From positions 1-45,723 of the forward strand of contig CAMCVV010000016.1 in assembly GCA_945881905.1 (NCBI GenBank): 45,723 nt of DNA. Direction: 5' to 3'. The notes beneath the pieces were generated by a model. That model was given only the letters and a program-made list of their open reading frames with translations, was not told the DNA's origin and did not search any database. Position 1 is the stretch's first letter, and each line of letters begins with the position of its first letter. This DNA is from Paenibacillus alvei. GTDB taxonomy: Bacteria; Bacillota; Bacilli; Paenibacillales; NBRC-103111. Of this stretch, positions 1 through 45,723 are shown piece after piece. Made by a program: the position numbers and the translations under genes.

Positions 1-66
1 TTGGTCAAGTGGTTAAGACACCTCCCTTTCACGGAGGTAACAGGGGTTCGAGTCCCCTACGGGTCA
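1..66 (+). tRNA. tRNA-Glu (TTC), 5'-truncated by window edge
   Basis: The anticodon stem-loop carries TTC, and the T arm and 3' acceptor strand (acgggtc, discriminator A) are present. About six bases of the 5' acceptor strand lie outside the window. CCA is not encoded. It is the first visible member of the tRNA block. Confidence 0.93.
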
Positions 67-76
67 GATGAATTAT

Positions 77-152
77 GGAGGCTTAGCTCAGCTGGGAGAG
101 CATCTGCCTTACAAGCAGAGGGTCGGCGGTTCGATCCCGTCAGCCTCCACCA
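77..152 (+). tRNA. tRNA-Val (TAC)
   Basis: The acceptor strands ggaggct/agcctcc pair fully, the anticodon loop reads ttacaa with TAC, and 3' CCA is encoded. Confidence 0.96.
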
Positions 153-200
153 TGAATACTTTTTCGCATTAGCGAAAATATTTTTCTCATTTAAAATTAT

Positions 201-274
<74 letters not shown>

Positions 275-356
275 TGTATTATTGTATGTTTGTTGAATAT
301 GTGTGAGTTCTAAGCACAGTTCAATAGTACTACATGATATTTTATTGATTCACTAT

Positions 357-433
357 GGAGCTGTGGTGTAGTGGCCTAACATGCCTGCCTGTCACGCAGG
401 AGACCGCGGGTTCGAATCCCGTCAGCTCCGCCA
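357..433 (+). tRNA. tRNA-Asp (GTC)
   Basis: Acceptor ggagctg pairs with cagctcc, the anticodon is GTC, the discriminator is G and CCA is encoded. Confidence 0.96.
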
Positions 434-476
434 TTTTAATACAGATAGCAAATGAACGATAGTTACTTCGTTTCAT

Positions 477-549
<73 letters not shown>

Positions 550-584
550 CTTTGTAGAAACATACGAAGTAATGTGATCATCCA

Positions 585-660
<76 letters not shown>

Positions 661-669
661 TGCACACAT

Positions 670-755
670 GGAGGATTAGTGAAGTGGCTAAACACGGCAG
701 ACTGTAAATCTGCTCTCATTCGAGTTCGGTGGTTCGAATCCATCATCCTCCACCA
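670..755 (+). tRNA. tRNA-Tyr (GTA), class II
   Basis: Acceptor ggaggat pairs with atcctcc, the anticodon is GTA, there is a long variable arm (ctctcattcgag region) and CCA is encoded. Confidence 0.95.
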
Positions 756-758
756 TGT

Positions 759-832
759 AGGGGCATAGTTTAAAGGTAGAACAAAGGTCTCCAAAACCTT
801 TGGTGTGGGTTCAATTCCTGCTGCCCCTGCCA
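759..832 (+). tRNA. tRNA-Trp (CCA)
   Basis: Acceptor aggggca pairs with tgcccct, the anticodon is CCA, the discriminator is G and the 3' CCA is encoded. Confidence 0.96.
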
Positions 833-860
833 GATATGTGATTTATTTTGTGGTGATTGT

Positions 861-937
861 GGCGATTGTGGCGAAGTGGTTAACGCACTGGTTTGTGGAT
901 CCAGCATTCGCGGGTTCAATTCCCGTCGATCGCCCCA
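861..937 (+). tRNA. tRNA-His (GTG)
   Basis: It has the extra 5' G at position -1 opposite C73 that is typical of tRNA-His, acceptor gcgattg/cgatcgc, anticodon GTG and an encoded CCA. Confidence 0.95.
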
Positions 938-950
938 CTTAATTAATCTT

Positions 951-1022
951 TGGGGATTGGCCAAGTGGTAAGGCAACGGACTTTGACTCCGTCATTCCTA
1001 GGTTCGAATCCTAGATCCCCAG
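951..1022 (+). tRNA. tRNA-Gln (TTG)
   Basis: Acceptor tggggat pairs with atcccca, the anticodon is TTG and the discriminator is G. CCA is not encoded. Confidence 0.95.
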
Positions 1023-1032
1023 TTTTGTATAT

Positions 1033-1107
1033 GCGGAAGTGGCTCAGCGGTAGAGCATCGCCTTGCCAAGGCGAGGGTCGCGGGTTCGAACCCCGTCTTC
1101 CGCTCCA
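1033..1107 (+). tRNA. tRNA-Gly (GCC)
   Basis: Acceptor gcggaag pairs with cttccgc, the anticodon is GCC, the discriminator is T and CCA is encoded. Confidence 0.96.
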
Positions 1108-1117
1108 TCAACATCAT

Positions 1118-1191
1118 GGCGCCATAGCCAAGTGGTAAGGCAGAGCTCTGCAAAAGCTTTACCCCCAGTTCGAATCTGGGTGGCGCCTCCA
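1118..1191 (+). tRNA. tRNA-Cys (GCA)
   Basis: Acceptor ggcgcca pairs with tggcgcc, the anticodon is GCA, the discriminator is T and CCA is encoded. Confidence 0.95.
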
Positions 1192-1213
1192 CACATCATT
1201 TTTTCTCATTTAA

Positions 1214-1299
1214 GCCGGAGTGGCGGAATCGGCAGACGCACAGGACTTAAAATCCTGCGGTAGGTGACTACCGTACCAGTTCAAGTCTGGTCTTCGGCA
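1214..1299 (+). tRNA. tRNA-Leu (TAA), class II
   Basis: Acceptor gccggag pairs with cttcggc (wobble pairs allowed). The anticodon is TAA, and a long variable arm (cggtaggtgactaccg) folds into its own hairpin. CCA is not encoded. Confidence 0.95.
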
Positions 1300-1403
1300 T
1301 TATTTTCTAATCTTAACGAAGCGCTTTTTGTTTACCAAACCCTTAGGAAAAAACAGTTAATCCATCGAACACGTGTAATTTCAAATAATAAAAAGTTGTA
1401 TAA

Positions 1404-1482
1404 GCCGGTGTGGCGGAATGGCAGACGCGCGCGACTCAAAATCGCGAGGGAAACCGTGGGGGTTCGAGTCCCTTCACCGGCA
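1404..1482 (+). tRNA. tRNA-Leu (CAA), class II
   Basis: Acceptor gccggtg pairs with caccggc, the anticodon is CAA and there is a variable arm. CCA is not encoded. It is the last tRNA of the block and is separated from the previous one by about 100 bases, a wider gap than elsewhere in the cluster. Confidence 0.95.
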
Positions 1483-1513
1483 TAATGTTGTGATGCTTTT
1501 GATTTGGAGTAGT

Positions 1514-1554
1514 AAACCTCGTATGAAATCTATGATTTCATACGAGGTTTTTTG
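1514..1554 (+). terminator. Rho-independent terminator of the tRNA operon
   Basis: A 17-bp perfect stem (1514-1530 with 1534-1550) with a 3-base loop is followed by a T run, 32 bases after the last tRNA. Confidence 0.93.
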
Positions 1555-1962
1555 TGTTAATGTGAGAAGGTTCTTCCTACACATACAATAGTATTATTCC
1601 GAACTATTCGGTAAATTCCATGCGATTCGCATGATTTGTTACGACTCGAGTGTGCATTTATGCTTCTAGAAACTCTTCATTTCGATATATCGGCATGACA
1701 CACCTGATTTCTCATGTATATTCTGTTTTGATTTTAACTTAGATGATTCTTATAGGGAGTATTTTTTGTAAATGGAGAACAATTTCTAATGACTCGAGCG
1801 CTACTTCTATATTCCATCAGCAGTTTTCACTTCTTATCTGTATATCAGGCCTATGATGTCGTCAACCTAACTCGGTTTACGATCTATAGTGAATCGAGTA
1901 TACTAATGAGGTATAATTTGATTCGTTTCGCAATTCCATATGATTCCTCGAGGTGAATTCAC
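1555..1962. other. intergenic region without recognisable gene
   Basis: About 400 bases between the tRNA terminator and patB carry no open frame with a plausible start and no tRNA-like fold. They contain two possible weak sigma-A promoters: TTGATT with a 17-base spacer to TATAGG (1728-1756), and a perfect TATAAT at 1912-1917 with a poor -35. Confidence 0.6.
1889..1917 (+). promoter_or_regulatory. candidate sigma-A promoter of patB
   Basis: A perfect -10 TATAAT (1912-1917) stands 46 bases before the patB start. The -35 at 17 bases spacing is weak (gtgaat), so the call rests on the -10 and on position. Confidence 0.35.
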
Positions 1963-3141
1963 ATGCATGATCATTTTGACCAGATCATTAATCGCAAAAA
2001 CACGTATTCATATAAATGGGACCAAAACGAGAAGTTATTCGGTGATCCCGATATCCTCCCATTGTGGGTTGCAGATATGGATTTTGAAAGCCCGCCAGCA
2101 GTAAAGAGGGCGTTGATTCAAAGAGCAAGCCACGGGGTATATGGCTACACGATTAAGTCTGACGACTATCACAGAGCAATCACAGATTGGTATCAACGAA
2201 GGCATCATTGGGACATCGCGCCTCAATGGATCAGTGATTCACCTGGCATTGTAACTTCATTAAGTATAGCTGTGGAATGTTTCAGTGCTCCGGGAGATGC
2301 AGTGATTATTCAAACACCGGTCTACTATCCGTTCTATGATGTGATACAAATGAACGATCGAGCAGTAGCACGAAACCCGCTTATGATGCGTAATGGAAGA
2401 TTTGAAATGGACTATGAACATCTAGAAAACCTCATGCAGCAAGGTGCCAAACTGATGCTATTCTGCAGTCCACATAATCCTGGAGGTCGTGTTTGGGAAC
2501 GCGAAGAATTGATCCAGTTAGGTGAACTTGCGTTACAATATGGCGTAATGATTATTTCAGATGAAATACATTGCGATCTCATCTATCCGGGCTATGTTCA
2601 CGTGCCATTTGCATCGATTTCTACTGCATTCGCAAAATTGTCCATGACTTTGCTTGCTCCAACAAAAACGTTTAATTTGCCTGGATTGCAATCTTCTTTT
2701 GCTGTAACACCTGATGTACAATGCAAACGCAAGTTCGATCAACGAATCAAAGCGCTGAGTTTACACATGACGAATTTTTTTAGCAATGATATCGTTATTG
2801 CGGCATACACCGCAAGTGAAGATTGGTTAGATGAATTGCTGTTATATTTGAATGATAACTTGGAATTTGCACTCGATTTCTTAGCTAACCATTTGCCTGT
2901 AGTTAAACCAATGATCCCCGAGGCTACGTATTTATTATGGTTAGATTGTCGTAATCTTGGACTCGAGGCAATGGCACTCAAACAATTGATGTTCAAGCAA
3001 GCAAAAGTTGCTTTCTCCGAAGGTTCAATATTTGGCGCTGAAGGCGAAGGGTTCCTTAGAGTCAACCTAGCTTGTCCGCGATCGATATTACATAAAGCGT
3101 TAGAGCGATTTTGTCATGCTGCCAATTCAATGAGCAACTAA
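1963..3141 (+). CDS. patB: MalY/PatB-type PLP-dependent cystathionine beta-lyase/aminotransferase
   Basis: This is a fold-type I PLP enzyme of the MalY/PatB family, which cleaves C-S bonds of cystathionine or related cysteine conjugates in the cytoplasm and can also act as an aminotransferase. The 392-residue length is typical of the family. Seen in the sequence: WVADMDFESP near residue 36, YYPFY near 121, HNPGG at 171-175, SDEIHCDL at 199-206 with the cofactor-binding Asp200, and APTKTFNLPG with the Schiff-base Lys235. The start is supported by AGGTGA six bases upstream. It stands alone: the tRNA terminator is upstream and a hairpin follows the stop. The substrate cannot be assigned by sequence, so PatB versus a more general C-S lyase is open. 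Confidence 0.9.
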   Translation: MHDHFDQIINRKNTYSYKWDQNEKLFGDPDILPLWVADMDFESPPAVKRALIQRASHGVYGYTIKSDDYHRAITDWYQRRHHWDIAPQWISDSPGIVTSLSIAVECFSAPGDAVIIQTPVYYPFYDVIQMNDRAVARNPLMMRNGRFEMDYEHLENLMQQGAKLMLFCSPHNPGGRVWEREELIQLGELALQYGVMIISDEIHCDLIYPGYVHVPFASISTAFAKLSMTLLAPTKTFNLPGLQSSFAVTPDVQCKRKFDQRIKALSLHMTNFFSNDIVIAAYTASEDWLDELLLYLNDNLEFALDFLANHLPVVKPMIPEATYLLWLDCRNLGLEAMALKQLMFKQAKVAFSEGSIFGAEGEGFLRVNLACPRSILHKALERFCHAANSMSN

Positions 3142-3225
3142 GTTCATTACGGGTATATAATCTATTCATCTTGGAGATTCGGAAACTCATTGGGTGAAGA
3201 GGTAGTTACACAGATCTAACTCAAG

Positions 3226-3274
3226 TCAGGTTCATTTTATTCGATACCGGATAAGGTGAACCTGATTTGCTTTT
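3226..3274 (+). terminator. probable terminator after patB
   Basis: A 9-bp inverted repeat (tcaggttca at 3226-3234, tgaacctga at 3257-3265) encloses a loop that can pair further. It is followed by tttgctttt. Confidence 0.6.
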
Positions 3275-3313
3275 GTAAGTAAACTTGAATGAAATGCTGA
3301 TTCGGTGGGGTAA

Positions 3314-3526
3314 GATGTTCGAGGTCACGTTGAGACGATCATTTCTCTGAGTGAATTACGAATCGTTGTGAAGTATGGTCACTCAGATGCCACATCAGAG
3401 CTTATTGCGAATCCAAACCTAGGCGAAGTAGCAGCTGAGCAGTTTAACGAAGAATGTAATTTTGATGACGGATCAAGAGAATTACTACCATCAATGTACT
3501 GTAATTATTTAGAAAGTATGGCATAA
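3314..3526 (+). pseudogene. orphan coding-like stretch, possible gene relic
   Basis: Within the 480-base gap between patB and lepB there is a 70-codon stretch without stops, ending at TAA 3524-3526. Its composition looks protein-like (SLSELRIVVKYGHSD, then an acidic part and CNYLESMA). It has no ATG near its beginning and no ribosome-binding site for the GTG at 3368. I do not recognise the family. It may be the 3' remnant of a decayed gene or chance. Confidence 0.25.
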
Positions 3527-3623
3527 TAGAAGATGAAGAATAATAGTACACACACCAAACAACCGATGAATGTCATAAACCGGTAGCCTACAGATTTATC
3601 GTGAAAGGAGATCGTTTGAAAAT

Positions 3624-4169
3624 ATGTTCGTATGGAAAACGATTAGAGAATGGTTAATCTATATGCTATGTTCGTTCTTATTTATTTTGATTGTCGGCAT
3701 GTATGTGTTTCAACCGATCAAAGTAGAAGGCCATTCGATGGACCCCACATTACAAGATAATCAAAAAGTATATATGCACAAATTAAATCACACTTTTTCG
3801 AGAACACCTGACTATGGCCAAATTGTTGTTATCGATAGTCGTCTAGAAAAGTCGAGAACGATCGCAGATGAATTCTTAGACACACCGATTGTTCGATTAT
3901 TTGTCCGCTCAGACAATCCCTATTTGTGGATCAAAAGAGTGATTGCTTTACCTGGTGATGAAATCATAGTGAAAGATTTTAAAGTGTTTTTGAACGGTAG
4001 TCCCATAGATGAACCTTACTTGAATGAAGTCATGTCAACTCCCCTTGAACAGAAATGGGTCATTCCTGAAGGGTATGTGTTTGTGATGGGCGATAATCGT
4101 AATTTTAGCAAAGATAGTCGAATCATTGGACTGATTCCAATTGACCATATCATCGGAACTAAAATCTAA
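3624..4169 (+). CDS. lepB: signal peptidase I
   Basis: Type I signal peptidase that removes signal peptides from exported preproteins at the outer face of the membrane. The 181-residue length fits the short Gram-positive Sip type. One membrane segment lies at residues 11-29. The catalytic serine is in GHSMDP (Ser38) and the general-base lysine in WIKRVIALPGDE (Lys104). The C-terminal box GDNRNFSKDSR near residue 156 is the family's box E with one extra substitution (NFSKDSR for the usual NSxDSR). The ATG is 13 bases after AGGAG, rather far, but no other in-frame start is available. It has no close operon partner. Confidence 0.94.
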   Translation: MFVWKTIREWLIYMLCSFLFILIVGMYVFQPIKVEGHSMDPTLQDNQKVYMHKLNHTFSRTPDYGQIVVIDSRLEKSRTIADEFLDTPIVRLFVRSDNPYLWIKRVIALPGDEIIVKDFKVFLNGSPIDEPYLNEVMSTPLEQKWVIPEGYVFVMGDNRNFSKDSRIIGLIPIDHIIGTKI

Positions 4170-4201
4170 ACCTATAGTCATGTGTATATGCGATTGGCAT
4201 G

Positions 4202-4242
4202 TCACCTCCATAAGATAGCAGTATGCTTTCTTTTGGAGGTGA
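4202..4242 (+). promoter_or_regulatory. hairpin sequestering the Shine-Dalgarno site of the GNAT gene
   Basis: A perfect 9-bp inverted repeat, tcacctcca (4202-4210) with tggaggtga (4234-4242), pairs an anti-SD strand with the strong SD GGAGGTGA of the gene starting at 4249. The loop is 23 bases and contains a further small agca/tgct stem. No T run follows, so it is not a terminator. A translational control role is inferred. Confidence 0.55.
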
Positions 4243-4248
4243 AATACT

Positions 4249-4692
4249 ATGATCAGAAGACGTCTACCTCGTCGTGATGATCCGAGGATATATCACATGA
4301 TTGTACATGAGTTAGTTCCATTCACACATTCAGGATATTGCCCGATAATTCATTCTTTTGCAGCGATCCGCAAGCGCTTAAGAAGTAATGTCACTTTTGT
4401 CGATGAACATCCATCCTCTCGGTTATGTGGATTTATTTCTATTCAAGTTAGAGCGGATGTGCTATTCATTGATCTGCTTGCTGTTGATCCCATCGTGCGT
4501 GGTAGAGGTATTGGTAAGTCGCTGATGTTGACTTCACAACGGTACGGTCAACGCACAGGTTGCAGAGAATCTCGATTATTTGTAGATCAAAGTAATCAGC
4601 ATGCGCTTGGCTTTTATCGTGCAATGGGCTATGGATTTCTAAACTATTATGAACAGATCAGATGTTATTTACTGAGTAAACGCTTAAGCTAA
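4249..4692 (+). CDS. GNAT family N-acetyltransferase
   Basis: A 147-residue protein with the acetyl-CoA binding motif A of the Gcn5-related N-acetyltransferase fold: LAVDPIVRGRGIGKSLM near residues 84-100, containing the R-x-x-G-x-G pyrophosphate loop. It is followed by LFVDQSNQHALGFYRAMGY, the usual motif B region in which the N and the FY pair contact CoA. It is a single domain of typical length, probably cytoplasmic. The substrate is unknown. The start follows a very strong SD (GGAGGTGA, six bases away) that lies inside a perfect hairpin, so expression may be controlled at translation. Confidence 0.88.
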   Translation: MIRRRLPRRDDPRIYHMIVHELVPFTHSGYCPIIHSFAAIRKRLRSNVTFVDEHPSSRLCGFISIQVRADVLFIDLLAVDPIVRGRGIGKSLMLTSQRYGQRTGCRESRLFVDQSNQHALGFYRAMGYGFLNYYEQIRCYLLSKRLS

Positions 4693-4704
4693 CTGACGAA
4701 ATTG

Positions 4705-4733
4705 TTGAATCGCATACCTATTTTAGGTATGCT
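4705..4733 (+). promoter_or_regulatory. candidate zwf promoter containing a perfect palindrome
   Basis: TTGAAT (4705-4710) is 17 bases from TATGCT (4728-4733). Between and overlapping them is a perfect inverted repeat, GCATACCTA-TTT-TAGGTATGC (4712-4732). It lacks a T run and so does not look like a terminator. Its position suggests an operator. Confidence 0.45.
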
Positions 4734-4794
4734 ACATATAAGGCATAAGTATAAAGCGAGAAGTCATCAATTGACATGAAAGTTTAGGTGAGAA

Positions 4795-6330
4795 ATGGAA
4801 GGAACAATTTTTTATATTTTTGGAGCAACAGGGGATTTAGCGAAAAGAAAACTGTTTCCAGCGTTATTTAGCTTATACTGTGAAGGTAAGCTCGATGAGA
4901 ACTTTGTTGTTGTGGGACTTGCACGTCGACCGAAGTCTCAAGAGCAATTCAGAGAAGATGTCAAGCAATCGATTAGCGAGTTTGCTCGTCACAAGTTGAA
5001 AGACGAACAATCATGGTCGAAATTCGCTGCACATTTCTATTATATGTCGTTAGATATTCAAAATGCAGAAGGATTTACAGATTTACTTCACCTTACCACT
5101 AAGCTTGAAAGCCAGTATACAACATCAGGAAATCGGTTGTTTTATTTAGCGCTCGCACCTGAGCTTTTTGGCCCAGTATCGCATCATTTGTTACAAGGCG
5201 GATTGCTTGAAACAAGTGGGTGGCATCGACTTGTGATTGAGAAGCCGTTCGGTTATGATTTAGCATCAGCAGAAACACTAAATCAGCAGCTGCGTGAAGT
5301 TTTTGAAGAGAAAGACATTTATCGCATTGATCATTATCTAGGTAAAGATATGGTACAAAATATTGAATTTGTGCGTTTTGCAAATACGATTCTTGAGCCG
5401 CTATGGAATCATACATATATCGCGAATGTTCAGTTCACAGTGAGTGAGACAGTTGGTGTAGAAGAGAGAGGAAGCTCCTATGACCAATCTGGTGCATTAA
5501 GAGATATGGGTCAGAACCATATGCTACAGATGTTGATGATGATTGCTATGGAACCTCCGGTTCGCTTAGATGGGGAAGGGATTCGAGACGAGAAGACAAA
5601 AGTACTTAGGTCTTTACGCGTGCACAGTACCAGAGATGATGTGCACGAGCATGTAGTAAGAGCTCAATATTCGTCGGGCAGTATACAAGGAAAACCATTA
5701 ACCGGTTATACAGATGAGCAGTCTGTTCAACCAAACTCTACGACAGAAACGTTTTTTGCTGCAAAATTATATGTAGATAATGAAAGATGGTCAGGGGTTC
5801 CCTTCTACATGAGAACAGGCAAACGTATGCCAATCAAAACAACAGAAATCGTAGTTGAATTTAAAAACATTGCAAACACCACGTACTTAGCACAAAAACA
5901 TCAAGTAGAACCGAATTTATTAGTGATCAGAGTAAACCCTATGGAAGGTATTTACTTGAAAATGAATGCAAAAAAACCTGGAAGTGATGGCGTCATTATT
6001 CCGATTGCAATGGATTTTTGTCAAAGTTGTCAAGTCGGCTATAATACACCAGAAGCGTATGAGCGGTTGATTTATGATGCAGTTCGCGGTGATTCCACGT
6101 ATTTCACGAATTGGGATGAAGTATCTCTAGCATGGAGGTATGTAGATCGCATATTGAAAGTGTGGTCCTCTGAATCAGATGATCTCACACAGTATCCAGC
6201 AGGTTCATGGGGTCCCTTCGAGTCTATGCAATTATTAGCTAGAGATGGATTTAAGTGGTGGCCTGTAAATGGTCAGAATGAAGGTGAAGTCAATTGGGTC
6301 GATGTTTCTACTTCGATTCAGGGAGCTTAA
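4795..6330 (+). CDS. zwf: glucose-6-phosphate 1-dehydrogenase
   Basis: This enzyme catalyses the NADP-linked oxidation of glucose 6-phosphate to 6-phosphogluconolactone, the entry to the oxidative pentose phosphate pathway. The 511-residue length is normal. The N-terminal dinucleotide fingerprint FGATGDLAKRKLFPALF is at residues 9-25. EKPFGYD lies near 150, and the active-site signature RIDHYLGKDMVQN near 178-190 includes the catalytic His. The C-terminal half has RTGKRMP and the usual EAYERLIYDAVRGDSTYF segment. AGGTG four to five bases upstream supports the start. The cyclase-family gene follows within 16 bases, so the two are probably co-transcribed. Confidence 0.97.
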   Translation: MEGTIFYIFGATGDLAKRKLFPALFSLYCEGKLDENFVVVGLARRPKSQEQFREDVKQSISEFARHKLKDEQSWSKFAAHFYYMSLDIQNAEGFTDLLHLTTKLESQYTTSGNRLFYLALAPELFGPVSHHLLQGGLLETSGWHRLVIEKPFGYDLASAETLNQQLREVFEEKDIYRIDHYLGKDMVQNIEFVRFANTILEPLWNHTYIANVQFTVSETVGVEERGSSYDQSGALRDMGQNHMLQMLMMIAMEPPVRLDGEGIRDEKTKVLRSLRVHSTRDDVHEHVVRAQYSSGSIQGKPLTGYTDEQSVQPNSTTETFFAAKLYVDNERWSGVPFYMRTGKRMPIKTTEIVVEFKNIANTTYLAQKHQVEPNLLVIRVNPMEGIYLKMNAKKPGSDGVIIPIAMDFCQSCQVGYNTPEAYERLIYDAVRGDSTYFTNWDEVSLAWRYVDRILKVWSSESDDLTQYPAGSWGPFESMQLLARDGFKWWPVNGQNEGEVNWVDVSTSIQGA

Positions 6331-6346
6331 AGAAATGAGGAGGAGC

Positions 6347-6976
6347 ATGGAAACGATGCGAATATATGATATCTCGATGACGATTCACGATGGGATGCAA
6401 GTCTACAAAAATAAAGACGAGAAAAAACCGATCCTGCACAATGCATCTAATCATGTAACATCCCACGTACATGAAACGAAGTTAGAAATCAACACTCACA
6501 CAGGAACTCACCTCGATGCTCCTTTACATATGTTGCCCGATGGTGAAACCATTGAAACCATACCGCTTGAGGAATTAGTTGGTGTAGCAAGAGTGCTTGA
6601 TTTAACGTATGTAAGAGATAGTATTGGGCGAAGTGATCTCGAAGCCTTTGCGCTCCAAAAAGATGAATGGATCTTGCTAAAAACACGGAATTCCTATTCA
6701 GAAGAGTTTGATTTTGATTTTGTTTATGTGAATGAGAGCGGTGCTCAGTATGCACAAGAAATCGGAGTCAAAGGAATAGGTGTAGATGGTTTAGGGATTG
6801 AACGAGCCCAACCCGAATATCCGACACACAAGATTTTATTATCACATCATATTCATATTGTAGAAGGTTTACGATTAAAAGAAGTTCATGCAGGTAATTA
6901 TTTCATGGTTATCGCTCCTTTGAAATTAACAGGCATTGATGCTGCTCCGGCAAGAGCGTTTCTAATTGCTTTTTAA
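6347..6976 (+). CDS. cyclase family protein (kynurenine formamidase-like metal hydrolase)
   Basis: A 209-residue protein of the cyclase/kynurenine formamidase superfamily, metal-dependent amide or ester hydrolases. The metal-binding HTGTHLDAP motif is plain near residue 50, and the C-terminal HKILLSHHIHIVEGL matches the family's conserved H-x-x-L...I-x-x-E-x-L segment. Whether it acts on N-formylkynurenine cannot be told, as no tryptophan-catabolic neighbour is visible. Three in-frame ATGs (6335, 6347, 6356) are possible. AGGAGG at 6338-6343 is close to 6347 and 12 bases from 6356, so the start is uncertain by three codons. It lies directly behind zwf. Confidence 0.88.
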   Translation: METMRIYDISMTIHDGMQVYKNKDEKKPILHNASNHVTSHVHETKLEINTHTGTHLDAPLHMLPDGETIETIPLEELVGVARVLDLTYVRDSIGRSDLEAFALQKDEWILLKTRNSYSEEFDFDFVYVNESGAQYAQEIGVKGIGVDGLGIERAQPEYPTHKILLSHHIHIVEGLRLKEVHAGNYFMVIAPLKLTGIDAAPARAFLIAF

Positions 6977-7010
6977 AAACTGAGTGAGTATGGAGAGGAA
7001 ATGAGAAGAA

Positions 7011-8594
7011 ATGAGTTCAACATATCCAGATGAAATTACAAGTGAAGTCAATAAAAGAAGAACTTTTGCGATTATATCCCATCCTGATGCAGGGAAAACG
7101 ACATTAACCGAGAAATTACTGTTGTTTGGCGGAGCGATTCGCTTAGCTGGAACTGTGAAAGGGCGTAAAGCAAGTAAGTATGCAACATCAGACTGGATGG
7201 AAATCGAAAAGCAAAGAGGGATTTCAGTTACTTCAAGTGTAATGCAGTTCGACTATAATCATCATCGAGTGAACATACTCGATACACCGGGCCACCAAGA
7301 TTTCAGCGAAGACACATATCGAACGTTGACTGCAGCAGATAGTGCTGTGATGTTAATCGATGTAGCAAAAGGCGTAGAGACGCAAACGAAGAAACTGTTT
7401 CACGTATGTCGAATGCGTGGCATCCCGATTTTCACGTTCATTAATAAGTTAGATCGCGAAGGCAGAGAGCCTCTTGACCTGCTCGAAGAGCTCGAGGAAG
7501 TCTTGGGGATTCGCTCCTACCCGATGAATTGGCCGATTGGTTCAGGGAAACAATTTTGCGGGGTATATGATCGTGTCAAGACGCAACTCGAATTGTATCA
7601 AGGTGCTGATCACAAAGAAATTGAAGTGCGTAAAGTAAGCGGTCCCGAAGATCCACTTGTCAGATCGGTAGCTGGGGAATTTCTGTATAAGCAATTATGC
7701 CAAGAAATCGAACTGCTCGATGGAGCAGGAGATTCCTTTGATATGGATAAAGTGTTAAAGGGTGAACTCACCCCTGTTTTTTTCGGTAGTGCCATTAATA
7801 ATTTTGGTGTACAAACGTTTCTTGAGAATTTCCTGCAATTAGCTCCAAAACCAGAATCTCGAATTAGTAATCAAGGCATGATTGCACCTACACGCCCGCA
7901 ATTTTCAGGTTATGTGTTTAAAATTCAAGCGAACATGAACCCTGCTCATCGAGATCGTATCGCCTTTTTGCGAATTGTTTCAGGAAAGTTTGAGCGAGGC
8001 ATGTCGGTCAAGCATTCTCGAATGAACAAGGAAATTAAGTTATCACAGCCTCAGCAATTCCTTGCGCAAGAAAGAGATATTGTTGATGTAGCTTACCCGG
8101 GTGATATCATTGGTTTATTCGATCCAGGGATATTTCACATCGGTGATTCATTGAGTGAAGGTGTACAGATTATTTTCCCGGAATTACCTACGTTCTCACC
8201 AGAGTTATTCAGTAAAGTGTTTATCAAAAATGCACTCAAACAAAAACAATTTCAAAAAGGCATTCAACAACTTACGGAAGAAGGCACGATCCAGGTATTC
8301 ACAACGTTCGGCTTTGAAGATATGATTCTTGGTGTTGTCGGTCAATTGCAATTCGAAGTCCTTGAGCATCGAATGAAAAATGAATATGGTGTGGATATTC
8401 AATTGCAACCGATGAATTTCCAGTTTGCTCGTTGGATTATGGATGAAACCATAGATCCGGCTAAATTCAGAATTAATTCACAATTAGTCAAAGACAAAAG
8501 AGGAAATCACGTAGCGCTTTTTGAAAGTGAATATGCACTGCGTTCTGCTATAGATAAGAACCCCACTACGCAATTTTTAGTTAATGCACCCTAA
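7011..8594 (+). CDS. prfC: peptide chain release factor 3
   Basis: RF3 is a translational GTPase that recycles release factors RF1/RF2 from the ribosome after peptide release. The 527-residue length is standard. The G domain shows SHPDAGKTTLTEKLLL (G1) near residue 25, RGISVTSSV (G2 region), DTPGHQDFSEDTYRTL (G3) and NKLDREGR (G4). The C-terminal part contains EVLEHRMKNEYGVD, typical of RF3. It is 34 bases after the cyclase gene and has a strong terminator after the stop, so it closes the zwf transcription unit or is transcribed alone. Confidence 0.97.
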   Translation: MSSTYPDEITSEVNKRRTFAIISHPDAGKTTLTEKLLLFGGAIRLAGTVKGRKASKYATSDWMEIEKQRGISVTSSVMQFDYNHHRVNILDTPGHQDFSEDTYRTLTAADSAVMLIDVAKGVETQTKKLFHVCRMRGIPIFTFINKLDREGREPLDLLEELEEVLGIRSYPMNWPIGSGKQFCGVYDRVKTQLELYQGADHKEIEVRKVSGPEDPLVRSVAGEFLYKQLCQEIELLDGAGDSFDMDKVLKGELTPVFFGSAINNFGVQTFLENFLQLAPKPESRISNQGMIAPTRPQFSGYVFKIQANMNPAHRDRIAFLRIVSGKFERGMSVKHSRMNKEIKLSQPQQFLAQERDIVDVAYPGDIIGLFDPGIFHIGDSLSEGVQIIFPELPTFSPELFSKVFIKNALKQKQFQKGIQQLTEEGTIQVFTTFGFEDMILGVVGQLQFEVLEHRMKNEYGVDIQLQPMNFQFARWIMDETIDPAKFRINSQLVKDKRGNHVALFESEYALRSAIDKNPTTQFLVNAP

Positions 8595-8662
8595 TGAACG
8601 AATGATCACTTATTTAAGGCTATGGATGAGACATTTCTGTGTGGGTTTAAACCAGACTGAAT

Positions 8663-8687
8663 GGCTTATCTGATAAGCCTTTTTTTT
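8663..8687 (+). terminator. Rho-independent terminator after prfC
   Basis: A 7-bp stem (ggcttat at 8663-8669 with ataagcc at 8673-8679) and 3-base loop are followed by eight T residues. Confidence 0.92.
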
Positions 8688-8718
8688 GCTATGCCCATAT
8701 CCAACATATTGATGTATA

Positions 8719-8727
8719 CATACATTA
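8719..8727 (+). promoter_or_regulatory. mother-cell sigma-like -10 (CATACATTA)
   Basis: CATACATTA fits both the sigma-E (CATACAnT) and sigma-K (CATAnnnTA) -10 consensus, 52 bases before the glycosyltransferase start. No -35 with correct spacing is convincing. Sporulation control of the pair downstream is therefore only suggested. Confidence 0.3.
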
Positions 8728-8778
8728 GCTATTATCGATGAACAATACTTTCATGGCAAAGGATGGGGATCATCTGTT

Positions 8779-9921
8779 ATGCATATCTTGATCGTCGCGC
8801 CAGAACAAATCCCTGTACCACCTGTAATGGGAGGATCTGTTGAGGTGTGTATCTTATCGATTGCACGTAAACTTGCTCGAACCGAGCGTGTAACGATCAT
8901 CAGTAGAGCACATCCTCGCTATCCACGAATATCCCACGAAGCGAATCTAACCATTATTCGAGTACCTTCAGGAAATGAAGGTGCCTATACCAAAGCGGTT
9001 TTGCAAGCGATATATGACAAGAAATACGATTGGATTCAAGTTGATAATCGACCTCGCATCGCAGCGAAATTGAAGCTGAAATATCCGCACACACCGGTTT
9101 CGCTTTTTTTGCATTCCATGACGTTCGTGACACCTCCTTATCGATATATGGATAGGGCTAGCCAAATGATAGCTAAAGTAGATGTGATTATTACGAACAG
9201 TTTGTCGCTCAAACAAAAAATAGCGGACGTATTTCCACAACAAAGCGATAAAGTTCGCACCGTTTTATTAGGTGTTGATTCCACTCGATTTCGTCCGCCG
9301 ACCGCGATAAGAAAACAATTTTTGCGCAGAAAGTATAACGTTCACCGAAGCTTCAATGTGTTATTTGTGGGAAGACTTATTCCAAAAAAAGGAGTCGAGG
9401 TACTCCTGAAAGCCATGAAAATTGCAGCGAAACACAGACCGAATATGCGTTTGATTATTGTGGGAGGTGCACAAAGACAAAGTTATATGATCAAATTAAG
9501 GAAAATGGTGAAAACACTTCAAGTCCCAGCCGTGTTTATCGGTAGGCTTCCACATAAACAATTACACCGTACTTATTGGCTTGGAGATTGTCTAGTGTGC
9601 CCTTCACAAAAACATGAAGCATTTGGACTTGTTAATGTTGAAGCGATGGCATCGGGGATACCTGTAATTGCTTCAAAAAACGGAGGCATCAAGGAAATTG
9701 TGGATGATCGTCATAATGGATATTTAATTCGGGATTACCCGAAATCTTCTCCTTTTGCTCGAAAAATTCTACATCTTGCTCAGCATTCGGAAAAGCGAAA
9801 GAGAATGGGTAGGCAAGCAAGAATAGACGTCTTAAGACGGTTTAGTTGGCAACGCGTAGCTCGCGATTTGCTGATGATCTATAAGTCAACGAAAGAGGAT
9901 ATGCTGAGAAAGGAAGGTTGA
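8779..9921 (+). CDS. GT4-type glycosyltransferase, CotSA-like
   Basis: A 380-residue two-domain GT-B glycosyltransferase. The N-terminal part has the MGGSVEVCILSIARKLA acceptor-domain segment. The C-terminal Glycos_transf_1 domain has VLFVGRLIPKKGVEVLLKAM near 195 and the nucleotide-sugar site KHEAFGLVNVEAMASGIPVIA near 283-303 with its E-x7-E pattern. It is followed after three bases by a YheC/YheD-type gene, so the two form an operon. That pairing and its likeness to the CotSA spore-coat glycosyltransferase suggest modification of the spore surface. This is an inference; the sugar and acceptor are unknown. Confidence 0.85.
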   Translation: MHILIVAPEQIPVPPVMGGSVEVCILSIARKLARTERVTIISRAHPRYPRISHEANLTIIRVPSGNEGAYTKAVLQAIYDKKYDWIQVDNRPRIAAKLKLKYPHTPVSLFLHSMTFVTPPYRYMDRASQMIAKVDVIITNSLSLKQKIADVFPQQSDKVRTVLLGVDSTRFRPPTAIRKQFLRRKYNVHRSFNVLFVGRLIPKKGVEVLLKAMKIAAKHRPNMRLIIVGGAQRQSYMIKLRKMVKTLQVPAVFIGRLPHKQLHRTYWLGDCLVCPSQKHEAFGLVNVEAMASGIPVIASKNGGIKEIVDDRHNGYLIRDYPKSSPFARKILHLAQHSEKRKRMGRQARIDVLRRFSWQRVARDLLMIYKSTKEDMLRKEG

Positions 9922-9924
9922 AGG

Positions 9925-10674
9925 ATGAGAAGACATATTTTAAGTAAATGGGCGAAAACCCAAGCCTTGTTACCTTATGCCAGTATTCGACGCTATATCC
10001 CGAAGACGATGGTGATGAATAAAGAGAATGTATTTCAGATGCTTCAAGAATATAGCATGGTGTACATTAAACCTGACATAGGAACGTTTGGAAAAGGTGT
10101 CATGAAAGTTGAACACAAATCCTTGCATCATAAAGATGGGTTTAGATATCAACTAGGCGTAAAGAAAGAAACATTTGAACATTTTGATGTGATGTATGAT
10201 TCCATCCTTCGTAAAACACAAAACCAAACGTACATTGTTCAAAAAGGTATTCATTTAAGCAAATATCTAGGCTTGCCGTATGATCTTAGAGTGATGGTGC
10301 AAAAATCCCCATCACATGAATGGGAAACAACGGGGATCATCGGCAGAGTTGCTCATCCAAGGAAAATTGTTACGAATTTTCACAGTGGAGGGACTTTGGT
10401 GCCGATGGAGAGACTGCTATCGCATCGGCTGCTACCAGACCGGAAACACGTATTTGTCCAACGTATTGACAAGTTAGGTGAACAGATCGCAACTACATTA
10501 AGCAAAAAATATCCTGGTATCCGAGAAATAGGGATTGACCTCGGAATAGATCGTAAGTTAAAACCATGGATCATCGAAATCAATACGCTGCCTGATCCAT
10601 ATATATTTAAGAAACTAAATCATAAAGCCATCTATGCGAAAATTATCAGATACAACAGGTTGAATAAACGATAA
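9925..10674 (+). CDS. YheC/YheD family ATP-grasp protein (spore coat associated)
   Basis: A 249-residue protein of the YheC/YheD family, whose Bacillus members are endospore coat-associated and carry an ATP-grasp-like fold. Seen: VYIKPDIGTFGKGVMKVE near residues 47-64 (nucleotide-binding strand and glycine-rich loop), LPYDLRVMVQ near 115, and the metal-site end REIGIDLGIDRKLKPWIIEINTLPD near 195-219. It starts three bases after the glycosyltransferase stop, with an SD (AAGGAAGG) inside the upstream gene, so it is probably translationally coupled. The true substrate is unknown. A terminator follows. Confidence 0.86.
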   Translation: MRRHILSKWAKTQALLPYASIRRYIPKTMVMNKENVFQMLQEYSMVYIKPDIGTFGKGVMKVEHKSLHHKDGFRYQLGVKKETFEHFDVMYDSILRKTQNQTYIVQKGIHLSKYLGLPYDLRVMVQKSPSHEWETTGIIGRVAHPRKIVTNFHSGGTLVPMERLLSHRLLPDRKHVFVQRIDKLGEQIATTLSKKYPGIREIGIDLGIDRKLKPWIIEINTLPDPYIFKKLNHKAIYAKIIRYNRLNKR

Positions 10675-10690
10675 ATACATGCTTATAGGA

Positions 10691-10722
10691 AGAGCCGGAT
10701 AAGTAGGATGGCTCTATTTTTT
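10691..10722 (+). terminator. Rho-independent terminator after the YheC/YheD gene
   Basis: Stem agagcc (10691-10696) with ggctct (10710-10715), then atttttt. Confidence 0.8.
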
Positions 10723-10734
10723 GGCAGAAAAAGC

Positions 10735-10764
10735 GTTGACAAATCAACATGATAGTGAGAAAAT
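10735..10764 (+). promoter_or_regulatory. sigma-A promoter of the lacI-type gene with overlapping inverted repeat
   Basis: A consensus -35 TTGACA (10736-10741) is 17 bases from GAAAAT (10759-10764). The inverted repeat GTTGA-caaa-TCAAC (10735-10748) covers the -35 and could be an autoregulatory operator for the LacI-family protein encoded 45 bases downstream. The operator role is inferred. Confidence 0.5.
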
Positions 10765-10808
10765 GAACGCGTGTACATATTCAACAAGTAAGGAGAGATC
10801 TAATAAAT

Positions 10809-11846
10809 TTGATTACCCGAAAAGAAGTAGCCTTAGCAGCTAATGTATCTGAAGCTACGGTGTCACGTGTTTTTAATGGGGTCAGTCCGATGCGCGAAGA
10901 TACGAAGCAAAGAGTGCTCCTCGCAGCCAAGCAGTTGAACTATTATCCGAATGCGATTGCTCAAAGCTTTGCTCGCAGGCGAAGCGGGAATCTTGGTGTC
11001 GTTCTTCCGTTTGTGCCTAACGTCCATCTGTTTTCTACGCAATATTTTTCGGAAATCTTAAGCGGAATTGGTGAAGAAGTCAGGCAACATGGCTATGACA
11101 TGCTCATATCGATGTTCACTCCACACAAAGAAATAGATTACAGCAAGCTTTTCTTGTCACAAAAGGTAGATGCCTGTGTCATTCTAGGTTCACAGGATAC
11201 ATTCGAACAGCGAGCATCTTTGCTAGAACTTCAGCGACTACAGCTCCCTTTTTGTTTAATTAATCAACACTTCGTAGATTTGGGTTTCCAGGAAGTCGAT
11301 GCTGATCATCTGCAAGGGAGTTTATTTGCAATTCATCATTTAGTTGAACAAGGTTATCGCAGGATTGCATTTGTGAATGGCTCTGCGCTATATTCTAATA
11401 GTCGTGATCGTGCTTTAGGATATGAAATCGCGATGAAACAAGCAGGTCTAGAACCGTTACTTCATTTGCATCTCGAAGGAAACTACAGTCGCAAAAGCGG
11501 CTATCAACTCGCAGCTACAGTATGGGAACAACGAGATGATATCGATGCTTTACTTGTTGCCAATGATCGCATGGCGATTGGTCTGATGCAAGGATTACGT
11601 GAAATTGATCCACATGCGAGTCAACGGTTTGCAATCGTCGGCTGTGATGATTCTGATGCTGCTAGGTTACATAACCCGGCACTAACCAGTATAAATGTGC
11701 CATTTTTCGATATGGGTAAGGTCGCAACAAAACATATACTGCAGTCTCTTAAGGAGCCAAGTCTGCGTCCTACTTTGCTTACTCAGCTACCGACTCACTT
11801 GATCATTAGAGAGTCTTCTTTACAGAAGGAAACACAAATTCGATGA
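10809..11846 (+). CDS. LacI family transcriptional regulator
   Basis: A 345-residue regulator. The N-terminal helix-turn-helix is VALAANVSEATVSRVFNG at residues 7-24, with the family hinge helix following (LNYYPNAIAQSFARR near 46-60). The rest is a periplasmic-binding-protein-like sensor domain with DALLVANDRMAIGLMQGL and IVGCDDSDAARLHNPALTSI, typical of sugar-responsive members. The start is TTG with AAGGAGAG 11 bases upstream; stops exclude a longer frame. It is 28 bases ahead of two dehydrogenases and a ThuA protein in the same direction, so it most likely controls that sugar-related operon. Its effector is unknown. Confidence 0.93.
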   Translation: MITRKEVALAANVSEATVSRVFNGVSPMREDTKQRVLLAAKQLNYYPNAIAQSFARRRSGNLGVVLPFVPNVHLFSTQYFSEILSGIGEEVRQHGYDMLISMFTPHKEIDYSKLFLSQKVDACVILGSQDTFEQRASLLELQRLQLPFCLINQHFVDLGFQEVDADHLQGSLFAIHHLVEQGYRRIAFVNGSALYSNSRDRALGYEIAMKQAGLEPLLHLHLEGNYSRKSGYQLAATVWEQRDDIDALLVANDRMAIGLMQGLREIDPHASQRFAIVGCDDSDAARLHNPALTSINVPFFDMGKVATKHILQSLKEPSLRPTLLTQLPTHLIIRESSLQKETQIR

Positions 11847-11874
11847 ACGATCGATAATTTAAGGAGGTAGACAT

Positions 11875-13035
11875 ATGAATACGTACCGTATTGGCATGGT
11901 AGGTTACAAGTTCATGGGGAAAGCGCATAGTCATGCATACCGTGATTTACCGATGTTTTTTCCTCAAGTGGCATCACCTGAAATGTCCGTCATCTGTGGT
12001 CGTAATGAAGAGGGTGTCTCTCAAGCTGCAAAGCAATTTGGTTGGAAAGAGTATTGTTTGGACTGGAAAGAGCTCATCGCTCGTTCAGATATCGATATTA
12101 TCGATATTAATGCACCAAGTAATGCGCACAAAGAGATAGCGATTGCTGCAGCAAAAGCAGGTAAGCATATTTTCTGTGAGAAGCCTCTAGCGCTTACTCT
12201 CGCAGATGCGCGTGAAATGCTTAAAGCAGCAGAGCAAGCGAATATTACGCACATGATCGGATTCAATTATCGATTTGCACCCGCAGTTCACTTAGCGAGA
12301 AAGCTTATTGCAGAAGGACGACTTGGCGAAATCTATCACTTCCGAGGTATGTTTTTACAAGACTGGATAGTTGACCCTGATTTCCCTTTGGTGTGGCGCT
12401 TACAAAAAGAAGTAGCGGGTTCAGGCTCACATGGAGATCTAGGTGCACATGTGATCGACATGGCTCATTATTTAGTCGGTGGGATACAAGAAGTGATTGG
12501 GATGAGCGAGACTTTCATCAAGGAACGTCCGATGGCAAGTTCGATGACGGGCTTAAGTGCAAAAGGAAGTAAAGATGCGCCACGAGCACAAGTGAATGTT
12601 GACGATGCTACGTTATTCTTAGCTCGTTTTGATAACGGTGCTTTGGGAAGTTTCGAAGCGACTCGCTTTGCTCCTGGTCATCGTTGCACGAATACTTTCG
12701 AAATAAATGGAAGTAAAGGCAGTGTGAAATTTGATTTCGAACGCATGAATGAGCTTGAAGTGTATTTTACAGATGATGCGGAAGATGTGCAAGGGTTCCG
12801 TCGAGTTATCGTAACAGACCCATCGCATGCCTATATGGATGCATGGTGGCCACCGGGTCACACAATTGGATATGAGCATACATTCATCCATGAAGTTGTT
12901 GAGCTGATGAATGCATTATCAGAGAACAGACAACCGATTCCTAATTTTGTTGATGGTGTTAAGTGCCATGAAGTCCTTGAAGCCGTAGAGCAATCGATTG
13001 CTCAGCGTCGATGGGTTCGTATTGATGAAGTATAA
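11875..13035 (+). CDS. Gfo/Idh/MocA family oxidoreductase (first copy)
   Basis: A 386-residue NAD(P)-dependent sugar or cyclitol dehydrogenase. The N-terminal Rossmann domain begins GMVGYKFMGKAHSHAY at residues 7-22, in place of the usual GxGxxG. The catalytic lysine is in CEKPLAL near residue 99, and GDLGAHVIDMAHYL near 190 provides the usual D-x-x-x-H-x-x-D active-site residues. AAGGAGG stands before the ATG. It is second in the LacI-dehydrogenase-ThuA-dehydrogenase cluster. In related ThuAB systems such enzymes oxidise disaccharides at C3; whether that holds here is inference. Confidence 0.9.
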   Translation: MNTYRIGMVGYKFMGKAHSHAYRDLPMFFPQVASPEMSVICGRNEEGVSQAAKQFGWKEYCLDWKELIARSDIDIIDINAPSNAHKEIAIAAAKAGKHIFCEKPLALTLADAREMLKAAEQANITHMIGFNYRFAPAVHLARKLIAEGRLGEIYHFRGMFLQDWIVDPDFPLVWRLQKEVAGSGSHGDLGAHVIDMAHYLVGGIQEVIGMSETFIKERPMASSMTGLSAKGSKDAPRAQVNVDDATLFLARFDNGALGSFEATRFAPGHRCTNTFEINGSKGSVKFDFERMNELEVYFTDDAEDVQGFRRVIVTDPSHAYMDAWWPPGHTIGYEHTFIHEVVELMNALSENRQPIPNFVDGVKCHEVLEAVEQSIAQRRWVRIDEV

Positions 13036-13108
13036 CTTTGATGAATTATAACAGTGATTGGATCACGGATAGTTTACATACAGGGATGAATAAGGGAGTG
13101 ATTCTTAG

Positions 13109-13735
13109 TTGAAGAATGCATTAATCATCTGGGGTGGTTGGGAAGGTCATCAACCAGAAGAAGTTGCAGGTATTTGTGAGAGCTTGCTACAAAAAGAGAA
13201 CTACCAAGTGGAAGTGTCCAACACTCTTGACGCTTTCTTAGATGATGATAAGTTACGAACAATGGATCTGATTGTACCTATTTGGACAATGGGTAAAATC
13301 ACTAACGAACAATTATCTCCAATGATCAAAGCTGTGAAAGAAGGTGGCGCTGGACTAGCAGGTTGCCACGGAGGGATGGCTGATTCCTTCCGTAATGATG
13401 TGGAGTACCAGTACATGGTTGGTGGGCAATGGGTAGCACATCCGGGTAATGATGGCGTTACATATAACGTTAGAATGACAGATGCAGCTCACCCCTTAAC
13501 GAAAGGGATTGAAGATTTTGTCGTTGTCTCCGAACAATACTACATGCATATCGATCCAGCAATTAACGTGCATGCAGTTACACATTTTGGTGAAGTCGTG
13601 ATGCCCGTTGTGTGGACGAAAACGTATGGGCTAGGGAAAATATATTATTGCAGTTTGGGACATCAAGCGAATATTGTCCGTATGCCAGAAACACTAGAAC
13701 TCTTGCGCAGAGGCATGTTATGGGCGACAAGATAA
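13109..13735 (+). CDS. ThuA domain protein
   Basis: A 208-residue protein with a class I glutamine-amidotransferase-like fold of the ThuA (trehalose utilisation) family. Seen: ALIIWGGWEGHQPEEVA at residues 4-20, then GGAGLAGCHGGMADSFR near 80-96 and YMVGGQWVAHPG near 101-112, all hallmarks of the family. The canonical amidotransferase triad is not expected in ThuA proteins. The start is TTG, eight bases after AAGGGAGTG. It lies between two Gfo/Idh dehydrogenases, the usual company of ThuA. A role in processing keto-sugars is likely, but the reaction is not established from sequence. Confidence 0.9.
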   Translation: MKNALIIWGGWEGHQPEEVAGICESLLQKENYQVEVSNTLDAFLDDDKLRTMDLIVPIWTMGKITNEQLSPMIKAVKEGGAGLAGCHGGMADSFRNDVEYQYMVGGQWVAHPGNDGVTYNVRMTDAAHPLTKGIEDFVVVSEQYYMHIDPAINVHAVTHFGEVVMPVVWTKTYGLGKIYYCSLGHQANIVRMPETLELLRRGMLWATR

Positions 13736-13829
13736 TCGCAGATCTATGTATTCTGACGAGTGGATATCCGATGTGTATGGAATATTGAAGACATGATTAT
13801 AGGGAATCACAGAGAGAGGGAACGTATAC

Positions 13830-14921
13830 ATGGAAAAGATGGATGTTGGTATTATTGGATGTGGCAACATTAGCAGAACATATATGGAGAACATACCCAA
13901 ATTCGCAGGGTTAAGATTGAAAGCCTGTGCAGACATTGATCTCGATCGAGCCATATCTAGAGCACAAGAGTTCAGTATTCCACACGCATATTCCGTAGAA
14001 CAGTTACTTGCGGACCCCACGATTCGGATTGTAGTGAATTTAACGATTCCTGCTGCACATGCTGAAGTGTGTCTACAGGCGTTGCATGCAGGTAAACATG
14101 TCCATGTTGAGAAGCCTCTTGCGGTAACTCGAGAAGAAGGTCGCGACATATTAGAGCTCGCGAAACGCAAGGGCTTGCTCGTGGGATGTGCTCCGGATAC
14201 ATTTCTAGGCGGGGGATTACAAACTTGTCGCAAGCTTTTGGATGATGGAGTGATTGGAACTCCTGTAGCAGCTACAGCGTTTATGATGAGCGGAGGTCAT
14301 GAGAGTTGGCATCCTGCACCTGAGTTTTACTATGAGCTAGGTGGCGGTCCGATGTTTGACATGGGTCCATATTACCTTACTTCATTGATTGCTCTTCTCG
14401 GTCCTATTGAACGCGTAACGAGCTCTGCTAAAATTAGTTTTGCAGAACGCATGATTACAAGTCAACCGAAATATGGACAAATGATTACTGTAAAGACACC
14501 TACGCACATTGCTGGAGTCATTGATTTCAAGCAAGGAGCCATTGCTACGCTCGTAACGAGCTTTGACATCAAAGCGGGAACACATCTACCGAACATCGAG
14601 ATCTATGGGACTGAAGGTACATTGCGAGTTCCAGATCCGAATGGTTTCGGTGGGAAAATCGAATTATTACGAAAGGGAAGTAATGAATGGGAACTCATTT
14701 CACTTACACATCCATTCGCGGATAATTCGAGAGGAGTCGGTGTCGCGGATATTGCGCGAACACTTCGTACAGGGGAACCACAGCGTAGCAGCGGGCGACT
14801 AGCTTACCATGTGCTTGAAGCGATGCATGGTTTCCATGACGCTTCACTTGAAGGTAAACATTACCATATGCTAAGTACGTGTGACAGACCCGATCCCATT
14901 GATCCCAATGAAGTGCTTTGA
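13830..14921 (+). CDS. Gfo/Idh/MocA family oxidoreductase (second copy)
   Basis: A 363-residue dehydrogenase clearly different from the copy at 11875. The Rossmann fingerprint is IIGCGNISRTYM at residues 7-18, and the catalytic lysine is in VEKPLAVT near 96. The active-site segment reads GGGPMFDMGPYYLTSL near 172-187, the subgroup with DMGPYY in place of the histidine-containing GAHxxD form of the first copy. The two are therefore unlikely to be redundant and may act on successive or different substrates. It closes the LacI/ThuA cluster, 94 bases after the ThuA gene, with a purine-rich SD. Confidence 0.9.
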   Translation: MEKMDVGIIGCGNISRTYMENIPKFAGLRLKACADIDLDRAISRAQEFSIPHAYSVEQLLADPTIRIVVNLTIPAAHAEVCLQALHAGKHVHVEKPLAVTREEGRDILELAKRKGLLVGCAPDTFLGGGLQTCRKLLDDGVIGTPVAATAFMMSGGHESWHPAPEFYYELGGGPMFDMGPYYLTSLIALLGPIERVTSSAKISFAERMITSQPKYGQMITVKTPTHIAGVIDFKQGAIATLVTSFDIKAGTHLPNIEIYGTEGTLRVPDPNGFGGKIELLRKGSNEWELISLTHPFADNSRGVGVADIARTLRTGEPQRSSGRLAYHVLEAMHGFHDASLEGKHYHMLSTCDRPDPIDPNEVL

Positions 14922-14980
14922 ATATTGGATGATTCGGATATAAGCTGAACGCTAAATGATGTATCTCCGATATCTCATCT

Positions 14981-15021
14981 TCAAAAGCATCATCATCTGA
15001 AAATTATGAAGATGCTTTTGA
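14981..15021. terminator. hairpin between the dehydrogenase and sspI
   Basis: An 11-bp perfect stem (tcaaaagcatc at 14981-14991, gatgcttttga at 15011-15021) lies between convergent genes and overlaps the 3' end of sspI. T runs are weak, so termination efficiency is uncertain. Confidence 0.5.
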
Positions 15022-15234
15022 AGCTAGCCGAGATAACACGTGCCCATGAAGTGCATGAACAATTTGGTTTTTGATGTCTTCGTGAATATCTTCCCATACC
15101 ATCTCCAAAATTACTCCTAAACCTGGTAGTATCCGTTCTTCTCCACCGATCGAATCATCAATGACTTGACGAAGTTCATTGATGGATTTGTGTTGCAATC
15201 GATTGATAATCGCTTCTCGTAACTGTAGATTCAT
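15004..15234 (-). CDS. sspI: small acid-soluble spore protein SspI
   Basis: A 76-residue minor SASP of the SspI type. The start MNLQLREAII, the central GGEERILPGLGVILEMVWED segment and the short helical C terminus match the pattern of Bacillus subtilis SspI. The ATG at 15234 is chosen over the upstream GTG (15243) because GAGGTGG lies just before it and because the family begins MNL. Known SspI genes are expressed in the forespore under sigma-G, and a CATACTA -10 is present upstream. As in B. subtilis, a TrmH-type methyltransferase gene lies nearby. Confidence 0.85.
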   Translation of the reverse strand: MNLQLREAIINRLQHKSINELRQVIDDSIGGEERILPGLGVILEMVWEDIHEDIKNQIVHALHGHVLSRLASKASS

Positions 15235-15264
15235 TTCATCCACCTCGTTTATTTAATGTGCACA

Positions 15265-15294
15265 TAGTATGCGCATCTAATTATGATATAATAC
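15265..15294 (-). promoter_or_regulatory. candidate sigma-G promoter of sspI
   Basis: On the minus strand a perfect sigma-G -10, CATACTA (15271-15265), is 17 bases from GTATTA (15294-15289), close to the sigma-G -35. It is 31 bases upstream of the sspI ATG and overlaps the divergent promoter of the KtrA-like gene. Confidence 0.6.
15284..15292 (+). promoter_or_regulatory. extended -10 sigma-A promoter of the KtrA-like gene
   Basis: TGaTATAAT at 15284-15292 is a consensus extended -10, 40 bases before the start at 15332. The -35 is poor (atagta). Confidence 0.6.
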
Positions 15295-15331
15295 GATTAT
15301 TGAATGATTTCATGTAAAGGAATGAACGAGT

Positions 15332-15991
15332 ATGAAAAAGCAGTTTGCTGTCATTGGACTAGGACGATTTGGTGCTAGTGTAGCTCAAACACTAGTGAAA
15401 TTAAATCATGAGATTTTAGCGATTGATTATAAAGAAAGCATTGTTCAAGATATGTCTGCGATCGTGACGCATGCGATACAAGCAGATTCTACAGATGAAG
15501 AAGCAATGAGAGCCATCGGCATTAGGAATTTCGATGTCGTGATTGTGGCCATTGGGGAAAACATTCAAGCGAGTATTTTAACTACGTTAATCTTGAAAGA
15601 ACTGGGTGTTCCACAAATAGTTGTGAAAGCATCGAACGAACTTCATGGAAAAGTGTTGTATAAAATTGGTGCAGATAAAGTGATTTTCCCTGAAAGAGAT
15701 ATGGGTGAACGAACGGCACGTAATTTGATATCGTCTAATATTGTAGAGCATTTTGAATTTACGACGGATTATAGTATTGCGGAAATTATTGTGTCATCGA
15801 AAATGGTTGGCAAAAACTTGAAACAACTCGATATACGCGCGAAATATTCATGTAATATTATAGCTATAAAAAAAGGAGATCAACTGATTATTCCTCCAAG
15901 TGCAGATGAGAAGCTAGCTCAAGAGGATATTCTTGTTGTGATCGGTAAAAATCAAGATTTACATCGATTTGAAAGTACGATTATGGAGTAA
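15332..15991 (+). CDS. TrkA/KtrA-type potassium uptake regulatory protein (RCK domain)
   Basis: A 219-residue cytoplasmic gating subunit of Ktr potassium transporters. The RCK-N Rossmann domain starts with VIGLGRFGASVAQTL at residues 7-21 and has the acidic end of strand 2 (AIDYKE near 35), which binds the nucleotide ligand. The RCK-C domain covers about residues 135-218 (FTTDYSIAEIIV...IIAIKKGDQLIIPPSADEKL). The length matches KtrA/KtrC. No ktrB-like membrane subunit is in the window, so the partner must be elsewhere. The methyltransferase start lies four bases after its stop. Confidence 0.93.
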   Translation: MKKQFAVIGLGRFGASVAQTLVKLNHEILAIDYKESIVQDMSAIVTHAIQADSTDEEAMRAIGIRNFDVVIVAIGENIQASILTTLILKELGVPQIVVKASNELHGKVLYKIGADKVIFPERDMGERTARNLISSNIVEHFEFTTDYSIAEIIVSSKMVGKNLKQLDIRAKYSCNIIAIKKGDQLIIPPSADEKLAQEDILVVIGKNQDLHRFESTIME

Positions 15992-15995
15992 ATGC

Positions 15996-16799
15996 ATGGA
16001 TATTGAAATTACTTCTACACAAAATCCCAAAGTGAAACAATGGGCACAATTACTCGAAAAAAGTGGTAGGGAAAAGTATAATCAGTTTCTGATTGAAGGG
16101 GTTCATCTCATTGAAGAAGCCATTCAAGCTGATGCGTTGATACACACAATTGTTTACCGTTTAGATGGAAGTAAACCTCATGATCTCTATCAAGCTACTC
16201 GTGATAAGTCCATGTCATGGGTAGGTGTCAGTCCGACTATTTTTGCGAAATGTACAGATACGCATTCACCTCAACATGTGTTTGCAATTGTAGAGAAACC
16301 TAACTTCACGATCGAACCATTTCTCGAACGTGATCAACATCTTGTGATTGTCGTAGATGGCATACAAGATCCGGGAAACCTAGGTACGATCATTCGAAGT
16401 GCAGATGCTGTTGGTGCAAGCGGTATTGTGCTAGGACAGGGGACTGTAGATGTATTCAACCCCAAAACCATTCGTTCCACAATGGGGTCTATTTTCCATG
16501 TACCGATAATTGAAGTGAATTTAACGGAGTTGTTACTTCGGGTCAAGGACAAGGGGATTCAATTCGTAAGCACGAGTCTCCAAGCAACACAAACGTGCTA
16601 TGAAGTGGATTATCGCAAACCGACATGGTTCATAGTTGGGAATGAAGCTCGAGGTGTATCTCGTTCCGTTGCCTTACATGCAGATATCGAGGTCATCATT
16701 CCAATGCCCGGTCAAGCAGAATCTTTAAATGTCGCTATGGCAACAACGGTTTTGCTGTTTGAAGCGAATCGGCAGCGTATCACGTCACGCAAAGCATGA
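15996..16799 (+). CDS. ysgA: TrmH/SpoU family RNA 2'-O-methyltransferase, YsgA-like
   Basis: A 267-residue SPOUT methyltransferase that moves a methyl group from S-adenosylmethionine to a ribose of rRNA or tRNA. An N-terminal RNA-binding domain (about residues 1-100, STQNPKVKQWAQLLEKSGREK) precedes the knotted catalytic domain with NLGTIIRSADAVGASGIVL (motif 1, Arg in IRSA), IVGNEARGVS (motif 2) and IPMPGQAESLNVAMA (motif 3). The ATG at 15996 is preferred over the upstream TTG at 15969 because GGAG lies seven bases before it and the longer form would overlap the KtrA-like gene. The target nucleotide is unknown. Confidence 0.93.
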   Translation: MDIEITSTQNPKVKQWAQLLEKSGREKYNQFLIEGVHLIEEAIQADALIHTIVYRLDGSKPHDLYQATRDKSMSWVGVSPTIFAKCTDTHSPQHVFAIVEKPNFTIEPFLERDQHLVIVVDGIQDPGNLGTIIRSADAVGASGIVLGQGTVDVFNPKTIRSTMGSIFHVPIIEVNLTELLLRVKDKGIQFVSTSLQATQTCYEVDYRKPTWFIVGNEARGVSRSVALHADIEVIIPMPGQAESLNVAMATTVLLFEANRQRITSRKA

Positions 16800-16892
16800 A
16801 GTCGAGTATCCAGCTCTCATTTGATTTGCTCTAAATTCAGTTAAACACGCATAAGGTGTTATGAATGAGAGTAAGTTGGAGGGCTTGTACAC

Positions 16893-17660
16893 ATGTTGAG
16901 AAATAAATGGCGAAGCGGGTCAACAGGTCGTTGGAGCCGCAAAAGTAAACTGATTTTGATGATGTTTGTGATCATGTTGCTTGGTATACAAATTTTTATT
17001 TTTGTTGAGCGTAATTTGAAATCGCCGCTGATGAGTCTAGCGAAAGTAAGAATCAAACAATTGGCTACGCAATCCATCAATGCTGCTATCGCAGATCGCT
17101 TATCCGAGAAAATAGACGTAGAACAATTAATAGATTGGAAATTCGATCACCAAGGGAAGATCACAGGCTTCATGCTGAATTATGCAGAGCATATGCGGAT
17201 TACTTCAGAAACGATTACAAGCGTGCAAAAAATATTAAATGAATTGCAAGTGCTCCATGAGCACATTCCTATCGGGCAAGCCTTTGGTAGTGCTGTACTG
17301 GCTTCCTTCGGTCCCGAAATCCCTGTGCGTCTTGTTCCCGTCGGAAGTGTGAAGGTAGATCTCAGCACTCGACATGAGAATGCTGGTATCAATATGATAC
17401 TCATTGAAGTGTATGTACGTATCATTGCTGAAGTGACAGTCATCATCCCATTTGACACAGATACAGAAATTGTAGAAACGGAAATACCTATCTCTTATTC
17501 ACTTGTTGTGGGTGAAGTGCCTACCTATTATTTCGATAACAAAGGTAATCCTGTCGGAGCAAATAAAGATCACATCGCACCGCATATATCCATTCCCCCT
17601 ATGAAACCTAACCCTCAAGCAGATAATACGAATCGAGAATCCGATGAATCAGATACGTAA
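16893..17660 (+). CDS. yunB: sporulation protein YunB
   Basis: A 255-residue protein matching YunB of spore formers, a mother-cell protein of unknown biochemical role. One membrane segment lies at residues 20-37 (LILMMFVIMLLGIQIFIFVE). It is followed by RIKQLATQSINAAIADRL and the conserved GSAVLASFGPEIPVRLVPVGSVKVDL stretch, and the C-terminal part ends in a Pro/Asn-rich tail. Its sequence pattern resembles that of secreted sporulation proteins such as YtfJ/SpoIIR only superficially. GGAGGG precedes the start. It is convergent with a LytH-type gene; yunA (lytH) and yunB are neighbours in B. subtilis, which supports both calls. Confidence 0.9.
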   Translation: MLRNKWRSGSTGRWSRKSKLILMMFVIMLLGIQIFIFVERNLKSPLMSLAKVRIKQLATQSINAAIADRLSEKIDVEQLIDWKFDHQGKITGFMLNYAEHMRITSETITSVQKILNELQVLHEHIPIGQAFGSAVLASFGPEIPVRLVPVGSVKVDLSTRHENAGINMILIEVYVRIIAEVTVIIPFDTDTEIVETEIPISYSLVVGEVPTYYFDNKGNPVGANKDHIAPHISIPPMKPNPQADNTNRESDESDT

Positions 17661-17722
17661 GGATTCGATCTAGACATCACAGGAGAGGATCAGGAATCAT
17701 GTAACCCTCTGTGCGTGATCGT

Positions 17723-18820
17723 CTATTTCTTGAGTTTATTTTTTGGGGCGGCTAATTTGGCTTCGCGTTCCCATTTTTTTAACAAGGGATAAGGATCAAA
17801 AGACCCATCATGCTGTCCTCGATCACGATACAGTCCATAGTGTAAATGAGGAGGGAACTTCCCTGTCGTACCTGGCTTTCCATAGCCACTGCTTCCCACC
17901 CAACCGATGGTAAGGCCAGGCTTCACGACATCACCAACCTTAATTTGTTTATCAAAACCACTCAGATGAGCGTAATAGTGATAATAATTGTCCAAATCCC
18001 GAATCCCGATCCGCCAGCCTCCATACGCATTCCATCCTAATTCTTCCACTACACCAAAGCAAGTACTTCCAACGGGTGTACCACCTCTAGCAAATATATC
18101 ACTACCTTCATGTATGCGTCTTCCGCCCCAACCGCGTTTAGCTCCCCATGTACTTTGATATGCATATGAAGACTTCGTGGATAAGGGGAAGGTATGCTGT
18201 TTGAGGTCAAGTGTTTCGTAAGTTGTAAAAATTTTGGCGAATTGTTGTATGCGCTCAACTGCACGAGGATTCTGGTAATAGTCCCATAATCCAATCAGAA
18301 GATCTTCTTCACGTTTTCCATGTTTGTGAAGAACTGCAATCACAGTAGCAAGCACATCGAGATCGTCATGTCGATTCGCTACGCCATCCCCTGAACCGTC
18401 TCTGCCTATTCCTTGATAGAAAGATATCGTATAGGGATCCGTATCTTGCGGGTTCGGATTGAGCATACCTGTCCAAGTGTTTTCGGGGATTGTAATGGCA
18501 ATTATGCGTTGGAGGGATTCGACTTGCTTAAGGGATCGATTTGCTTGCATGCTTCGTTCATATTGATCCATCGCTGCAAGATAGTTCCAAGGTATTCCCG
18601 TGAGTAAGCTTACGTGCTCGAACAGGATCTTGCGCTGATGGAGGTCTTCCGCATGATCAATGTCGTTCGTTCGCCAAGCATACAAGGAAGATGCTTCAAC
18701 ATGAGATGGAGATGTTGAGAAAATACAAGAGAACATAAAAAAGAACATACAAACATAATGACCCCAAAAGTTTCGCATGTTAATGAAGCACATCTTCATC
18801 CGACCATGATATTTGTTCAT
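17723..18820 (-). CDS. lytH: M23 family metallopeptidase, LytH-like spore cortex enzyme
   Basis: A 365-residue exported peptidoglycan peptidase. A signal/anchor segment (about residues 16-35) follows a basic start. The C-terminal LytM/M23 zinc domain has RIHEGSDIFARGGTPV (H and D ligands) near 240, YYHYYAHLSG near 290, and PHLHYGLYRD (H-x-H) near 335. B. subtilis LytH (YunA), an L-Ala-D-Glu peptidase that makes single-alanine side chains in the cortex, sits beside yunB as here. The start at 18820 is set by AGGATGG; an upstream TTG/ATG frame has no SD. The enzymatic specificity is inferred from synteny. Confidence 0.85.
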   Translation of the reverse strand: MNKYHGRMKMCFINMRNFWGHYVCMFFFMFSCIFSTSPSHVEASSLYAWRTNDIDHAEDLHQRKILFEHVSLLTGIPWNYLAAMDQYERSMQANRSLKQVESLQRIIAITIPENTWTGMLNPNPQDTDPYTISFYQGIGRDGSGDGVANRHDDLDVLATVIAVLHKHGKREEDLLIGLWDYYQNPRAVERIQQFAKIFTTYETLDLKQHTFPLSTKSSYAYQSTWGAKRGWGGRRIHEGSDIFARGGTPVGSTCFGVVEELGWNAYGGWRIGIRDLDNYYHYYAHLSGFDKQIKVGDVVKPGLTIGWVGSSGYGKPGTTGKFPPHLHYGLYRDRGQHDGSFDPYPLLKKWEREAKLAAPKNKLKK

Positions 18821-18961
18821 GGAGACCATCCTAATTGTATTGATACAAGTCATGCGTCAGAATAGATGCCACATTAGGCTACGCAACTTGTTCGATTTTA
18901 AGATGTGCGATTCTTTGGGTTTTATCCATGATGGGGAAAGATTCCTTTTTTCGTTTTTTTT

Positions 18962-18970
18962 TGTTATGAT
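18962..18970 (+). promoter_or_regulatory. extended -10 promoter of the detached larC C-terminal gene
   Basis: TGtTATGAT (18962-18970) is an extended -10 23 bases before the start. The -35 region is T-rich and weak. It gives the inverted larC segment its own transcription start. Confidence 0.45.
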
Positions 18971-18992
18971 GCAAAGAAAGTGAGGTGGGCCT

Positions 18993-19466
18993 ATGGTTTT
19001 TAACCATATTGAAGAGCATATCGATGATCGGATGATCATTATTCAAGTGAACATCGATGACATGAATCCGGAATGGACATCTTTTATTTCTGAGAAACTT
19101 TTTGCAGAAGGTGCAAACGATGTGTATTGGATTCCAATTATTATGAAAAAAGGAAGACCAGGGATTATGCTGAATGTTCTTGTTCATGAAGAACAACTCA
19201 CAGCAATGGAAGCCATCATTTTCACAGAAACGACGACTCTCGGTATAAGATATGTACACGCAACATGCCATCGTTTGGCCAGAGAATTCGTATCTGTAGA
19301 GACAACGTGGGGTATCGTTCAAGTGAAAGTCGGATATTACCAAGGCAAACGCGTACAATTCGCTCCTGAATATCAACAATGCGCAGACATCGCCAAACAA
19401 CACCATGTTCCCTTGAAGCAAGTCTACGAACAAGTGAGGCTGTTGTTTGAGAAATCCAATGCATAA
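18993..19466 (+). CDS. larC2: LarC C-terminal domain (LarC2) encoded as a separate gene on the opposite strand
   Basis: A 157-residue protein that is the C-terminal domain of LarC (DUF111), the CTP-dependent nickel insertase of the NPN cofactor pathway. Seen: VNIDDMNPEW at residues 19-28, GANDVYWIPIIMKKGRPGIMLNVL near 41-64 and FTETTTLGIRY near 78-88, all conserved LarC C-terminal motifs, then a VKVGYYQGK...FAPEYQQC segment. It has its own SD, GAGGTGG, five bases before the ATG. The N-terminal half of LarC is on the minus strand at 19492-20418, so the two halves converge tail to tail 25 bases apart. In Lactobacillus plantarum LarC1 and LarC2 are joined by a programmed frameshift; that is impossible here. 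Confidence 0.9.
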   Translation: MVFNHIEEHIDDRMIIIQVNIDDMNPEWTSFISEKLFAEGANDVYWIPIIMKKGRPGIMLNVLVHEEQLTAMEAIIFTETTTLGIRYVHATCHRLAREFVSVETTWGIVQVKVGYYQGKRVQFAPEYQQCADIAKQHHVPLKQVYEQVRLLFEKSNA

Positions 19467-19491
19467 AACGTTATTCGTCAGTGGATGAATC

Positions 19492-20418
19492 TTAAAGCGG
19501 GAAGATATCGCGATAACGTTGGTGATCGTCGCGTTGGTGATCGTCGCGTTGGTGATCTTCACGGGTGGAATCGTGATGGTGATTGTCGTGATGGTGATCG
19601 TCGTGATGGTGATTGTCATGATGCCCATGTTGTTGGTGAAGGTTCTGGACGATGTAATCATGATTCGCTTGCCATTGACCTATCGACGGGTCCATCGTTC
19701 CAATAATCACTCGAAGTACATTGGGTTGTTCTTTCATATCTCTTGTTCCTGCACCATACCCAATTGCTTCTACGATCATGGGAGGAATGCTTTTGGAGAA
19801 CTCATGACAAATTCCTGAAATAATACCTGCACCTGTTGGTGTTGTGAGCTCAACACTGTAAGGAGAAGATGCAATCGGTAATCCTTTCATCATTTCTAGC
19901 GTAGCTGGAGCAGGAATTGGATAGATCCCATGACCCATGCGAACCGTTCCTGAACCGAGTGGAACAGGAGAAGTATATATTTTACTAATATGCAATGAAT
20001 CAATAGCTAAAGCAACTGCAATAATATCAATAATGGAGTCCATCGCACCAACTTCGTGGAAGTGAACTTTTTCTAGGGGAATATCATGAATTTTCGCTTC
20101 AGCTATACCGATTTTCTCGAAAATCGCTTGACTTAGAGAAGTAACACGTTCATTAAATCCTGCTTCACGAATCATTTTTACGATGTCAGCGTAATGACGG
20201 TGATGCTTTGGTGGGTGAGACTTGTCTAAGATCACATCAAATTTCAGTGCAGAAATCCCTTGTTTGTTTACACGGTTCCATTCAAGCGTGTACGCATCAA
20301 GCTTCATTCTACCTAGTTCTTCTTCGATATACGAACGGTCCGCGCCTGCATCTACGAGCGCTGCAACAGTCATATCGCCACTAATTCCAGAAAAGCAGTC
20401 CAAATATAAGATACGCAT
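19492..20418 (-). CDS. larC: LarC N-terminal part (LarC1) with His-rich tail
   Basis: A 308-residue N-terminal half of the nickel insertase LarC, which installs Ni in the pincer nucleotide cofactor of lactate racemase and relatives. It opens with YLDCFSGISGDMTVAAL at residues 5-21 and has EKVHFHEVGAMDSIIDI near 121-137, LarC hallmarks. The last 50 residues are extremely rich in His and Asp (HHHDN/HHHDD units, then DDHQR repeats), a likely metal-binding linker, after which the frame stops. The usual C-terminal VNIDDMNPE domain is absent here and is encoded on the plus strand at 18993. AGGAAGTG precedes the ATG. It is last in larE-larB-larC. Confidence 0.93.
   Translation of the reverse strand: MRILYLDCFSGISGDMTVAALVDAGADRSYIEEELGRMKLDAYTLEWNRVNKQGISALKFDVILDKSHPPKHHRHYADIVKMIREAGFNERVTSLSQAIFEKIGIAEAKIHDIPLEKVHFHEVGAMDSIIDIIAVALAIDSLHISKIYTSPVPLGSGTVRMGHGIYPIPAPATLEMMKGLPIASSPYSVELTTPTGAGIISGICHEFSKSIPPMIVEAIGYGAGTRDMKEQPNVLRVIIGTMDPSIGQWQANHDYIVQNLHQQHGHHDNHHHDDHHHDNHHHDSTREDHQRDDHQRDDHQRYRDIFPL
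19518..19615. repeat. two sets of 15-bp tandem repeats in larC1
   Basis: Three units of gttggtgatcgtcgc-type (19518-19532, 19533-19547, 19548-19562) and three of tcgtgatggtgattg-type (19571-19585, 19586-19600, 19601-19615) encode the DDHQR and HHHDN/D pentapeptides of the His-rich tail. Copy number may vary between strains. Confidence 0.9.
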
Positions 20419-20421
20419 GAT

Positions 20422-21195
20422 TCACTTCCTAGACGATATATTTGTATTGATGAGTCCTGCATAATATCCTGCACCAAATCCATTATCGATGTTCACTACG
20501 GATATGCCTGGAGCACACGCATTAAGCATTGAAAGTAATGCAGCCATTCCTTGGAAATTCGCGCCATAACCTACACTTGTCGGAACTGCAATGATCGGGC
20601 TAGACACGAGTCCACCTAGCACACTGGCTAAGGCACCCTCCATGCCTGCAGCAACAACTATCGCATTCGCACCGCGAATTAATTCGAGTCTGCGAAACAA
20701 GCGATGAATGCCTGCAACGCCGACATCATAAATCCGTTCCACGCGATTACCCATGCATTCAGCAGTCACAGCAGCTTCTTCTGCAACTGGCATGTCGGAG
20801 GTTCCGGCACATACGACAGCAACATAGCCTTCATTCCAAAGTAAATTAGGGTCACGTCGAGTGAGAGCTCGTGCCGAAACGTGGTAATCAATTCCTGGAA
20901 TCACAGCTTGCACATGGGCAGCTATATGAGCATCGACACGTGTGACAATGACTTGATTCGTGTGTTCAATCATCCGTTGCATGATGATTGCGATTTGTTC
21001 TGCGCTTTTACCTTCTCCAAATATGACTTCAGGAAATCCGGTTCTCTTCTTTCTTTCTAGGTCCAACTGTGCAAATCCCAAGTCGATCGAAAGCGGTTGT
21101 GATGCAGCGTGCAATTGCGCTAAGTGATGTTTGACTTCTGTCATGTTTAGCGTACCCGCTTGAAATTCTTGTAATAAGGTATCTATGTCTGTCAT
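20422..21195 (-). CDS. larB: LarB, pyridinium-3,5-biscarboxylic acid mononucleotide synthase
   Basis: A 257-residue PurE-like enzyme that carboxylates and hydrolyses nicotinic acid adenine dinucleotide in the first step of NPN synthesis. Seen: LDLERKKRTGFPEVIFGEGKS near residues 45-65, VVCAGTSDMPVAEEAAVTAE near 125-144, and GVAGIHRLF. The C-terminal NACAPGISVVNIDNGFGAGYYA near 226 carries a cysteine in the region where LarB has its NaAD-reactive Cys. It overlaps larE by four bases and is three bases from larC, so larE-larB-larC form one tight operon. Confidence 0.95.
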   Translation of the reverse strand: MTDIDTLLQEFQAGTLNMTEVKHHLAQLHAASQPLSIDLGFAQLDLERKKRTGFPEVIFGEGKSAEQIAIIMQRMIEHTNQVIVTRVDAHIAAHVQAVIPGIDYHVSARALTRRDPNLLWNEGYVAVVCAGTSDMPVAEEAAVTAECMGNRVERIYDVGVAGIHRLFRRLELIRGANAIVVAAGMEGALASVLGGLVSSPIIAVPTSVGYGANFQGMAALLSMLNACAPGISVVNIDNGFGAGYYAGLINTNISSRK

Positions 21196-22040
21196 ATGGT
21201 TTCAGCCTTAACTTTGTCTTTGGTTGCTTGCGAGAGCACTTCATTCATACTGCCTGTCCGATAACCTTGTAGATCGAGTGTTACATAAGTAAACCCTAAT
21301 TCAGTGAATTTGGCGTAGATTTGTTCGCTATGTGTAATCACTTTGCTCATTTCATCGGGCATGACTTCGATCCGTGCTATGGTATCGTGATGTCTGACGC
21401 GTACTTGATATAAACCAAGTTGTGCTAAGAAGTATTCACCTTGATCGAGCTGATCGATTTTCCATTTCTCGATTATGGTGCCATAAGGAATTCTAGAGGA
21501 AAGACAAGCAAAAGAAGCTTTATTCCAAGTAGGTAGCTCTAGTTCTTTGGATAATTGGCGTATTTCTTCTTTATAAAGACCAGCTTCTTGCAACACACTG
21601 CGAACGCCTTGCTCAGTTTTGGCTTTGAGACCAGGACGATAATCGCCAAGATCATCGACATTTGAACCGTCTAGAATGTAGGAATATCCCATATTTTTGG
21701 CAAGAACCTGCAAATGTGAATACAGGCCGGTTTTACAGTGATAGCAGCGATCAGGATTATTGGCGACAAAGTCGGCATTCTCAAGTTCTTTGACTTCCGT
21801 CTTATATAGCGTCACACCCATGGTTTCTGCAAGTTCCACAGCAGCATCAAATTCTCTAGAGGGAAAAGTTTCTGAAGCAGCAGTTACAGCAAGCACTTGA
21901 TCTCCAAGTACTTGATGAGCTCGTTTTAATACAAATGTACTGTCTACACCTCCAGAGAAAGCAACCATAACTTTCTGCATGCCTAGTAAAATTTCTCCAA
22001 GCCGCACATTTTTTTGACGCACATCATGTGCTATTGTCAT
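21192..22040 (-). CDS. larE: LarE, ATP-dependent sulfur transferase for NPN synthesis
   Basis: A 282-residue PP-loop enzyme that adenylylates and thiolates the carboxylates of the pincer precursor. The P-loop SGGVDS is at residues 29-34. Cys179 in FACLSSRIPYG lies where LarE enzymes have the sacrificial or cluster-binding cysteine. A second pair, CYHC (99-102), is visible. The start at 22040 is chosen because AAAGGAGTG lies upstream; an open frame runs on 34 codons further but has no SD. It is the first gene of the operon. larA, the racemase that uses the cofactor, is not in the window. Confidence 0.94.
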   Translation of the reverse strand: MTIAHDVRQKNVRLGEILLGMQKVMVAFSGGVDSTFVLKRAHQVLGDQVLAVTAASETFPSREFDAAVELAETMGVTLYKTEVKELENADFVANNPDRCYHCKTGLYSHLQVLAKNMGYSYILDGSNVDDLGDYRPGLKAKTEQGVRSVLQEAGLYKEEIRQLSKELELPTWNKASFACLSSRIPYGTIIEKWKIDQLDQGEYFLAQLGLYQVRVRHHDTIARIEVMPDEMSKVITHSEQIYAKFTELGFTYVTLDLQGYRTGSMNEVLSQATKDKVKAETI

Positions 22041-22094
22041 TGTGTCTTTCACTCCTTTATGGACAATTATCAGAACGACGTGTAAGTAAGTAAA

Positions 22095-22136
22095 ATCATA
22101 GGCCATGTGCAAACGTATCATACGGCGTGAGGTATG
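22095..22136 (-). promoter_or_regulatory. candidate lar operon promoter with inverted repeat
   Basis: On the minus strand TATGAT (22100-22095) is a fair -10. At the -35 position, in place of a consensus box, sits an inverted repeat CATAC-N8-GTATG (22119-22136). A poor -35 with a repeat over it is the layout expected of an activator-dependent promoter. This is inference. Confidence 0.3.
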
Positions 22137-22220
22137 TATCATCTATGTAATCGAATACTTATAGTTTATCATAAATTCTATCTGAGCGGGTAACTCAGAA
22201 GTGGATTGTATTCATTTTCA

Positions 22221-22229
22221 TGGTATAAT
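22221..22229 (+). promoter_or_regulatory. extended -10 promoter of lipA
   Basis: TGgTATAAT (22221-22229) is a consensus extended -10, 37 bases before the lipA start. The -35 is poor. Confidence 0.6.
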
Positions 22230-22265
22230 ATAATTCATAAAACGCCTCTAAGGGAGGAATTGGAC

Positions 22266-23138
22266 ATGGCAACCAGAGATATCTTGCGAAAGCCTGATTG
22301 GTTGAAAATCAAGCTTGAAACAGGTGATAATTATAAAGAACTAAAATCCATGATGCGTTCAAAAACGTTACATACCGTTTGTGAAGAAGCAAAATGTCCG
22401 AATATTCACGAATGTTGGACAAATCGTACAGCAACATTTATGATTCTAGGAGATATATGCACACGTGCTTGTCGGTTTTGCGCTGTAAACCATGGATTAC
22501 CAACTGAGCTTGACCTAGAAGAACCACGACGCGTCGCAGAAGCAGCTGTACAAATGGGACTTAAGCACTGTGTAGTCACTTCTGTAGCAAGAGACGATCT
22601 TATCGATGGAGGAGCAAGTATTTTCGCTCAGACGATTGATGCAATCAAACAACAGCTACCTATGTGTAGTGTCGAAGTATTGATACCTGATTTCATGGGA
22701 AGAGAACAGTCATTGCACATCGTCTTGGTGGCAAAGCCACACGTCCTTAACCATAATATAGAAACGGTAGAGCGTTTGTCTGATCGTGTTCGTTCTAAAG
22801 CCAAATATCATCGATCTTTAGCTTTGCTTAAACAATCCAAACAAATCGCACCTCAGATTCCAACGAAATCAAGCTTGATGCTTGGATTAGGTGAGCAATG
22901 GCATGAAATTCTACAAACCATGGATGATTTGAGAAATGCAGATGTCGATATTTTGACGATGGGTCAATATTTACAACCATCTACTAAGCATTTATATGTC
23001 GAACAATTTTACACTCCCGAACAATTTGCGGATTTGAAACAAGAAGGCATGAACAGAGGATTCAAGCATGTAGAGTCCGGACCACTTGTAAGAAGCTCGT
23101 ACCATGCGCGTGAACAGTTACACGCGATACACAATTAA
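22266..23138 (+). CDS. lipA: lipoyl synthase
   Basis: A 290-residue radical SAM enzyme that inserts two sulfurs into protein-bound octanoyl groups to make lipoyl cofactors. The auxiliary cluster motif C39-x4-C44-x5-C50 and the radical SAM motif C65-x3-C69-x2-C72 (CTRACRFC) are both intact. The C-terminal VRSSYHA provides the serine ligand of the auxiliary cluster. The start at 22266 follows GGGAGG; an upstream ATG (22206) overlaps the promoter. yutD follows, the same pair as in B. subtilis. Confidence 0.97.
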
Positions 23139-23182
23139 ATGGCAAGACATCATTTATTTCATAAAGGAGGCTTTAAGGGAAT

Positions 23183-23491
23183 ATGATTGAAATGGGGAAT
23201 CGATCTTATGAAATCGTCACCAATTATCGCAATGCATGGGATATAGAAGCGTTTCGCTTGAGATATAGTGAAGTGTTAGATCGCTATGATTATATTGTAG
23301 GTGATTGGGGGTACAATCAACTGCGGCTTAGAGGTTTTTTCAAAGAAAATAACCCTCGTGTGACGAAAGACACATCTGTGGTTGGATTGAAAGATTATAT
23401 TCATGAATATTGTAATTTTGGTTGTAAATATTTTATTATTATGAAAACAAGTGAAACCAACTCGATTCCCCAAGAAGCGCTAGAGTCCTAA
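23183..23491 (+). CDS. yutD: YutD family protein
   Basis: A 102-residue conserved Bacillales protein of unknown function. Recognisable YutD features are the N-terminal YEIVTNYRNAWDIEAFRLRYSEVL segment, YDYIVGDWGYNQLRLRGFF near residues 36-54, and a C-terminal IHEYCNFGCKYFIIMK with a C-x3-C pair. It is directly downstream of lipA, as in B. subtilis. The start has AAAGGAGG 12 bases upstream; an internal ATG three codons later is an alternative. Confidence 0.88.
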   Translation: MIEMGNRSYEIVTNYRNAWDIEAFRLRYSEVLDRYDYIVGDWGYNQLRLRGFFKENNPRVTKDTSVVGLKDYIHEYCNFGCKYFIIMKTSETNSIPQEALES

Positions 23492-23504
23492 GAATTTAGC
23501 GCTT
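23475..23504. terminator. hairpin between convergent yutD and nadK
   Basis: An 8-bp perfect stem, aagcgcta (23475-23482) with tagcgctt (23497-23504), spans both stop codons. There is no T run, so it is a possible but weak bidirectional terminator. Confidence 0.4.
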
Positions 23505-24315
23505 ACTGAGGTTCATGCCCAATAAATGCATCTCGGACACGATTCCAAAAAGGAAACGGTCGAAAACGCGCGAAATTCACTTTAACTTCTGGAGATACGC
23601 GACATCGAATCGAGATAATATCTTTTCTTTGCGAATAATTATGATCTAAAGAAATCAACAGGTTCTGCTTCGTTATTGGATAGATGTCACAGTGATGATG
23701 TTTGGGTAAAATGATCGACGAACCTAATGTACGATACAGACGGTTGTTAATCGAAGCAATTTCAGCGATTTGGATAGCTTCAATCGCTGGGTGAACCATC
23801 GCGCCACCTAAACTTTTGTTATATCCCGTACTCCCTGAAGGAGAAGAAATACATATACCGTCCCCGCGAAACATTTGGAACAGCTCATTGTTGATGTCGA
23901 GCTGAGCAACAAGTGTTTCTTCAATTCCTTTGAGTGTAAATTCATTCAGTGCTAGATATAATTCTACGCCGCTCAAGGTATGTACTTCGATCTCTACAAG
24001 GGGGTACTTAACAATATGAAGAGATTCTGCAGATTCGACATCGTGCATTAAATCAGCTAAACGCTCAATCTCCTCGGGTTGCCAATCCGCAAAAAAACCA
24101 AGTTTCCCTGTATGAACACCTACAAATGCGATACGCAAAACATCTCGTTGGTATTGATGAAAAGCACGAAGCATCGTGCCATCTCCACCAATCGATAGGA
24201 CGATGTCTGGCGTAACATCATCTTGAATTAAACCCCGCTGAAATGCCATTGTATGAAAGCGTTGACTAAGTGCTTGGGATAAGTCGTCGTCACGGTGCAC
24301 AATGCTATATTTCAA
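23503..24315 (-). CDS. nadK: NAD kinase
   Basis: A 270-residue ATP-NAD kinase that makes NADP. The diagnostic SIGGDGTMLRAF motif is near residues 42-53 and the NAD-binding SPSGSTGYNKSLGG near 146-159. The length equals that of the short Gram-positive enzymes (B. subtilis NadK-type). The start is taken as TTG at 24315 because AGGAGGTA lies five bases upstream; an ATG seven codons earlier (24336) lacks an SD. It is downstream of the phosphorylase gene on the same strand. Confidence 0.94.
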   Translation of the reverse strand: MKYSIVHRDDDLSQALSQRFHTMAFQRGLIQDDVTPDIVLSIGGDGTMLRAFHQYQRDVLRIAFVGVHTGKLGFFADWQPEEIERLADLMHDVESAESLHIVKYPLVEIEVHTLSGVELYLALNEFTLKGIEETLVAQLDINNELFQMFRGDGICISSPSGSTGYNKSLGGAMVHPAIEAIQIAEIASINNRLYRTLGSSIILPKHHHCDIYPITKQNLLISLDHNYSQRKDIISIRCRVSPEVKVNFARFRPFPFWNRVRDAFIGHEPQ

Positions 24316-24423
24316 ATCAGTACCTCCTAGATGCATTCCCGAATTCGTCCACTGGTTATACATTCATCATAATCAAAAATGAAGAAGAAGAAAAGACTTA
24401 TTCCTTAAAACGACTTCATTCTT

Positions 24424-26946
24424 TTAGGTGCGAGTGAATAAAGGCAGTTCAAAGGGATGAGCGAACTGTGTGGAAATCGGACGCACACGAATTGAAAAAT
24501 GAGGACCATGGTATAAATGTGCAGGAATGGTAGCAACATATGGATAAGTTCTTAGTTGGTCATGTGGGTCAATAGGTTGCACCAACTTCATCTCGATCGC
24601 TTGTTGAGCCCAATGGCCATCGTGATCTTCGTAATAAATCAACTCTACGATCGTGTCCGCAGGCCAAACCTCACCATACAGAATATGGGCTGTAATCATT
24701 TTCAAAGGTTGACCGATTACAGCGTGATCATGCACAGAAACAATCTTCACCTGGTACCAATGTGAACGCATGAATGACTTGTAGTTCGCGACTTGCTCAG
24801 CGAGTGGATGATGGAGTGAAAAGGCTCTAGCTCGTTTGGCACAAGGCAAGTAAGACTTCAATGTATAATCGTGTAACATCCGATGCGAATTGTATTGAGG
24901 GCTCAAGGAACGAATCGAAGCTTTCATCATGTGTATCCAGGGATGATGCGAATCGTCTCCACTGTAATAGCGTGGAATAATTTCATGTTCAAGCATGCGG
25001 TAGATGGTTTCCGTATTTTCCTGATCAAGATCTTGATCCGAATCAAAATCAGTGCTTGTGATCGCCCAACCATTCGCTCCATTAAATCCTTCCTCCCACC
25101 AACCATCGAGAATACTGAAATTCAGAACACCATTCATTGCAGCTTTTTGTCCGCTGGTGCCACTAGCTTCGTAAGGTCGTCGAGGATTATTTAACCATAC
25201 ATCGACACCTTGTACGAGAAATCGAGCAATACGAATATCATAATTTTCCAAAATGATAATTTTCCCTAGAAATTCTTCTCTTTGTGAAATGCGATAAATG
25301 GCACGAATCATTTCCTGTCCGTCTTGATCCGCAGGATGTGCTTTCCCTGCAAACACCAATTGAATCGGCTTATCGGGGTGACACACGAGATGGCGAAGTC
25401 GTTCTAGATCCGAAAAGATTAAAGTAGCTCTTTTGTAAGTGGCAAAACGTCTCGCAAATCCAATCGTTAGAATATGTGGCGATAGAAATTGTTTGACTTG
25501 CTGTATTTCGACTGAAGTTGAAGGGTAACGCTGGAGCCGCGCAATGAGGTTTTGGCGGATGTGTTCAATCATTCGTTGTTTTAATTTCATATGCACGTCC
25601 CACATTAATGCATCGGGGATGTGATCGATACATGTCCAATATTGAGGATTGCTTTGTTCGATGATATCGTTAGCGGGTATATATGCTTGAATGAGTTGTT
25701 TCCACTCAAGTGCCAGCCATGTTTGCAAATGAACACCATTGGTGATTGCATCAATCGGTACTTCAGATGCTTCTATATTTCCATAAAAGGATCTAAACAT
25801 TTCTCTAGACACGGCACCATGAAGTTTACTGACACCATTACGAAATGAAGACATCTGTAACGCTAAATGTGTCATATTAAATAAACCTGTTGGTTCATCA
25901 TATCCGAGCTGTAACAATCCGCGTTGGTCGGCTGGAATCTTAGAACAAGCTCGATGCAAGTAGGATTCGACTATATCCATCGGAAAGGAATCGTGTCCAG
26001 CAGCGACAGGTGTATGCGTCGTAAACACGGTAGAGGCTTTCACGATTTCTACTGCTGTAAGGAAGGGGACATCACGTTCGATCAGCTCGATCATCCGCTC
26101 GATGGTTAAGAATGCTGCATGACCTTCATTGATGTGGTATACAAGCGGGACAATGCGGAGTGCGTGTAGTGCTTTTCTTCCACCCATCCCGAGTATGATT
26201 TCTTGTGTGAGTCGCATTTCTTGATCCCCACCATACAGTTGCGATGTAGATGTGCGACTTCGTTCTGAATTTCCATCATGATCAGCATCGAGGAGAAATA
26301 CATCGACTTTGCCTACATGAGCCACCCAGATCCGCAAGGCAATCTGCTGGTCAGCGATATCAAGGTAGACCATTAATGGTGTTCCTTCGTGTAAAACAAG
26401 CTGTAGAGGAAGTTTCGAGAAATCATAACGGTGTAAGTGGATCTGTTGGTCACCTTCAAGTGAAATTTTTTGATTGAAATAGCCTTTACGATAAAGCAGA
26501 CCTATTCCTACCAATGGGATTCCTAAATCACTGGCTGATTTGCAATGATCACCTGCAAGAATACCGAGTCCGCCTGAATACATAGGTAAAGACTCATGAA
26601 AACCAAACTCAGCGCAGAAATAGGCTACCTTGCAATCATGGATGTTGGGGAACTGTTGTTGAAACCAAGAATCACTAGACATGTATGTATCAAATTGTGC
26701 GCAGACAAGTTGATACGCTTCAATGAACTCTTTACGCGTACTCAAGGTGTTTAAGATCGACTCATCGATCTCATGGAGTAATTGAACTGGATTATGATCA
26801 ATTTCTTCCCAATGACGAGGTGAAATCATAGCAAATAGTTCAAGAGCGCTCTCATTCCAGCTATACCATAAATTATGGGATAATTCATGTAAACGTTGGA
26901 TAGGAACAGGAAGTGTTCGAGAATGGTGAATGAAAGACATGTTCAT
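24424..26946 (-). CDS. glgP: alpha-glucan (glycogen/maltodextrin) phosphorylase, DUF3417-containing type
   Basis: An 840-residue PLP enzyme that releases glucose 1-phosphate from alpha-1,4-glucans. It belongs to the subfamily with an N-terminal DUF3417 domain (LSHNLWYSWNESALELF near residue 21), also found in Thermotoga and archaea. The catalytic core has AYFCAEFGFHESLPMYSGGLGILAGDH near 109-135 and EASGTSGQKAAMNGVLNFSILDGWW near 597-621, the latter with the cofactor lysine. A beta-rich C-terminal domain follows. The start has GGGAGTGA upstream. No glgA, glgB or glgC is in the window, so it may serve maltodextrin or spore carbohydrate use. Confidence 0.93.
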   Translation of the reverse strand: MNMSFIHHSRTLPVPIQRLHELSHNLWYSWNESALELFAMISPRHWEEIDHNPVQLLHEIDESILNTLSTRKEFIEAYQLVCAQFDTYMSSDSWFQQQFPNIHDCKVAYFCAEFGFHESLPMYSGGLGILAGDHCKSASDLGIPLVGIGLLYRKGYFNQKISLEGDQQIHLHRYDFSKLPLQLVLHEGTPLMVYLDIADQQIALRIWVAHVGKVDVFLLDADHDGNSERSRTSTSQLYGGDQEMRLTQEIILGMGGRKALHALRIVPLVYHINEGHAAFLTIERMIELIERDVPFLTAVEIVKASTVFTTHTPVAAGHDSFPMDIVESYLHRACSKIPADQRGLLQLGYDEPTGLFNMTHLALQMSSFRNGVSKLHGAVSREMFRSFYGNIEASEVPIDAITNGVHLQTWLALEWKQLIQAYIPANDIIEQSNPQYWTCIDHIPDALMWDVHMKLKQRMIEHIRQNLIARLQRYPSTSVEIQQVKQFLSPHILTIGFARRFATYKRATLIFSDLERLRHLVCHPDKPIQLVFAGKAHPADQDGQEMIRAIYRISQREEFLGKIIILENYDIRIARFLVQGVDVWLNNPRRPYEASGTSGQKAAMNGVLNFSILDGWWEEGFNGANGWAITSTDFDSDQDLDQENTETIYRMLEHEIIPRYYSGDDSHHPWIHMMKASIRSLSPQYNSHRMLHDYTLKSYLPCAKRARAFSLHHPLAEQVANYKSFMRSHWYQVKIVSVHDHAVIGQPLKMITAHILYGEVWPADTIVELIYYEDHDGHWAQQAIEMKLVQPIDPHDQLRTYPYVATIPAHLYHGPHFSIRVRPISTQFAHPFELPLFTRT

Positions 26947-26998
26947 GGAAATTGGATCACTCCCTCATCAGGTTTCTTTTCTTATTATTTGTTGAGGG

Positions 26999-28222
26999 TT
27001 AGGCATTCATACATTTTTTGATCAACAAATGACCGCTATAGAGAACAAAAATAATGATAAAACAACCGATGAATATCCAGAGTTGTAACGGAAGGGTGTA
27101 AGCAGTGAAATGAAGCATCGATGTCTGATGGGGAAAGCTCGGGAAGAACTCGACGAACGTTTGTCGGATTGGTTGCAAGGGGTTCCATAATACAATGACA
27201 AGTAAAGCGGAAATCAAACCATGTGTGAACCGCGCAACAAAGAAAGGTACATAACTTATATTCATTGCGCTGACCATGCTCATGATTTGGGTATGAACAG
27301 ATAGCCCTGCCCATGATATGATAAACGCAGTGACAGCAGTTGTGCTCATTAAGGAGATACTGCCTACTTGTTGAGCAGCAGTCTGGGCTCCGAGTGTCAC
27401 TTCAACCAGACCATGAAGGATTGCACTTGATAACTCGGGTGGTATGCCTACAACCGTTAGCACAATACCGATCAACTCATCCATACCATGCAGTAGTTTT
27501 CCAGTAGAGAAAACTTCCAATAGCACAGAAAAAAAAACAACCAAACCACCGATGATAAAAATCAATTGCAAAGCATGTCGAATCGCTTGCGCAATAATTG
27601 TTCCAGGAGGTCTTCCATCACGCAATCGCGCTTGATGCATTGCTTCAAATGCTCGAAACCACCACGAATGAGTAGTTGATGTTGAATCGACTTCTGAGTT
27701 AGCAGAGCGACGGTAATAGCGCATCAGGATACCCACGATCACAGCTCCAAGATAGTGAGCAACAATGAGGATCAGCGCAAGACTCGTATCTTTGAAGAAG
27801 CCTACACATACAGCGCCCACTAGGAAAATCGGATCGGCTGTTGTGGTAAATGCTAGCAAACGCTCTGCTTCATGCTTATGTAAGTAACCTTGTTGCCAGA
27901 TTTGTAAAGTCATGCGAGCACCAACGGGATAACCCGAAGCAAATCCCATCGCCATAACGAAGCCACCTACGCCAGGAACTTTAAATACAGGTCTCATCAT
28001 CGGATCTAGAACGGAACCAAAAAAATGAACAATACCAAAGCCAAGCAAACATTCAGAAATCACAAAAAAAGGAAAAAGAGCAGGAAAAAGAACCTCCCAC
28101 CAAATGGAAATTCCGTTCACAGCTGCGCTTAGACTCTCATGTGGGAAGACAGACACTAAAAGTAATGAAGTGATGGATAGTAAAATAATGAGACTCACTT
28201 GTAATGCGCCCGTCTTTTCCAT
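26999..28222 (-). CDS. ylbJ: sporulation integral membrane protein YlbJ
   Basis: A 407-residue polytopic membrane protein of the YlbJ family, related to nucleoside-recognition/gate proteins. In Bacillus it is needed for spore envelope formation. The hydrophobic segments number about eight to ten. Family signatures seen: WWEVLFPALFPFFVISE near residues 41-57, GFASGYPVGARM near 93-104 and ADPIFLVGAVCVGFF near 128-143. GGGAGGG precedes the ATG. It sits between two small genes and glgP, all on the minus strand. Confidence 0.9.
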   Translation of the reverse strand: MEKTGALQVSLIILLSITSLLLVSVFPHESLSAAVNGISIWWEVLFPALFPFFVISECLLGFGIVHFFGSVLDPMMRPVFKVPGVGGFVMAMGFASGYPVGARMTLQIWQQGYLHKHEAERLLAFTTTADPIFLVGAVCVGFFKDTSLALILIVAHYLGAVIVGILMRYYRRSANSEVDSTSTTHSWWFRAFEAMHQARLRDGRPPGTIIAQAIRHALQLIFIIGGLVVFFSVLLEVFSTGKLLHGMDELIGIVLTVVGIPPELSSAILHGLVEVTLGAQTAAQQVGSISLMSTTAVTAFIISWAGLSVHTQIMSMVSAMNISYVPFFVARFTHGLISALLVIVLWNPLQPIRQTFVEFFPSFPHQTSMLHFTAYTLPLQLWIFIGCFIIIFVLYSGHLLIKKCMNA

Positions 28223-28297
28223 AACTAATCCCTCCCCCGCGATACCAGTGTATGTTTGGGGTGAAGGAGTTATATCATTCTAATGCGGGAGACGATC

Positions 28298-28534
28298 TTA
28301 TTTTTTTCTGAGAGGAGTGTCTGTTAATAAATAATCAACATCTGTATCAATGACAGTTACTTTATTGTAACAACAAGGAAACACAAGCAGTTTCTTTTTA
28401 CCTTCATGAATCTCTTGAAGTTCGCTTGGCTTCAAGGGGAGGATAATATTTTGAGATTGACAAAACGGACATTCCACAACATAAATATCTTTCATCATCG
28501 TCTCGTAGGGCCATGTATTCGCGAAAGGAATCAT
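28298..28534 (-). CDS. small hypothetical protein with CPFC...CC zinc-finger-like motif
   Basis: A 78-residue protein I do not recognise. It has ECPFCQSQNI near residues 20-29 and VFPCCYNKVTV near 51-61, so four cysteines are spaced as in a small zinc ribbon. Its ATG overlaps the stop of the upstream YycC-like gene (ATGA), which indicates translational coupling and supports this start over the Met at residue 13 or 14. Expression with the neighbour is likely. The function is unknown. Confidence 0.7.
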   Translation of the reverse strand: MIPFANTWPYETMMKDIYVVECPFCQSQNIILPLKPSELQEIHEGKKKLLVFPCCYNKVTVIDTDVDYLLTDTPLRKK

Positions 28535-28689
28535 GAACTAGAATCATCCTGCGCATCTGTTTTTTTGGAAAGTTCAACTAATTTTTGCATGAGGATATGC
28601 TGTGGCATGTGCATCAGATGCTCGATTGGGATTTGTAATTGTGCAGCTAACTTTTGTGCGGTTTCTGCTGATATTTGAAGTGGCTTCAT
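28531..28689 (-). CDS. yycC: YycC-like small protein
   Basis: A 52-residue protein starting MKPLQISAETAQKLA and containing IPIEHLMHMPQHILMQKL, which resembles the Bacillus YycC family of unknown function. The start at 28689 is set by GGAGG and GAGGA upstream; an open frame continues further up without an SD. It is coupled to the zinc-ribbon-like gene downstream. The family call is from memory and should be tested. Confidence 0.65.
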   Translation of the reverse strand: MKPLQISAETAQKLAAQLQIPIEHLMHMPQHILMQKLVELSKKTDAQDDSSS

Positions 28690-28826
28690 TTCCTCTTCGC
28701 CTCCATACTGAAATCTGGTGTTAGCATGATTATACCTCAATATGTGTTTTGATGGTAGGAAAGAAGCTTGAACTTTCATCGTAAATCTCATAAAAAAAAT
28801 TTTTAATTATTTAATGAAAAAACTTA

Positions 28827-28856
28827 TTGAAAAATATTAGATTTATATCATATAAT
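28827..28856 (+). promoter_or_regulatory. sigma-A promoter of the gene at 28912
   Basis: TTGAAA (28827-28832) is 18 bases from TATAAT (28851-28856) in an AT-rich stretch, 56 bases before the start. Confidence 0.65.
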
Positions 28857-28911
28857 TGTATAACAACTCAGAAAATACTTAATATTGCAAAAAAAGGAAA
28901 GGAGATACGTA

Positions 28912-29271
28912 ATGAAAGTAGAACAACTTCCTTTAGCACGACAAGTGGAAATAGTGTTTTCTGAAATTAAAGAAGAGTTAAAAGTATTAAATTCAGGCAC
29001 TTTATTTTTGCAAATTCGTAATAATGTGATTGGTAAATTCGGCATTAAGCACATACCTATAGAAGGTATAGGTGGAGAATTGCAAAGTCAATCTACAGGA
29101 TTAACAGAGCCCCATTTTCAATCTTTTATTCAAATGGCGCTGCAATCCTTGCAGTATAAGAAATGGACACACGGTGAGATATTATTTGATTTCAGGATCA
29201 AGCAAAATACACTACATGCAAGTGTTCAATTCGAATCCAACTATAATTTGGCGAATTTATCTAAAACGTAA
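28912..29271 (+). CDS. conserved hypothetical protein
   Basis: A 119-residue soluble protein, start fixed by AAAGGAG about nine bases before ATG 28912. It begins VEQLPLARQVEIVFSEIKE and has a central FLQIRNNVIGKFGIKHIPIEG and a C-terminal QFESNYNLANL. It has no membrane segment or known catalytic motif. It looks like a single-domain protein conserved in spore-forming Bacilli, but I cannot name the family. It has its own good promoter and a strong bidirectional terminator, so it is monocistronic. Confidence 0.75.
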   Translation: MKVEQLPLARQVEIVFSEIKEELKVLNSGTLFLQIRNNVIGKFGIKHIPIEGIGGELQSQSTGLTEPHFQSFIQMALQSLQYKKWTHGEILFDFRIKQNTLHASVQFESNYNLANLSKT

Positions 29272-29304
29272 CGAATATTCATGCGTTGACTTGTATTTCA
29301 CAAA

Positions 29305-29338
29305 AAAGAAAGGGTGATCGAATGATCACCCTTTCTTT
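29305..29338. terminator. bidirectional terminator
   Basis: A 15-bp perfect stem (29305-29319 with 29324-29338) with loop gaat has an A run on the left and T-rich bases on the right. It lies between convergent genes. Confidence 0.85.
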
Positions 29339-29354
29339 CCATGCAAGTTTGAAT

Positions 29355-29582
29355 TTATCTACCTGTTTGACTAGCTAATGTTTGTTCTGCAATTTGTACC
29401 AATCGACGAGTAATGTGACCCCCAATTGCACCCGTATCACGAGTAGCCATGTAACCATAATAACCATCTTGGGGGATTTGTATGCCTAGCTCTTGAGCGA
29501 CTTCATATTTCAATTGCTCTAATGCTTGACTTGCTTGAGGAACGACTAAAGTGTTACTACCTCTTGATTGTCCTGCTCCCAC
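29355..29582 (-). CDS. alpha/beta-type small acid-soluble spore protein
   Basis: A 75-residue DNA-binding SASP that coats and protects spore DNA. Two family signatures are clear: LEQLKYEVAQELGIQIP with the GPR protease-type acidic site (the E-A/L-G region), and GYYGYMATRDTGAIGGHITRRLVQIAEQ. The start is read as GTG at 29582, five bases after GGAGGTGA; a frame five codons longer would start inside the SD. It is monocistronic with a strong terminator. I could not find a convincing sigma-G promoter. Confidence 0.95.
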   Translation of the reverse strand: MGAGQSRGSNTLVVPQASQALEQLKYEVAQELGIQIPQDGYYGYMATRDTGAIGGHITRRLVQIAEQTLASQTGR

Positions 29583-29693
29583 AGTTATCACCTCCATTCA
29601 TAAAATAGTCTTTACCAAAAATCAAAAACTAAGCATGACAACTAATGGTAAATTACAGTATGATTAACCAAAGCGGTTGAAAGGAATATGTTC

Positions 29694-29979
29694 ATGGTGT
29701 CTGAGTTCCACATGGAAGTGTCAAATGTAACATTTGATGCTGGATTACAGCTTATATACTTGCGGATGTGTTATTGATGATGGGAGACAATGAAATCATC
29801 AAGGAACCAATGTGTATCGATGTGGGCCTTCCGGCTTTATTACATAGTGGATTCAGGAAACGTTGCCCAATCGTTGGCGCGATCCATATCATCCACATGT
29901 GATTCATACCGTAGATCTTGTGAAAAAGGCAATCGTTCAAATTAAACTAGCTAGAGGTGCATCATATGGCGAATTCTAA
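29694..29979 (+). pseudogene. decayed gene with two frameshifts, unknown family
   Basis: An ATG at 29694 with AAAGG upstream opens a frame (MVSEFHMEVSNVTFDAGLQL) that stops early. The coding-like sequence continues in a second frame (YILADVLLMMGDNEIIKEP, then MCIDVGLPALLHSGFRKR) and after about 29880 in a third (DPYHPHVIHTVDLVKKAIVQ) up to TAA 29977-29979. Both frame changes fit single-base deletions. The composite of about 95 residues looks like one real protein that I cannot name. Its 3' end overlaps the RNase H start. Sequencing error is the alternative. Confidence 0.45.
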
Positions 29980-30559
29980 ATATTATGTTGTTTGGGAAGG
30001 TCATCTACCAGGTATTTATCGTTCTTGGGCAGATTGCCAAACGCAAACAAAACACTATCCACAAGCAAAATTTAAATCTTTTGAAACGCTACAAGAGGCC
30101 GAGCAAGCCTACCATCAGGGCAGGAAATCGACCAACGTTATCTCGGATATAGGTATCGAATTCGATAGTGTTTCGGTTGATGTGGGTTGTTTAGGTAACC
30201 CTGGTATTGTTGAATACAAGGGTGTGGATACGCGTACAGGCGAGATTCTTTTTCACAAAGGACCTATAGGCAAAGGAACAAACAATCTAGGCGAGTTTCT
30301 AGCTATTGTGCACGCACTTGCTTATTTGAAATCTATAAATAGCAATAAAACCATTTACACAGATTCAGTGACAGCGTTAAGTTGGATTCGAAAACAACAG
30401 GTATCGACGAATTTGGTCAGAGATGAAACTACCGCGGAGATGTGGCAACTTGTAGATCGAGCGCTGGACTGGTTGCGCCATCATACATATACGAACCGAA
30501 TTCTGAAATGGGACACGAAAAAGCATGGAGAAATCAAAGCGGATTTCGGGAGAAAGTAG
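29966..30559 (+). CDS. viroplasmin/RNase H domain protein
   Basis: A 197-residue ribonuclease H of the type with an N-terminal viroplasmin (RNA-DNA hybrid/dsRNA-binding) domain: KYYVVWEGHLPGIYRSW at residues 5-21 and FKSFETLQEAEQAY near 38. The catalytic domain has the acidic residues in SVDVGCLGNPG (first Asp), NNLGEFLAIVHAL (Glu), IYTDSVTALSWI (Asp) and ADFGRK (final Asp). All four metal ligands appear present, so it should be active on RNA in RNA:DNA hybrids. The ATG at 29966 is six bases after AGAGGTG; a GTG at 29957 is inside that SD. Confidence 0.92.
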   Translation: MANSKYYVVWEGHLPGIYRSWADCQTQTKHYPQAKFKSFETLQEAEQAYHQGRKSTNVISDIGIEFDSVSVDVGCLGNPGIVEYKGVDTRTGEILFHKGPIGKGTNNLGEFLAIVHALAYLKSINSNKTIYTDSVTALSWIRKQQVSTNLVRDETTAEMWQLVDRALDWLRHHTYTNRILKWDTKKHGEIKADFGRK

Positions 30560-30602
30560 TTTTAGGGTCTGGATCAATAAGTGGCAGTAAACTCTGAAAA
30601 TA

Positions 30603-30611
30603 TGTTATAAT
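30603..30611 (+). promoter_or_regulatory. extended -10 promoter of ilvD
   Basis: TGtTATAAT (30603-30611) lies 43 bases before the GTG start. The -35 is poor. No T-box or leader hairpin is seen between promoter and start. Confidence 0.55.
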
Positions 30612-30654
30612 TATTAACAGTGTTTTCAATGTGAATCTCTGGGAGGAACGTCTA

Positions 30655-32337
30655 GTGGTAAAAAAAATGCGTAGTGATATGATCAAAAAAGGTTTTGACC
30701 GTGCACCTCACCGTAGTCTGTTGCGTGCAGCAGGTGTCAAGGAAGAAGATTTCGGAAAACCATTCATTGCTGTATGTAATTCGTATATTGATATAGTACC
30801 AGGTCACGTACATTTACAGGAGTTCGGCAAAATCGTTAAAGAAGCCATCCGTGAAGCAGGAGGTGTTCCCTTTGAATTTAACACCATTGGTGTTGATGAT
30901 GGGATAGCAATGGGGCATATCGGTATGCGGTACTCATTACCCAGTCGTGAAATCATTGCGGATTCTCTTGAAACTGTGGTAAATGCACATTGGTTCGATG
31001 GATTAATCTGTATTCCCAACTGTGACAAAATCACACCAGGTATGATTATGGGACTACTTCGAGTGAATATCCCCACGATTCTTGTAAGCGGTGGACCGAT
31101 GAAAGCAGGTAAAGATAAGAACGGCAAATCTATTTCGCTGTCGTCTGTATTTGAAGGTGTAGGTGCTTTCCAATCTGGCAAAATTAATGAACAAGATCTA
31201 ACTGAACTTGAACAATACGGCTGTCCAACGTGTGGCTCGTGCTCAGGGATGTTTACTGCTAATTCGATGAATTGCTTAGCAGAAGGGTTAGGCATTGCTT
31301 TGCCTGGGAATGGAACAATACTAGCTGTAGACGAAGCGAGAAAAGATTTTGTCAGACTTTCTGCTAGGAAACTGATGGAATTGATCGAGTTAGATATCAA
31401 ACCTAGAGATATTGTGACCATTGAAGCTATTGACAATGCGTTTGCATTAGATATGGCGATGGGTGGTTCAACCAATACTGTTTTGCATACGCTAGCGATA
31501 GCGCATGAAGCAGGCATAGATTATCCGATCGAAAGAATTAATCAAATTGCAGATCGTGTACCTCATTTGGCCAAAATTGCACCTGCATCTGATTTTCACA
31601 TTGAAGATGTTCATCTCGCAGGTGGTGTCAGTGCGATCATTCATGAGTTACTCAAAAAACCAGGTGCATTCAACGGCGATCTACTCTCCGTAACAACGAA
31701 GACGATACGTGAGAATGTCGAAGGTTGTGAAATTCAAAACACAGAAGTCATTCATACGTTAGATAACCCACACAGTGAAAAAGGTGGACTCGCAGTATTG
31801 TTCGGCAACTTAGCACCAGATGGCAGTATTATTAAAGTGGGAGCTGTAGACAAATCTGTCGGCATCCGCTTTGTGGGCCCTGCCATTTGTTTTGATTCGC
31901 AAGAAGAAGCACTTACCGGTATATCAAGTGGTAAAGTGAAAGAAGGTCATGTCGTCGTGATTCGGTATGAAGGACCCAAAGGTGGTCCTGGAATGCCAGA
32001 GATGCTTTCACCGACTTCTTTGATCGTAGGTATGGGTCTTGGAGCAAAAGTGGGTTTAATCACAGATGGTCGATTCTCAGGAGCATCTAGAGGGATTAGC
32101 TTAGGTCATATATCACCTGAAGCAGCTGAAGGTGGCCCGCTTGCTTTCGTACATGATGGCGATATGATTGAGATCCATTTGGAGGATCGCCGTGTCGATG
32201 TCTTGATTTCTGAAGAAGAGATGCAAGAGCGTCGAAAGGATTGGAAAGGCTTTGAACCTAAGATTAAGAGTGGCTATCTGGCCAGATATTCCAAATTAGT
32301 CACTTCAGCAAGCACTGGGGGTATCATGAAAATCTAA
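30655..32337 (+). CDS. ilvD: dihydroxy-acid dehydratase
   Basis: A 560-residue Fe-S dehydratase, the penultimate step of isoleucine and valine synthesis. The cluster cysteines are visible in CNSY (Cys41), [11 protein letters not shown] (Cys123) and [13 protein letters not shown] (Cys196). The C-terminal IlvD signature [24 protein letters not shown] is intact. The start is GTG at 30655, eight bases after GGGAGG; the upstream ATG 30631 overlaps the SD region. No other ilv gene is next to it, so ilvD stands apart from the usual ilv-leu operon. Confidence 0.97.
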
Positions 32338-32364
32338 TGGATGCATCATGCGGATGCTGTCCAT

Positions 32365-32421
32365 AAGAACAGGAGCATTCTCTCTAAGTGAGTAAACACT
32401 TAGCGGAATGCTCCTGTTCTT
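32365..32421. terminator. long two-stem hairpin between ilvD and ycgQ
   Basis: An outer 16-bp stem (aagaacaggagcattc 32365-32380 with 32406-32421) encloses an inner 7-bp stem (ctaagtg/cacttag, 32384-32403). It lies between convergent genes and is a likely bidirectional terminator despite the lack of a long T run. Confidence 0.7.
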
Positions 32422-32429
32422 GCATTCAT

Positions 32430-33416
32430 TTACATACCAAAATCATAATTAATGTATACATATGCTGCGCCAGGTTCAGGAATGGGTTCATAAGATTCAA
32501 GTCGCAATTGGATGATTTCTACATCGTTGAACGTCGTTTTCTCAATGATACCTGTAGCACGAATCCAACTATCCGTAGCGAATCGCTGTGCTTGATCATC
32601 TTCAACGAGAACGCCGAATGGAGAACCGTCCGCTGCACAGCATTGAATCGCAAATCGTCCAAGCACAAATTGTTTGTCGGTCATGTCGTCTTGACGATAC
32701 ACAAAGCCTTCTAACGAAATTCTTTTGCCAATGAATTGGTCGAGAAACAGATCGATCGTCGTCAGCGTTTCGATGAAGAGCTCTTCTTTGACTTCTATGA
32801 TTTCCGATGGATAGATTTCTTTGGCGAATATAGCGTACACTTCAGTGAAAATATCGGATACAAACATGGTTTCAAGTGTTGCGTCAGAAGCAGAAGTTTC
32901 TTGACCGCTTTCATTGGAGGCTTGTGTAGTTGCAACAGCAGTCGTATCTTGCGGAACAGTGGCAACATCTTGTGGAACAGTTGCAACATCTTGCGTCACA
33001 GTAGCATCTTGCGCAGCGACTATATTTTGCTTAATCGCGCTTGAACTGCTTAGATTCATTCCTTTTTTTGCTGCGAGAGTTGTTCCCATAGTTGCATTGG
33101 GCATTAGGAAGCCTAGTAAAAGCGGGAGAATGAATAAGCCATAGACGAATACATGTTTAAACCTAGATTCAGCGTGATGATGCTCATGTCCACAATCACA
33201 TGCCTCAGTCTTAGACCAAAGCGAATGGATTGAAACATACAGTTGATAAACAGCCATCGCAAAAAAAGCAATAGCAGACCATTCAATGTAGTTCTGCATA
33301 TGAGGTGCGATATAATAAGACATGCCATCTGTTCTGACTAAATACATAATATAACCAGAAAAACCAAACAAAACGAGAGCTTTTATCAGATATTGCAGTG
33401 AAATTGATTTTTGCAT
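32430..33416 (-). CDS. ycgQ: TIGR03943/YcgQ family permease accessory protein
   Basis: A 328-residue membrane protein of the YcgQ family (DUF1980), the partner of YcgR-type permeases. Hydrophobic segments lie near residues 9-25, 43-62 and 88-104. A metal-binding-looking ACDCGHEHHHAE motif is near 71-82. After a low-complexity Val/Thr/Gln linker (QDVATVP repeats, about 135-165), a C-terminal soluble domain contains FVLGRFAIQCCAADGSPFGVLVE near 250-272, typical of the family. It is 29 bases downstream of ycgR on the same strand. The pair is thought to transport a metal or small ion; the substrate is unproven. Confidence 0.88.
   Translation of the reverse strand: MQKSISLQYLIKALVLFGFSGYIMYLVRTDGMSYYIAPHMQNYIEWSAIAFFAMAVYQLYVSIHSLWSKTEACDCGHEHHHAESRFKHVFVYGLFILPLLLGFLMPNATMGTTLAAKKGMNLSSSSAIKQNIVAAQDATVTQDVATVPQDVATVPQDTTAVATTQASNESGQETSASDATLETMFVSDIFTEVYAIFAKEIYPSEIIEVKEELFIETLTTIDLFLDQFIGKRISLEGFVYRQDDMTDKQFVLGRFAIQCCAADGSPFGVLVEDDQAQRFATDSWIRATGIIEKTTFNDVEIIQLRLESYEPIPEPGAAYVYINYDFGM
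32947..33006. repeat. 21-bp tandem repeat in ycgQ
   Basis: Two near-identical 21-bp units (32947-32967, 32968-32988) and a degenerate third (32989-33006) encode the QDVATVP linker repeats. Confidence 0.8.
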
Positions 33417-33445
33417 CGAGAGGCTACCTCATTTCTCAGGGAAAA

Positions 33446-34543
33446 TTAGGTTAAAAATATACGTTCGAAAAGTAATGAAACGAGCAAGACAACCACGACA
33501 ACGAGACCTGATAATTGCAAAACAAAGCGAGCTTTAAATACAGAGAAGAGCATCAATGTGCTTTTGATATCAAGCATCGGTCCAAAGACGAGAAATGTCA
33601 GTAATGAACCTGTGCTAAAAGTTGTTGCAAAGGATGAAGCAATAAATGCATCAGAAGTGGAACAAATGGATAATACATAAGCAAAGCCCATCATAAAGAT
33701 ATGAGACCATAATGGCCCTTGGCCGATAGCAATGAGAGATTCCCTAGCAACCAACGTTTGAATCAAAGCTGCCAACAAAGCACCGATCATCAGATATTTA
33801 CCCATTTCAAAAAACTCATCGGAAGCATGTCGAAGCACAGACAGAAACTTATGTGTAATACCTGTTGGCGTATGATTGTGCGAATCAAGAAAGGCTTTGT
33901 CAGGCATGAGCTGATGGGAACCGGGATCATCTTGAGCATGTAGATGTGGAATGTGTTCTTCTATCGAATGTGAGGTTGGCGCAAGATTCTCCATAGAAAG
34001 TTTTAAAGGATTTTCTCGCAAAAATCTAAACAACAAGAGTCCAATCACAAAAGCAATCACAAATGCTAAACCCATTCGAGAATAAGCGATCTCTGGTCTT
34101 GATCGAAATGCCATATATGTAGAAGCGAATACAACAGGATTTAGAATCGGTCCGATGAGAATGAAAACAACTGCGATATAAATCGGCATCCCTTTGCGGA
34201 TTAAACGACGAACGACGGGGATCATACCGCATTCGCATATCGGGAAGATCACACCTAATCCACAAGCGAATAAAATAGCGATAACGGGATTTCGAGGAGT
34301 TAACTTCCGAATGGTTTGTTCAGATACGAAAGTCTGTAAACATGCAGACACGAGAACACCGAGTAATATAAACGGAAACGCTTCAAGGATCAGACTAATC
34401 CATATGGTCTTAAAGTTACTTACGTGATCCATGGACAATGATTGCAGATCAGGCAAGCTATTCGTAACCCACAAGAGTACGATCGATAGGAGGATTATCG
34501 CTAAAACAACAGAGATACTCCAACGTTGAAGGGAAGGTTGCAA
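33446..34543 (-). CDS. ycgR: YcgR/YraQ family permease (UPF0718, DUF318)
   Basis: A 365-residue polytopic membrane protein of the COG0701 permease family. Segments seen include FKTIWISLILEAFPFILLG, IFPICECGMIPVVRRLIRKGMP (conserved CECG motif) and SICSTSDAFIASSF (conserved CSTSD), each a family signature with potential metal-binding cysteines. A His/Asp-containing loop (HIPHLHAQDD) lies near the middle. The start is taken as TTG at 34543, eight bases after AAAGGAG; a longer frame to 34630 runs into the trpS promoter and has no SD. It is in an operon with ycgQ, and its 5' end faces trpS. Confidence 0.88.
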   Translation of the reverse strand: MQPSLQRWSISVVLAIILLSIVLLWVTNSLPDLQSLSMDHVSNFKTIWISLILEAFPFILLGVLVSACLQTFVSEQTIRKLTPRNPVIAILFACGLGVIFPICECGMIPVVRRLIRKGMPIYIAVVFILIGPILNPVVFASTYMAFRSRPEIAYSRMGLAFVIAFVIGLLLFRFLRENPLKLSMENLAPTSHSIEEHIPHLHAQDDPGSHQLMPDKAFLDSHNHTPTGITHKFLSVLRHASDEFFEMGKYLMIGALLAALIQTLVARESLIAIGQGPLWSHIFMMGFAYVLSICSTSDAFIASSFATTFSTGSLLTFLVFGPMLDIKSTLMLFSVFKARFVLQLSGLVVVVVLLVSLLFERIFLT

Positions 34544-34623
34544 TTTCAATTCTCCTTTGAAGTTTTTGGGGTTACCTGGACTTAGCAAACTCCATTGGTT
34601 ACGCAAACATCGAAGATAGATGA

Positions 34624-34651
34624 TTGACAACTACTTAATCCCCATTATACT
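34624..34651 (+). promoter_or_regulatory. sigma-A promoter of trpS
   Basis: A consensus TTGACA (34624-34629) is 16 bases from TATACT (34646-34651). Transcription would begin about 20 bases before the ATG, which leaves no room for a T-box leader. Confidence 0.75.
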
Positions 34652-34676
34652 ATATGGAAGTTAAGGAGGGAAACAT

Positions 34677-35660
34677 ATGAAAACAGTATTATCTGGAATT
34701 CAACCGAGTGGACAGTTAACTATTGGGAATTATATGGGTGCTATACGGAATTACACCAAGTTACAGCATACGCATCGTTGTTATTTTATGGTCGTTGATT
34801 TGCATGCAATTACCGTCCCACAGCAACCTGAAGCACTTAGAGAGCAGTCAGAGTCCATTGCTGCATTGTATGTTGCTGCGGGAATTGATCCTCTCCATGC
34901 AACGATTTTTATGCAGTCTCATGTGCATGCTCACGCAGAACTCGGATGGTTACTGACCACGATCACTTCGATGGGTGAATTAGAACGCATGACGCAGTTC
35001 AAAGATAAATCAGCAGGAAAAGATTCTGTCGGTGCTGGTTTATTCACATATCCTTCTTTGATGGCAGCAGATATCTTGCTATACCTTGCCGATCTCATAC
35101 CAGTAGGTGACGATCAAAAACAACATTTAGAACTCACTCGAGATCTTGCTCAACGATTTAACCAGCGTTTCGGTGATTTTTTCACAGTCCCCAAACCCTA
35201 TATGCCTGAAATCGGTGCAAGAGTCATGTCTCTTGATGATGCATCTAAAAAAATGAGCAAAAGCAACGCCAATCCCAATAGCTATATTGCGATGTTAGAT
35301 GAGCCAGACGTGATTCGCAAAAAAATGAGTCGTGCAGTTACCGACTCACAGCGTGAGGTAACATTCGATCCTCAGAACAAACCCGAAATCAGTAATTTAA
35401 TAAGTATATACGCACAGTTTGCAGATATGAGCATTGCAGAAATCGAAAATAAATATTCCGGCATCGGATATGGGCCGTTCAAAAAAGATCTTGCGGATCA
35501 GCTTGTAGCTGTTCTTGAACCTATTCAACAACAATATAAAGAGATACGCAAATCAGGACAAGTCCATGAGATGCTAAGAAAAGGTGCAGAAGAAGCTGCA
35601 GTTATCGCAAATCAAACTCTTTTTGAAGTTAAAAAAAGAATGGGTTTTTTGATGATATGA
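34677..35660 (+). CDS. trpS: tryptophanyl-tRNA synthetase
   Basis: A 327-residue class Ic aminoacyl-tRNA synthetase charging tRNA-Trp. The HIGH-equivalent is in SGIQPSGQLTIGNYMGAI at residues 6-23 and the KMSKS-equivalent in KKMSKSNANPNS near 192-203. VGDDQKQHLELTRDLAQRFN near 143 is the tryptophan/ATP-site region typical of TrpRS. The length is normal. AAGGAGG precedes the ATG. It is monocistronic and divergent from ycgR. Confidence 0.98.
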   Translation: MKTVLSGIQPSGQLTIGNYMGAIRNYTKLQHTHRCYFMVVDLHAITVPQQPEALREQSESIAALYVAAGIDPLHATIFMQSHVHAHAELGWLLTTITSMGELERMTQFKDKSAGKDSVGAGLFTYPSLMAADILLYLADLIPVGDDQKQHLELTRDLAQRFNQRFGDFFTVPKPYMPEIGARVMSLDDASKKMSKSNANPNSYIAMLDEPDVIRKKMSRAVTDSQREVTFDPQNKPEISNLISIYAQFADMSIAEIENKYSGIGYGPFKKDLADQLVAVLEPIQQQYKEIRKSGQVHEMLRKGAEEAAVIANQTLFEVKKRMGFLMI

Positions 35661-35722
35661 ATTGAAATGACGAAGCATATGTAAATAAGTGATTCATCTA
35701 TACGGATTTCATAGGGTAGGGG

Positions 35723-36124
35723 TCAAGCTTGTTTCGTGAATAAATGTGCAAGCTCATAGGGGACTTCACAACTTTTGCGTGTTTTCACACTTACAGTGAC
35801 ACACGTGACTCTAGACTCCATGCATCGTACATGGTTTTGATTCGTTATTTCTTGATCGAACACATAACTCGTCCGACCTATGGAAGAAGGCTTGCAAGTA
35901 ATCCATAGTCGATCGCCTTGTATGCATTCTCTCATGAAATTCATTTGCAAATTAACGACGACGGTATACACACCTAGATCACGAAGTACGTTGTAAAATA
36001 ACCCCGCTTGGTCGTACCATGCTTCGCGTCCCCATTCAAGATATTCTGCATACTTTGCGTTATTCACGTGTCCGTTGACATCGATTTCTGTTGACCTCAC
36101 GACAATATCTATACGTGAATTCAT
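35723..36124 (-). CDS. acyl-CoA thioesterase, hot-dog fold (4HBT type)
   Basis: A 133-residue single hot-dog-fold protein. The 4-hydroxybenzoyl-CoA thioesterase type active site is visible as STEIDVNGHVNNAKYAEYLEWGREAW at residues 11-36, with the catalytic Asp15 and the GHVNN segment. It probably hydrolyses acyl-CoA or acyl-ACP. The substrate chain length cannot be deduced. AAGGAGA precedes the ATG. It follows a small membrane-protein gene on the same strand with a 30-base gap. Confidence 0.85.
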   Translation of the reverse strand: MNSRIDIVVRSTEIDVNGHVNNAKYAEYLEWGREAWYDQAGLFYNVLRDLGVYTVVVNLQMNFMRECIQGDRLWITCKPSSIGRTSYVFDQEITNQNHVRCMESRVTCVTVSVKTRKSCEVPYELAHLFTKQA

Positions 36125-36154
36125 TTCAGTCTCCTTCCCGACAAAAACGCTAGA

Positions 36155-36334
36155 TTATTTGAGTGTTTTCTTTTGAAGTTTCACTTTCAACACGAATCCG
36201 AATCCGATAAATAACAAAGCAGCAAGACTTGAAACGAATACAAGAATCGGTTGTCCGATACTAATAAAATAACTGATAAGTGCTAACAAAATAGTACTAC
36301 AGATCGCATACAATAAAGCGATAGGTTTCTTCAT
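36155..36334 (-). CDS. small membrane protein, YlaF/DUF5325-like
   Basis: A 59-residue protein, ATG at 36334 and TAA at 36155. It has two hydrophobic segments, LLYAICSTILLALISYFI (residues 7-24) and ILVFVSSLAALLFIGFGFVL (30-49), followed by a basic tail KVKLQKKTLK. The GFGF-then-basic ending resembles Bacillus YlaF-type DUF5325 proteins, a tentative match. The SD is weak (AAAGG 12 bases upstream). The absence of stops, the two clear membrane spans and the position 30 bases ahead of the thioesterase argue that it is real. Confidence 0.65.
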   Translation of the reverse strand: MKKPIALLYAICSTILLALISYFISIGQPILVFVSSLAALLFIGFGFVLKVKLQKKTLK

Positions 36335-36389
36335 AATGGTTCACAACCTTTCCGTTCCTGTTTGTTGAAGAGGAGTATCCTCATGCCTA

Positions 36390-37373
36390 TTAATATAAAT
36401 CCAAACGCAGTTTCTTTTCAAGCTTAGATTCACTTACCCAACCGGTAAACGTGTCTAAAATTTCAAATTCAAAATTCATAACCACGACAGCAACGAAAGG
36501 ATATTGTTTTCGATACCGATAGCGAATATCAGACCATCTGACTTCATATCCCCATGTGTGTAGTTTTACAGACGGACAAGCGTAAGAACTAAAGTATAGC
36601 ATAGCTTGCACATCTTCATGATGCTTAGAAGCATCGATAGCAGGATGATTCTCACATTTCACGGCATCAACCCAGTTTAATCGACCAGACTTTAATTCGC
36701 CGAGGACGAACAATCCATTTTTTTTGACTTTGAGTACATGCCAGACATGAATGTGATACGTTGTAAATAATTCATAGGTATCGCCAGTTTCAAAATAAGT
36801 ATCTTGGTGAAGTAGATTTTTCTTCAATTGATGATGCACGAGGGTACGCCACATATAATAACATACTATAAGAACATATAGTGTTGGAAATATGAAATGA
36901 GGTTCTACAAGACCTAAAGACCATATCACTATGGCAATGACATGACTCGTAAAGATGAATGGATCAAATATGTGGATAATGTTCCACGAAATCCATTTTT
37001 GGGAAAATGGTCGCAGACCTTGTGTACCATAGGTGTTAAACAAGTCGCTTCCTACATGCACACAGACAGCTAGTCCTACCCAAAAACCAACGTGCCAGAC
37101 AGGTAAATGATCAAACAAACATACGAGCACACCTACGATCAGCAATGTCCATACAACCATTGCAGGTAAAGAATGAGAGAGACCTCGGTGGTTCCGAATA
37201 TACGCTGCATTATTCTTTAGTCGCATGAGTCCATCGGCGTCTGGAATTTGTGAACCGATGACTGTACCGACCATTACAGCAATGATATGGGATTGATCCG
37301 AAGCAATCACAGGATCGATGTGAGCAAGTCCTGCAAGCCCTAAGCCAAAAACAAGATGTGTTCCTGTATCCAT
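36390..37373 (-). CDS. yfhP: YfhP/YdjM family membrane metal-dependent hydrolase
   Basis: A 327-residue protein of the YdjM/DUF457 family. It begins MDTGTHLVFGLGLAGLAHID and has GSQIPDADGLMRLKN near residues 39-53, NHRGLSHSLPAM near 60-71, and HVGSDLFNTYGTQGLRPFSQKW near 104-125. The His and Asp residues of these motifs form the putative metal site. Four to five hydrophobic segments fill the N-terminal two thirds. A C-terminal soluble part of about 130 residues matches the long Bacillus YfhP form. The ATG at 37373 has GGAGAGAGG nine bases upstream. The biological substrate is unknown. Confidence 0.85.
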   Translation of the reverse strand: MDTGTHLVFGLGLAGLAHIDPVIASDQSHIIAVMVGTVIGSQIPDADGLMRLKNNAAYIRNHRGLSHSLPAMVVWTLLIVGVLVCLFDHLPVWHVGFWVGLAVCVHVGSDLFNTYGTQGLRPFSQKWISWNIIHIFDPFIFTSHVIAIVIWSLGLVEPHFIFPTLYVLIVCYYMWRTLVHHQLKKNLLHQDTYFETGDTYELFTTYHIHVWHVLKVKKNGLFVLGELKSGRLNWVDAVKCENHPAIDASKHHEDVQAMLYFSSYACPSVKLHTWGYEVRWSDIRYRYRKQYPFVAVVVMNFEFEILDTFTGWVSESKLEKKLRLDLY

Positions 37374-37594
37374 TACAAGCATCCTCTCTCCACGATATAC
37401 GTAATATCCATCATGATTAGTTTGCCATGTTACAAGCAAAAATAAATCAGATCGCCAAATAATTAAATAGATCAAATCGCAGCATGGAGTTATCCTGATG
37501 GAAGAGGAGCCACAAGATTGAAATCATCACTAATGAAGTCATCTAGGGCTCGAGGTGGACTAATGGACGCTGAGGTGTTGTGAATGAGAAGAGG

Positions 37595-38155
37595 TTATCG
37601 TTGAAGCTGGCCCGGAGGCACGTATTTGAGTTCCTCATCAAAAGTAATGTAGTCCAAGTTAACCATCAATAGTAAATAACGAGTACCTGTCTCCGGGTCA
37701 CTAATAATGATATGATCTCTACCCGCGGCTTCAATTTTGCCTTTATATACTTTAGCATTCCACTCTGAATTTCCTTCATAGGTCATATAAATGGTCGCCA
37801 TTTTCCCTAGATTAAAACGCAGTATATTTTCAATATATGATTCCTCGATCGGCAACAGACCTGGCACGTTAACACCAGGGGTTTTTCCAGGTGTGACGAC
37901 TTGGCTACCGCTAGCGATGGGTGGTGTCATATATGGCAATGGTGCTATTGGTTGTTGTGATAGTTGTTGAGATGATGCGTTTACTGAATAACTCGGTCCA
38001 AACATGCTTGGTATAGGACCTAGTCCCATGGTATTCGCATAGCTTTTGGGCATCGCTGATTGCTGCTGCAGCTGTTGTGGAAATTGAGATGGTGATGGTG
38101 TCAGTGAAGGTGATGTCCAAGCTTGATTACCCCAGATGTGGTGATGCTGTGTCAT
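37595..38155 (-). CDS. gerQ: spore coat protein GerQ
   Basis: A 186-residue inner spore-coat protein needed for CwlJ activity in germination; Bacillus GerQ is cross-linked by transglutaminase. The N-terminal about 100 residues are low-complexity, rich in Gln, Pro and Ser. The conserved C-terminal domain runs from LPIEESYIENILRFNLGKMATIYM through TYEGNSEWNAKVYKGKIEAAGRDHIIISDPETG to DEELKYVPPGQLQR, typical of GerQ. AAAGGAGG precedes the ATG at 38155. It is 23 bases downstream of cwlJ, the arrangement of B. subtilis. Confidence 0.95.
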   Translation of the reverse strand: MTQHHHIWGNQAWTSPSLTPSPSQFPQQLQQQSAMPKSYANTMGLGPIPSMFGPSYSVNASSQQLSQQPIAPLPYMTPPIASGSQVVTPGKTPGVNVPGLLPIEESYIENILRFNLGKMATIYMTYEGNSEWNAKVYKGKIEAAGRDHIIISDPETGTRYLLLMVNLDYITFDEELKYVPPGQLQR

Positions 38156-38178
38156 GTTTAATAATCCTCCTTTAGAAA

Positions 38179-38601
38179 CTAGTATACATTTGGACAGTTT
38201 TGGCCTGTAGGTGCGAAGAAACAATGACTTTTATATCGGCCGGCATGGGGTTGATTAAACCATTGATTCGGACATCCGCCTGTGGGACGATAAAACCACA
38301 AGGAAAAGTTGGCAGGGTGATATCTTTCGCCATTTATTACTCTTTGAGCTAACCGTGTTTCTTTTGTTCGAGCTCGTTGATAGAAATATCCTTTTTGTGT
38401 TGCTTCAAATCCTCCCGGACTTTGGAAAGTCATTTGTGGAATCGTGCGAATTGATTTGAAGTCAAGACAGTTTGCTCGCACGCGGTTGACGCCTACATTG
38501 CCGACAAGCAACATACCGAGTCTTCCTTCGCCTTCTGCTTCTGCACGCATCAAGCGCGCAAGAATTCTCTTATCATTGGTGTTCGCTTTAATTACGGCCA
38601 T
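38179..38601 (-). CDS. cwlJ: germination cortex hydrolase CwlJ
   Basis: A 140-residue SleB/CwlJ family hydrolase that degrades spore cortex during germination. Like B. subtilis CwlJ it lacks a signal peptide and the SleB peptidoglycan-binding domain. The catalytic Glu is in LARLMRAEAEGEGRLGML near residues 15-32, and GNVGVNRVRANC, FQSPGGFEAT and HPANFSLWFYRPTGGCPNQWFNQ are family blocks. AAAGGAAGTG precedes the ATG. It forms an operon with gerQ behind a sigma-K-like promoter. Confidence 0.96.
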   Translation of the reverse strand: MAVIKANTNDKRILARLMRAEAEGEGRLGMLLVGNVGVNRVRANCLDFKSIRTIPQMTFQSPGGFEATQKGYFYQRARTKETRLAQRVINGERYHPANFSLWFYRPTGGCPNQWFNQPHAGRYKSHCFFAPTGQNCPNVY

Positions 38602-38661
38602 GAATGAAAGCAGTCACTTCCTTTGCACCCGATCAATAAGGTGTGGGCTTATTTCTTGATG

Positions 38662-38689
38662 TATCCTATGTCAACATTCAGGAATCGTG
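38662..38689 (-). promoter_or_regulatory. sigma-K-like promoter of cwlJ-gerQ
   Basis: On the minus strand cAC (38689-38687) is 16 bases from CATAGGATA (38670-38662), an exact fit to the late mother-cell sigma-K pattern mAC-N16-CATAnnnTA. It lies 61 bases upstream of cwlJ. Confidence 0.6.
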
Positions 38690-38700
38690 ACGGTTGTTCA

Positions 38701-38748
38701 AAAAAAGAAAGTTAGTCTCATGGGACGGCTCGTCCCAAGACTAACTTG
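38701..38748 (-). terminator. terminator of the former urt operon
   Basis: A double stem (aagttagtct/agactaactt outer, tgggacg/cgtccca inner; 38710-38748) is followed on the minus strand by a T-rich run (38709-38701). It is well preserved although the genes upstream of it are broken. Confidence 0.85.
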
Positions 38749-38774
38749 CATCCATCTGAATGTGTAAACGTGGA

Positions 38775-39071
38775 TCACAAAACGAGATGCTTTCTGATTT
38801 GATCTTCATTTAATTCAAATGTGTGCCCTTGCCCCACGATCGTCCCTTTATCCATAAGGTAGTAATAATCTGCAATCTGCGTTGCAAATTCAAGGCTTTG
38901 TTCGACGAGAAGCACAGCTATTTGTTGTTCTTTTTTGATCTTTTCGATAAGTCTTTCAATTTCCTGGACGATGGATGGTTGAATGCCTTCCATGGGTTCA
39001 TCGAGTAAAGTCGTCTTCCAATATCGGAGTTTCTTCATCCGCTTCACAATTCCCAATGAAGGTGGCTTCAC
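38775..39071 (-). pseudogene. urtE: urtE remnant: urea ABC transporter ATPase, N-terminal part lost
   Basis: The 3' half of the urea ABC transporter ATPase UrtE. Visible are the Walker B region LLDEPMEGIQPSIVQEIE, whose GIQPSI is UrtE-specific, then QIAVLLVEQSLEFATQIADYYYLMDKGTIV with the H-loop position replaced by the UrtE-type Q, and the natural C terminus. The Walker A, Q-loop and signature motifs are missing because about the first 150 codons are deleted. What precedes LLDEP is unrelated or scrambled sequence. A short frame starting GTG near 39076 (SEATFIGNC) may be the relic start of urtD or urtE. Confidence 0.88.
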
Positions 39072-39117
39072 TCACGTTGGCTTCCTCCTTGGTCGACGAA
39101 ATGGCTTTATGAAGCTT

Positions 39118-39537
39118 ATCTATCTGGAGTAATTGGATGAGATCGAACCTACGATCCCTTTGGGAAAAAAGAGAACAACGATAATGAACATCGCACCAAA
39201 TAGAATGGGCCAAAAATAAGGGAACATGAGACGAGTATAACGCCTAATGTAACGAGTGTCAGATAAAACAACAGGTACTTAGTTGAAGGGGCTTTTAACG
39301 ACAAATCAAGAAACGTTGTGAAATTTGTGAGTCCATTGGTTCCTCCCGTATAGCCTTGATGACCAACGAAGAGTGTCACCGTAATCATCACGGTAGCTTG
39401 CGAGAGGATGTCAAAGAAAGCACCTCGGATTCGATTTTTGAAAGTGAAGTAACCGAGAACAAAAGCCACACAAATCGGAATAACAACCGCCATCAGTATA
39501 GCGAAGAACGCTGAGTGGAAAAACTCCCAAAACCCAG
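39118..39537 (-). pseudogene. urtC: urtC remnant: urea ABC transporter permease with internal deletion and frameshift
   Basis: Pieces of the permease UrtC. The N-terminal membrane part reads PGFWEFFHSAFFAILMAVVI, then FKNRIRGAFFDILSQATVMI and GHQGYTGGTNGLTNFTTFLD, with the conserved G-x-NNGLT-like block. Near 39220-39230 it joins, in another frame, the natural C terminus FPYFWPILFGAMFIIV and VLFFPKGIVG. The middle (about half the protein) is missing, and the 5' end is lost at about 39540. It is followed by the urtE remnant; urtA, urtB and urtD are absent. Confidence 0.85.
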
Positions 39538-39563
39538 GGAGCTTTTCCTACCCAACTGCATAG

Positions 39564-39737
39564 AGGATCAATCTGAATTTCATTAGTGCTGAACATACCA
39601 TAATCGCTTTTGCACACATGGGTGATCCGAATGCTTCGATTCCTACATCACAGCCAGTCATGGGTCGACCGATGTTTGCTTCATTTGGTCGCTCACTGTA
39701 CCGAAGTTCGATTACATTTGTTTCTCAAGTTGCATAA
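39564..39737 (+). pseudogene. ureC: ureC remnant: internal fragment of urease alpha subunit
   Basis: A 57-codon stretch on the plus strand contains [20 protein letters not shown] followed by [11 protein letters not shown] and [10 protein letters not shown], then a stop. This matches the internal UreC segment typically read as GGMIA[17 protein letters not shown]...RPMF...TFVSQAA. The N-terminal about 350 residues with the nickel ligands and the C-terminal about 140 residues are absent. Its broken 5' end abuts the broken 5' end of the urtC remnant on the other strand. No other urease gene is in the window. Confidence 0.85.
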
Positions 39738-39749
39738 GTAGATGTAAGG

Positions 39750-39777
39750 AACCTAGTGCTTCGGCTTAGGTTTTTTT
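39750..39777 (+). terminator. Rho-independent terminator after the ureC remnant
   Basis: Stem aaccta (39750-39755) with taggtt (39767-39772), loop containing tgcttcgg, followed by seven T residues. Confidence 0.7.
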
Positions 39778-39793
39778 AAGTTTTGTCGATATG

Positions 39794-39821
39794 TTGACAT
39801 TGAATTCCGTACATTGTAAAT
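39794..39821 (+). promoter_or_regulatory. possible sigma-A promoter of ctaB
   Basis: A consensus TTGACA (39794-39799) is 16 bases from GTAAAT (39816-39821), a weak -10, about 60 bases before the gene. Confidence 0.35.
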
Positions 39822-39879
39822 CTGTGATAAGGTTGGTATGATAAACAGTAGATACGTTTATGGTCTGGAGGATTATGTG

Positions 39880-40770
39880 GTGAGTGAATCATTGGTCGTT
39901 GAAAGAGTCACATGGAAAGATTACTATCGATTAATCAAACCAGGCATCGTATATTCTAATTCGATCACTGCTTTTGGGGGATTCTGGGTCGCTTCAAAAT
40001 GGAACATAGATGTGTTGTTGATGGTATATGTGCTTGTGGGTACAGCACTTGTCATGGCATCTGGCTGTGTCTTCAACAACTATTTAGATCGTGATATGGA
40101 TTCGAAAATGGAAAGAACGCAAAACCGTGCGTTACCGACAGGCAAAGTTTCCCCTCAAACTGTATTATGGTATGGGAGTATATTAGGAACGATAGGACTG
40201 TTCATACTTTTGATTCTTGCGAATTCGTGGCTTGCCGCATTACTTGGTTTTACAGGCCTTGTCTTTTATGTAGGGGTATATACGTATTGGTTTAAGCGAA
40301 CCTCGACATGGAGTACATTTGTGGGAAGTATCTCGGGAGCAACACCCCCGATGATCGGGTATTGCGCTGTTTCCCAAACCATAGATGCGGGAGCATTGAT
40401 TTTATTTTTAATCTTATTTTTATGGCAGCCCCCTCACTTTTGGTCTTTAGGAATTCGCCGCATGGAAGAATACCGTGCAGCAGGGTTTCCGTTATTACCT
40501 GTAGTTAGAGGAACTTTCATTACCAAAATCAGTATGATTCGCTATATTGTTCTATTAGTACCCGTGACATTATTGCTTCATTTTTATGGATATGTCGGCC
40601 AGATTTACTTGGTTGTTGTGTCTGCGTTAGGATTGATATGGTTATGCATGAGTGTTGTTGGTTTTGTTGCGAAAGATGAGGAAAAGTGGTCCAAAGGTAT
40701 GTTTTTGTATTCCATTAATTATTTGACACTTATGTTTATCTTCATGGTGATTGACACAGCGAGAGCTTAG
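39880..40770 (+). CDS. ctaB: protoheme IX farnesyltransferase (haem O synthase)
   Basis: A 296-residue UbiA-family membrane prenyltransferase that adds farnesyl to haem B to give haem O for terminal oxidases. The prenyl-diphosphate site NNYLDRDMDSKMERTQNRAL is near residues 65-84, and the second polar motif covers WQPPHFWSLGIRRMEEYRAAG near 186-206. About nine hydrophobic spans are present. The start is GTG at 39880 (or 39877), set by GGAGG; the ATG at 39838 lies before the SD. A SCO1 gene follows 14 bases later, so the pair serves cytochrome oxidase assembly. The other cta genes are not here. Confidence 0.95.
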   Translation: MSESLVVERVTWKDYYRLIKPGIVYSNSITAFGGFWVASKWNIDVLLMVYVLVGTALVMASGCVFNNYLDRDMDSKMERTQNRALPTGKVSPQTVLWYGSILGTIGLFILLILANSWLAALLGFTGLVFYVGVYTYWFKRTSTWSTFVGSISGATPPMIGYCAVSQTIDAGALILFLILFLWQPPHFWSLGIRRMEEYRAAGFPLLPVVRGTFITKISMIRYIVLLVPVTLLLHFYGYVGQIYLVVVSALGLIWLCMSVVGFVAKDEEKWSKGMFLYSINYLTLMFIFMVIDTARA

Positions 40771-40784
40771 GAGGGGAAGTATAA

Positions 40785-41411
40785 ATGAGTAGGTTTGTAA
40801 GTAAACATGGATTCAAGCTTGCAGTCATAGTGATCTTGATCGGGATGGTTGCAGTGTTCATGTATCAATCAACGCTACAACAACGTAATATCGACGAACG
40901 CTTGTCGATCATCAAGAAGGCACCTGAATTCCAATTAACGAATATACAATCACAGACTGTGAAGATGAGTGAATTGGATGGAAAAGTGAGACTCGTGTAT
41001 TTCTTCTTTTCGAGTTGCCCCGATGTATGTTTACCAACTACGTTCTTTCTTTCGAAAATTCAAGATGAATTACAAAAACAAGGATTATTTGGTGAAGATG
41101 CTATGATTTTATCAATCACTGTCGATCCAGATCGAGACAAACCAGAAGTGTTGCAAAAGTATGCCGATCGATTTCAAGCGGATCCTTCAGGCTGGATGTT
41201 TTTGCGTGGAAATGAGAATGAAACAAAAGAATTAGCAGAACAATATGGAGTCATGGCAGTCAAACAAAAAGACGGGAACTTCGCACATTCGAATTCGATT
41301 CTGATTGTCGACCAACAAGGGAATGTTCGTAATTATTATAACGCTAGTGATGAAACACTTGAACCTTCGTATATCGTTAAAGATGTTGTAACGCTCAGTA
41401 AACAAAAGTAA
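40785..41411 (+). CDS. sco1: SCO1/SenC family copper chaperone
   Basis: A 208-residue membrane-anchored thioredoxin-like protein that delivers copper to the CuA site of cytochrome oxidase. One membrane segment lies at residues 11-27. The copper-binding motif SSCPDVC (Cys78, Cys82) and the distal histidine in FAHSNS (His168) complete the ligand set, so it should be functional. DPDRDKPEVLQKYADRF near 114-130 is the usual SCO segment. It overlaps nothing and sits 14 bases after ctaB with GGAGGGG as SD. Confidence 0.95.
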   Translation: MSRFVSKHGFKLAVIVILIGMVAVFMYQSTLQQRNIDERLSIIKKAPEFQLTNIQSQTVKMSELDGKVRLVYFFFSSCPDVCLPTTFFLSKIQDELQKQGLFGEDAMILSITVDPDRDKPEVLQKYADRFQADPSGWMFLRGNENETKELAEQYGVMAVKQKDGNFAHSNSILIVDQQGNVRNYYNASDETLEPSYIVKDVVTLSKQK

Positions 41412-41527
41412 ACCGCTCCACGTCTTTAGATATGAGTGATCTTCCATTTCATTTATGCACGCAGGTTGATATCAAAATGGTAAAATATAACACATATCCA
41501 CTAACGATACGTGAGAAAGGTGATCCT

Positions 41528-41689
41528 ATGAATATGGAAACATCTTGGATTACAGAGAATTGGTATATACTATTAGGTATCCTGCTTGTATTGTTCATCG
41601 TCGTTCGTGTTGTGAAATCGGTTTTAAAATGGATATTCATTTTTGCGATTTTAATTGGAGTGGCGGTCTATGGCATATACATGATTTGA
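41528..41689 (+). CDS. small membrane protein
   Basis: A 53-residue protein almost wholly hydrophobic after residue 12: WYILLGILLVLFIVVRVVKS (about 12-31) and WIFIFAILIGVAVYGIYMI (about 35-53). The ATG at 41528 has AAAGGTG six bases upstream; a longer frame to 41432 has no SD. I cannot assign a family. It sits between sco1 and a penicillin-binding protein gene in the same direction. Confidence 0.65.
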   Translation: MNMETSWITENWYILLGILLVLFIVVRVVKSVLKWIFIFAILIGVAVYGIYMI

Positions 41690-41741
41690 ATGGGAAGAGT
41701 GTTCCCTTAAAACAAACGATAGAGAAAGGAATTTATGCGTA

Positions 41742-43769
41742 ATGAAGACAGCTCTTCATAAGGATGATACGCAAAAAAAACATATCTTGATGCGACGTCA
41801 TTTTAGTATGCGCTTGAATTTATTGTTTTTTTTCATATTCGCTTTGTTTTCGATACTTATCGTGAGACTTGCTATTATTCAGTTTGTAGAAGGAAAAGAA
41901 CTGGCTATGTTGGAAAGTATCATTACCACTCGCGAGACGAAAATAGCACCCATTCGTGGTAATATATATGATAATTTCGGTGCGCCTCTTGCGTATACAG
42001 TTTCAGTGCAATCTTTATTTTTTCGAATTGAGCCCACGCAACAAGATAAAGCAGAAGTCATTCAACTTGCAAGGGAATTAAGTCAGGTGTTCGAAACGTA
42101 TGGTAGACCAGAAGGCATTCAGTTAACCCCAGCTCAAATCGTGTTAGCGATGGATCTCGGGTATGACATTGATTTAAAGAAGTCAAAAGAGCCGAGCTAC
42201 TATTTCACACCTCGTCGAATCAAAGCGGATTTAACCAAAGAAGAAGTTGCTTATTTACTCGAGCATCGAGATGAATTTAAATGGATTGAAGTTTCCGAAG
42301 AAAGTATTCGAATGTATGAACGCGAGATCGATGGCACGACAATTGCTACGCAATTAATTGGATACTTACAGAAATTTTCAACAAAAACCGCGCAAAATGT
42401 ATATAAAAACAATTCAATGTTTGACCAATTCATTCCCAATGAAGATGTGGGTCTTGATGGTATAGAACGAATGTATCAAGATGAACTTCGAGGTACCAAT
42501 GGTGAGAAATCATATCCTGTGAATGCATTGCAAAAAATCATCGGAAGAGTGACGATCACTCCTCCCAAAAGAGGTAACAATTTATTTTTGACAATTAATA
42601 AAGATGTTCAATTAGCTACAGAAAAAGCAATTATCGATCAAATCGCATGGTTGCAATCGCCTGAAGCTAAAAACAATAAATATGCAAGTAAAGGCATGAA
42701 TGCTCGATCAGGTTATGCTGTAGCTATAGAAGTCGAAACAGGAAAAGTGGTCTCGATGGCTAGCATGCCCGATTATGATGCTAATATGTGGAAAGGCGGA
42801 ATATCACAAGATAATTATGAATCCGTCAAGCAGTTTCTTAATAATGGCACGATTACGACAGCTTATTCCAATTATCCATCTGAAGAATTGCCGAAACATC
42901 CTACATCTATGGTTTTTTTGGGATCTACTGTTAAACCGTTAACTGTATTATTTGGACTTTCAACTGGATTGTTTACTTTAAACGAAACATACTATGACAC
43001 GGGGTATTTTTCATTTGGGAGAATCAGTGATCAAGCGAGGATCTCTAATTCAGATCGAAAAGCATATGGAAATATTAATGCAGTAGATGCGATTCGGGTT
43101 TCATCGAATACGTTTATGTCGGCTATGGTTGGGAACCGGCTCTATTTTAAAGAATTTGATAAAGGACTGTTTACTTGGGAGAATTTCATCAAAAAATTCG
43201 GTCTCGGGATTTTAACTGGAAGTGGATTGCCTCGGGAATACGCGGGATCCAATGATTTTCATGAAAATGCGAACACATCGAGTTCTCAATCGGCACTTGT
43301 CTATGCGTCTTGGGGACAAAATGGTAAGTATACGACTTTACAACTTGCACAGTATGCAGCAACGATTGCGAGCAGAGGTAAAAGAATGAAGCCGATATTC
43401 GTAAATGAGATCAAAACATATGAAGGTGAACTCGAAAAGAAAATCGAACCGGAAGTGATCGAATACAATGAGTTTCCTAGTGAATTTTGGGATGCTATAT
43501 TTACAGGAATGAAAGCAGTCAGTAAAACAGGATTCGAGGGTGTCACGTATTCTGTTGCGTCTAAAACAGGAACATCTACTATGCAGATCTCTGGGGAAAC
43601 AGTCGATAATGCTGTATTTATTGCTTTTGCTCCAGCGGAAAACCCTAAACTGGCTATAGCTGTAGTTGTACCTGAAGGTGGCTTTGGTTCGATTGGAGCT
43701 GCACCGATCGCGCGCAAAATCTTCGATGCGTATGACTTGCATATTGGATTAGGAAGTATTCCCAAATAA
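41742..43769 (+). CDS. class B penicillin-binding protein (PBP2-type transpeptidase)
   Basis: A 675-residue peptidoglycan transpeptidase. A short cytoplasmic tail and one membrane segment (residues 26-48) are followed by the PBP dimerisation domain (IAPIRGNIYDNFGAPLAYT near 72-90) and a transpeptidase domain. The three active-site motifs are intact: STVK near residue 394, SSN near 454 and KTG near 608. The length and layout fit the elongation-type PBP2/PbpA/PbpH group more than SpoVD, as no PASTA repeats follow. GAAAGGAA precedes the ATG. asnB follows 76 bases later. Confidence 0.93.
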   Translation: MKTALHKDDTQKKHILMRRHFSMRLNLLFFFIFALFSILIVRLAIIQFVEGKELAMLESIITTRETKIAPIRGNIYDNFGAPLAYTVSVQSLFFRIEPTQQDKAEVIQLARELSQVFETYGRPEGIQLTPAQIVLAMDLGYDIDLKKSKEPSYYFTPRRIKADLTKEEVAYLLEHRDEFKWIEVSEESIRMYEREIDGTTIATQLIGYLQKFSTKTAQNVYKNNSMFDQFIPNEDVGLDGIERMYQDELRGTNGEKSYPVNALQKIIGRVTITPPKRGNNLFLTINKDVQLATEKAIIDQIAWLQSPEAKNNKYASKGMNARSGYAVAIEVETGKVVSMASMPDYDANMWKGGISQDNYESVKQFLNNGTITTAYSNYPSEELPKHPTSMVFLGSTVKPLTVLFGLSTGLFTLNETYYDTGYFSFGRISDQARISNSDRKAYGNINAVDAIRVSSNTFMSAMVGNRLYFKEFDKGLFTWENFIKKFGLGILTGSGLPREYAGSNDFHENANTSSSQSALVYASWGQNGKYTTLQLAQYAATIASRGKRMKPIFVNEIKTYEGELEKKIEPEVIEYNEFPSEFWDAIFTGMKAVSKTGFEGVTYSVASKTGTSTMQISGETVDNAVFIAFAPAENPKLAIAVVVPEGGFGSIGAAPIARKIFDAYDLHIGLGSIPK

Positions 43770-43845
43770 CGTTGATTCATGTTGTTATCGAAGTTAATCG
43801 CAAGCAGAGATGAAGAGATGAATGGATCGGGAGGTGTTACCTAGG

Positions 43846-45717
43846 ATGTGTGGGATTACAGGAGTTATGTATTTCGAAGATCGCGAACCACCTCTATCTA
43901 TGTTGAAAATGATGACAGATGTGATCGAGCATCGAGGACCCAATGATTCAGGTTTTTGGACTGACAATCGGATTGGACTAGGTTTTCGTCGCTTGTCTAT
44001 TATTGATCTGCAAGAAGGGCATCAACCATTAGCGAATGAAGACGATACTATCTGGATTATCTTTAATGGGGAAATATATAATTACAAATCATTGCGTTCT
44101 GACTTGGAGTCCAAAGGGCACCGGTTCCGAACACATACAGATACAGAAGTCATTGTTCATCTCTATGAAGAGTATGGCGATTCTTGTGTGAATTATCTGC
44201 GAGGAATGTTTAGTTTTGTGATATGGGACAAACATAAACAACAACTTTTTGGTGCAAGAGACCATTTTGGGATCAAACCTTTTTATTATGCTATACAAGA
44301 TCACCAATTTGTATTTGGTTCAGAAATTAAAAGTATTTTATTAGCAGATGGAATTTCTCGTCAACTTCATTGGCAAAGTTTTGTCCAATACATGAGCTTT
44401 CAGTATGTTCCTGAGCCCAATACGATGTTTGCAGGTATTCAGAAGCTTCCGCCAGCACATTTCATCAAAGTCAGTTACGAAGGCAAGGTCACCATTCAAG
44501 CGTATTGGAATCCAATGTTTGCACCAGTCGAGCGTCCATTTGATGAATATGTAGAACAATTACGTGTGGGATTAAAGGATTCTGTTATTCATCACATGGT
44601 CAGTGATGTGGAGAGAGGATGCTTTTTGTCGAGTGGCATAGATTCGACTGCAATCGCTACATTGATGCGGAAAGTAGAACCGATCCGTACTTTTTCTGTT
44701 GGTTTTGAAGGCTCTTATAACGAGACAATTATCGCTAAGCAAACAGCCGAAGCAATACACACGGAGCATTACTCCAAAATGATTTCGCAACAAGACTTTA
44801 TCGATTGTTTGCCCAAAGCGATCTGGCATCAAGATGAACCTGTTGCGGATCCTTCAGCGATTGCTCTTTATCATGTAGCGCAGTTAGCTAAAGAACATGT
44901 TACAGTTGTGCTTTCTGGAGAAGGAGCAGACGAATTATTCGGCGGATATCGCATCTATCGCGAGCCTTTATCACTACGTCCCATTGAAGCACTACCTGAG
45001 TTCGTCAAGCAGTTTCTCCATCGATTTGTTGGATATTTACCCGAATCATTCAAAGGTCGAAATTACGTGTTGCGTGGTACGACGCCACTCGAGCAAAGAT
45101 TCATAGGTAATGCTAAAATCTTCTCTGAAGATGCCGTTGCTGAAATCGTTCAAATGAGCGCGAACTCGTGGAAAGAATACAAAAAACCTTCAGAAATCAC
45201 TCATGACTTGTACGCCCAAACGCGGCATCTGGATGCAGTTACGAGAATGCAATATATTGATATGAATTTGTGGCTCCCTGGTGATATTTTAATGAAAGCC
45301 GATAAAATGACAATGGCACATTCATTAGAACTTCGCGTTCCATTCTTGGACAAAGAACTATTTGAAGTCGCTCGTCGCATACCCATGTCTTATCGATTAG
45401 CACAAGGAACAACGAAACATATTTTCCGAAAAGCGATGGAGGGGATAATCCCTGATTTCATTTTGAATCGTCCTAAGTTAGGATTTCCAGTGCCTTTGCG
45501 AGAATGGTTACAAGGACCGATGGGACTGTCGTTGTTAGAACAAATACAAGCAAGTGGCATCGGAGATTATGTAAATATCAAACAGGTAGAGCAGATGCTA
45601 CACCTTCATCGACGTGGTCAAGGGGATTACGCTAGGAAAATCTGGGTGATTTATGTTTTTGCTTTGTGGCATGTTACGTATTTGGGGAAGTCATCTATTG
45701 GCGAATATGCCATGTAA
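43846..45717 (+). CDS. asnB: asparagine synthase (glutamine-hydrolysing)
   Basis: A 623-residue two-domain enzyme making asparagine from aspartate, glutamine and ATP. The start at 43846 gives MCGITG, so Cys2 becomes the N-terminal catalytic nucleophile after Met removal; GGGAGGTG lies nine bases upstream. The upstream ATG at 43822 would bury the Cys and is rejected. The glutaminase domain has IEHRGPNDSG and RRLSIIDLQEGHQP. The synthetase domain has the PP-loop LSSGIDSTAIA near 256-266, SGEGADELFGGY near 359, and a C-terminal LDKELFEVARRIP. B. subtilis has three homologues (AsnB, AsnH, AsnO), so the paralogue is uncertain. Confidence 0.95.
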   Translation: MCGITGVMYFEDREPPLSMLKMMTDVIEHRGPNDSGFWTDNRIGLGFRRLSIIDLQEGHQPLANEDDTIWIIFNGEIYNYKSLRSDLESKGHRFRTHTDTEVIVHLYEEYGDSCVNYLRGMFSFVIWDKHKQQLFGARDHFGIKPFYYAIQDHQFVFGSEIKSILLADGISRQLHWQSFVQYMSFQYVPEPNTMFAGIQKLPPAHFIKVSYEGKVTIQAYWNPMFAPVERPFDEYVEQLRVGLKDSVIHHMVSDVERGCFLSSGIDSTAIATLMRKVEPIRTFSVGFEGSYNETIIAKQTAEAIHTEHYSKMISQQDFIDCLPKAIWHQDEPVADPSAIALYHVAQLAKEHVTVVLSGEGADELFGGYRIYREPLSLRPIEALPEFVKQFLHRFVGYLPESFKGRNYVLRGTTPLEQRFIGNAKIFSEDAVAEIVQMSANSWKEYKKPSEITHDLYAQTRHLDAVTRMQYIDMNLWLPGDILMKADKMTMAHSLELRVPFLDKELFEVARRIPMSYRLAQGTTKHIFRKAMEGIIPDFILNRPKLGFPVPLREWLQGPMGLSLLEQIQASGIGDYVNIKQVEQMLHLHRRGQGDYARKIWVIYVFALWHVTYLGKSSIGEYAM

Positions 45718-45723
45718 ATCCAT

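Follow-up and report, generated by a model that had tools for sequence, protein, structure and literature searches.

larC divided between two convergent genes in Paenibacillus alvei and its relatives: a probable two-subunit nickel insertase

Examination of the window, a stretch of 45,723 nucleotides from Paenibacillus alvei (contig CAMCVV010000016.1), revealed two separate genes for the nickel insertase LarC, lying on opposite strands and converging tail to tail with 25 bp between their stop codons. Both open reading frames stand at the coordinates and on the strands given in an earlier note made from the sequence alone: larC2 (18993-19466, plus strand) codes for a stand-alone C-terminal domain of 157 aa and larC1 (19492-20418, minus strand) for a stand-alone N-terminal domain of 308 aa. 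The plus-strand protein, which that note had identified as the LarC C-terminal domain, was recognised as such in profile searches, with a match to PF01969 over profile positions 238-375 (E 1.8e-47) and to the NCBIfam LarC2 model NF052512 (E 2.2e-43, 147.1 bits for a curated cut-off of 50). The larC1 frame matches positions 1-235 of PF01969 (E 2.1e-91) and the NCBIfam LarC1 model TIGR00299 (E 8.3e-63, 211.1 bits for a curated cut-off of 90), and its product is matched by the full LarC of PDB entry 12bi in a phmmer search (E 5.6e-50). When the complete genome (2.40 Mb in 87 contigs) was searched with the profile, PF01969 matched in these two places only, and no other larC was found. The AlphaFold2 model of LarC2 (pLDDT 92.9) resembles 6bwo_A according to Foldseek (TM 0.82/0.89, E 2.9e-14), and the LarC1 model (pLDDT 86.8) had no match with E up to 0.001 among PDB folds in a library extending to April 2026.

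Directly upstream of larC1 lies larB (20422-21195, minus strand; NF033503, E 1e-89), itself preceded by larE (21192-22142, minus strand; TIGR00268, E 4.2e-106). The ends of larE and larB overlap by 4 nt, larB and larC1 are 3 nt apart, and the three genes probably form a single operon. The LarE protein has a CYHC pair and a further cysteine (in SFACLSSR), and may belong to the three-cysteine [4Fe-4S] type rather than to the single sacrificial cysteine type. Another contig encodes a full LarA homologue, comprising both the N and the C domain (PF09861 and PF21113), so that the pathway has a likely client and the NPN biosynthesis set is complete in this genome, with larB, larE, larC1 and larC2 in the window and the LarA homologue elsewhere. 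The latter directly adjoins a glycerate kinase gene (L113:835-3268), a neighbour which suggests that glycerate may be its substrate; glycerate racemization is described for LarA homologues in PMC11770544. The same genome also encodes a second, weak Lar_N/DUF362-like protein (L114:802-2160; PF09861, 29.2 bits).

The larC2 gene carries the expression signals of its own that had been ascribed to it, namely a Shine-Dalgarno-like GAGGTGG (18982-18988, plus strand) and an extended -10 element, TGTTATGAT (18962-18970, plus strand), situated 31 nt before the ATG. Of 42 family loci, the window included, 24 have an element of the same type (TG.TAT.[AC]T) in the 80 nt that precede the presumed larC2 start and 18 do not; the loci are related, so that the 24 do not count as independent events. 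In 18 of the 24 the element stands 28-34 nt before larC2; block shuffles gave a mean of 0.8 and a maximum of 4 such elements, and none was found on the reverse strand. The gene upstream of larC2 (17723-18853, minus strand) reads away from it, so that larC2 is probably transcribed by itself. A general promoter scan of positions 18700-22400 found no -35/-10 site at larC2 and a total of 10 sites versus 9.6 in shuffles, and a search of the same interval for intrinsic terminators gave 3 versus 2.4 in shuffles, none of them at the junction. There is no terminator-like hairpin at the larC1/larC2 junction of the window, which suggests that the two transcripts may overlap and that read-through could produce RNA antisense to either gene. 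A conserved bidirectional terminator at such junctions was considered and rejected: terminator-like hairpins occur at 6 of the 27 family junctions shorter than 200 bp, versus 1.25 expected from shuffles, in no case on both strands, and are not a general feature.

The histidine-rich stretch previously described as a linker between the two halves is actually the C-terminal tail of LarC1 (19495-19695, minus strand). It contains 17 His and is partly encoded by tandem repeats of about 15 bp (19520-19617 and 19571-19623). In 26 fused LarCs from Bacilli, the linker between C1 and C2 has no more than 3 His in its 3-31 residues; the histidines are found inside LarC1, with a median of 21.5 in domain residues 51-150 (range 4-38). 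In the split form of the window's family, by contrast, the internal region holds 3-8 His at 38 of 38 convergent loci, and the C-terminal tail, counted to the stop codon of the open frame, holds 17-83 (median 49.5). The window, with 8 internal His and 17 in the tail, has the lowest tail count of the 38. Among other families, referred to here by our own labels, the LarC1 of f32 retains internal His (median 25) and has no tail, and that of f6 has both. Judging from its composition, the tail may hold nickel.

Gene order and strand were compared in relatives, as the earlier note had proposed. LarC is present in 98 of 104 family genomes, the window's included, in split form in 97 and fused in one (G002). 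The two genes are convergent on one contig in 95 of the 97 split genomes, again including the window's, and 13 of the 95 are listed as one contig; the other two (G006 and G081) carry the halves on different contigs, where relative orientation is undecidable. The gap between domain hits in convergent family genomes varies from 215 bp to 14.8 kb with a median of 541 bp, suggesting that sequence came and went between the genes with their orientation unchanged. A few family genomes (G022, G030, G072, G078) show an additional partial match, or a gene spread over two frames. Forty-one further family loci, which overlap with the family genomes and are not independent of them, all carry the label Paenibacillus, P. 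eucommiae, P. validus and P. elgii being among them; 37 contain both genes, convergent in all 37, and the other four stretches show only LarC2. This makes 38 convergent loci including the window, with an ORF gap below 200 bp in 27.

The layout extends beyond the family. In a sample of the order (246 genomes, family included), 124 genomes have LarC, 26 of them outside the family: 12 convergent (in f4, f6, f7 and f9), eight with separate frames on the same strand, and six with a single frame. The eight same-strand genomes all belong to f10, three appearing as two matches and five as one match read through stops. A sample of the class (398 genomes) gave 110 genomes with a match, 109 of them over the cut-off, and at least 23 convergent genomes distributed in f1, f17, f32, f33 and f41; the 22 besides the window were re-derived as convergent from their loci. 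Convergent pairs are thus found in four other families of the order and in at least four families elsewhere in the class, with loci L118, L126 and L127 assigned this label by hand. Among the class-sample matches listed, many other families have fused genes, several have genes split on the same strand, and one genome (G298) has a divergent pair.

LarC and LarB occur together. Of the 104 family genomes, the 98 with LarC are also those in which LarB is over the cut-off; in the remaining six (G019, G020, G057, G059, G061, G087) none of LarB, LarC1 and LarC2 reaches it. At family loci, LarC1 has a median dN/dS of 0.095 (87 pairs) and LarC2 one of 0.067 (46 pairs), family rows under a score of 380 (C1) or 200 (C2) being left out, and since the pairs shown that include the window's genes are saturated, these medians speak for the relatives, in which larC1 and larC2 are under purifying selection. 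The proposal of two independent polypeptides under selection is thus supported in the relatives, and no other larC was found in the genome.

At the residue level, the window's LarC1 keeps 58 of the 66 columns that are at least 92% one residue in the 26 fused LarCs, including the positions of HFHEVGA.D.I.D, TPTGA and GYG.G. Its LarC2 keeps 24 of 27 such columns, the three changes being Q11 for E, C85 for R and Q121 for E. Column 85 is Arg in 24 of the 26 fused LarCs and Lys in two; every one of the 43 convergent rows has Cys or Val there, as have 14 of the 19 tandem rows. The loss of Arg therefore marks the split lineage, in which the chemistry or the interface of LarC2 may have changed.

A draft assembly in 87 contigs might suggest that the arrangement is an assembly error, or that the larC genes are broken and decaying. 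The layout recurs, however, in 94 further genomes of the family, including 13 given as a single contig, and this, with low dN/dS in the relatives and intact frames and motifs in the window, refutes the explanation, to which we attach almost no credence; a family-wide layout is also not a recent event. On the strength of these comparisons we hold it very probable that larC is here an old and functional two-gene system whose products, LarC1 and LarC2, jointly act as nickel insertase. A predicted two-subunit insertase is well supported, the enzyme probably working as two protein pieces and not as one. The larE-larB-larC1 operon on the minus strand would provide the first two enzymes of the pathway along with LarC1, which retains the conserved motifs and whose His-rich tail would likely hold nickel, and the convergent larC2 would provide LarC2 from its own extended -10 promoter. 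The two proteins would then come together in the cell, a LarC1-LarC2 complex being the most likely form. By analogy with the catalytic steps published for single-chain LarC, such a complex would use CTP and nickel to convert the dithiolated precursor (P2TMN) into the nickel-pincer cofactor, which would go to the LarA homologue encoded elsewhere in the genome.

An unlikely variant of this scheme would have LarC1 and LarC2 act in sequence with no stable complex, LarC2 performing the CTP step and LarC1 handling nickel. Structures exist of the LarC2 domain alone (6bwo, 6bwq, 6bwr), and at three f13 and f51 loci larC1 and larC2 lie 6-12 kb apart, so that tight coupling of their synthesis is not needed there. 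Against it stand the presence of both halves in 97 of 97 split family genomes and the many other families that keep them fused, observations which speak to retention and are no measure of a complex.

As to the origin of the split, the earlier note invoked an inversion and pointed to an 8-bp inverted repeat flanking the segment, which it allowed could be chance. The repeat does match, but one like it turned up in 13.6% of 2000 random placements; with the repeat at chance level and the layout family-wide, a recent inversion marked by it was rejected. An ancient inversion is possible, as is a split by duplication and reciprocal loss. We give a nearly even chance to a route in which larC underwent fission in place and the larC2 segment was then inverted once. 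Split genes on the same strand are found in f10, f13, f51, f61 and f66, with 9-62 open-frame residues before LarC2. A lead of the EH.D type ([EA][HQ].D) before LarC2 is common to convergent (42/43) and tandem (14/19) rows, occurs also in divergent (1/1) and separate-contig (2/2) rows, and is absent from orphan (0/3) and fused (0/26) ones. Tandem and convergent LarC2 moreover fall in one group of 63 rows in the LarC2 tree (SH-aLRT 94, just under the starred level). Against this route, there is no inversion scar, the 8-bp repeat being at chance level, and it leaves unexplained the LarC2 extensions found in f32, f17 (L143) and f21 (L223).

These extensions bear on the alternative that larC was duplicated and that reciprocal loss left LarC1 in one copy and LarC2 in the other, which we consider possible and somewhat on the improbable side. 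In two f16 genomes (G437, G525; L218:1894-7846, L219:1710-8004), a gene for intact LarC1 alone is accompanied by a second LarC of 403 or 406 aa, located on the same strand at a distance of 3.9 kb, in which the LarC2 half is intact and the LarC1 half degenerate. The degenerate halves have lost the HFHEVGA and TPTGA motifs and match the intact LarC1 profile with E 2.6e-28 and 3.8e-25 (database size 1); the other two f16 genes weaken the case, with E 0.17 (L217) and no match (L216). However, f16 lies outside the convergent groups in both the LarC1 and the LarC2 tree, with its two genes on one strand, and therefore represents a parallel case and not the ancestor. In f32, 171-254 open-frame residues precede the LarC2 domain at 16 of 16 convergent loci, and this extension aligns colinearly with the end of LarC1 (L201-L203 being left out of the alignment). 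The hhalign score is 25.3, as against 13.3 +/- 2.5 for shuffles, the highest of which reached 25.0 (0 of 200 as high); without the f17 and f21 rows it is 24.1, with 1 of 200 column shuffles as high. The Pfam LarC stretch enters the extension in three of four f32 proteins (L146, L151 and L152, from profile positions 162-171; not L149), and does not run into the f17 extension of L143. The f32 extension may be a remnant of LarC1, and f32 stands with the window's family in one starred LarC1 clade. On the other side, the hhalign probability is only 5-14%, single f32 extensions reach E 2.2e-4 at best (database size 1), and the window's LarC2 has no extension. A remnant specifically of the f16 type is unsupported: against the f16 degenerate halves alone, 19 of 100 shuffles scored as high.

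The clade in question contains 39 rows, 37 convergent, one on separate contigs and one tandem, and unites the convergent rows of f1, f4, f6, f7, f9 and f32, with f17, f33 and f41 outside. The convergent label changes five times on the LarC1 tree and four times on the LarC2 tree, for shuffled means of 30 and 31, both trees being quick searches and the LarC2 alignment having only 141 columns. Each tree includes only 12 family rows and leaves out L214/L215 (G485, halves at two contig ends) and L123 and L125 (f6); the LarC1 tree also leaves out L144 and all rows scoring 220 or less for LarC1. A more specific and rather doubtful version of the duplication route derives the convergent pair from a tail-to-tail duplication of whole larC, in which each copy lost the other's half to give an obligate two-subunit insertase. 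The f16 genes would then illustrate, in parallel, an early stage, in which a full-length second LarC has a decaying LarC1 half; a middle stage, with a short remnant of LarC1 ahead of LarC2, would be seen in f32, f17 (L143) and f21 (L223), and the end stage in the window's family, whose His-rich stretch would have moved from the internal region to the C-terminal end of LarC1.

Two groups of relatives show unusual LarC2 proteins. In two f41 genomes of one genus (L154:3144-4271, L155:3402-4532), the convergent LarC2 carries a DinB_2 domain as a C-terminal fusion, with weaker matches to mycothiol-dependent enzyme families. Three f32 genomes (G348, G314 and G378; L201, L202 and L203) keep an extended LarC2 without a LarC1 match. 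Some conserved LarC2 residues are changed in these three proteins, and LarB is not over the cut-off in any of the three genomes, which argues that they are orphan genes and not evidence for a LarC1-free enzyme; either a relic or a new use may be involved.

LarC catalyses an unusual reaction, the CTP-assisted building of a nickel cofactor. Because a whole family keeps the domains on separate genes, each subunit can be produced and mutated on its own, combined with the other, and assayed for nickel and CTP binding. In addition, the Bacilli, in which larC is found fused, in tandem, convergent, or with a second copy degenerate in one half, offer a compact case of an enzyme becoming two subunits.

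Among known systems, single-chain LarC, such as that of Moorella thermoacetica and that of PDB 12bi-12bl, differs from that of the window in being one polypeptide, and 12bi is homologous to both window halves; nickel insertion by LarC is CTP-dependent, with a cytidinylylated intermediate for the Moorella enzyme, according to PMC11796402. The 26 fused LarCs of Bacilli differ likewise from the split form, having His inside LarC1 and a LarC2 without the EH.D-type lead. Structures 6bwo, 6bwq and 6bwr share the fold of the window's LarC2; they are titled C-terminal domain of the cyclometallase, whereas in the window LarC2 is the whole product of a gene. NCBIfam already has one model for LarC1 and another for LarC2. 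Biscarboxylate mononucleotide synthase is presumably LarB, so that a "larC2" bearing this name, as in Anaerobutyricum, may not be LarC2. In PMC7702098, Anaerobutyricum larC1 and larC2 are listed as two genes, both detected in the proteome, and larC2 carries the name and EC number of biscarboxylate mononucleotide synthase. No convergent or opposite-strand larC was found among the titles and abstract starts listed by searches of the open-licence PubMed Central literature, which is not proof that none has been published.

The closest counterparts are LarCs in two open frames. On plasmids of Paenibacillus cellulositrophicus and Niallia taxi, LarC1 and LarC2 occupy two separate frames as in the window; their genes are adjacent on one strand, where coupling or frameshifting is possible, unlike in the window. 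A plasmid of Lactiplantibacillus (Lactobacillus) plantarum (L237), typed as mobilizable, carries larA-larB-larC1-larC2-larE followed by an aquaporin-family gene. Its LarC resembles that of the window in having the same two domains in two open frames, and differs in that larC1 and larC2 lie on one strand, where the stop-to-stop frames overlap by 58 nt and the annotated genes do not overlap. The two L. plantarum genes are reportedly joined by a programmed frameshift, which is impossible for the opposite-strand genes of the window, as had been pointed out earlier. A split LarC is thus already known, and the opposite-strand, convergent and family-wide form described here is a variant of it.
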